Below, piece after piece: positions 1 through 35,545 of a DNA stretch of 35,545 bases. Source of the stretch: a bacterium. GTDB taxonomy: Bacteria > Planctomycetota > Planctomycetia > Pirellulales > Pirellulaceae. Position numbers and translations under genes: made by a program. Below the pieces are notes generated by a model. It saw only the letters and a program-made list of their open reading frames with translations. It did not search any database and was not told the origin of the DNA. Position 1 is the first letter of the stretch. Each line of letters opens with the position of its first letter. The stretch covers positions 1 to 35,545 of the forward strand of contig JANSWS010000027.1 of assembly GCA_024743355.1 (NCBI GenBank), given 5' to 3'.

Positions 1-3000
1 ACGGACAGCGGAAATCCACGGACGAATATTCAGCAGCCCATCGCCGACAACCGCAGCTCAGCGGGTCGTGGGCTGCAGATGCCGGTGCCCATGGGTGGTG
101 CCGTCCGTGCGCCGCTGACGAATTCCGCAGCTGCCGAACGCTATCGATCGTCTTACCCACAACCGCAGTCAATGCGTTCTACTGCCGCGAACGCCGGCAG
201 CCCGTCGCCGTCGCGAGCCAATCCGCAGAACGCTCCCATTGGAAGAGATGCCCTTCCTCCGCCGAGCTCCAGTGCCATGACGAGCGGAGGGACGCAGAGC
301 GGAAGTATGACGCAACGTCCACCCAATGTTTCGCGTGTGCCCTTGCCTGCCCCTTCCAAAGCCTTTCTGGAGCATGCAGCCGAGGCTGGTCAGGAGTCAA
401 CTACCTCGGTAGCGGATAAGCATGTAGGCTCAGCACCGCAAACGCCTTCATCGGCGGTTGGTGTTCCGCCAAGCGTACCGCGCCGCGAGCGGCCGAGCAG
501 CCAAGTCGCAGCCGGTCGAACGACAGCTCCCGAACAAAAAAGTAGCCCAGCAATTGCCGCTAGGGGCGGCAACTCGCCACCGGCGGCCGCAGCTACGGCC
601 TCCAAGGAAGCGACCAGCGATTCCACCCAGTCGCCCAACTCAGTCAGCTTGCCGACGCGATTGGTCAACACACCGCTAGCCGAACAGGCAGCCAAGGCAG
701 AAGCCCACAGTCGTCCCATGTCCCCAAGCTTTCGCACGGCTCAATATCCAACCGCGGCTAGCCCCAACGGCAGCCAACCAACAGTCGCGGAAGAATCGGT
801 CCAGCGAGTCGAGGGAAACGCTTCTCCAAATGCGAATGCGATTTCCAGCGGAACATCTGGCAAGGCAGAAGGCGTGAGCTCCGCATCCAAGCCAGCCACA
901 TCTCAAGCCTCGCTGCCCGCCGGCCCGATCGCAAACATGCCGGCCGATGCCGCGGACTCAACGGCACAATCTACTGCGCCACAATCTACTGCGCCAAAAT
1001 CTATTGGGGCGGGCGACATGCCGGATTTGCCCGTGCTGACGTCGGATATGCCACTGCCCTCTCCCACGGCGGAAACATCATTGAGCGCGGGTCTAAGCGC
1101 CTTGCCGCCTGGCCTGCCCCAGCAACCAGCGACTGTACCATCCGCTCAACCAAGCCAGGCGAGTACCGAGCCGAAGCTTCCCATGGAACAAAAATCAGCA
1201 TCTGCTGAGCTTCCTGCCGGGAACTCCCAAGATGAGATGCCCAAGCTGCCGATGCTGGCTGACCAAGCGACGGCCAAAGCTGGGGAACCGGCGCCAGCGG
1301 CAAGCCAACCACCCGCGAGCTTACCGACAGAAGCGGCTCAAGCTTCCTCTTCGGCAGCAAGTGAAGTCAGCCGAGAGCATTCGATGGCATCTCCTGGACC
1401 GACGCCAGCAGCGAAGGCTGCAATGGCCGCTCAAGAATCTGCAGGCATTCCATCAGCCACCAACCAGATCACAGCTGACAAGCCGTCTGCATCGTTGTCG
1501 ATAGGTAATGCCCCTCTGGCAGGCAGCCAGTCGGCTGCAATTGCCAACGGTCCATCCAGCCTGCAATCGCAGGTGGCAGCCTTGAAACAAAGTGCGCCCG
1601 ATAGCAAGTCCAAGGGCGATTCAGCCGTGCGAGTTCAATCGCGGTTGCCTCGGGTGCAAGTGGACGTTTTGGGACCAAGTAGTGTTCAGGTGGGAGTACC
1701 GGCCAGGTACCAAGTCGTGGTGACGAATCAAGATCAGTTTGATTTGCACGGATTAATTCTGCGGCTTGAAGTGCCCGGCGGACAACGTATAACGCCGGGA
1801 GAGCCGAGCCACGGCGCCATCGATCTCGAACAGGTGCCCGATGAGTCCAGCATGATAACCTGGGGATTTGATCATCTGGCCGCCAGCCAGGTTGCCACGG
1901 CGCCCATTACCGTGGCATCGCCAACGGCCACCGATTTTTCGATCGGAGTCGAATGGACGCTGATGCCCGTTTCCGAAGTGGCGGAAGTACACGTCATTGC
2001 ACCCAAGTTGCAAGTTGAGTTAGAAGGCAGTCAGGAGGTTCTCTTCGGAGCGGTCAACTCTTACCAGTTGCGAGTGCGCAATGCAGGTGACGACCTGGCA
2101 CGTGGCGTGAAAGTCATTGTGGATGCGGGAGAGTTCGGCTCGAGCACCGCCAGCGTGGGCGAATTGAAGCCTGGAGCGGAAGAAGTGGTCGACATTGAGT
2201 TGCAATTCAAGCAAGCCGGTAAGATTCAAGTTGCTGCAGTTGCCGAAGCTGAAAATCACCCGCGTACTTCACAACCCCTCGAGATATTTGTGCGGCAGCC
2301 GAAGGTTGTAGCCCAGCTGTCTGCACCGCCAGTGGTTTACCACGGTTCCGCAACCACATACTCGGTGGTCTTGAGGAATGTCGGGGACACGCCTGCCCGC
2401 GACGTAAACGCCCAACTTGTCCTGCCAGCCGGCGCCAGTCCGGAAGGACTGCCCTATGGCGCTGAGTATGTCGGTCAGAAGTTGAGTTGGAAGATTGACG
2501 AGTTGCAGCCGGCAGCGGCGCAAACCTTCACTTTCCAGATCAACTTACCCAGTGAAGGTGAGAGCGTCGTGCAGTTCGTGTGCAGCGACAAATTGGGAAA
2601 TGCCGCGGATGCCAAGTCGCGTACGGTTGTGAAAGCAATTTCAGATCTGAAGCTGCTGGTTAGTGATCCGGTCGCTCCGGCCCCGGTTGGCAGTGAAGTC
2701 ATCTATGAGCTGGAATTGACAAATCGCGGCTCCAAGGCGGCCAGCAACGTGCATGTGATTACACAGTTCTCACAGGGAATTGAGCCGACGCGCGGCTCAG
2801 GCCACGGCTATCGAGTCGTACCCGGACAACTGTTCTTCGATCCTATTCCTCAGGTTGCGGCGGGAGAGACCGTCCGCTTGCGAGTACACGCGTTGGCGGA
2901 AAAGGACGGGGTCCACCGCTTCCGCGCCGAAGTCCGTTCGGATGAAGCCAACACCCGCTTAGTTCAAGAAGAATCGACGCAGTATCTGCAGACGCAAACT

Positions 3001-3039
3001 CAAATCGCCAGCCCCACGGGCAGAGCGACGCTGCGTTAA
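1..3039 (+). CDS. Secreted DUF11/CARDB-like repeat protein, 5' end outside window
   Basis: The reading frame is open from the first base of the window, so the gene starts upstream; the first internal ATG is at 79 but nothing marks it as the real start. Counting codons from base 1, residues up to about 545 are low-complexity and rich in Pro, Ala, Ser and Gln. Four related beta-sandwich repeats follow, starting near 550, 668, 766 and 880. Each has the pattern of a Val-rich strand, then Y-x-V/L-x-V/L-x-N and a Gly-Asp or Arg-Gly turn, typical of DUF11/CARDB domains. Such domains occur in secreted or surface proteins, and a disordered stalk followed by Ig-like modules fits an envelope protein. 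The signal peptide, if any, lies outside the window. No enzymatic motif is seen. The gene ends at a strong terminator. Family placement is by pattern only and the function is unknown. Confidence 0.75.
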   Translation, partial: TDSGNPRTNIQQPIADNRSSAGRGLQMPVPMGGAVRAPLTNSAAAERYRSSYPQPQSMRSTAANAGSPSPSRANPQNAPIGRDALPPPSSSAMTSGGTQSGSMTQRPPNVSRVPLPAPSKAFLEHAAEAGQESTTSVADKHVGSAPQTPSSAVGVPPSVPRRERPSSQVAAGRTTAPEQKSSPAIAARGGNSPPAAAATASKEATSDSTQSPNSVSLPTRLVNTPLAEQAAKAEAHSRPMSPSFRTAQYPTAASPNGSQPTVAEESVQRVEGNASPNANAISSGTSGKAEGVSSASKPATSQASLPAGPIANMPADAADSTAQSTAPQSTAPKSIGAGDMPDLPVLTSDMPLPSPTAETSLSAGLSALPPGLPQQPATVPSAQPSQASTEPKLPMEQKSASAELPAGNSQDEMPKLPMLADQATAKAGEPAPAASQPPASLPTEAAQASSSAASEVSREHSMASPGPTPAAKAAMAAQESAGIPSATNQITADKPSASLSIGNAPLAGSQSAAIANGPSSLQSQVAALKQSAPDSKSKGDSAVRVQSRLPRVQVDVLGPSSVQVGVPARYQVVVTNQDQFDLHGLILRLEVPGGQRITPGEPSHGAIDLEQVPDESSMITWGFDHLAASQVATAPITVASPTATDFSIGVEWTLMPVSEVAEVHVIAPKLQVELEGSQEVLFGAVNSYQLRVRNAGDDLARGVKVIVDAGEFGSSTASVGELKPGAEEVVDIELQFKQAGKIQVAAVAEAENHPRTSQPLEIFVRQPKVVAQLSAPPVVYHGSATTYSVVLRNVGDTPARDVNAQLVLPAGASPEGLPYGAEYVGQKLSWKIDELQPAAAQTFTFQINLPSEGESVVQFVCSDKLGNAADAKSRTVVKAISDLKLLVSDPVAPAPVGSEVIYELELTNRGSKAASNVHVITQFSQGIEPTRGSGHGYRVVPGQLFFDPIPQVAAGETVRLRVHALAEKDGVHRFRAEVRSDEANTRLVQEESTQYLQTQTQIASPTGRATLR
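966..1010 (+). repeat. 15-bp in-frame tandem repeat inside the low-complexity region
   Basis: Two identical 15-bp units (ACAATCTACTGCGCC) occupy 966-980 and 981-995. A degenerate third copy with about 11 of 15 matches fills 996-1010. Together they encode repeated Gln-Ser-Thr-Ala-Pro units. The repeat keeps the reading frame, so gain or loss of a unit would only change stalk length. Confidence 0.75.
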
Positions 3040-3114
3040 TTGGACGCGCGTGGTTTGCGAATAGGCAGCGTTTTCCTGCGATTTGCAGGCGGATGCTGTC
3101 GATAGAAAAAAACG

Positions 3115-3160
3115 GCCCGAGAGTTCTGCTGGGGGGCGAACTCTCGGGCTTCTCTTTTTT
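3115..3160. terminator. Bidirectional Rho-independent terminator
   Basis: A perfect 12-bp stem pairs 3115-3126 (GCCCGAGAGTTC) with 3138-3149, closing an 11-nt loop. The plus strand continues into a T-rich tract (3150-3160, ending in six T). The left side carries a run of seven A (3106-3112), which gives a U tract for transcripts read from the minus strand. The hairpin lies between the stop of the DUF11/CARDB-like gene (3039) and that of the convergent thioredoxin-like gene (3216), so it probably ends both transcripts. Confidence 0.9.
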
Positions 3161-3215
3161 GTCGAGTCGATTGCATTGAGCGACTCGTGATTCCAAGCCG
3201 CATGCTTCGGCGCGA

Positions 3216-4388
3216 CTATTTTTCCGCCTCTACTGCAGGAGCAGCGGCCGGCTTGGTTTCCTTGGCAGCCTTCATCTCCGCCAAAAATCCCTGGAAGAAT
3301 TCGCGGTCCCTGGCGACGGTAGTCAATTCGATGGCAGTTTCTTCCATCTTGATCGCCGCGTCGACATCGCCTCGCAAGAACAAAATGTGCGCTACGGTGT
3401 CCAGCAGACTTGCCTTCTCGTCCGGTACTTTCGATTGTTCGGCCGCAGCAGCCGCAGCCTCTTGCGAGACGGTCAACAGCGAACTATCGGCTTTCAACCG
3501 GCCTTGCGCGGCGAATTCGTATAGGTTCCAAGCGATCATGTTGGTTTCGCCAAGAACTTCCGTTCGCGACTTAAAGAGTGATTTCAGATGCTCCGCAGCG
3601 CCATCTTCCTGGCCAGACGCGAGCAACACTTGCAATTTGAGCATGCCTAGTTGCAAGTTATCGCCCTTGGCCAAGTTCTGATCGATCAGCTTGATTGCCG
3701 TTTCGAAGTCTTGTTCGTTCAAGGCGGCAAAAATCTCCTGCATTGCTTTCTCTGCTTCTTGCTTGGCACGCATGACTTCGGCGTAGGCTTCGCGATCCCA
3801 CTTGTCATTGACCACTTGATCCAAGGGCTCATCCAGTTCCATGGGATGGCCAATCCATTCGATCTTGGCATCTTTGCCTACGATGAACGAAGTCGGAATT
3901 CCGTTTTGTGCAGCCGCCTGCATGTAGTCCTCAAACGAGCTTTGGTCGGGGTCGGTCGTCAGGCAGTAAGCGCTGGTGAGTTGACGATAGGTTTGCTGAT
4001 TAGCTTCTTCGCCTTCTTCTCCCTCGGACGCTTCCCCTCCCCGAACTTCACGTTCCAGGAATTTTTCGACCGTTTCCAAGTCTTCATCACTGATGCTGAT
4101 GATCTGAACTCCCTGGCTGGCATATTTACCTTGAAGATCAGCCAAATGGGGCATGCTACTGATGCATGGACCACACCAGGTCGCCCAAAACTCAACCACA
4201 TAAACTTTGCCTGGTTCGAACTTTTTGACAGGCTCAAACTTTCCGCCAGCGAGATGAATCCAGTGCTCGATGTCCAAATCTGGTGCTTGCGAACCGATGG
4301 TGAGAAGTTCGGCGGCGTTGGTTCGATCGCTTGGAACGCAACTGAATGACAGCACGGTCAAAGCCAGTGCTAGAAGGTGTTTTTGCAC
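3216..4388 (-). CDS. TlpA/ResA-type thioredoxin-like protein with C-terminal helical extension
   Basis: This is a predicted exported thiol-disulfide oxidoreductase. GTG at 4388 is preferred as start because GGGAG (4399-4395) lies six bases upstream. An upstream in-frame ATG at 4424 would add 12 residues and place the hydrophobic segment further in. The N-terminus has a signal peptide (Lys-His, then a Leu-Ala-rich core) with likely cleavage after Asn-Ala-Ala. The thioredoxin-like domain covers roughly residues 35-200. Its W-C-G-P-C motif has cysteines at 72 and 75, and a P-T-S-F segment near residue 165 fits the cis-proline loop. Residues from about 215 to the end are alpha-helical and TPR-like, with a Lys/Ala/Glu-rich tail. 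TlpA/ResA proteins reduce envelope disulfides, often for cytochrome c maturation or oxidative repair; the partner here is unknown. It converges on the previous gene across a shared terminator. Confidence 0.85.
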   Translation of the reverse strand: MQKHLLALALTVLSFSCVPSDRTNAAELLTIGSQAPDLDIEHWIHLAGGKFEPVKKFEPGKVYVVEFWATWCGPCISSMPHLADLQGKYASQGVQIISISDEDLETVEKFLEREVRGGEASEGEEGEEANQQTYRQLTSAYCLTTDPDQSSFEDYMQAAAQNGIPTSFIVGKDAKIEWIGHPMELDEPLDQVVNDKWDREAYAEVMRAKQEAEKAMQEIFAALNEQDFETAIKLIDQNLAKGDNLQLGMLKLQVLLASGQEDGAAEHLKSLFKSRTEVLGETNMIAWNLYEFAAQGRLKADSSLLTVSQEAAAAAAEQSKVPDEKASLLDTVAHILFLRGDVDAAIKMEETAIELTTVARDREFFQGFLAEMKAAKETKPAAAPAVEAEK

Positions 4389-4684
4389 AATGTGCTCCCG
4401 TTGTTCTAGGGTAGGAATCATCAAAAAGTATCAACCAAAGCGGCCCTGGCGGATAGTCGAAAATGGTACCTGGCAGGCAATCAACTGCCAAAAAACCATT
4501 CGTATGTGGGGTGTTTCGCATACCAAATGCCCGGCACCTCAACGATTCGCATGGCTTCGCCCTGTCGGGATGGTTAGTGTAGACAGCTGCGAAGGGACCG
4601 GCCAAAGTTGGTCGTTTTGACCGTATCGTAATAATTCACAAAGTCTTTCCCAGGCTTGTTTTAGTTTTGAATGGAGCCGTTTGC

Positions 4685-5011
4685 ATGCCAAATACTCGCC
4701 GTGCCAAAATTGAAGAGATGCTTCGCGAGGAACCGGACGACGTTTTCCTGCGGTATTCGCTGGCGATGGAAATGTGCAGCGAAGGGGAGGAAGACAGCGC
4801 ACTGAAGCTTTTCGCGGCACTTTGCGACGAGACGCCACCCCACGTGCCGGCCTTCTTTCGCAGCGCGCAAGTGCATGCGGACCAGGAGCGTTGGGACGCT
4901 GCCAGGGAATTTCTGCGGCGTGGTATTGCGGCCGCGAGAGAACAAAATGATCTGCATGCGGCAGCCGAGATGAGCGAGATGCTGTCCGAGTTGGGCGCCT
5001 ACGACGAGTAG
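4685..5011 (+). CDS. Small TPR-like protein
   Basis: This 108-residue protein appears cytoplasmic: there is no signal peptide or membrane segment. ATG at 4685 is preferred because TGGAG lies about eight bases upstream; an in-frame TTG at 4667 would add six residues but has no ribosome-binding site. The chain is almost entirely helical and fits two to three TPR-type helix pairs, with recurring Leu-x-x-Ala/Tyr-x-Leu-Ala spacing, an Asp/Glu-rich face and the element R-W-D-A-A-R-E-F. TPR proteins act as protein-protein adaptors. The partner is not evident. It stands alone, divergent from the thioredoxin-like gene and 204 bp before the dehydrogenase gene. Confidence 0.7.
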   Translation: MPNTRRAKIEEMLREEPDDVFLRYSLAMEMCSEGEEDSALKLFAALCDETPPHVPAFFRSAQVHADQERWDAAREFLRRGIAAAREQNDLHAAAEMSEMLSELGAYDE

Positions 5012-5215
5012 CGGTATTGTGGGAATCGTGCGACAATTCCTGATCAAGTCGAGCGAATGGTGCAGCTCTCAGAGAATGCTGATCAGGCTCGTTCGAGCTG
5101 TGGACAGGCGTGCGAATGCCTGCAGGCGAAGGCAGCTCAGCTTATTAACTTACACAAGCCAGAATCTCGGGGTAGTTAGTGATCGAGCCCAAGTATTCCG
5201 TGTTGGACAGCAAGG

Positions 5216-8200
5216 ATGGATGCTGAGCAGACCCGCGTTCAAGCTGATTTGCGAGGTCTCATTGATGGAGACGTACATTGCGATGAGCTGTTCACGCAGA
5301 TGTATGCCAGTGATGCCAGCGTCTATGAAATCCGGCCACTGGGTGTAGCCAGGCCACGTTCAACGCGGGATGTCTCGGAAATCCTACGTTACTGTCACGA
5401 GAATGAACTGGCCGTGTTTGCCAGGGGTGGCGGGAGTGGTTTGGCGGGACAGTCTTTGGGGCGGGGGCTGATCGTTGACTTCTCACGCTACATGAAGCGA
5501 GTTCATGCGCCACGCGGAGAAAGCGTGCGTGTTCAGAGCGGCGTCGTGCAAGCGGATTTGAATCGAGCTCTGGGTAGACACAATCTTCTCTTCGGTCCCG
5601 ACCCGGCGACACGTAGCGTTTCCTCCTTGGGCAGCATGTTGGCCATTGATGCTGCTGGCAGCCACTTTCCACTCTACGGTTCCGCGGGAGATTGTGTCGA
5701 ATCCTTGCAGTTGGTTCTGGCGGACGGCGATGTAGTCGAGTTGGCTCAACATGCTTGGGCTCCGGATGAGCCAGATGAGAATTTAAGTCGAGCTAGTGTG
5801 CTGGCTAAACAAACAGGCATGCTGCTGCAACAGAACTCAGCCTTGTTGATCCGGCCACCCTGGGCAGAGGTAGCCCGGGGTTGTGGGTACCGCTTCGAAG
5901 CCGCCTTGGATGGTGATCGCGTGAATCTCGCCAGATTGGTTTGCGGTTCGGAGGGCACTCTGGGGCTGATCACCGAGGCGACCTTGCGGCTGGAACCGAT
6001 TCCCAAGGTGCGGGGATTGATTCTGCTGTTCTTCCAGCGTTTGGAGACGGCTGCTCGGGCAGTTCTCGAGATCAACCAGGAAGAATTGGCCGCTTGTGAC
6101 CTGATGGATCGTCGGCTGCTGGAGATAGCTCGCGAGACGGAACCCGTCTACGAGTCGATTGTCCCGCGCGGTGCGGAAGCCATGTTGCTGGTTGAGCTGC
6201 GAGGGGAGGAGCCGCAAAGTGTTCGCAGGCGATTGCTGGGGCTGGTGCATCGCTTGCAGCGACGCGGCAAGCCGGTCGTCTCTTATCGCCTGACAACGGA
6301 CCGCACCGAGCGTAATCTGATGTGGAGGCTGGCACGGCGTGTGATCCCAAGGCTTTACAAGCTCAAAGGCAATCTGCGTCCACTGCCCTTTGTGGAAGAT
6401 CTTTCCATTCCCCCGCAGCGATTGCCCGAGTTCTTGCTCGAGATCCAAAACATATTGAAACAGGAACGGGTAACCGCAACGATTTTTGCACACGCATTGC
6501 ACGGCCACGTGGATGTTCGGCCCTTTCTGGACTTGGCCAATCCCGACGATCAACTGCGAGTTTCGCGATTGAGCGACACGATTTTCGAAAAGGTATTTGA
6601 ATTCGGAGGAAGTATCTCGGGTGAGCATGCCTTAGGTCTCAGTCGCGCTGGGTTCGCCGAGCGTCAGTTGGGTCCCAGAATTGACTTGTGCCGCAAGGTC
6701 AAGCATATCTTTGATCCCTCGGGGATTTTGAATCCTGGAAAATATCTAAGCCCCACGCCTCCCAAAGCCAATGAGAACTTGCGGCCAGTGCCCAGGCATT
6801 TGACGCCCACAAACACCAACAATGCTTCGGCAACAACGGGCGAAACCAATGATGCTGCCGGCCTGAACAGTGCATCCTCCAACTGGCTTGCGGATCGATC
6901 GGGAAGCTCTGTCAAATTACCCGAACGCGGAGTTAATCTGCCCGTCTTGCTCGATTGGAACGATGCGGAATCGATCGGATATACTTCGCGATCTTGCAAC
7001 GGCTGCGGCCGTTGTCGCACCAGTGCGCAGGCGGAACGCATGTGTCCGATGTTTCGTGTGCACGGAGGTGAAGAAGCGGCACCTAGAGCCAAGGCCAATT
7101 TGTTGCGGGGCATGCTGACTGGTTCACTGGAGGTGGCTTGGCTGGAAAGTCGAGAGCTGAAGGCCGTTAGCGACTTGTGTTTTAATTGTCATCAGTGTCG
7201 CCTCGAGTGTCCGGCGTCCGTCAATATTCCCAAGCTCGTGCAGGAGACGAAGGCACAATATGTGGCGGTGCACGGGTTACCTCTCAGTGAGCGTTTACTG
7301 AATCGAGTGGATGTCTTGGCCGCCCTTGGTAGTCGTTTCCCACGCATGGCCAACTGGGCGATTGGCAGTCCCAAGATGCGTTGGCTGCTGGAACGTACGT
7401 TCGGGATCGCGCAGGGACGCAAGCTGCCCAAATTGACTCGGCGGAGCTTCTTGAGCTGGGCGGCTCGCGAGCGGCTGAATCGTTTGGAGCGCAAGTCGGG
7501 CAGAAAGGTAGCTTACTTCATCGATCAGTATGTCAATTGGCACAATCCGCTACTGGGTAGATCTGTGGTCGAGGTCCTGAATCACCAAGGAATCGACGTT
7601 TACATCCCCACCAATCAAACGCCATCTTGGATGGCCATGATTGCCTCGGGTGATGTGGAGCGAGCTCGTAAGCTGGCAAAGACCAATATCGAAATTCTTT
7701 CCGACGCGGTTCGAGCCGGCTATGACATTGTCACGAGCGAGCCTTCAGCCGCGCTCTGCTTGAGGCACGAGTACAGGAGTCTCATTGCGGACGAGGACAC
7801 CGAGCTGATTGCCAAGCACACGTATCTGCTGGATACTTACCTTTGGGATATGCACTCCAGAAATGAGCTTGAACTGGATTTTCGACCCGTAAATCTCTCC
7901 GTGCTGTATCATGAGCCCTGTCATTCGCGAGTCTTGGACCCGCGCAATCCCGCGTTGCAGTTGATGAAATTGATTCCGGGCTTGAACGTGGAGAGGGCAG
8001 ATGCCGGGTGCAGCGGCATGGCGGGTACCTACGGGTTGCGGCGCAAAAACTTTCGCAACAGCGTCCGCATCGGCCGCGGTCTGATCTCGGCCATGAAAGA
8101 GACGTCCGCCCAGTTCGGGACCACCGAGTGCACTGCCTGTAAGCTGCAGATGGAACAAGCCAGTACGAAACCGGCTGTGCACCCGATTGCGTTGCTTGCT

Positions 8201-8272
8201 TACGCCTACGGACGGATGCCGCAGTTGGCCGCTTGGTTTTCTTCTCGGAACGAGGGAATCATCGTCAGTTAA
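5216..8272 (+). CDS. YdiJ-type FAD-linked dehydrogenase fused to Fe-S/CCG domains
   Basis: This 1018-residue flavo-iron-sulfur protein probably oxidises a D-2-hydroxy acid and passes electrons to a carrier. The N-terminal FAD_binding_4 (PCMH) domain spans about 40-275, with R-G-G-G-S-G-L-A-G-Q near residue 65. A FAD-oxidase C-terminal domain follows to about 525. After a Thr/Asn-rich linker (about 535-580) come two 4Fe-4S motifs: C594-x2-C597-x2-C600 with a later Cys-Pro, and C655-x2-C658-x2-C661-x3-C665-Pro. The C-terminal CCG region keeps H-E-P-C (C902), G-C-S-G (C932) and C972-x2-C975, while the preceding CCG-like copy has lost its cysteines. Length and domain order match YdiJ-type D-2-hydroxyglutarate dehydrogenases; glycolate or D-lactate oxidation are alternatives. 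ATG 5216 is the only good start, since a stop lies 36 bases upstream. The stop codon abuts the moaD start. Confidence 0.85.
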   Translation: MDAEQTRVQADLRGLIDGDVHCDELFTQMYASDASVYEIRPLGVARPRSTRDVSEILRYCHENELAVFARGGGSGLAGQSLGRGLIVDFSRYMKRVHAPRGESVRVQSGVVQADLNRALGRHNLLFGPDPATRSVSSLGSMLAIDAAGSHFPLYGSAGDCVESLQLVLADGDVVELAQHAWAPDEPDENLSRASVLAKQTGMLLQQNSALLIRPPWAEVARGCGYRFEAALDGDRVNLARLVCGSEGTLGLITEATLRLEPIPKVRGLILLFFQRLETAARAVLEINQEELAACDLMDRRLLEIARETEPVYESIVPRGAEAMLLVELRGEEPQSVRRRLLGLVHRLQRRGKPVVSYRLTTDRTERNLMWRLARRVIPRLYKLKGNLRPLPFVEDLSIPPQRLPEFLLEIQNILKQERVTATIFAHALHGHVDVRPFLDLANPDDQLRVSRLSDTIFEKVFEFGGSISGEHALGLSRAGFAERQLGPRIDLCRKVKHIFDPSGILNPGKYLSPTPPKANENLRPVPRHLTPTNTNNASATTGETNDAAGLNSASSNWLADRSGSSVKLPERGVNLPVLLDWNDAESIGYTSRSCNGCGRCRTSAQAERMCPMFRVHGGEEAAPRAKANLLRGMLTGSLEVAWLESRELKAVSDLCFNCHQCRLECPASVNIPKLVQETKAQYVAVHGLPLSERLLNRVDVLAALGSRFPRMANWAIGSPKMRWLLERTFGIAQGRKLPKLTRRSFLSWAARERLNRLERKSGRKVAYFIDQYVNWHNPLLGRSVVEVLNHQGIDVYIPTNQTPSWMAMIASGDVERARKLAKTNIEILSDAVRAGYDIVTSEPSAALCLRHEYRSLIADEDTELIAKHTYLLDTYLWDMHSRNELELDFRPVNLSVLYHEPCHSRVLDPRNPALQLMKLIPGLNVERADAGCSGMAGTYGLRRKNFRNSVRIGRGLISAMKETSAQFGTTECTACKLQMEQASTKPAVHPIALLAYAYGRMPQLAAWFSSRNEGIIVS

Positions 8273-8548
8273 ATGTCTGGACCGAACAGCAGCGTGGACA
8301 ATATCTCGATTGAAGTACTGCTCTTTGCGGGCGCCTCGGAGCTTGCTGGAGCTCGCAGCATAGTGCTTTCTTTGGCTGCGGGGACGACTGTCGCTGAGCT
8401 TCGCGAGAATTTGATTCACCAGTATCCTGCACTGGAGCCCTTGGCGACTGTTAGCCGGTGGGCGGTGGGGGAAATTTTTGTTGACGACACACACTGTTTA
8501 AAAAATTCTGATCGTGTGGCCATGATTCCTCCCGTGAGCGGCGGTTAG
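8273..8548 (+). CDS. moaD: MoaD, molybdopterin synthase sulfur-carrier subunit
   Basis: This ubiquitin-fold sulfur carrier of 91 residues ends in P-P-V-S-G-G. The terminal Gly-Gly becomes a thiocarboxylate, which MoaE uses to put the dithiolene sulfurs on precursor Z. Family features are the central hydrophobic Leu/Val pattern (L-L-F-A-G-A near residue 14) and V-A-M-I-P-P just before the tail. It begins on the base after the stop of the dehydrogenase gene, which points to translational coupling. MoaD, ThiS and related carriers share the fold, but moaE and moaA next door settle the identity. Confidence 0.93.
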   Translation: MSGPNSSVDNISIEVLLFAGASELAGARSIVLSLAAGTTVAELRENLIHQYPALEPLATVSRWAVGEIFVDDTHCLKNSDRVAMIPPVSGG

Positions 8549-8699
8549 AATACACGGAGTTCTAAATGTCCCGCGAGCGGGTTTGCCCTCGCGACTGCGG
8601 CGAACACCGTCGCTTGGTGACTGGTTAGTAGCCAGCCGTGGACGCGAAGATGGCAGATTTCGAAGCTGCGAGATTGACCGATTTCGGAAACATAAACCC

Positions 8700-9188
8700 A
8701 TGATTGAGTTGATTGAAGAACCCATTGATGCTGCGCGATTGCTGACAGCGGTAAGTGATCCGGCCTGTGGTGGCCAGGTCTTATTCGTTGGTACGACGCG
8801 CCGCTGGACACAACGTGATCCGCACGATCTGCTGGAAACTGAGTATCTGATGTACGAAGCCTATCGCGAGATGGCCCTCGGACAGATGCGTTCCCTGGCA
8901 GAGGAAGCAGCGAAGCGTTGGCCGATCAAGAAGTTCGCCATGGTGCATCGACTGGGACGTGTCGAACCCCAGGAAGCCTCTGTCGCGGTGGCAGTCAGCT
9001 CGCCGCATCGAAGCGAAGCCTTTGAGGCTGCTAAATGGTTGATCGATCAGCTCAAACACGAGGTGCCGATCTGGAAGCAGGAACACTACGTGCAAAACGG
9101 AACCGAGTGGATTCATCCCAGCTCTGGCAGTTGCAACTGTCCGACGCATGAGCCCAAGTTGGCAGCCAATAAGCAGCATTCCAGATGA
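8700..9188 (+). CDS. moaE: MoaE, molybdopterin synthase catalytic subunit
   Basis: This is the catalytic subunit that converts precursor Z to molybdopterin using MoaD thiocarboxylate. ATG 8700 gives 162 residues; the frame is open further upstream to 8583, but that stretch has no MoaE-like sequence. Recognisable elements are G-T-T-R-R (MoaE normally has G-x-x-R here), the Y-E-A-Y-R-E-M-A signature, V-H-R-L-G-R-V, the S-S-P-H-R-S-E-A-F active-site loop, and Lys119 and Lys126 within L-K-H-E-V-P-I-W-K. Those two lysines match the positions known to matter in E. coli MoaE. The ribosome-binding site is weak. The gene follows moaD after 151 bp and overlaps moaA by four bases (ATGA), so the two are probably translationally coupled. 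Confidence 0.93.
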   Translation: MIELIEEPIDAARLLTAVSDPACGGQVLFVGTTRRWTQRDPHDLLETEYLMYEAYREMALGQMRSLAEEAAKRWPIKKFAMVHRLGRVEPQEASVAVAVSSPHRSEAFEAAKWLIDQLKHEVPIWKQEHYVQNGTEWIHPSSGSCNCPTHEPKLAANKQHSR

Positions 9189-10231
9189 TCAGTCGCACGG
9201 CAATTGCAAGACAGCCGGAGATCAATCCGGCCAATTCGGATTTACGCCTGGTCGATCGCCTGGGGCGCGTTCATCGCTCACTACGGATCAGCGTGACAGA
9301 TGTGTGCAACATTCGCTGCCAGTACTGCATGCCCGCAGAAGATGTTGCCTTTCTGCCCAATCAGCACTTGCTTAGCTTCGAGCAAATTGAAAGATTTGTT
9401 CGCTTCGTGCTTCCCTTGGGCATAACCAAGTTACGGGTCACTGGAGGCGAACCGTTATTGCGTCGGCAGTTGAGTGATCTGATCCAAAGACTGTCGAATC
9501 TTGGCGGTCTCGAGGATTTGGCGCTGACCACCAACGGCATGTTGCTGGCTCGCCAGATAGACGATCTGGTGGCCGCTGGCCTGAAACGCGTCAACATCAG
9601 TCTAGATACGCTCTCGGAGGAAGTCTTTCGCCGCATTTCCAGACGCGATGGGATTGAACAGGTACTGGAGGGTATAGAAGCGGCACGCGGCTATCCTCAG
9701 TTGGAAATCAAGCTGAACGCGCTCGTCTTGCGCGATGTGAACCTGGACGGAGTTCTGGAACTGGTGGAGTTTGCGACCAGTCGTGATTTGCCGTTGCGGT
9801 TCATCGAATTCATGCCGCTCGACGCCGAGCGATCTTGGAACATGCAGCGTGTTGTATCCGGGGATGAACTCCGCAAGCGGATTGCCCAGGAATTAGCCCC
9901 ACTGCGACCGCTCGATTGCTCCGATCCGACGCGGCCATCACGCGACTATGTGTTTGCCGACGGACGGCCGGGGCAATTGGGGTTTATCGATTCCGTATCC
10001 AAGCCGTTTTGCAGTACTTGCGATCGCTTGCGATTGACCGCGGATGGCAAGGTTCGGAATTGTCTATTCGGTGTCCAGGAATGGGATGTGGCCCAGGCTT
10101 TGGCTGCCCAGGATGAAGGCGAACTCAAGCGTCAATTGCTGGCTTGCGTTCAGGCCAAGCACCCGGCCCACGGCATCGCGCAGCCGGATTTTGAGCAGCC
10201 AGAGCGTCCGATGTATCAGATCGGCGGATAG
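9185..10231 (+). CDS. moaA: MoaA, GTP 3',8-cyclase (radical SAM)
   Basis: MoaA catalyses the first step of molybdenum cofactor synthesis, converting GTP to 3',8-cyclo-GTP. The N-terminal radical-SAM cluster motif is C41-x3-C45-x2-C48. T-G-G-E-P follows near residue 85. The C-terminal cluster motif that binds GTP is C276-x2-C279-x13-C293. The protein ends in Ile-Gly-Gly; a C-terminal double glycine is required in MoaA homologues and is intact here. At 348 residues it is about the usual length. It overlaps the moaE stop by four bases. moaC, whose product normally acts next, is not in the window and must be elsewhere if the pathway is complete. Confidence 0.95.
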   Translation: MISRTAIARQPEINPANSDLRLVDRLGRVHRSLRISVTDVCNIRCQYCMPAEDVAFLPNQHLLSFEQIERFVRFVLPLGITKLRVTGGEPLLRRQLSDLIQRLSNLGGLEDLALTTNGMLLARQIDDLVAAGLKRVNISLDTLSEEVFRRISRRDGIEQVLEGIEAARGYPQLEIKLNALVLRDVNLDGVLELVEFATSRDLPLRFIEFMPLDAERSWNMQRVVSGDELRKRIAQELAPLRPLDCSDPTRPSRDYVFADGRPGQLGFIDSVSKPFCSTCDRLRLTADGKVRNCLFGVQEWDVAQALAAQDEGELKRQLLACVQAKHPAHGIAQPDFEQPERPMYQIGG

Positions 10232-10423
10232 GCTCGCTTCACGTCCGGCATCCGGATCCGTCTTGCCAACTCTCGCAAGGGCGAGATTTGCTACCCGTAA
10301 TGCTGTCTGGCGACGCATGATTGACTCCGGCAAGCTCGTTGGCGCTTCGCAAAGTCAATACAGATCCGAACGCTTGGTCCGTGACCGAGCACAAGCTATT
10401 TTTCAACTCTGGAAGGCGGCCCT

Positions 10424-11584
10424 TTGAATCGCGTTTACCTGGATAATGCAGCCACAACCTGGCCCAAGTCCGAGGCTGCGGTGCAAGCCAGTGTGGAGTT
10501 TATACGCAATTGCGGTGCTGCTTCGGGACGCGGAAGCTACGGGAGCGCACAGCTGGCCGATCAGTGGCTGGAACGTGCTCGGCATGAACTTGGCGATTTG
10601 ATTGGCGCGACGGATCCGGCTGATATCGCCCTGTGCAACAGCGGTACCCATGCCTTGAACGCTATGCTGCACGGATTGTTGCGTCCGGGGGATCATGTGA
10701 TTACCAGTGCCATGGAGCACAACAGCGTATTGCGACCCTTGGCCCAAGGGAAGCAAGCAGGCAGGCTCGAGTTCGATGTTGTGGCCGCCGATCGGCAAGG
10801 CAGATCCCATCCTGATGCGGCCCGTGAGCTGGTCAAGAGCAACACCCGAGCGATTGTGATTGGCCATGCTTCGAACGTCACCGGAGCCGCCAACGATCTT
10901 TCAGCCTGGAGCGACTTTGCCCGGCAGCATGAGCTACTGTTTGCCGTGGATGCATCACAAAGCCTGGGCTATCTGCCCATCCATGTGACCCGAGAAAAGG
11001 TGGATGCGCTGGCATCGGCTGGGCACAAAGGTTTGCGTGCCCTGCAGGGCACGGGCCTATTGTATCTTGCCGCTCCGCTTCAAAGCGAGTTTGCAGCCTT
11101 TATGTATGGGGGCACAGGCAACGCCAGTCAACGCATCGATGAGCACCCCGCATGGCCGCAGAGCATTGAAGTCGGCAATCTCAATCTGCCGGGTGCGGTA
11201 TCGATGGCTGTTGCCGCGCGCGAATTGAACCAAGAACAGCCTCTGGAAGAAGGGTGGCTCCACGTTTTCCAGCGCCTGGTGGAGGGGCTGGCACAAATTC
11301 CGGAAGTGCAGATGGTGGGTGCTTATGAATTTGAAGTTCGGCCCCTTCGGTTTGTCCCAGTAGTCAGTCTACGAGTTAATAATTGGGACTCGCATGACTT
11401 GGCTACCGTTTTGGATACATCGTTTGGTATCGAAGTTCGTGCCGGTTGGCACTGCGCCGCCCTGGTGCACGATGCGATTGGCACGGCAGCGGAGGGCGGG
11501 ACATTACGCTTGAGTACGGGGCGTTCGACAACAGCCGCTGAGGTTGATTTTGCCTTGAACGCCTTGCGAGAAATTCTTGGCTAG
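10424..11584 (+). CDS. Cysteine-desulfurase-family PLP enzyme (class V aminotransferase fold)
   Basis: This 386-residue enzyme starts at TTG 10424, with GGAAGG (10411-10416) seven bases upstream. The N-terminus Y-L-D-N-A-A-T-T-W-P-K is characteristic of the NifS/SufS-related subfamily I know as TIGR01977. The PLP lysine is K202 in A-G-H-K-G-L, and an Asp-Ala-Ser-Gln segment upstream of it fits the cofactor-binding Asp/Gln. The conserved Cys is C344 in R-A-G-W-H-C-A, followed by H-x4-G-T. Family members remove sulfur from cysteine, or related substrates, as a protein persulfide. Its position after moaD-moaE-moaA makes sulfur supply to MoaD attractive, but this is inferred from location; Fe-S assembly or selenocysteine lyase activity are alternatives. 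It lies 192 bp downstream of moaA and about 10 bp before the next gene. Confidence 0.85.
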   Translation: MNRVYLDNAATTWPKSEAAVQASVEFIRNCGAASGRGSYGSAQLADQWLERARHELGDLIGATDPADIALCNSGTHALNAMLHGLLRPGDHVITSAMEHNSVLRPLAQGKQAGRLEFDVVAADRQGRSHPDAARELVKSNTRAIVIGHASNVTGAANDLSAWSDFARQHELLFAVDASQSLGYLPIHVTREKVDALASAGHKGLRALQGTGLLYLAAPLQSEFAAFMYGGTGNASQRIDEHPAWPQSIEVGNLNLPGAVSMAVAARELNQEQPLEEGWLHVFQRLVEGLAQIPEVQMVGAYEFEVRPLRFVPVVSLRVNNWDSHDLATVLDTSFGIEVRAGWHCAALVHDAIGTAAEGGTLRLSTGRSTTAAEVDFALNALREILG

Positions 11585-11594
11585 TGTGGAAGGA

Positions 11595-12011
11595 ATGATG
11601 GTGGATCCCTGGTATGGCGATGGATTGAGATTCTCATGCACTCAGTGCGGTCGATGCTGCTCTGGCGCGCCGGGCTTTGTGTGGGTCGACGACGATGAGA
11701 CTGCGCTCTTGGCGGAGCATATGGGAATGGAGCTGGAAGAGTTTCGGGACCGATTTGTGCGACGCGTCGGAGCGAGGGAAAGTCTCGTCGAATACCCGGA
11801 CGGCGACTGTATCTTCCTGGACCCGGACACCCGCGGCTGCACAGTCTATGAAGCCCGACCGATCCAGTGTCGAAGCTGGCCATTCTGGCCTTCGAATCTG
11901 GAGACCAAGAAGACTTGGGAGAAAACCTGCCGGGCCTGTCCGGGAGCGGGACAGGGCCAGTTGTACTCGCTTTCCGAGATCGAAGTGCAGCGTAATCGAA
12001 AGCAGGTTTGA
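11595..12011 (+). CDS. YkgJ-family cysteine-cluster protein
   Basis: This small cytoplasmic protein, about 138 residues, probably binds a metal or Fe-S cluster. The N-terminal motif is C-T-Q-C-G-R-C-C, followed by a G-A-P-G-F-V-W-V segment. Further cysteines lie in G-D-C, G-C-T-V-Y, I-Q-C-R-S-W-P-F and C-R-A-C-P. This is the YkgJ (formerly UPF0153) pattern; the family function is not established, though a zinc or Fe-S site is generally assumed. The start is uncertain. A GGAAGGA sequence directly precedes ATG 11595, so ATG 11598 or GTG 11601 has better spacing, and TTG 11577 would overlap the previous stop. The tight spacing suggests co-expression with the cysteine-desulfurase-like enzyme. It converges on smc with only 30 bp between the stops. 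Confidence 0.8.
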   Translation: MMVDPWYGDGLRFSCTQCGRCCSGAPGFVWVDDDETALLAEHMGMELEEFRDRFVRRVGARESLVEYPDGDCIFLDPDTRGCTVYEARPIQCRSWPFWPSNLETKKTWEKTCRACPGAGQGQLYSLSEIEVQRNRKQV

Positions 12012-12041
12012 TCGACGGGGTCGGCTACCAGCGATAGTCTT

Positions 12042-15000
12042 CTAGGCGGCTTTGTGATTGATGATCTCGCCCTTGTCGTTGACGTCTTCAAAGCGGACAG
12101 CAACCTGCTTGCTCACGCCGGATTCTTCCATGGTCACGCCGTACAAAGTTGTGGCTGCGGTCATCGTTTTCTTGGAATGTGTGACCACGATGAATTTCGT
12201 CCAATCCAGAAACTCGTTCAGCACGCTGACAAAACGACCAATATTGGCCTCATCAAAGGGAGCGTCGACTTCGTCCAGAACGCAGAAGGGACTCGGGCGG
12301 TACTGAAAGATGGCTAGTAACAGAGCAACCGCGGTCAGAGCTTTCTCGCCGCCGCTCAGCAGCGAATTGGAAAGTGCGGTTTTTCCCGGCGGTGTCGCAA
12401 TGATCTCGATACCGCCTTCAAGTACGTCTTGTCCATCCTCCAGGATGATGTCCGCATTACCACCGCCGAAGGACTTGCGGTAAAGCTTCTGGAAATTCTG
12501 CCGAATGATCTGCAGCGTCTCGGTGAACATTCTGCGGGAGTCTTGATTGATTTTTTGAATGATCCGTTGCAGCGACTCCTTAGCAGCCAGCAAATCTTCG
12601 TATTGTCCATTCAAGTAATCATATCGGCCTTGGAGTTCATCCAGTTCGGCCAGAGCGGCCATGTTGATTTCCCCAACGGAAGCCACGTCCTGTCGCAGTT
12701 GGGAGGCTTCCTCGTCGAGCTGCCGCTGTTCTTCCGGATCCAGAATGGCTTCCACGCCCTCCAAGGACTTCAACTCAATCTGGTAGTCTTCGCTGAATCT
12801 CTTGAGCAAAGTCGCGCAGGAATCGCGGTAGCGTTCGAGTTCCAGCTCGCAAGTTTCGCTCTGCTGTTTTGTTTTCTCCAGCGTGCGAATTGTGTGTTCC
12901 AAATGCTTGGCAGTTTGGGTACGGATGTCGCGCAAATCCTGGGCTCGCGCCGCCAATTGATCCAATTCCGCGTCTTCCGCTTCTTGGACCAGATAGGCTT
13001 CGGCAAGCTGGGCAGTCAGTTCCAGGATTTCGAGCTCGCTGCTCTGCTTCTTGTGCCGCTGAAGCTGCATGTCGCGTTCGGCTTCTTGCTGGGAGGCCAG
13101 GCATTCGCTGTGATTATGCAAGCCTTGCTCCCGGGTCACCCGCATAGCCTCCAGCTTTTGCTCAGCACGGGCAAGACGCACCTGGGTCGACGTTTCTTCC
13201 TCGGCAGCTTCCGTCAGACGCTTTTCATCGTTTCTAAGAGTCTGCTCCAACCGCCCGCGTTGACCCTCGAGGGTGTCGATCCTGGCTTGCAATTCCTGGG
13301 CGCTGCTCTCCAATTCGGCCAGTTGAGGATCCAGTTGTTCGCGTTGTTCCAGCTGTCGTTGGTGCTGGAGTGTCAATTGCTCCAGCTCCGTGCGCAAGCT
13401 GGCCAGCGACTGGCTGGCCGATTGTTCCATAGCTTGTTGCCGCGCGGTCTCCTGTTCCAGGCTTCTGGCTCGCTTTTCCAATTCAGCGATTTGCGGCAGC
13501 AATACTTCCATGGCCTGAGATTTGGAATCAATGAGCTCTTGCAGCTGCTGCTGTTGCGTCTTCAGTTTGGCGATTTCGGTCTTGGCAGCCTCAATCTCGC
13601 TGCGACGAGAAACCAAGCCCATAGTGGACTGCAGGGCACCTATGGTAAGCAGACCATCGGATTCAATCAGCTCTCCGGCGGTGGACACAAAGCGTAGGCC
13701 TGCGCCGCGGAAATGTCCGAGTTCGAGGGCGATTTCAAGCGTTTCCACGACCCAGGTCGTGCCCAAGAAATATCGCACGAGCGGCATGAACTTATTCTTG
13801 CACCGGACCAGGCGATCCGCTCTTCCCACCACGCCATCGACGCCTTCCAGCTGGACTTTCTCGGCAAATCGACGCGCGGGAATTCGATCCAGTCGCATCA
13901 GGCTAAGGCGACCGGGAACCGAGATTTCACCCGAGCGAATGCGCTGAATCAGGCTGCCGTCTTCCAGTACCAAGATATTGGCCTGCGGTCCGAGGGCGGT
14001 ATCGATCAGGGGAGCCAACTGCACGTCGACTTTCAGCAGGTCGGCCAGCAGGCCGTGCACAGACTGCAGGGCTGAATCCGCGGAATGCTTGGCGAGGTCG
14101 ATGATATATCGGGCACCCGCATCCACTCCCTCCTGCTGCTGTTGGAGCTGCTCCAAGATGGACAGCCGCTGAAGCTGGCCACCAAGCTGGGCTTGAATTG
14201 TTGCCGCCTGCTCTTGATAGCTGGCTAGTTCCGTCTGCACGGTAGTGGAAGCCTGCCTTGCTTGGTCAAAGGCCTGCTGGGCTTGGGATGTCTCCGCTTG
14301 AATTTCCGCCAAGCTGGCGGCTGCCTGCTCAGCTCTCTGTGCGGCTACTTCCAGGGCAGTGCTGCGAGCTTCCAGTTTGGCTTTGGAGTTCTCAATGGCA
14401 TCGCGGATAGTAGCCCACAGATTTCGCATCTCGGAAATGCTCTTGCGGGCGTGGTTGTGTTCCGTTTGGAGACCGGAAATTTCCGCTCGTAAGGAATCTT
14501 GACGCTCGCGATTTTCCGAGACATTGTTGCGAAGTTCCAGGGCCGCAGCGGAGGCCGCGCGGGCGCGGACCACGGCTTCGTCGTATTCGGACTGAATGTC
14601 TTGCAACTCACGCTCAATCCGCTTGGTTTCCGTCGCAAACTTTGCCAGACGAACGCGAATCGTGCTTAGCCGCAGGCTCTGATTGTGCTCCGCCTCCTGC
14701 AGATCCAGAATCCGAGCCCGCAAGGCCTGCTGCTGATTCTGGCATACGGCAATTCGCTGCTGCACAGTTTGCAAGCGGCCCTCGACATCCTGACAAGCCC
14801 GAGCGACTTCATGCAGGTCCATTTCGGCCCGCTGAGCGTCGTTGCGAGCAACCTCAAGCTCGGCTTGTTGTTGTTCACGATCGGCCTGGAGTTCGAGCAG
14901 ACGTGCCTGGGAGACCTGAGTCCTTTCGGTGAGCTGCGTGTATTCAGTCCAGCCCAAGCGTATACGGAGTTCGTGCAGTCGCGAAGTCATCTCGCGGTAC

Positions 15001-15644
15001 TTTTGCGCCTTGGTTGCTTGCGACTTCAAGCGGTTCAGTCGCAAATGAACCTCATCCACAATGTCCTTGAGCCGCACCAGGTTCTGCTCAACGCGTTCCA
15101 ATCTACGATTGGCTTCCGCCTTCTTGGCGTTGAAGCGGCTGATGCCGGCTGCTTCTTCGAAGATCAAGCGACGATCTTTCGGCGAGGCCTGCAGCATGCG
15201 ATCGACTTTGCCCTGCTCAATCAAGCTGTAGGCATCGACGCCTACTCCCGTTCCACGAAACAGGTCTTTGATATCCTTCAGCCGACAAGCCTGGCCGTTA
15301 ATCAGATATTCACCTTCGCCGCTGCGATAAACTCGGCGAGTGACATGAACTTCATTGGCGTCGATGGCCAGGCGCTGCTCACGATTGTCAAAGACTAACG
15401 TGGCCTCCGCGCTGTTCAGCGGTTTACGTCCAGAAGAATTGGAACCCTTGAAGATGACATCAATCATGTCCTTGCCGCGAAGCGACTTGGCGCTCTGAGC
15501 CCCCAGCACCCATTTGATCGCATCGACGACGTTGGATTTTCCGGAGCCATTGGGGCCCACGATGACGGTAATGCCATCCGAAAAATCAAAGCGCGTCTTC
15601 TCGGCGAAGCTTTTGAAGCCAGTTAATTCAAGGGCTGTCAGCAT
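12042..15644 (-). CDS. smc: Smc, chromosome segregation/condensation ATPase
   Basis: This full-length bacterial SMC has 1200 residues. It forms the condensin-like ring that organises the chromosome, normally with ScpA and ScpB, which are not in the window. Walker A is G30-P-N-G-S-G-K-S37, after the typical N-terminal L-x-G-F-K-S-F. Two long coiled coils (about 170-510 and 685-1040) flank the hinge (about 529-680). The ABC signature L-S-G-G-E-K is at 1096-1101, and Walker B ends in D1124-E1125. All catalytic elements are present. ATG 15644 is a natural start because the first residues match the family. It lies 37 bp downstream of the FlgI-like lipoprotein gene on the same strand, so they may share a transcript. 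Confidence 0.97.
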   Translation of the reverse strand: MLTALELTGFKSFAEKTRFDFSDGITVIVGPNGSGKSNVVDAIKWVLGAQSAKSLRGKDMIDVIFKGSNSSGRKPLNSAEATLVFDNREQRLAIDANEVHVTRRVYRSGEGEYLINGQACRLKDIKDLFRGTGVGVDAYSLIEQGKVDRMLQASPKDRRLIFEEAAGISRFNAKKAEANRRLERVEQNLVRLKDIVDEVHLRLNRLKSQATKAQKYREMTSRLHELRIRLGWTEYTQLTERTQVSQARLLELQADREQQQAELEVARNDAQRAEMDLHEVARACQDVEGRLQTVQQRIAVCQNQQQALRARILDLQEAEHNQSLRLSTIRVRLAKFATETKRIERELQDIQSEYDEAVVRARAASAAALELRNNVSENRERQDSLRAEISGLQTEHNHARKSISEMRNLWATIRDAIENSKAKLEARSTALEVAAQRAEQAAASLAEIQAETSQAQQAFDQARQASTTVQTELASYQEQAATIQAQLGGQLQRLSILEQLQQQQEGVDAGARYIIDLAKHSADSALQSVHGLLADLLKVDVQLAPLIDTALGPQANILVLEDGSLIQRIRSGEISVPGRLSLMRLDRIPARRFAEKVQLEGVDGVVGRADRLVRCKNKFMPLVRYFLGTTWVVETLEIALELGHFRGAGLRFVSTAGELIESDGLLTIGALQSTMGLVSRRSEIEAAKTEIAKLKTQQQQLQELIDSKSQAMEVLLPQIAELEKRARSLEQETARQQAMEQSASQSLASLRTELEQLTLQHQRQLEQREQLDPQLAELESSAQELQARIDTLEGQRGRLEQTLRNDEKRLTEAAEEETSTQVRLARAEQKLEAMRVTREQGLHNHSECLASQQEAERDMQLQRHKKQSSELEILELTAQLAEAYLVQEAEDAELDQLAARAQDLRDIRTQTAKHLEHTIRTLEKTKQQSETCELELERYRDSCATLLKRFSEDYQIELKSLEGVEAILDPEEQRQLDEEASQLRQDVASVGEINMAALAELDELQGRYDYLNGQYEDLLAAKESLQRIIQKINQDSRRMFTETLQIIRQNFQKLYRKSFGGGNADIILEDGQDVLEGGIEIIATPPGKTALSNSLLSGGEKALTAVALLLAIFQYRPSPFCVLDEVDAPFDEANIGRFVSVLNEFLDWTKFIVVTHSKKTMTAATTLYGVTMEESGVSKQVAVRFEDVNDKGEIINHKAA

Positions 15645-15681
15645 GCGATTGCGGGTCGGCGTTCAGGAATGGCGGCAAAAT

Positions 15682-17478
15682 TTATTTGGATTCAGAGGAA
15701 TCAACCCAGGAAAGTGGGTTCCACAAAGTCTTGCGTGCGCCGGAGGAGTCGTCTCCAGGCTGGCTGCTAATATCTAGATAGGTTTGCTCGAAGATCGCAT
15801 CGCCCGGCTCCGTATCCGCTGGCTTGGTCTGGCGGCTATATGTCCTTCCAGCCTGGGGAACGGGATTCAATGCCATGGGTTCGAAGAAGTTACCTTGCTC
15901 GTGCGATTGGCGTACGAAGTTCACCCAGTCGCCATAGGTGCCGCCAACATCCGCGATGGCTGTAAGCACGCTCCGCAAGTCGGCATCGCAGGTCACCACA
16001 CGGTCCTCTTCTCCGGGACTGAAGTAACTTACGTTCAGTTTGCCCCCTGATTCGGGAGCGATGATCAGCCGCTGATTGACCATTTGAAACGAGCCGATGT
16101 GCAGTTGTGGGTTGCAGCCGAACATTACGATTTCCGGCACTTGGGAGAGACTCACGGCTACCAAAGGCGGACCCATTGAGGGGAACTCCAGGATCTGTCC
16201 GGTCTCACCAACGGCATGGCTGGCCACCGAGCGGTCGCTGGCGTCACGACGTCGCAAGGCCCTTATCGCTCCGTACTTAACCTCAGGCTCAGCGGCGTGG
16301 GCCAACTTCTTTAGCTCCTCACCAGCTTCGTAGCTCTCGATCGCAACCAGGCCGTTGAAACACATGGCTCGGAAAGCCGGTTCTCGCAAGCACAGATTGG
16401 AGAGCTTGGGGATGGCTCGGACGTCGTCCAGGTAAGCTAGCGAATGCGCTACGTAGAAGCTGATTTCAGGGTCGGGATGATCCAGGACTTCGGCTAACAG
16501 CGGAATGCCGCCTTCACCCAATGCTTCCAACTGCCAGCAAGCTTCACGAACGGTCGTCGGCTCGCGAAGCTGCTTCTTGAGCGTCTCCATCCGCTCGGCT
16601 TGGTCCTCGCTGCTTTCATTGAAGGCAACCCGTAGGACAACATTGATATAGTGATAGGGATCTTGTTGATAACGCGGCGGAACTTTGACGTCGATATAGC
16701 TGGATTCCTGAGGAGTCGCCACGCCTCCCATTTTCTGACCGTTGAAATAGGTGAACCTTCGGTTGATGGCCGGAACAATCGCGCTCATGGTGATGGCATC
16801 GGCATATTCCGCGTCCACCGAGATGCCCATGTCGCGTCCTTTCAGCAGACGGGCTCCGCCGACTATGATGCCCTGCAACGCAGCCTGCGGATCCTCAGAT
16901 CCGGTGCGTTGCTGGTCGGTTACCACGTAGCCCTCGGCCTTGGCCAAGTCGAAACCCTCGCGTACCTCGCCACCTAGCAGGCTCATTTCCAGCAACGGTG
17001 TTTCCATTAACCAGCCGTGCAACAGACTGCTGCCTTCCGCGTGGGAGCTCAGTTTGACCACGACGTCCAAACGATCTCCACGCTGAGCAGCCGGCGGGAC
17101 AAAGGATGACGTCACGACCAAAGCTGTCGTGGGGTCGTCCAGAAATGCGTTGGGCGTCTCGGCCTCCTTGCGACGCATGACATCCAACATCTTTTCGCGC
17201 TGCTGGCTGGCATTGACGATGCCCCCCGTATTCCACAACTGGGTCATCAGCCCAATGTTCTCGATACGAGCTTGAGTGAGCATGGCAGGGGACGCAATCT
17301 CCTTCACCAGCGTCGGACGTTGCTCGTCCTGAAGCTTGATGCGAATCGCATCCCGGCGGGTCCCCACCTCAGATCGCAATTCGTCTTTCTTGGAGAACCA
17401 AGGCGACGTGCAACCCGTCGCACAGGGAACGCTCAGGCCAAGCAATAGAATCAACGGGCAAATCTGAGATCGCTTCAT
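15682..17478 (-). CDS. FlgI (P-ring)-like lipoprotein with HEAT-like repeats
   Basis: This predicted lipoprotein has 598 residues. ATG 17478 is chosen because a signal sequence starts there (M-K-R, a Leu/Ile core, then A-T-G with Cys23 as lipidation site); ATG 17487 is possible. Residues about 110-285 resemble flagellar P-ring protein FlgI: G-D-R-L-D-V-V-V, a Met-Glu-Thr-Pro-Leu strand, I-I-V-G-G-A, and an N-G-Q-K-M-G-G-V-A-T-P stretch near 250. Residues about 300-415 are helical HEAT-like repeats (L-L-A-E-V-L-D-H-P-D-P-E-I is typical). Near 496-523, D-L-R-S-V-L-T-A-I-A-D-V-G-G again resembles the FlgI C-terminus. The protein may therefore be a FlgI-type fold with an inserted repeat domain. 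No other flagellar gene is nearby, so a motility role is not supported by context. The FlgI comparison is from memory of the family. Confidence 0.7.
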   Translation of the reverse strand: MKRSQICPLILLLGLSVPCATGCTSPWFSKKDELRSEVGTRRDAIRIKLQDEQRPTLVKEIASPAMLTQARIENIGLMTQLWNTGGIVNASQQREKMLDVMRRKEAETPNAFLDDPTTALVVTSSFVPPAAQRGDRLDVVVKLSSHAEGSSLLHGWLMETPLLEMSLLGGEVREGFDLAKAEGYVVTDQQRTGSEDPQAALQGIIVGGARLLKGRDMGISVDAEYADAITMSAIVPAINRRFTYFNGQKMGGVATPQESSYIDVKVPPRYQQDPYHYINVVLRVAFNESSEDQAERMETLKKQLREPTTVREACWQLEALGEGGIPLLAEVLDHPDPEISFYVAHSLAYLDDVRAIPKLSNLCLREPAFRAMCFNGLVAIESYEAGEELKKLAHAAEPEVKYGAIRALRRRDASDRSVASHAVGETGQILEFPSMGPPLVAVSLSQVPEIVMFGCNPQLHIGSFQMVNQRLIIAPESGGKLNVSYFSPGEEDRVVTCDADLRSVLTAIADVGGTYGDWVNFVRQSHEQGNFFEPMALNPVPQAGRTYSRQTKPADTEPGDAIFEQTYLDISSQPGDDSSGARKTLWNPLSWVDSSESK

Positions 17479-18029
17479 GACTTCCATCCATGGTCCGCCA
17501 GTGGCCATCCTGACAACAGCTTGATAGTTACATTCCCCTCTCGGGCCTCCGCGCACGCGATACCCGGCGATCTAGTCTCCATACACCAGGCCTTGAGGAT
17601 CCGGGCCTTTAGGCACAAAGCCATCAGGAACGGGGGCCTTCAGGGACCAGGACTCCAAGCCGCTAGGGAATAGGGCATCCGATGCGGGAAATTACAGACG
17701 CTGCGGAAGCCAGGTCAAGCCAAGAATCCATTGGCAGCAATCCCTCGCGAGAGTCTCAGTTGCTTCCGTGCCGAGCCGCAAGCAGCTGCCCGCAGGGGAT
17801 TGAAATAGAATTCTGGAGCCCTGCCGATGGTTGGGCGTAAGTCTATGATGGATAGAGGTTTGCGTTGATTGGTCGGCGCCTTTTTGAGGCCCCGGGTGAG
17901 CTGAATTCCCAGCCCGAAAGCTCCGAATAACCCTCTCCAATTCCCTCATCGGAAAAATCTTTGTGGCCCCAAGTCGGTACCAGTTAACGACCTACGATGG
18001 TTGTTCCCAAGGGCGAGCGAACCAATTGC
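17479..18029. other. Divergent intergenic region without a supported gene
   Basis: About 550 bp separate the FlgI-like gene (minus) from the mraZ promoter (plus). No convincing coding frame or known RNA was found; RNase P, tmRNA and SRP RNA signatures were looked for and not seen. The left part must hold the promoter of the FlgI-like/smc unit, but no clear -35/-10 pair was seen. A CGGAAGC sequence near 17702 has its complement GCTTCCG near 17761. A closely related inverted pair recurs at 18849-18868, so these may be dispersed repeat remnants. Confidence 0.5.
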
Positions 18030-18057
18030 TTGACGGACGCGATTCGGTGGATATCTT
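18030..18057 (+). promoter_or_regulatory. Sigma70-like promoter of mraZ
   Basis: TTGACG (18030-18035, five of six to consensus) is followed after 16 bp by TATCTT (18052-18057, four of six). Transcription would begin near 18064, leaving a leader of about 115 nt before the mraZ ATG. The -10 is covered by the MraZ box array, which supports a repressible promoter. Confidence 0.6.
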
Positions 18058-18092
18058 TGGGGCCCAGTGGGAGAGAATGGAGGCCTGTGGGG
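18048..18092 (+). promoter_or_regulatory. MraZ operator: five TGGNN boxes at 10-bp period
   Basis: Five boxes begin at 18048 (TGGAT), 18058 (TGGGG), 18068 (TGGGA), 18078 (TGGAG) and 18088 (TGGGG). Each is separated by exactly 5 bp. MraZ is known to bind TGGGN repeats spaced by 5 bp in front of its own operon; three boxes are usual in E. coli. Three of these fit TGGGN and two have A for the third G. The array overlaps the predicted -10 and the start of transcription, as expected for autorepression, and mraZ begins 86 bp downstream. Confidence 0.85.
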
Positions 18093-18178
18093 CTCAAAGC
18101 CGGTGTTGTTACAGTCCAGGAGCTAATGAGCGGAGCTCACCCAGTTTATCAGAGTGATCCAATCTCCAAAGCTTTCCC

Positions 18179-18634
18179 ATGCTGCTGACCGGAAATTACC
18201 GAAGAAGCCTTGATGAAAAGCTGCGATTAGCTCTTCCCAAGCCGATGCGGGATGAGTTGGGAGAACAATGCCTGTTTCTGACTCCGGGGACGGATCGGGC
18301 GTTGGTGGTTTATACAGGAGACGTATTGGACCAAATAGGGCAGGCGCTCGGCAGACTCAGTCCGGCAGCCAAGGAAGCTCGGTCGTTTAGCCGCTTGTTC
18401 TATTCGCAAGCACAGCCAGCCGAAGTAGATCGCCAAGGCAGGTTGAGAATCCCACCGGAACTGGCAAAGTTATCCGGCCTGTCGGGTGAGGTCGTGGTGG
18501 TTGGTTTGCGTGATCGCATGGAAATTTGGAATGCGGATGCCTGGGACAGGTTTTTGCAGGAAACGCAGCCCAGCTACGATGAGTTAGCCGAGCGGGTGAT
18601 GGAAGAAGCCCACCGTATGCGTGATAACAGCTAG
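18179..18634 (+). CDS. mraZ: MraZ, transcriptional regulator of the dcw locus
   Basis: MraZ is a DNA-binding protein of the SpoVT-AbrB (swapped-hairpin) fold that forms a ring and represses its own operon. The 151 residues hold two such domains: the first with D-E-K-L-R-L-A-L-P-K near residue 12, the second with V-D-R-Q-G-R-L-R-I-P near 82. Both carry the basic residues used for DNA contact. Length is normal. ATG 18179 fits the family start (M-L-L-T-G), but no Shine-Dalgarno sequence is visible before it. Upstream lies a five-box MraZ operator. In most bacteria mraZ is followed immediately by rsmH and then ftsL/ftsI/mur genes; here rsmH follows after 403 bp and no division gene follows it. 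Confidence 0.95.
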   Translation: MLLTGNYRRSLDEKLRLALPKPMRDELGEQCLFLTPGTDRALVVYTGDVLDQIGQALGRLSPAAKEARSFSRLFYSQAQPAEVDRQGRLRIPPELAKLSGLSGEVVVVGLRDRMEIWNADAWDRFLQETQPSYDELAERVMEEAHRMRDNS

Positions 18635-18799
18635 AGGAGTGACTCGAACTTGACCGAATCAGGGACCCTACTTCAGCTAGCGGCCACAAGCTGAAGAGCC
18701 ACAAACAGGCAGCGGAGTCAGTTGTGCCAAGCATGCTTGCTGACAATTGCTTCCCTACCTGTGGGTCCCATTTGCTTTCCGCATGGACGTCGGAAGGTT

Positions 18800-18827
18800 G
18801 CACTGAAGTCGAACGGAGTTTCAGTGC
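18800..18827. repeat. Inverted repeat, 8-bp arms
   Basis: GCACTGAA (18800-18807) is complementary to TTCAGTGC (18820-18827) across a 12-nt loop. No T run follows. Confidence 0.7.
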
Positions 18828-18848
18828 ACCGCCGGTAGCCGCAAACTG

Positions 18849-18868
18849 CGGAAGCAAGGATGCTTCCG
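18849..18868. repeat. Inverted repeat, 8-bp arms with tetraloop
   Basis: CGGAAGCA (18849-18856) pairs perfectly with TGCTTCCG (18861-18868) around an AGGA loop. Related half-sites occur near 17702 and 17761, which hints at a dispersed repeat. Confidence 0.7.
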
Positions 18869-18904
18869 TGGCCCGGTCGGTCTGCGGCTTAGGTCGGACT
18901 CTTG

Positions 18905-18920
18905 TCGTCGTGCACGACGA
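18905..18920. repeat. Perfect 16-bp palindrome
   Basis: TCGTCGTGCACGACGA is a perfect dyad with no spacer. It lies about 117 bp before the rsmH start and could be a binding site for a dimeric regulator. No cognate protein can be named. Confidence 0.6.
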
Positions 18921-18977
18921 TGCGATATCTCCGTATAGTGATGACTTCGGAGGCCCCGTGGCGGCGTAATATATCAG

Positions 18978-19026
18978 CCCCGGGCAAGCGACTTCGGGGT
19001 ACTGCTGAAGACAGCGTCGCCCGGGG
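18978..19026 (+). promoter_or_regulatory. GC-rich stem-loop just before rsmH
   Basis: CCCCGGGC (18978-18985) is complementary to GCCCGGGG (19019-19026), enclosing 33 nt. An alternative register also pairs GCGAC with GTCGC. The stem ends 11 bases before ATG 19038, so in RNA it would sit beside the rsmH initiation region and might limit translation from that start. Confidence 0.5.
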
Positions 19027-19037
19027 TTGGAACCTTA

Positions 19038-20075
19038 ATGCACCCCCGATTTATCAACGCATTGCGGCGGCTCATCCATCATTCAGTTCCTTTTCACTCC
19101 GCGGACGCAACCTTGTCAGAAATCGACCCAGGCGGGCGGCCCGCCGAGAGTTCAGCCAATTCAGGCCATCCAAAGGAAAGTGTGCATGTGCCGGTTATGC
19201 CCGCCGAGATTCTCAAGCTGGGAGAACCTGGCCCGGGTCAATACTGGATTGATGGGACCGCGGGCGGTGGCGGTCATAGCCAACTGATCGCGGAACGGAT
19301 CGGTGAACAGGGGCGGTTGCTAGCCATCGACCGTGATCCTGCGGCCGTCGAGCGGCTGCGCCCGTTGCTACCTGAGAATGTGCGGGTGGAACAGGCTTCC
19401 TATCATGAAATCCCAAAAATGTTGGAGCGACTGGAGTGGCCCCTGGTGGATGGGATTCTACTGGACCTGGGGCTCAGTAGTGACCAGTTAGGCGACGCCG
19501 AACGTGGATTTAGCTTTCAAACTCAAGGCCATTTGGACATGCGATTTGATCCCACACGCGGTAAGCCCGTATCGGAGTGGCTGCGCTACGCGGATGAAAA
19601 AACAATCGCCGATACCATTTACGAATACGGCGAAGAACGCTTCAGTCGGCGGATTGCTAGACGCATCGTGGAGCAACGTCGATTAAGTCCGATCGAAACG
19701 GCCGAACAGTTGAAAGAAATCATTTATCGCTCGATTCCCGGCGGTAGACGTTCGAGCCGAGGTGGCCTACGACATGGGCGAGTCGATCCCGCGACGCGCA
19801 CCTTTCAAGCCTTGCGTATCTTCATTAATGACGAACTGAAAATACTGCGTTCCGCGCTGGAAAAATTACCCAATCACTTGCGTGTCGGTGGCAAACTTCT
19901 GATCCTCAGCTTTCATTCGCTCGAGGATCGAATCGTCAAGCATCATTTGCGAGAGGATCTGAGATTGGAAGTCGTGACCAAGAAACCTTTGTCTGCCGGT
20001 GAACAGGAGGTTCATGATAATCCCAGGTCTCGAAGCGCCAAGTTACGAGTAGCAAGGCGTGCGGCTAACGGCTAG
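19038..20075 (+). CDS. rsmH: RsmH, 16S rRNA m4C1402 methyltransferase
   Basis: RsmH (MraW) N4-methylates cytidine 1402 in the 16S rRNA decoding centre. The family core starts at H-V-P-V-M near residue 50. The SAM-binding motif is D72-G-T-A-G-G-G-G-H-S. The segments L-D-L-G-L-S-S, F-S-F-Q-x-x-G-x-L-D-M-R and L-S-F-H-S-L-E-D-R are strongly conserved in the family. The 345-residue length includes an N-terminal extension of about 48 residues that typical homologues lack. It may be real, or translation may start later, for example at a GTG near residue 47 or 50. The stop codon falls inside the left arm of a large palindrome. It follows mraZ, as in the classical dcw order, but with a 403-bp gap. 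Confidence 0.95.
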   Translation: MHPRFINALRRLIHHSVPFHSADATLSEIDPGGRPAESSANSGHPKESVHVPVMPAEILKLGEPGPGQYWIDGTAGGGGHSQLIAERIGEQGRLLAIDRDPAAVERLRPLLPENVRVEQASYHEIPKMLERLEWPLVDGILLDLGLSSDQLGDAERGFSFQTQGHLDMRFDPTRGKPVSEWLRYADEKTIADTIYEYGEERFSRRIARRIVEQRRLSPIETAEQLKEIIYRSIPGGRRSSRGGLRHGRVDPATRTFQALRIFINDELKILRSALEKLPNHLRVGGKLLILSFHSLEDRIVKHHLREDLRLEVVTKKPLSAGEQEVHDNPRSRSAKLRVARRAANG

Positions 20076-20203
20076 TGCTTTGTTTCAACTAAAAATCTGG
20101 GTTGGCTGTAGTGGACGAGGCGACGAGTCCCGGCCATTTGCAAGGATCTTGGACTCGTCACATGGTCCACTACCCTAAAGTTGAACTGCAACAAAGCATT
20201 AGC
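20071..20203. repeat. 133-bp nested palindrome between rsmH and the DUF481 gene
   Basis: The outer arms are GCTAGTGCTTTGTT (20071-20084) and the complement of AACAAAGCATTAGC (20190-20203), with one mismatch in 14. A further CAACT/AGTTG pair follows after an asymmetric bulge. The inner arms are TAGTGGAC (20109-20116) with GTCCACTA (20165-20172), and GACGAGTCC (20122-20130) with GGACTCGTC (20151-20159). The inner loop is 20 nt. The element overlaps the last two codons of rsmH and supplies its TAG stop. No open frame or clear target-site duplication is present. It could be a MITE-like or REP-like repeat, or an RNA structure protecting or ending the mraZ-rsmH transcript. Confidence 0.8.
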
Positions 20204-20282
20204 TTGGGTTCCATCTTGTTGAGCGGCACGGAATGCTTTACAAGCCCAGGTAAATTGCATGTGTTGTCTGGGAGAGTGCCGC

Positions 20283-21236
20283 ATGGGCACATGGATTCGT
20301 CTGCTAGCATTTCAATTTCTGGTATCGCTTGCGTGCATGCATGCCGCCAGCGGACAACCACCGTGGTTGGAGGATCTGTCGCTACCGGCAGTGCCGGCGG
20401 AGGCTTTGTTGGAGCCACCACCACCGCTGGAACCGCTTTCGACGCCGCCCGATGCATCGGCTGGCGAGCCCCTGCCGTTGGATATCAATCCACCGCTTGC
20501 GGACGAGTTGCCCCCGGCTGTTTTCGAGAGTGAAAGCAAGGAAACTCGCTTAAGGTGGTATTACCCATGGACCTGGATTCCTTTGGATGGTTGGACCAAC
20601 AGCGCGGAGTTGGGCATCAATGGCTCCGAGGGCAACTCCCAATCGTTGGCCTTTCAGGCTGGAGCCCGTTTTAAGCGGAAGACCAAGCTGCACTTGTTTG
20701 ACGTTCGGATCAGCCATAATCGGACCCAAGCGGATGGAGTCGAGACTCAAAATAATGCTCTGCTGTTTGCTGATTATGAGCGTTTTCTAGGTGAGTCTCC
20801 GTGGACATATTTCGTCAAAAACGGTTTGGAATATGACGAGTTCAAAGCTTTCGATCTCCGTTACAACATCAACTCGGGTTTAGGCTACAGCTTTTTCCGA
20901 ACGGACGATTTGACGCTCGCGGGTCGTTTCGGTGCTGGTGCTTCCCGGGAGTTTGGTGGTCCTGATAATTCGTGGACACCGGAAGCATTGCTGGGAGGCG
21001 ATTATGAGCATCAGCTCAACAAGCGGCACAAGTTGATTGCCCGGGTGGACTACTTTCCGAGCTGGGAGGATTTCAGCGATTTTCGCTTAGTGGCCGATGT
21101 AGGCTGGGAACAATTGCTCAACGAAGAGGGGAACTTCTCGCTTCGCTTGGGTGCCAACGATCGCTACGACAGTACACCCAACGGTCGCCGTCCAAATGAT
21201 CTGAATTACCAAGCACTATTCTTGTACAAGTTCTAG
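20283..21236 (+). CDS. DUF481-type outer-membrane beta-barrel protein
   Basis: ATG 20283 gives 317 residues and has GGGAG eight bases upstream; an upstream ATG at 20259 has no such site. A signal peptide (M-G-T-W-I-R, then a Leu/Phe/Ala core, cleaved after A-A-S-G) is followed by a Pro/Leu-rich segment to about residue 85. The rest alternates polar and hydrophobic residues in amphipathic strands, with N-S-A-E-L-G-I-N-G-S-E-G-N-S near residue 105, characteristic of DUF481, and a C-terminal Phe (L-F-L-Y-K-F) typical of outer-membrane barrels. The function of the family is not known in detail; some homologues are salt-induced outer-membrane proteins. It lies 207 bp from rsmH, beyond the palindrome, and probably has its own regulation. 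Confidence 0.8.
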   Translation: MGTWIRLLAFQFLVSLACMHAASGQPPWLEDLSLPAVPAEALLEPPPPLEPLSTPPDASAGEPLPLDINPPLADELPPAVFESESKETRLRWYYPWTWIPLDGWTNSAELGINGSEGNSQSLAFQAGARFKRKTKLHLFDVRISHNRTQADGVETQNNALLFADYERFLGESPWTYFVKNGLEYDEFKAFDLRYNINSGLGYSFFRTDDLTLAGRFGAGASREFGGPDNSWTPEALLGGDYEHQLNKRHKLIARVDYFPSWEDFSDFRLVADVGWEQLLNEEGNFSLRLGANDRYDSTPNGRRPNDLNYQALFLYKF

Positions 21237-21245
21237 CGATCGCCC

Positions 21246-21275
21246 AACGTCACCGGTGGATCCGCCCCGGTCGTT
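21246..21275. terminator. Hairpin between convergent genes, weak terminator candidate
   Basis: AACG (21246-21249) and ACCGG (21252-21256) pair with CCGGT (21267-21271) and CGTT (21272-21275), leaving a 2-nt bulge and a 10-nt loop. The hairpin fills the 37-bp gap between the DUF481 gene and the convergent membrane-protein gene and touches the latter's stop codon. There is no T run, so termination is only suggested by position. Confidence 0.35.
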
Positions 21276-23346
21276 ACTCAGCCAGTTTGGCAACCCATGA
21301 AAGTGCCGTTTTCCGCAGTCGTTTTTCGCACAATCGATGCACCAGTCGGTCGGTAAAGCCGAGTTGGTAGATATCCGCATTCAGCAACAGCAACAGCGAT
21401 TGCATGTCACTCCGCGCGGCTTCACGATTCGACTGCAGCATATAGGCTAGTCCGCGAAACATCAAATCCCCCGCTTCGCATTGAGCGGGTGGCACATCGC
21501 CAAGGACCGACAAGGCCTCCGTAAAATCCTCGTTTCTTGATTGTACCCAGGCGATGAGACGATTCCGTAAATCCTGCGATTCAAACTCAGTGGACAAAAT
21601 TGCGCTGAGCACACCGATTCTCTCATCCGTAGTGGACTTCATCAAGAAAGTCGCATAGCACAAGCGCCAGGCTGGTGAATCGAAGCGGCAGTCCTCGATC
21701 AGTCGGTTGGCGGCTAACCGCTGCGATGCGGAATCCGCCTTGGCCAACAGCAGGGCGGTCCATACCAGTTGCAGATCCTCTACTTGTTGTTCCGTTAGCT
21801 CTCCACTTTTCGAGAGCCTTTGAATTTCCGTGATTGCCTGATCGTACGATTCTCTCAGGATGAAACGTTCCAGGCTCTCCGTGACACTAGGCGGGAAATC
21901 GACTTCCGCCGCATCCTCGGCAAGCACCTCGTCTTCGGGTGCGGCAGGCTCCGGTACGCTCGGCTTAGCCAGTGAATTCGCAGGGCTGCCTTCTTCCGTC
22001 AAAGAAGCCTCAGAGTCGCTTTCCCGTGCAGAACTTGGGTTGATTTCGCGAGCTGCTTCCACGGGCTGCCCCGAAAATGCAAGCGGAAGCTCGCCGATGT
22101 CGGCCGGCGTTTCTTGTTCGAGCGGTTCGATTGGTTTGAGAGGAGAGCCATTGTCCAGACGCGGGGAGGCTGAACTGGAGAAGGCGTCCGATCCGCTCAT
22201 CCCAGTGTCAGTCGCGGCTGGCAGGGTTTCTTGAGGCTCATCTTGGACCGGTGGCCGGCTCTTCGCGGGCGACGTTTCGTCGGTAAGGGAATTCCCTACA
22301 GGGCTGGAAGGCTCGTCCAAGCTGTCTCGGCGGAACCTAGGTTCAAGTAATGGTGCTGAAGTATCCTGGCTTTCGTCGGTGACTTTGGCTGTTGCCGGCG
22401 GTGTGTTCTGAGACTGCGGTTCGGTACTCGCGTTGTTGGATGCCACTTGGGGCGTATCGGTGCCAAACAGCCCGGGCCACATGGCCGCTAGCCAGATAGC
22501 CACTATAAAAAGTCCAACCACCGTAAACGTGATGACCAAATGATCCCTGGCCCAGACAACCCCACGGGCAAACCAAAGAGTAAGAGTCTGGAAGGCAGCT
22601 TCCGGAGAATCACGCAGAAAACGAATGACCTTGGAATCCCAGCTTTCTTCCCAATCACTAAAACGGTCGCGACGTCGGCGACGGCGACTGCCGCTGCGTT
22701 TGCTCCGAGTCTTCGAACTTGATTGAGCGTTGTTGGGCACCGCGGTGTCGCTTTGCGCTGTGAGATCAGAAATAGATGCAGGTTCACCGATTTTGGCTTC
22801 GGACAAATCGGACCCGGCAGTCGCCGCATTGCCCGTTTCGTCGTCAGCGAATTCCCCTGGGGGCCATGCAAGAGCGTCGCCCGTCTGTGGGCCTTCAACG
22901 CTTAGCTCACCCCCGGCCGCGGAACCCGCGACTGCCAAGGACTTCGCGGACCGCGCGAATTTACTTTTCAGATGTGGCTCTGGCACCGGCGAGTTCATCG
23001 ATGCCAGCGTGGCAGGCTTGGCGGAAGTCCTGGGCTGCAGACGCCCCTCAGCCGCCAAGCCGCTCGACGACTGATTCTCATCTTGCAACCGGCCGATTTC
23101 CTGGTGGAGTGCACCGCAGAACTCTTGCAACGCAATCAACTGGGCTTCACCCAGGTGTCCGGACTTCAGCAAGTCTTTGAGTACTTCGCTTCGCGTCTCT
23201 CGTCCAATTCTGTCAAGCTCGGCCAATCCAGCCACCATTTTTTTGGCCGATTCCGCGTCCAATAGCCCCAACAATCGCGAAATGGCAATCAGTTTAAAAC
23301 GGTTTGACCCCGTAATTTCCTGCGCTTCCTGAACATTGCGGGACAT
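21274..23346 (-). CDS. Single-pass membrane protein of unknown function
   Basis: This protein is not assigned to a known family. With ATG 23346 it has 690 residues. A TTG at 23469 would add 41 residues, and neither start has a good ribosome-binding site. Residues 1-90 are helical and contain a repeated 'Leu-Leu, Ala-Glu' pattern that could be a small regulatory or scaffold domain. Residues about 90-210 are low-complexity (Ser/Ala/Glu/Pro). A strongly basic cluster with six consecutive arginines (about 212-229) precedes the single transmembrane helix (about 267-288). A second acidic, Ser/Pro/Glu-rich stretch runs to about 540. The last 150 residues are helical and TPR-like, with L-x-x-L-x-x-A spacing. 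The basic patch on the N-terminal side predicts a cytoplasmic N-terminus and an exported C-terminus. It converges on the DUF481 gene and diverges from the helicase gene. Confidence 0.7.
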   Translation of the reverse strand: MSRNVQEAQEITGSNRFKLIAISRLLGLLDAESAKKMVAGLAELDRIGRETRSEVLKDLLKSGHLGEAQLIALQEFCGALHQEIGRLQDENQSSSGLAAEGRLQPRTSAKPATLASMNSPVPEPHLKSKFARSAKSLAVAGSAAGGELSVEGPQTGDALAWPPGEFADDETGNAATAGSDLSEAKIGEPASISDLTAQSDTAVPNNAQSSSKTRSKRSGSRRRRRRDRFSDWEESWDSKVIRFLRDSPEAAFQTLTLWFARGVVWARDHLVITFTVVGLFIVAIWLAAMWPGLFGTDTPQVASNNASTEPQSQNTPPATAKVTDESQDTSAPLLEPRFRRDSLDEPSSPVGNSLTDETSPAKSRPPVQDEPQETLPAATDTGMSGSDAFSSSASPRLDNGSPLKPIEPLEQETPADIGELPLAFSGQPVEAAREINPSSARESDSEASLTEEGSPANSLAKPSVPEPAAPEDEVLAEDAAEVDFPPSVTESLERFILRESYDQAITEIQRLSKSGELTEQQVEDLQLVWTALLLAKADSASQRLAANRLIEDCRFDSPAWRLCYATFLMKSTTDERIGVLSAILSTEFESQDLRNRLIAWVQSRNEDFTEALSVLGDVPPAQCEAGDLMFRGLAYMLQSNREAARSDMQSLLLLLNADIYQLGFTDRLVHRLCEKRLRKTALSWVAKLAE

Positions 23347-23890
23347 CAAAAACTGTTCTTGGCTGGTTGGGCGGTAGGATTCGATTTCTGCCTTAAAGAT
23401 GGTGATGGCAACCAGCACTCTAGCATAGCTAGAGCGCTTTGGAAATTCTAGGAATAAGCCTATTTTCAACGGCTAAGAGACGGTTTTATCTTCCGCCAAT
23501 GGAAAAGCTCTCGTCCCAAGCTGATTTCACGTTTTTATAAGTGGCGAACCGGGCCGGTTGGGGATGACTTCTCTGGATTGCACAGGCTGCAGGGCGGATC
23601 AACCTACGCTCTCGCAGGCAGTCCACATCCCTGCGGCTGGACCTCGGATGGAAAAGTGACCGTCATGGAGTCAACGGGTCAGAAGGCATACAATTATTTG
23701 CGAGAGCGGAAGGTTCGCATCCGACCATGGATTCAAAAGTCGATGGCGAAAATCCGATCGTGCCACGCGAAACTGCCGCAGAAGCTTGGCTGCGGCGGAT
23801 TTTGAAGGTTGCCGAGCTGGTGCGAGTGTAATTCGGATTCTCGCTTCTGTGATGCCCTTGAATAATTCGACCTCGACGTCGCGAGAAATA
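23347..23890. other. Divergent intergenic region before the helicase gene
   Basis: If the membrane-protein gene starts at 23346 and the helicase gene at 23891, 544 bp lie between them. Upstream in-frame starts at 23469 (minus) and 23786 or 23852 (plus) would shorten this. A 34-codon frame begins at ATG 23728, 11 bases after GGAAGG, but has no recognisable feature and overlaps the possible longer helicase start. No repeat or RNA gene was recognised. Confidence 0.45.
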
Positions 23891-25810
23891 ATGGATTTCA
23901 ATCAAGAGCAGTTGGCCGCCATACAGAGTGATGCCCGCAATCTGTTGGTGCTGGCGGGGGCCGGTACGGGCAAGACACGGACGATCATAGGCCGTGCGAA
24001 ATGGTTAGTCTCCCAGGGAGTAACTCCGGAACGGATCGCCATCGTTACCTTTACGCGTCGCGCGGCTAATGAAATTCGCTCTCGATTGAGACAATCTGCC
24101 GGCACGGAGGCTGCCAAATCCAGCACGGGTACCTTTCATCATCTCTGCCTGCGGATCATGAGTGCTCGTCGCCAATGGTTTGGTTTCGAGAATCTGACCG
24201 TCATGGATCGTGATGATCAGACTCACTTGATGCGCTTGGTGCGCGGCGAGCTGGTGGGCAAGAATGCCATCGTGCCGCAGGCTGCCCAGCTGATCAGCTA
24301 TTACTCTTACGCCCGTAACACCAATCAACCGGCAATTGACTACCTGCGGAAGTTTAGTGAGCTTGATGAATCCACGCAGCAGACCGTGTTGAAAATCTTC
24401 GCTGCATATCGCATGCGAAAGCAGTCGCGGGCTTATATGGATTACGACGATATCCTGCATCGCTTCGCCAAAGTGTTGCACGATGATGCGACCGTTCGCA
24501 AACGCGTCTGCTCGCGTTACGATCATGTCTTGGTAGACGAGATGCAGGATACCAATCCTTTGCAGTGGCTGATTCTGCAAAGTTTCGCTGAGTACTGCCA
24601 TTTGTTCTGTGTTGGTGATGACGCGCAAAGTATCTATGCGTTTCGAGGGGCCGACTTTCGCAACGTGCATTCCTTCGATGAACGCCTGGAGAACAGTCAG
24701 ACGCTGAAACTCGAGCAGAATTATCGCTCCACCCAACCCATCCTCGACGTGGCCAACTGGCTATTGGCCCAATCGCCTTTGGGTTATGAAAAACATCTTC
24801 GGGCTGCCCGGGGTGACGGTGTTTGCCCGCAGCTGTTGGATTTCGATTCCGATCTGGAAGAAGCGGAGTGGATCGCGGAGACCATCAAACAGCGGCGTTT
24901 GGAGGGAGCAGCATGGTCAGAGCATATGATTCTCTGCCGAACTGCCTACTCGGCTCGTCCGATCGAAGCCGAACTGATTCGTGAAAAAATTCCTTACCGC
25001 TTCATAGGCGGCATGGGTTTGTTGCAGATGGCGCATGTGCGGGATCTGTTGTCAGTGCTGAGGATCTTGGTGAATTATCGAGACGAACTGGCCTGGGTCC
25101 GCTATTTGACTCTGTGGCCCAAGATCGGAGAGGTTACCGCCGCTCGCATCGTTGAACGTTTGGCAGCCAGCGAGACAGCAGAAGCAGCCATGCAGGAGCT
25201 TGCGCAAGCCCTTTCCAAACGACCTGAAATCGTCGAGCTTCCCGCCAAGCTCCAGGCCCTCGGCGACCAGCCCGCCGCCGCTATTCAATTGGCACGCGAA
25301 TTACTCGAACCGATTTTGGAACGCAAGTACGATCAGTGGGACCAACGCAAACGCGACCTGGTTCTGCTGGAAAGATTGGCGGAAAATCACCGCAGCATTT
25401 CAGGCTTCCTGGAGACCTATACCCTCGATCCCATTTCCGCTACCGAAGTGGACAACGACAATCAACCCGACGAGGGCATTGTCACCTTGATCACCGTACA
25501 CAGTGCCAAGGGGACCGAGTGCGAAGTATGCTTTGTCCCTGCGGCGCAACCCGGAAACTACCCGCATACACGCAGCTTGAGTGACCCGGACGCCATCGAA
25601 GAAGAACGTCGTGTGCTATATGTGGCGCTGACAAGAGCCAAGGATGAGCTCTATATATCGCGTCATCTTAGCCGAGGCTATGGCCGAACTTCTTGGAATG
25701 CCGCTGCTGGTGCGCACTATTTCTTGGGTAGCCTGCCAGCCAAGCTGGTGCAAACGAAATCGCGGTTTGCGGCTACTCAGGATTGGTGGGATGATGGCGT
25801 CATCGGTTGA
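23891..25810 (+). CDS. UvrD/Rep-family superfamily 1A DNA helicase
   Basis: This ATP-dependent 3'-5' DNA helicase has 639 residues with the chosen start. ATG 23891 begins M-D-F-N-Q-E-Q, matching the Q-motif region at the start of UvrD-like proteins; a longer frame opens at 23786. Walker A is G-A-G-T-G-K-T with K28. Walker B reads D216-E-M-Q-D, where D-E-x-Q-D is expected. Motif III (G-D-D-A-Q-S-I-Y-A-F-R-G), motif IV (N-Y-R-S), motif V (T-V-H-S-A-K-G-T-E) and motif VI (V-A-L-T-R-A-K) are all intact. It is somewhat shorter than E. coli UvrD (720) and near Rep (673), with little C-terminal tail. It may act in repair or replication restart; the exact subfamily (UvrD, Rep or PcrA) cannot be settled by eye. 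The rhomboid gene follows after 183 bp. Confidence 0.9.
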   Translation: MDFNQEQLAAIQSDARNLLVLAGAGTGKTRTIIGRAKWLVSQGVTPERIAIVTFTRRAANEIRSRLRQSAGTEAAKSSTGTFHHLCLRIMSARRQWFGFENLTVMDRDDQTHLMRLVRGELVGKNAIVPQAAQLISYYSYARNTNQPAIDYLRKFSELDESTQQTVLKIFAAYRMRKQSRAYMDYDDILHRFAKVLHDDATVRKRVCSRYDHVLVDEMQDTNPLQWLILQSFAEYCHLFCVGDDAQSIYAFRGADFRNVHSFDERLENSQTLKLEQNYRSTQPILDVANWLLAQSPLGYEKHLRAARGDGVCPQLLDFDSDLEEAEWIAETIKQRRLEGAAWSEHMILCRTAYSARPIEAELIREKIPYRFIGGMGLLQMAHVRDLLSVLRILVNYRDELAWVRYLTLWPKIGEVTAARIVERLAASETAEAAMQELAQALSKRPEIVELPAKLQALGDQPAAAIQLARELLEPILERKYDQWDQRKRDLVLLERLAENHRSISGFLETYTLDPISATEVDNDNQPDEGIVTLITVHSAKGTECEVCFVPAAQPGNYPHTRSLSDPDAIEEERRVLYVALTRAKDELYISRHLSRGYGRTSWNAAAGAHYFLGSLPAKLVQTKSRFAATQDWWDDGVIG

Positions 25811-25993
25811 CACTCAGAACGGAATTCTTGAACCCTTTGCAATTGGCAATTGTTGGACCATGTACGCGGGCAGTCAGTTTGCAATGGGTCTGGGGCTGGT
25901 GCGAGCTGGAAGCTCGCCGCGAAGAGCAAGGCTGTGTCCTTCGCTCCGCGCATTACCAGACGTGAGTGCGGACCAAGGAAACGGAGCAAGTGC

Positions 25994-26926
25994 ATGAACG
26001 AAGGTGTCGTCTTGCAGACTGCAGTTCGGCGGGAGGCTATGGAAGCACAGTTGGTGCTGGAAGCCGCCGCGATTTCCAACGAATTATCGTTCGTTGAGGG
26101 GCGATGGCAGCTGATGGTTGCCATGGATGATGCCAGTCGAGCCAGTGCGGAGCTGGCCGCCTACCAGCAGGAAAAACGCGAGACAGCGACGGAGGGCGAA
26201 AGCCGCTTCCAGCGCCTGCCCGGAGCGGAGCTGGGCGTTTTGTGTTACGCGTCGGTAATCATGCTGCTGGGTTTTCTCTCGGCTTCGTCAGCATTCGGCA
26301 AGGATTGGTACGCGGCCGGTGAAATGGTTGCAGCACGCGTCGTTGCTGGTGAGTACCAGCGATGCTTCACGGCGCTGACGTTGCACGCAGACTCAGGGCA
26401 CATTGCCTCCAATCTGCTGTTTGGATCCTTGTTTGGTTACTTCGCCGGCCAGGCACTGGGCGGTGGCGGCGCTTGGCTGGTAATTTTATTGGGCGGTGCC
26501 TTGGGCAATGCAATGAACGCCTGGGTGCAGCCTGCTCAGCATGTCTCGATTGGCGCATCAACGGCGGTATTTTCCGCCCTGGGCGTCATGGTGGTCTTCG
26601 CCTTCAGGCCCGTGGTGGCCAAGCAACCAGATGGCAGCAGCCAGCGGAATACGCAAGCTGACCAAGAAGCGTCCGACATTATCGGGCATTTCAAACGCTG
26701 GAGCCCACTGGTGGGAGGTGTTTCCCTGCTGGCGCTGCTCGGGGTCGGTGATGAACGCACCGATGTCATCGCGCATGTAACCGGATTCTTTGCCGGGCTG
26801 ATCGTAGGTTGGTTGGGTTGCAGGTTGCCGAGAAAATGGCTGCGAAGTCGCAAATTTCAGTCGCTGATGGGAGTTGCCAGTTGCCTGCTGATCACCCTAG
26901 CCTGGATCGTCGCGCTGAGTGGCTAA
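25994..26926 (+). CDS. Rhomboid-family intramembrane serine protease
   Basis: ATG 25994 gives 310 residues and has GGAG seven bases upstream; a longer frame from 25850 lacks such a site. About 75 N-terminal residues are predicted cytosolic. Seven hydrophobic segments follow, fitting the 6+1 layout of many rhomboids. The second segment begins H136-I-A-S-N140, the conserved His/Asn pair of the oxyanion region. The catalytic serine is S189 in G-A-S-T-A, and the catalytic histidine is H261 in A-H-V-T-G-F-F-A-G. Both dyad residues are therefore present. The charged loop between segments four and five (Q-P-D-G-S-S-Q-R region) is longer than usual. The enzyme cleaves transmembrane substrates; no substrate can be named. 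Confidence 0.88.
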   Translation: MNEGVVLQTAVRREAMEAQLVLEAAAISNELSFVEGRWQLMVAMDDASRASAELAAYQQEKRETATEGESRFQRLPGAELGVLCYASVIMLLGFLSASSAFGKDWYAAGEMVAARVVAGEYQRCFTALTLHADSGHIASNLLFGSLFGYFAGQALGGGGAWLVILLGGALGNAMNAWVQPAQHVSIGASTAVFSALGVMVVFAFRPVVAKQPDGSSQRNTQADQEASDIIGHFKRWSPLVGGVSLLALLGVGDERTDVIAHVTGFFAGLIVGWLGCRLPRKWLRSRKFQSLMGVASCLLITLAWIVALSG

Positions 26927-27124
26927 GGATTTTGTTTCTATTTATTCCGCTGTTTTGACCGGCAGTCATCCTGCATGACTTGACGAAATTGCTGTAGGTT
27001 TGTTGTGCTACGCGAGCTGGTCGCAGAATGGCTCGAGCGGCGGTATTTCGAACGTATCCGAAAACCAATTGCAGGTACTAGCGCGAGATTTTGCCTTGGA
27101 CCAAAACGGAGATTTGGCATAGCG

Positions 27125-28189
27125 ATGGAAAAAGTCATCATGGTGACCGGCGGTTGTGGTTTTATCGGGAGTTGCTTTATTCGGCAGACGCTCGCGGAAA
27201 TTCAAGATGCGGCCGTAGTCAACCTCGACAGAATGACCTACGCCGCAACTCGCACTTCCGTACCAGGCGACTTCGGCAGTCGCTATCGGCTGATTGAAGG
27301 TGATATTGCGGATACGAATCTGGTGACTGAGATACTGACTAAGTATCGGCCGAGCTGCGTGGTCAATTTTGCCGCCGAGTCGCACGTGGATCGCTCGATA
27401 GACCATCCATCCAATTTTGTGATGACCAACGTGGTAGGTACCTTTCAGCTGCTGAATGCGATCCTGGAATGGTGGCGCGGCATGAACATAGGCGCTCAGC
27501 GGCAATTTCGCTTCCTTCACGTTTCCACGGACGAAGTCTACGGTTCGCTAGGAGCGGAAGGATTGTTTAGCGAGGACAGTCAGTATCGTCCGAATTCTCC
27601 TTATTCCGCCTCAAAGGCCGCGTCCGATCACTTTGTGCGGGCTTATCATCACACCTTCGGTTTGCCGGTGCTCACGACCAACTGCTCCAATAACTACGGT
27701 CCATATCAATTCCCAGAGAAATTGATTCCGTTGATGATTCTCAAGTCGATTTCCGGCGAGTCCCTGCCGGTCTACGGTGATGGAAGCAACATTCGCGACT
27801 GGTTGTATGTAGAAGATCATTGTCATGCCATTCGCCGAGTATTGGACGCCGGGCAGCTGGGAGAGGTTTACAATGTGGGAGGACGAACGCAGAAGACCAA
27901 CTTGGAAGTCGTTGAAGCGATTTGCGAGTTGGTCGACGAATTTTCAGAGCCACTACCGGGACATGCGGCTCGCAAGTCACTGATTGAATTTGTCACGGAT
28001 CGTCCCGGGCACGATCAAAGATATGCCGTGGACACCAGCAAGATTCAAAGCGAATTGGGCTGGGAGCCTAAGCAGTCTTTTGAGTCGGGGCTTCGTCAAA
28101 CTGTGAAATGGTATCTGGAACACCATGCCTGGATTGAGGAGGCGCGCGCCAGTAGCTACCAAGGGCAGCGATTGGGGGTTCGGTCATAG
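27125..28189 (+). CDS. rfbB: RfbB/RmlB, dTDP-glucose 4,6-dehydratase
   Basis: This NAD-dependent SDR enzyme converts dTDP-D-glucose to dTDP-4-keto-6-deoxy-D-glucose. ATG 27125 gives 354 residues and puts the Rossmann motif T-G-G-C-G-F-I-G-S at the N-terminus, as expected; a TTG at 27005 would add 40 unconserved residues. Catalytic elements are T135-D136-E137-V-Y-G and the Y160-x3-K164 pair. F-A-A-E-S-H-V-D-R-S-I and N-N-Y-G-P-Y-Q-F-P-E-K are diagnostic of RmlB rather than of other epimerases. A GGAG lies 13 bases upstream. rfbA follows after 114 bp, so both are probably co-expressed for a deoxysugar used in surface polysaccharide. Confidence 0.95.
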   Translation: MEKVIMVTGGCGFIGSCFIRQTLAEIQDAAVVNLDRMTYAATRTSVPGDFGSRYRLIEGDIADTNLVTEILTKYRPSCVVNFAAESHVDRSIDHPSNFVMTNVVGTFQLLNAILEWWRGMNIGAQRQFRFLHVSTDEVYGSLGAEGLFSEDSQYRPNSPYSASKAASDHFVRAYHHTFGLPVLTTNCSNNYGPYQFPEKLIPLMILKSISGESLPVYGDGSNIRDWLYVEDHCHAIRRVLDAGQLGEVYNVGGRTQKTNLEVVEAICELVDEFSEPLPGHAARKSLIEFVTDRPGHDQRYAVDTSKIQSELGWEPKQSFESGLRQTVKWYLEHHAWIEEARASSYQGQRLGVRS

Positions 28190-28303
28190 CCGGAGCATCA
28201 TGAGAGCCCATTCGGTGCAAGTACTCGGAGGGTAAGGACGGACCAGGCGCAGCAAAGTCGTCGCTTTTTGAAGATCAGAGACATTTGTCGGGGAAGTGCA
28301 AGC

Positions 28304-29185
28304 GTGCCAGCAGATCGTAAAGGAATCGTTTTAGCGGGTGGGTCGGGGACACGTCTCCAGCCGATCACTCAAGTCATCAGTAAGCAATTGCTGCCAGTTT
28401 ACGACAAACCCATGATTTACTATCCCATCTCGGTGCTGATGCTGGCCGGCATTCGAGAAATCATGATCATTTCCACGCCCCATGACCTGCCCCTCTACCA
28501 AAAATTACTGGGCGATGGATCGCAGTGGGGGATCCATTTTGAGTTTGCGGAGCAGCCTCGGCCCGAAGGGCTGGCGCAAGCGTTTCTGATCGGGGCGGAT
28601 TTCATTGGTGATGCACCTGTGTCATTGATCTTGGGAGACAACATCTTCTATGGACAGGGCTTTCGACAGATTTTGAAGGAGGTATCGGCGCGTCAGGATG
28701 GGGCGACAATCTTCGCTTATCTGGTCAAGGATCCGGAACGCTACGGGGTGATTGAATTTGATCCACAGGGGCGGGCGGTTTCTTTGGAGGAGAAGCCGTC
28801 CAAGCCCAAGTCCCGTTACGCCGTCCCGGGTCTGTATTTTTACGATAATGATGTCGTCCGCCTTGCCCAGCAAGCAAAGCCTTCCGCTCGTGGGGAGCTG
28901 GAGATCACGGACATCAATCTGCAATATTTGCAAAGCGGGCGCCTGCACGTCCAGCTCTTAACGCGAGGCTTCGCTTGGTTGGACACCGGTACCTTCGAAT
29001 CCCTGAATCAGGCCTCGGGCTTTGTGGAGACGATCGAGTCTCGACAGGGAACCAAAATCTCATGCTTGGAGGAGATCGCCTTCCGCAACGGTTTCATCGA
29101 TCGGGAGCAGTTGCTAGAACTCGCCGCAGGTTTCAAGAGCCCCTATGGCGAATATCTACTTTCCGTTGCCAATGAACTGATCTGA
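28304..29185 (+). CDS. rfbA: RfbA/RmlA, glucose-1-phosphate thymidylyltransferase
   Basis: RmlA joins glucose-1-phosphate and dTTP to give dTDP-glucose, the substrate of RfbB. GTG 28304 is chosen because GGGGAAG (28290-28296) lies seven bases upstream and the resulting 293 residues match the usual length; TTG 28268 would add 12 residues. The nucleotide-binding motif G-G-S-G-T-R-L is at 12-18. [21 protein letters not shown]-x-x-P-K-S and W-L-D-T-G-T are all family signatures. rfbC and rfbD for dTDP-rhamnose are not adjacent, so the end product is open. A tandem-repeat block follows 24 bp downstream. Confidence 0.95.
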
Positions 29186-29209
29186 AGTGCGGGCGGTCCA
29201 CCTTCTGGC

Positions 29210-29326
29210 GAAGGTAGCTACGCTGGCCACAGCGTGGAAAGCGCTGGGGAAGGTAGCTACGCTCGCCAGAGCGTGGAAATCGCTGGCGAAGGTAGCTACG
29301 CTGGCCACAGCGTGGAAAGCCTGTTT
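29210..29326. repeat. Three tandem 39-bp repeats with internal dyads
   Basis: Copies begin at 29210, 29249 and 29288, all with GAAGGTAGCTACGCT. The middle copy differs at a few positions (CGCCAGAG for GGCCACAG, and AAATC for AAAGC). The third copy diverges after GAAAG, where a T-rich stretch begins. Each unit holds an imperfect inverted repeat, ACGCT paired with AGCGT around 6 nt. The block lies 24 bp after rfbA and is non-coding. It may be a dispersed planctomycete intergenic repeat, and with the T tract (29328-29345) it might also serve as a terminator. Confidence 0.85.
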
Positions 29327-29636
29327 CTTTTTTCGTTGTTTTTCGAGTCGCCGCCAGGGCCAATCAGAGATTGAAGTTGGGTATTTTCCCACTCCGGCCC
29401 GGATAGGCCGACTCTCCCGGAATTCCTCGTGAAACTCGGAAAGGGAGAGTTAGTTTACGTGGCTGCAGGCTGCGTAGTTTGAAACTTTGAATTGCTCTGG
29501 AGTCGCCGCGTGGAAGCAAGCAATCAGCCTGAACAGTTGGTAAGATGCCGACTGTTTTCCGAGCTCTCTCCAAGGCAAACTGCTGCGAGCAAGGAATTAC
29601 CTCTAGGCGGATGGAATTGTTACGAAGGCACGGGAT
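29327..29636 (+). other. Leader region of the aquaglyceroporin gene with one hairpin
   Basis: No gene is supported in these 310 bp. A T-rich stretch at the left follows the tandem repeats. ACTCTCCC (29411-29418) is complementary to GGGAGAGT (29443-29450), and TTCC/GGAA pairs can extend the stem inside. The hairpin could be part of a structured leader or a terminator without a T run. No known riboswitch class was recognised. Confidence 0.4.
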
Positions 29637-30383
29637 ATGGCAGCTTGGGTTGCAGAGATCATTGGCACGTTCATGCTGATTCTGTTTGGCAACGGAGTAG
29701 TTGCCAACGTTGTTTTGAAGGGCACGAAAGGCAGTGACTCGGGTTGGATCGTGATCGCTGCAGGTTGGGGCATGGCAGTCTTCATCGGTGCTTTTTGTGC
29801 CAATGATTTCAGCGGGGCGCACCTCAACCCGGCGGTAACGTTGGCTATGCTGCTTGCCGGAAAACTCGATCTGGCAAATGCTGTGGGATACGTGGGTGCA
29901 CAGATGGTGGGGGCCATGTTGGGAGCTGCGGTCGTCTACCTGTTTTACCGTGAGCATTTTAAGATCACCGACGACGCGGACAGCAAGCTCGCATGTTTCG
30001 CCACGGCTCCCGCCATTCGCAATTTCCCACAAGCATTTTTGTGTGAGGTCATCGGAACCTTTGCCTTGATACTGCCCATCTTTCTCATGATTACGCCCAG
30101 CTTAATCCAAGGCGAGCAACCAGCGGCAACGGATCCTGTGCTAGGGCTTGGGTCGCTGGGCTACCTGCCGGTGGGCTTGCTGGTGTTTGCGATCGGAATG
30201 TCACTGGGAGGCACGACCGGGTACGCCATCAATCCAGCTCGTGATCTGGGGCCCCGACTGATACATGCGCTGCTACCCATACCTGGAAAACGCGATAGCG
30301 ATTGGTCTTATGCTTGGGTTCCTATTGCGGGGCCGTTGGTTGGTGGAAGCCTGGCCGCCGGCTTGTATTGGCTCATCCGCTAG
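29637..30383 (+). CDS. Aquaglyceroporin (MIP family, GlpF-like)
   Basis: This six-helix inner-membrane channel has 248 residues, with GAAGG upstream of ATG 29637. The two pore half-helices carry N64-P-A66 in S-G-A-H-L-N-P-A-V-T and N199-P-A-R-D203. An Asp after the second NPAR is typical of glycerol facilitators, whereas water-selective aquaporins usually have Ser there. It therefore likely passes glycerol and small polyols. No glycerol kinase or dehydrogenase is in the window, so the metabolic link is not visible. The sulfatase gene follows after 87 bp. Confidence 0.92.
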   Translation: MAAWVAEIIGTFMLILFGNGVVANVVLKGTKGSDSGWIVIAAGWGMAVFIGAFCANDFSGAHLNPAVTLAMLLAGKLDLANAVGYVGAQMVGAMLGAAVVYLFYREHFKITDDADSKLACFATAPAIRNFPQAFLCEVIGTFALILPIFLMITPSLIQGEQPAATDPVLGLGSLGYLPVGLLVFAIGMSLGGTTGYAINPARDLGPRLIHALLPIPGKRDSDWSYAWVPIAGPLVGGSLAAGLYWLIR

Positions 30384-30470
30384 CTTTCTTCCCGCGATGG
30401 CGAGCTGAGCGTCCGTCATTTCGAAGTAGCCGTTCACGCTTTTCAATGATCGAATTGAGAGGGGTTGTCA

Positions 30471-31847
30471 ATGAAGCGAAGTAACTTGTTTGTTGGCTTG
30501 CTGGTCTGGGGTTGGTGCTCGGCCTTAGGGTTGCCAGTCTTCGCCGAGTCCTCTCAGCCCAATATCGTATTCGTGCTAGTCGACGACATGGGGTACGGCG
30601 ATCTGGGTTGCATGGGCAGCCCGGATATTGCCACTCCGTATATAGACCGCATAGCCGATGAAGGAATCCGCTTCACCGATTTTTACTCCAATGCTCCGGT
30701 TTGTTCGCCCACCCGTTGTGGTTTCATTACCGGTCGTTGGCAACAACGGGTGGGCTTTGAATGGGCTCTGGGCTATACCGCGGAACGCAAGCGTCTCATC
30801 AACGGCAGTTGGCAAGACATAACTCAAATGCACCACGGTATCGGGTTGCCAGCGGAGCAACCCGGCATTGCCAAGATGTTGAAGGCTGCAGGCTACGCCA
30901 CCGGAATTTTCGGCAAATGGCACTTGGGCTACGACGATGAATTCAATCCGCTTCATCATGGATTTGATGAGTATTTTGGCGTGTTGCTGGGGCATGCGGA
31001 TTACTATCGCCATACCTATTACGATGGCACCTACGCCTTGCGTGATGGTCTTGAGTATTCCAAAGCGGAAGGCTATCTGACGGATCTGTTGAACGATCGC
31101 GCGGTTGACTTCATCGAAAAGCATGCTGACGGGCCGTTCTTTCTGTACTTGCCCCACCTGGCCCTGCACGCACCCTTTCAACCGCCGGGCCGTACGGACC
31201 CGCGTGTTACTCAAGCCAATATGCATGAAGGCAGCCGAGAAATTTATCGGGACATGTTGCAACGCATCGATGACGGCGTTGGTCGGATTCTGCAATGCCT
31301 GGAGAAACATGGTCTAGCAGAAAACACCTTGGTGGTACTGTCCAGCGACAATGGCGGCGAGCGGTGGTCTAGAAACCTTCCACTGTTTCACCACAAACGA
31401 ACGTTGTGGGAAGGTGGCATACGCGTCCCTTGCCTGATGCGTTGGCCAGCTGAATTGCGGGCTGGAAAGGTGACTCAGCAAGTAGCCATCACCATGGATT
31501 TAACAGCCACCTTTGTACAAGCCGCCGGAGCTAGTGCTCCTGCCGACTACGTGTTCGATGGAGTCGATTTGCTGCCACTTCTTCGCGGCGACCAGCCGCA
31601 ACAAGAACGGACTTTATATTGGCGTGTGGATCGGGCCAATGATCGTATGCGTGCGATACGTCATGGGAAGTGGAAGTACATCGACGATTCGGGTTCGATG
31701 GATTTGCTGTTCGATTTGGAAGCCGACATTAGCGAGCGTGTCAATTTGGTTTACCAACATCCGCAGATTGTGCGTGAACTCAAGTCACGCTTGGCGGAAT
31801 GGGAAACGGAAATGGATGCGGAACCAAAGACCTTTACCGTGCGTTAG
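30471..31847 (+). CDS. Secreted type I sulfatase
   Basis: ATG 30471 gives 458 residues and has GAGAGGGG six bases upstream. A signal peptide (M-K-R-S, then a Leu/Val/Trp core, cleaved near V-F-A) predicts export. The catalytic C78-S-P-T-R82 motif is the site of formylglycine formation, followed by G-F-I-T-G-R. Metal and sulfate ligands fit D-D-M-G-Y-G-D, G-K-W-H-L-G and S-S-D-N-G-G. The enzyme would cleave sulfate esters, in planctomycetes usually on algal or animal polysaccharides; the substrate cannot be read from sequence. The maturase is not in the window. A Cys directly after the Arg of the motif is somewhat unusual. Confidence 0.93.
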   Translation: MKRSNLFVGLLVWGWCSALGLPVFAESSQPNIVFVLVDDMGYGDLGCMGSPDIATPYIDRIADEGIRFTDFYSNAPVCSPTRCGFITGRWQQRVGFEWALGYTAERKRLINGSWQDITQMHHGIGLPAEQPGIAKMLKAAGYATGIFGKWHLGYDDEFNPLHHGFDEYFGVLLGHADYYRHTYYDGTYALRDGLEYSKAEGYLTDLLNDRAVDFIEKHADGPFFLYLPHLALHAPFQPPGRTDPRVTQANMHEGSREIYRDMLQRIDDGVGRILQCLEKHGLAENTLVVLSSDNGGERWSRNLPLFHHKRTLWEGGIRVPCLMRWPAELRAGKVTQQVAITMDLTATFVQAAGASAPADYVFDGVDLLPLLRGDQPQQERTLYWRVDRANDRMRAIRHGKWKYIDDSGSMDLLFDLEADISERVNLVYQHPQIVRELKSRLAEWETEMDAEPKTFTVR

Positions 31848-32148
31848 TGCCGCAGATTGAAATGTAGCTCCGTGCTAATTCATTTTCCTGCCCGCCATTT
31901 TCCTGCCCCGGTGGAACTGCTTTTTCAATCTACGGCACTAGCCTCCCGTTCATGCACTGGCCCGAGATGGTTTCGAAGCTTGCCTGTGGAAGTGTTTCAT
32001 TGCTTGAATGCCGATCCGCGGTTTGCTAGATTGCGCCCCGTCCCAGCGGCTACGGAAACTTACCGGACTGTCTGGGGCTTAGCCTTTTCTTCCGTTGCTA
32101 CTCAGTGACGGCTCGTCTTCGACAATTCTTTCGACACGGAATGCCCTC
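31848..32148. other. Intergenic region before the giant secreted protein
   Basis: No supported gene occupies these 301 bp. The only structure noted is the direct repeat at 31881-31908. A TTG at 32095 could start the next gene earlier, but no ribosome-binding site favours it. Confidence 0.5.
31881..31908 (+). repeat. Two 13-bp direct repeats
   Basis: CATTTTCCTGCCC occurs at 31881-31893 and 31896-31908, separated by two bases. It lies 34 bp after the sulfatase stop. It may be a small intergenic repeat or a binding site; nothing else marks its role. Confidence 0.7.
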
Positions 32149-35100
32149 ATGCGCAATGGTGGATTTCCGCGGATTCGCTCTTGGCTACGAAGATGGAAAC
32201 GCCAGAAACGGCGTTTTAGAAAACCGCAGCATGAAGAGTTTGAGACGCGACGTGTGCTGGCCTTCGCCTCACCGCCCAACGAGCTGCTCGCCCTGGATGC
32301 GGAAGTTGCGTTTCTAGAAACAGTACGAGTGACTGACAGTGCTTCGGCATCGCTACTATCGGTTTCCCGCGATGGTGGCGTGGAAGTCGTCTTTAGTGAA
32401 GACAATGAATGGCAATCACGACGGAAGTCCTTGACTCTGCCCGGTCCGGTAGTGGCCGCTACCACGACACTCTGGAATCAAGATGCATTCGATGATTTGA
32501 TTCTCTTCACGCAAGACACCATGCTGGTCTTCACCAGTGACAAACTGGGCAATTGGCAAGATGCCCTGTCAGTACCCTTTGAAGGTGTGCTGGATGCGAA
32601 TAGGCATCCGCTCGTGAAGCCGCTGATTACTTATTTGGGCAATGATCCTTGGCCTGACTTATTGCTGACTTTGCCGCAGTCGCAGCAGTTGGCTGTGTTC
32701 CCGGGTGATAATCAGCTGGGATTCACAGCCCCGCGTTACGTCGCCACTACCGGGGAAACACCCATAGCCGCGGCTAGTGGTGATTTCCTGGGTGACGCTT
32801 CGATCGATGTTGTCATCGGTTTTGAGGATGGCTCACTCGAGTTCTACGAAGGCGATGCGGCAGGACAGCTGACTCATCGAAGTGAGCTACGCATTGCAAC
32901 CGACATTGGCGGTCTGGCAGATCTTGTGGCTACCGCTGTTGGCTTGCCATCTGGAAAGAGCGGAATCGTTGTCGCCGGCAACAATGGACTGCTATTGCTG
33001 CGTCCCGATGACCCTACAGTTTCCGAGCCGCTAATTGTCAACGGTGACTTTTTGACGGGGCTGAGCGGCTGGGATACCGAGATTTCTGGACACGCTTCGC
33101 CGTCCTTGATCGGTGAGGCTTTGGCTGGATCTGGCTTTCTGCAGCTGGTCGACAATGGGTCTTTTCTAACTTCGGTCTCGCAGTCCTTCGTTGTTCCGCC
33201 GCCCAACGGTCAGTCCACGCCGACGCTTACTTTCGATTTGCTCTCTGTCGGTTTGCAGCGTGCTTCGGCCGCGGAACTGCCAGATGCCTTCGAAGTATCG
33301 TTGCTCGATGCCGCGACGCTGGCTCCGCTGATCGCCACCCACGATCCTGACTCGACCGCTTTCTTTAACTGGGTAGCCGGGGAGCAAGCGTCTTTCTCGG
33401 CGGATGTGATAGTCCAGGGCAATACGGTTACTGTGGATCTCTCTGGTGTACCCGCCGAGACAGAGGCTGTTCTGTTTTTCGACTTAATCGGGGCCTCTCT
33501 CACGGCTCGTTCAAGCGTAACCATCGACAATGTGAGAGTTGTCCCAACGCCAACTCGAACAGACAATTTCACGGTCGTTCGGTTACCGGGTGAGTTTGCC
33601 GATGTCGATTCGATCGAGATCGGAGATGTGGATGGCGATGGGCAGTCGGACATCGTTGTCAGCGACACCGGGGCATCTAGCTTAATCGTCTTCCACAGCG
33701 ATGGCTCCGATAGCTATGTGGTCGAGCAATTGGATCTGACTGAGTTCGGGGCCCCCGCGTCCATCGCCTTGGGGCCGATGACGAGCCCAGACTCCACGCT
33801 TGACGTTGCCGTCGCAATCGCGGGGACCAGCCAGGTAGTGACTCCGTTGAGAGACGCCATTTCTCGGGGAGAAACGCTACCCACAATCGACTTTGAGTTT
33901 ACTGCGTCGGGCCGAGGGCTCAGGTCTGGCGAAATCGTCGACGAGCAGTTTGCTTCTTTGGGGGCAACCTTTTCAGCTGGTGGAGCGGAGCAGGTCGCCG
34001 TCGTCTTCGACTCCGATCAGCCACCTGTCGGTTTGGAACAACTCGGATCGCCCAATGCGGCTTTCGGTGGACCCGGTGTTGGGGCAGGCGGAGGTTCGGG
34101 AGACGGCATTAATGATCAATCATTGGGGCAGATTCTGGTAGTGGCCGACGAACAGCAGCCGTCGATGCCAAGTCGCACTGGCGGAATGATTGTCGTCGAA
34201 TATGCTTTGCCCACGCGGATCGATGAAGTCCATTTGCTCAACGTCCAGTCCGAACAAACGCAAATTCGACTCTATCGTGCGGATGGCTCGCTGGCGGATT
34301 CAAAATACGCGCTTCCCCTAGGCGAAAACAGCTTCCAGATCGTGACTCTGGAAGCATCCCAGGTCGTTCGCATGGAAATTGTGCTCGACGCGCTGGCAGC
34401 CGTTGCGGCTATCGTGTCAGACCGAGCAGCTGGAACGATACCGCCCTCCCCTACCCGTTTCTATGTGGTGGATCATTCCGACAAAGCATCGTATCGCTAT
34501 TCAAAAGATGGAGATGTTGCGGGTGATTTCTTGATTTCCGGATCGGGGAGTCCACGTGGAGCCGCAACCACGGGTGTGGGAGATCTGCTGTGGGTGGTGA
34601 ACACCAACAAACAGGTGCGGATCTATGACACCAAGACCGATGAGTTGGTGGGAACCTGGCGAGCCAATGAGGTAAGCAGTCCTGAAGGAATCGCCACGGA
34701 TGGCACTGACATATGGATCGTCGATAAATCCAAAGACCGTGTTTACCGTTTTGCGGGTGCTGCGTCGCGCCGCAATGGTAGTCAAAACCCGGCTGACAGT
34801 TTTCGACTCTCCCATGGCAACAAACACCCTTCTGGGATCACGACCGACGGCGAGTTTTTGTGGGTTGTAGACGAACGCAGCCGAAGAGTTTTCGTCTACG
34901 ATCGGCAAGGGCATTGGGTTAATTGGTGGAACCTGGACCCTGATAACGCAGATCCCACCGGGATTACCATTGCTCCCGATAGTCAGGGAGTTTGGGTCGT
35001 GGATTCGCGCGATCGGCGTGTTTATGAATATGCGCAGCGAACGATGGCCTACCAAGGGAGTCAACTCGCCTGGGCCGGATTTAATCTATCGACGGAAAAC

Positions 35101-35545
35101 CGTCACCCTCAGGGGATCGCGGATCCCAACGGCAATATCGCAATCGGGGATTCGGTAAGTGCTGCCCTGACTGCCGGTGAGATCTATACGTGGAATTTCA
35201 ATGCGAATGCCGGCCAGTCGATTTACGTGCGTTTTGACGCGCTGACCGGCGGTGATCTTCTGAATTACCCCACCACAACCCTGCTCTCTCCAAGTGGCTC
35301 AGCGGTCTACAGCAAGTTCGGGAGGCAAGCGAATCAACACAACTCGGGTGCCAGACTGCTTAGCGAAGATGGCATCTACACCTTGCAAATGACGACTCCG
35401 GTTGACGTCAACTTTCAATTCACGCTTTTCGACGTGCGGCCTCCCGATACACAGACCATCGATTTCGGAATCAGCTACTCGGGAGCAATTGAATCTCCAG
35501 GTGTTCAAGATCACTGGACGTTTTCATCCACCGCCGGCGCGAGCA
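32149..35545 (+). CDS. Giant secreted mosaic protein (LEPR-XLL-like N-terminus), 3' end outside window
   Basis: At least 1132 residues are encoded and the frame is still open at the last base. ATG 32149 has a weak GGAA upstream. The N-terminus is Arg/Lys-rich (W-L-R-R-W-K-R-Q-K-R-R), followed by F-E-T-R-R-V-L-A at 31-38, a variant of the LEPR-XLL motif that marks many large planctomycete surface proteins. FG-GAP/VCBS-like segments lie around 90-290, with G-D-V-D-G-D-G-Q-S-D again near 492. A jelly-roll module starts at N-G-D-F-x-x-G-L-S-G-W near 300. A beta-sandwich region covers about 690-760. A beta-propeller (about 770-990) has repeats such as G-I-A-T-D-G-T-D-I-W-I-V-D. Two pre-peptidase C-terminal (PPC)-like domains begin near 1003 and 1104. 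This is probably an extracellular adhesin or carbohydrate-associated protein; the substrate is unknown. Confidence 0.8.
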   Translation, partial: MRNGGFPRIRSWLRRWKRQKRRFRKPQHEEFETRRVLAFASPPNELLALDAEVAFLETVRVTDSASASLLSVSRDGGVEVVFSEDNEWQSRRKSLTLPGPVVAATTTLWNQDAFDDLILFTQDTMLVFTSDKLGNWQDALSVPFEGVLDANRHPLVKPLITYLGNDPWPDLLLTLPQSQQLAVFPGDNQLGFTAPRYVATTGETPIAAASGDFLGDASIDVVIGFEDGSLEFYEGDAAGQLTHRSELRIATDIGGLADLVATAVGLPSGKSGIVVAGNNGLLLLRPDDPTVSEPLIVNGDFLTGLSGWDTEISGHASPSLIGEALAGSGFLQLVDNGSFLTSVSQSFVVPPPNGQSTPTLTFDLLSVGLQRASAAELPDAFEVSLLDAATLAPLIATHDPDSTAFFNWVAGEQASFSADVIVQGNTVTVDLSGVPAETEAVLFFDLIGASLTARSSVTIDNVRVVPTPTRTDNFTVVRLPGEFADVDSIEIGDVDGDGQSDIVVSDTGASSLIVFHSDGSDSYVVEQLDLTEFGAPASIALGPMTSPDSTLDVAVAIAGTSQVVTPLRDAISRGETLPTIDFEFTASGRGLRSGEIVDEQFASLGATFSAGGAEQVAVVFDSDQPPVGLEQLGSPNAAFGGPGVGAGGGSGDGINDQSLGQILVVADEQQPSMPSRTGGMIVVEYALPTRIDEVHLLNVQSEQTQIRLYRADGSLADSKYALPLGENSFQIVTLEASQVVRMEIVLDALAAVAAIVSDRAAGTIPPSPTRFYVVDHSDKASYRYSKDGDVAGDFLISGSGSPRGAATTGVGDLLWVVNTNKQVRIYDTKTDELVGTWRANEVSSPEGIATDGTDIWIVDKSKDRVYRFAGAASRRNGSQNPADSFRLSHGNKHPSGITTDGEFLWVVDERSRRVFVYDRQGHWVNWWNLDPDNADPTGITIAPDSQGVWVVDSRDRRVYEYAQRTMAYQGSQLAWAGFNLSTENRHPQGIADPNGNIAIGDSVSAALTAGEIYTWNFNANAGQSIYVRFDALTGGDLLNYPTTTLLSPSGSAVYSKFGRQANQHNSGARLLSEDGIYTLQMTTPVDVNFQFTLFDVRPPDTQTIDFGISYSGAIESPGVQDHWTFSSTAGAS

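Follow-up and report, generated by a model that had tools for sequence, protein, structure and literature searches.

The gene at 15682..17478 on the reverse strand of the stretch analyzed here (35,545 nt of planctomycete DNA, hereafter the window) encodes a protein of 598 aa that resembles FlgI, the protein forming the 26-fold ring around the flagellar rod, but is interrupted by HEAT-like repeats and is located next to smc. This raises the question of whether it is an envelope ring or scaffold protein that has departed from the flagellum or a planctomycete-specific variant of the P ring, the two possibilities left by a sequence-only reading of the window. We refer to the family of this P-ring-derived HEAT lipoprotein as FLP.

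Two Pfam domains are identified in FLP above the curated cut-offs, PF02119 (FlgI; E 5.9e-13, residues 58–289) and PF13646 (HEAT_2; E 1.2e-9, best stretch 299–367), and the FlgH domain (PF02107) is not found by Pfam. The NCBIfam FlgI models score far too low to pass (34.2 bits against a cut-off of 300 and 22.1 against 557), and in a protein search at E≤0.001 FLP matches nothing but itself in its own genome. Along the reverse strand, the gene encodes a predicted lipoprotein signal peptide ending at the lipobox ATG-C23 (17410..17478); a first FlgI part, residues 56–289, corresponding to the IRU and OR domains of the P ring (16612..17313); an inserted HEAT solenoid, residues 290–411 (16246..16611); a second FlgI part, residues about 435–538, corresponding to the IRL domain (15865..16176); and a low-confidence, probably unstructured C-terminal tail, residues 558–598 (15685..15807), with pLDDT <50. 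The P-ring/HEAT/P-ring layout and the lipobox had been recognized from the sequence and stand, while the limits given for the P-ring-like parts (110–285 and 496–523) have to be replaced by 56–289 and 435–538, and those of the HEAT block (300–415) by about 290–411.

The AlphaFold2 model of FLP, based on an alignment of 62 rows, has pLDDT 88.7 and pTM 0.82, with helices spanning residues 290–411. When the whole model is compared with the PDB by Foldseek, the four best matches are P-ring chains of the Salmonella type (best E 2.8e-12), and these are the only ones at E≤0.001. VIA-align superposes residues 56–289 on residues 20–247 of the Salmonella P-ring chain 7bgl_a (Z 16.9, 206 residues, rmsd 8.8) and matches the HEAT block to alphaRep/HEAT structures (Z about 10.9). 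For the first part, the FLP profile also aligns with canonical FlgI (hhalign, E 9.8e-26, residues 56–287). The profile alignment ends at residue 287, leaving the C-terminal flank unconnected to FlgI, and the profile A5, built from members outside the class of the window genome, likewise aligns by its N part alone, without covering this flank; hence the C-terminal kinship rests on structure. Folded alone, residues 413–550 yield pLDDT 90.2, and the four best VIA-align rows are all FlgI 247–365 (Z 6.1–7.0, 76–82 residues, rmsd 2.4–3.4), followed by an unrelated row at Z 3.6; Foldseek ranks the P ring top for this flank with E of just 0.022, and unrelated chains appear from rank 3. This predicted match is of moderate strength: its scores are middling in themselves, yet the VIA-align values stand apart from that of the following row. 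The FlgI fold (IRU, OR, and IRL) is present in FLP, with strong agreement for residues 56–289 and moderate agreement for residues 435–538, so that superposition on FlgI, suggested earlier as a check, finds both flanks to be structurally like FlgI.

In the mature numbering used in the text of PMC8298488, the FlgI domains are IRU 12–159, OR 1–11 and 160–230, and IRL 231–346. We assume that the PDB chains of FlgI are numbered as precursors whose signal peptide has 19 residues; removal of 19 residues from E. coli FlgI places lysines at positions 63 and 95, as numbered in the same text. Under this assumption, position 247 is mature residue 228, and the HEAT block is placed at the OR/IRL boundary or within a few residues of it. 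As predicted from the sequence and the model, FLP is a FlgI into which a further domain has been set at the junction of two others. A chance patchwork was considered and rejected, as the HEAT insertion falls at a FlgI domain joint. The architecture is also far above chance, since it is kept in homologues only 19–32% identical to the window FLP.

Compared with known systems, FLP shares with FlgI (PF02119; Salmonella 7bgl, 7cbl) the same two fold parts in the same order and common motifs, e.g., GLVxGLxGTG and SLxGG. However, FlgI is uninterrupted, about 365 aa long, has a plain Sec signal peptide and is found among flagellar genes and only with a flagellum, whereas FLP has 598 aa, the HEAT insert and the lipobox, is encoded beside smc and is present without flagella. 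The insert, about 122 residues long, forms a HEAT solenoid as in HEAT_2/alphaRep-like proteins (PF13646), but there the solenoid is free, and in FLP it interrupts a lipoprotein whose fold is that of a ring protein. By its lipobox FLP resembles FlgH (L ring, PF02107), a lipid-anchored envelope protein and the lipoprotein of the LP ring according to the text of PMC8298488; unlike FLP, FlgH has the FlgH domain, and it is encoded by a separate gene in the window genome. A further difference from FlgI concerns the rod-facing lysines, mostly replaced in FLP. Lys63 and Lys95 of FlgI matter for P-ring assembly (text of PMC8298488), and the corresponding residues of the window FLP are P and S. Position 95 is K in 4 of 44 FLPs (T in 28) compared to K/R in 11 of 17 canonical FlgI, and position 63 is K/R in 8 of 44 compared to 7 of 17, the counts being the same in three alignment modes. 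As K/R at position 95 is missing in six of the 17 canonical FlgI, including that of the window genome itself (Q and T at positions 63 and 95), Lys95 separates FLP from FlgI weakly, and these residues lend only mild support to a loss of rod binding by FLP.

Cys23 is aligned in all 19 rows of alignment A2 (the window FLP and 18 of the 24 family loci L002–L025), and a lipobox is detected by pattern in 122 of 137 FLP members. Some of the remaining 15 are cut at a contig end or have a GC motif by eye (L045, L068, and L205 are such cases); no lipobox is found by pattern in L176 and L177 or in the five members examined from family f90, considered below. Alignment A3, comprising class members (the window FLP and 61 of 80 loci), left out 19 loci that were truncated, had an uncertain start or were pattern-negative for the lipobox, and the presence of Cys23 in its every row is therefore partly a result of selection. 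From these sequences, FLP is probably exported and lipid-anchored at Cys23. In 24 members a loose pattern finds an RR motif ahead of the hydrophobic stretch (e.g., L156, L034, L053, L064, and L070), suggestive of Tat-type export in some lineages, such as that of L156.

Homologues were drawn from whole planctomycete genomes and from a named collection, of which the best 80 of 332 relatives were kept, most of them titled Pirellulales, Planctomycetaceae or Planctomycetota. A single-protein search found FLP in 29 of 199 genomes of the phylum. With the FLP profile, matches are observed in 195 of 198 class genomes at E≤1e-5 and in 193 at E≤1e-50 (at most six candidates scored per genome; three in the SMC search and four in the wider-phylum search), and 176 of 177 good class genomes have FLP at E≤1e-5. 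The genomes without a match are G338, G354, and G373, the latter 99% complete. FLP is a core gene of one planctomycete class, kept even without a flagellum. In a wider set of 294 genomes, the A2 profile produced 284 matches at E≤1e-5, 43 of them above 270 bits, the threshold taken for a full-length FLP; by this threshold it is present in 21 of 21 class genomes and in 22 of 273 out-of-class genomes, and the weaker matches listed are mostly frames of canonical FlgI size. The 22 genomes belong to families f5, f47, f49, f58, f65, f71, f76, and f101, presumably Phycisphaerae. The A3 and A5 profiles align with E 2.5e-65 over 531 columns, that is, the same full-length architecture is found across deep lineages. 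Loci L217–L219 from genomes of family f33 hold, on short contigs, fragments of smc or of a divergent FLP, which suggests that FLP may occur in one more lineage.

A tree of 64 FlgI domains groups the 44 FLPs into a single clade (support 100/100, stem 1.27), and 17 canonical FlgI, including that of E. coli, and three long FlgI paralogues fall outside it. The branching within the FLP clade broadly tracks families; FLP is thus a paralogue of old standing, and its inheritance seems to have been mainly vertical.

The gene order is conserved as well. The stop codon of FLP ends at 15682 and smc starts at 15644 on the same strand (12042..15644), and no terminator-like site is found in the 37-bp gap (15645..15681). 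The smc product has the SMC_N and SMC_hinge domains (Pfam, E 4.5e-69 and 1.4e-15) and matches TIGR02168 at E 2.6e-284, in agreement with the sequence-only reading; its remark that no flagellar gene is near also holds for the 19 other window ORFs scanned (of 33), where Pfam identifies no flagellar families. Adjacency to smc, proposed there as a check, is usually kept across planctomycetes. Immediately downstream of FLP, at a distance of −4 to 291 bp, a same-strand smc is found in 98 of 121 loci: 67 of the 80 from the named collection, 30 of the 40 regions fetched, and the window itself; four of the remaining 23 loci have less than 500 bp of downstream sequence. By profile matches, the pair is present in 117 of 131 class genomes with places listed for both genes, adjacency being defined as the same contig and strand with −50 to 1200 bp between the matches (gaps seen, 39–484 bp). 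This count leaves out f90 and genomes without both places listed, three FLP places having no listed SMC place, and at least one FLP (G351) of the 14 non-adjacent genomes lies at a contig end. Outside the class, smc directly follows FLP in 18 of 20 loci (15 of 16 of L201–L216 and three of four of L179–L182; genomes G394 and G442, two of the 22, are not among them). The exceptions are L182, without smc nearby, and L203, with 2.8 kb between the genes; at L209 the smc frame is open into FLP, but the smc match begins after it. Other neighbors vary between families: rnpA/yidD at 39, dnaJ at 34, an HTH-response-regulator gene at 31, and moaC at 20 of the 121 loci, each cluster being named after one example. 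Given how close the two genes lie and how well their order is conserved, FLP is probably expressed in one operon with smc.

Upstream of the pair in the window (18179–21236), mraZ and rsmH (mraW) are divergent and followed by a DUF481 gene, at a place where division genes are usual. At L099 (6857–7603), upstream of FLP, the ribonuclease P protein and YidD domains are encoded within one ORF.

The architecture, the kinship with FlgI, and the gene order described above are observed together with a distribution independent of the flagellum, described below; by sequence and model, architecture and kinship make FLP a non-flagellar lipoprotein of the FlgI family. The reading that we favor, held as a whole with moderate confidence, is that of a P-ring-derived non-flagellar envelope scaffold, probably oligomeric and expressed with smc. 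Exported FLP would be lipid-anchored at Cys23, its FlgI core might still self-associate into a ring or an arc, and the HEAT arms projecting from the core could offer a further protein of the envelope a surface to dock on. FLP would be a constitutive scaffold that the growth and division program produces along with SMC; the choice of membrane and the partner are presumptive. A bolder form of this scheme, which we consider doubtful, is a second, non-flagellar P ring of planctomycetes, in which lipid-anchored FlgI-derived subunits with radiating HEAT arms, encoded in one operon with SMC, would build a pore or collar, structural or tied to division, within the enlarged periplasm of this FtsZ-less phylum. 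On the favored reading, FLP would be a flagellar ring protein that has taken on a core role in the envelope of an entire bacterial class. Planctomycetes have many essential genes of unknown function and divide without FtsZ (text of PMC10632474). Annotation by the FlgI domain would label FLP as flagellar and may thus hide it, and the conserved pair with smc provides a defined target for deletion, tagging, and purification.

The scaffold reading has to be weighed against a monomeric HEAT docking or chaperone lipoprotein, in which the FlgI domains would be mere folded spacers and no ring would form. HEAT is a binding fold, the rnpA/yidD and dnaJ neighbors point to biogenesis, and the rod-facing residues are mostly gone. 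On the other hand, the FlgI domains are kept together at 19–32% identity, as expected if assembly matters, and these neighbors are absent from most loci of other families. Such a monomer seems to us rather unlikely.

The constancy of the FLP–smc order in the class and beyond it, while other neighbors are reshuffled, together with division without FtsZ (text of PMC10632474), could also be explained by a joint role of FLP and SMC in chromosome segregation or division, the pair representing one nucleoid–envelope pathway. However, eight genomes outside f90 have FLP apart from smc, with smc elsewhere in the genome, and FLP and SMC are expected in different compartments, so that no direct contact is expected between the exported lipoprotein and SMC in the cytosol. 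Moreover, family f90 (e.g., G210, G221, and G350) retains FLP without detected SMC. We take f90 to be Isosphaeraceae (and f91, Gemmataceae). By TIGR02168, SMC is detected in none of its 45 genomes with three candidates scored per genome, nor in five of them with 22 candidates scored each; the search output names 20 of them as misses and includes no f90 genome in its hits, and 28 SMC misses in the class that it does not name were derived by comparison with the full list of class genomes. At the same time, FLP is present in 43 of the 45 genomes. SMC is hence dispensable for the presence of FLP, any coupling between them is optional, and the pair suggests shared regulation or timing rather than a complex; we regard a common pathway as improbable. 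In the five fetched f90 regions (L165–L169), FLP is upstream of the HTH-response-regulator gene, with moaC next in three. The joint absence of SMC and LP-ring genes from one family is odd.

If FLP were an extra or variant part of the flagellar P ring, its homology to FlgI would be explained directly, and FlhA is indeed found in 162 of 198 class genomes; in f90, FlhA is present in 42 of 45 genomes and all PF02119 matches are of the FLP type. Yet FlgH is absent from all 12 f90 genomes tested, and FLP is encoded beside smc, not beside flagellar genes. In the window genome, a canonical flgI coexists with it, located on contig C489 with FlgH, FlgA, and two FlgEFG-type (rod) genes. FlhA is not detected in 36 class genomes, 16 of which were identified by their absence from the hits. 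FLP matches at E≤1e-50 in 33 of the 36; G288 and G356 have it only weakly, and G354, 64% complete, lacks it. PF02119 matches 30 of these 36 genomes; G284, G318, and G328 have FLP at E≤1e-50, yet no PF02119 match. As G376 has a canonical FlgI, its FlhA may have been missed. The single-contig genomes G213 and G229, without FlhA and FlgH, keep FLP followed by SMC. FLP is thus neither a sole P-ring gene nor tied to the flagellum, and the check on non-flagellated species raised by the sequence-only reading finds it in genomes without detected FlhA; of the two possibilities posed there, the departure from the flagellum is supported by the FlgI-like flanks, the FlhA-less genomes, the coexisting canonical FlgI, and the smc adjacency, and the P-ring variant is disfavored and in our view very unlikely. 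FLP as the flagellar P ring itself was rejected, given the canonical flgI in the same genome and FLP in FlhA-less genomes.

Finally, a ring of the planctomycete crateriform structures is the least probable reading and can hardly be entertained: these are outer-membrane complexes, at least some of them tied to the cell membrane, about 104 per P. limnophila cell (text of PMC5394234), FLP is near-universal in the class, and the LP ring is 260 Å across (text of PMC8298488), but FLP is also found in the 22 out-of-class genomes assigned above, and in the text of PMC7783415 crateriform structures are not observed in Poriferisphaera corsica, with "no" given for one relative and "not determined" for two others.

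Our searches of the open-access PMC literature listed no description of FLP, and the main text of the P. limnophila essential-gene paper contains no occurrence of "P-ring," "flagell" or "SMC" (PMC10632474). According to the text of PMC12758564, PhoA fusions showed export when they carried the signal sequence of an anammox planctomycete's "flagellar P-ring protein," which may be FLP or canonical FlgI. A third FlgI-like protein, of about 590–630 aa and with an N-terminal hydrophobic segment, is observed in genus g5 (L197:1872–3758, L198:1881–3644, and L199:1143–2957); the g5 proteins cluster as a single long-branched clade within the canonical FlgI.
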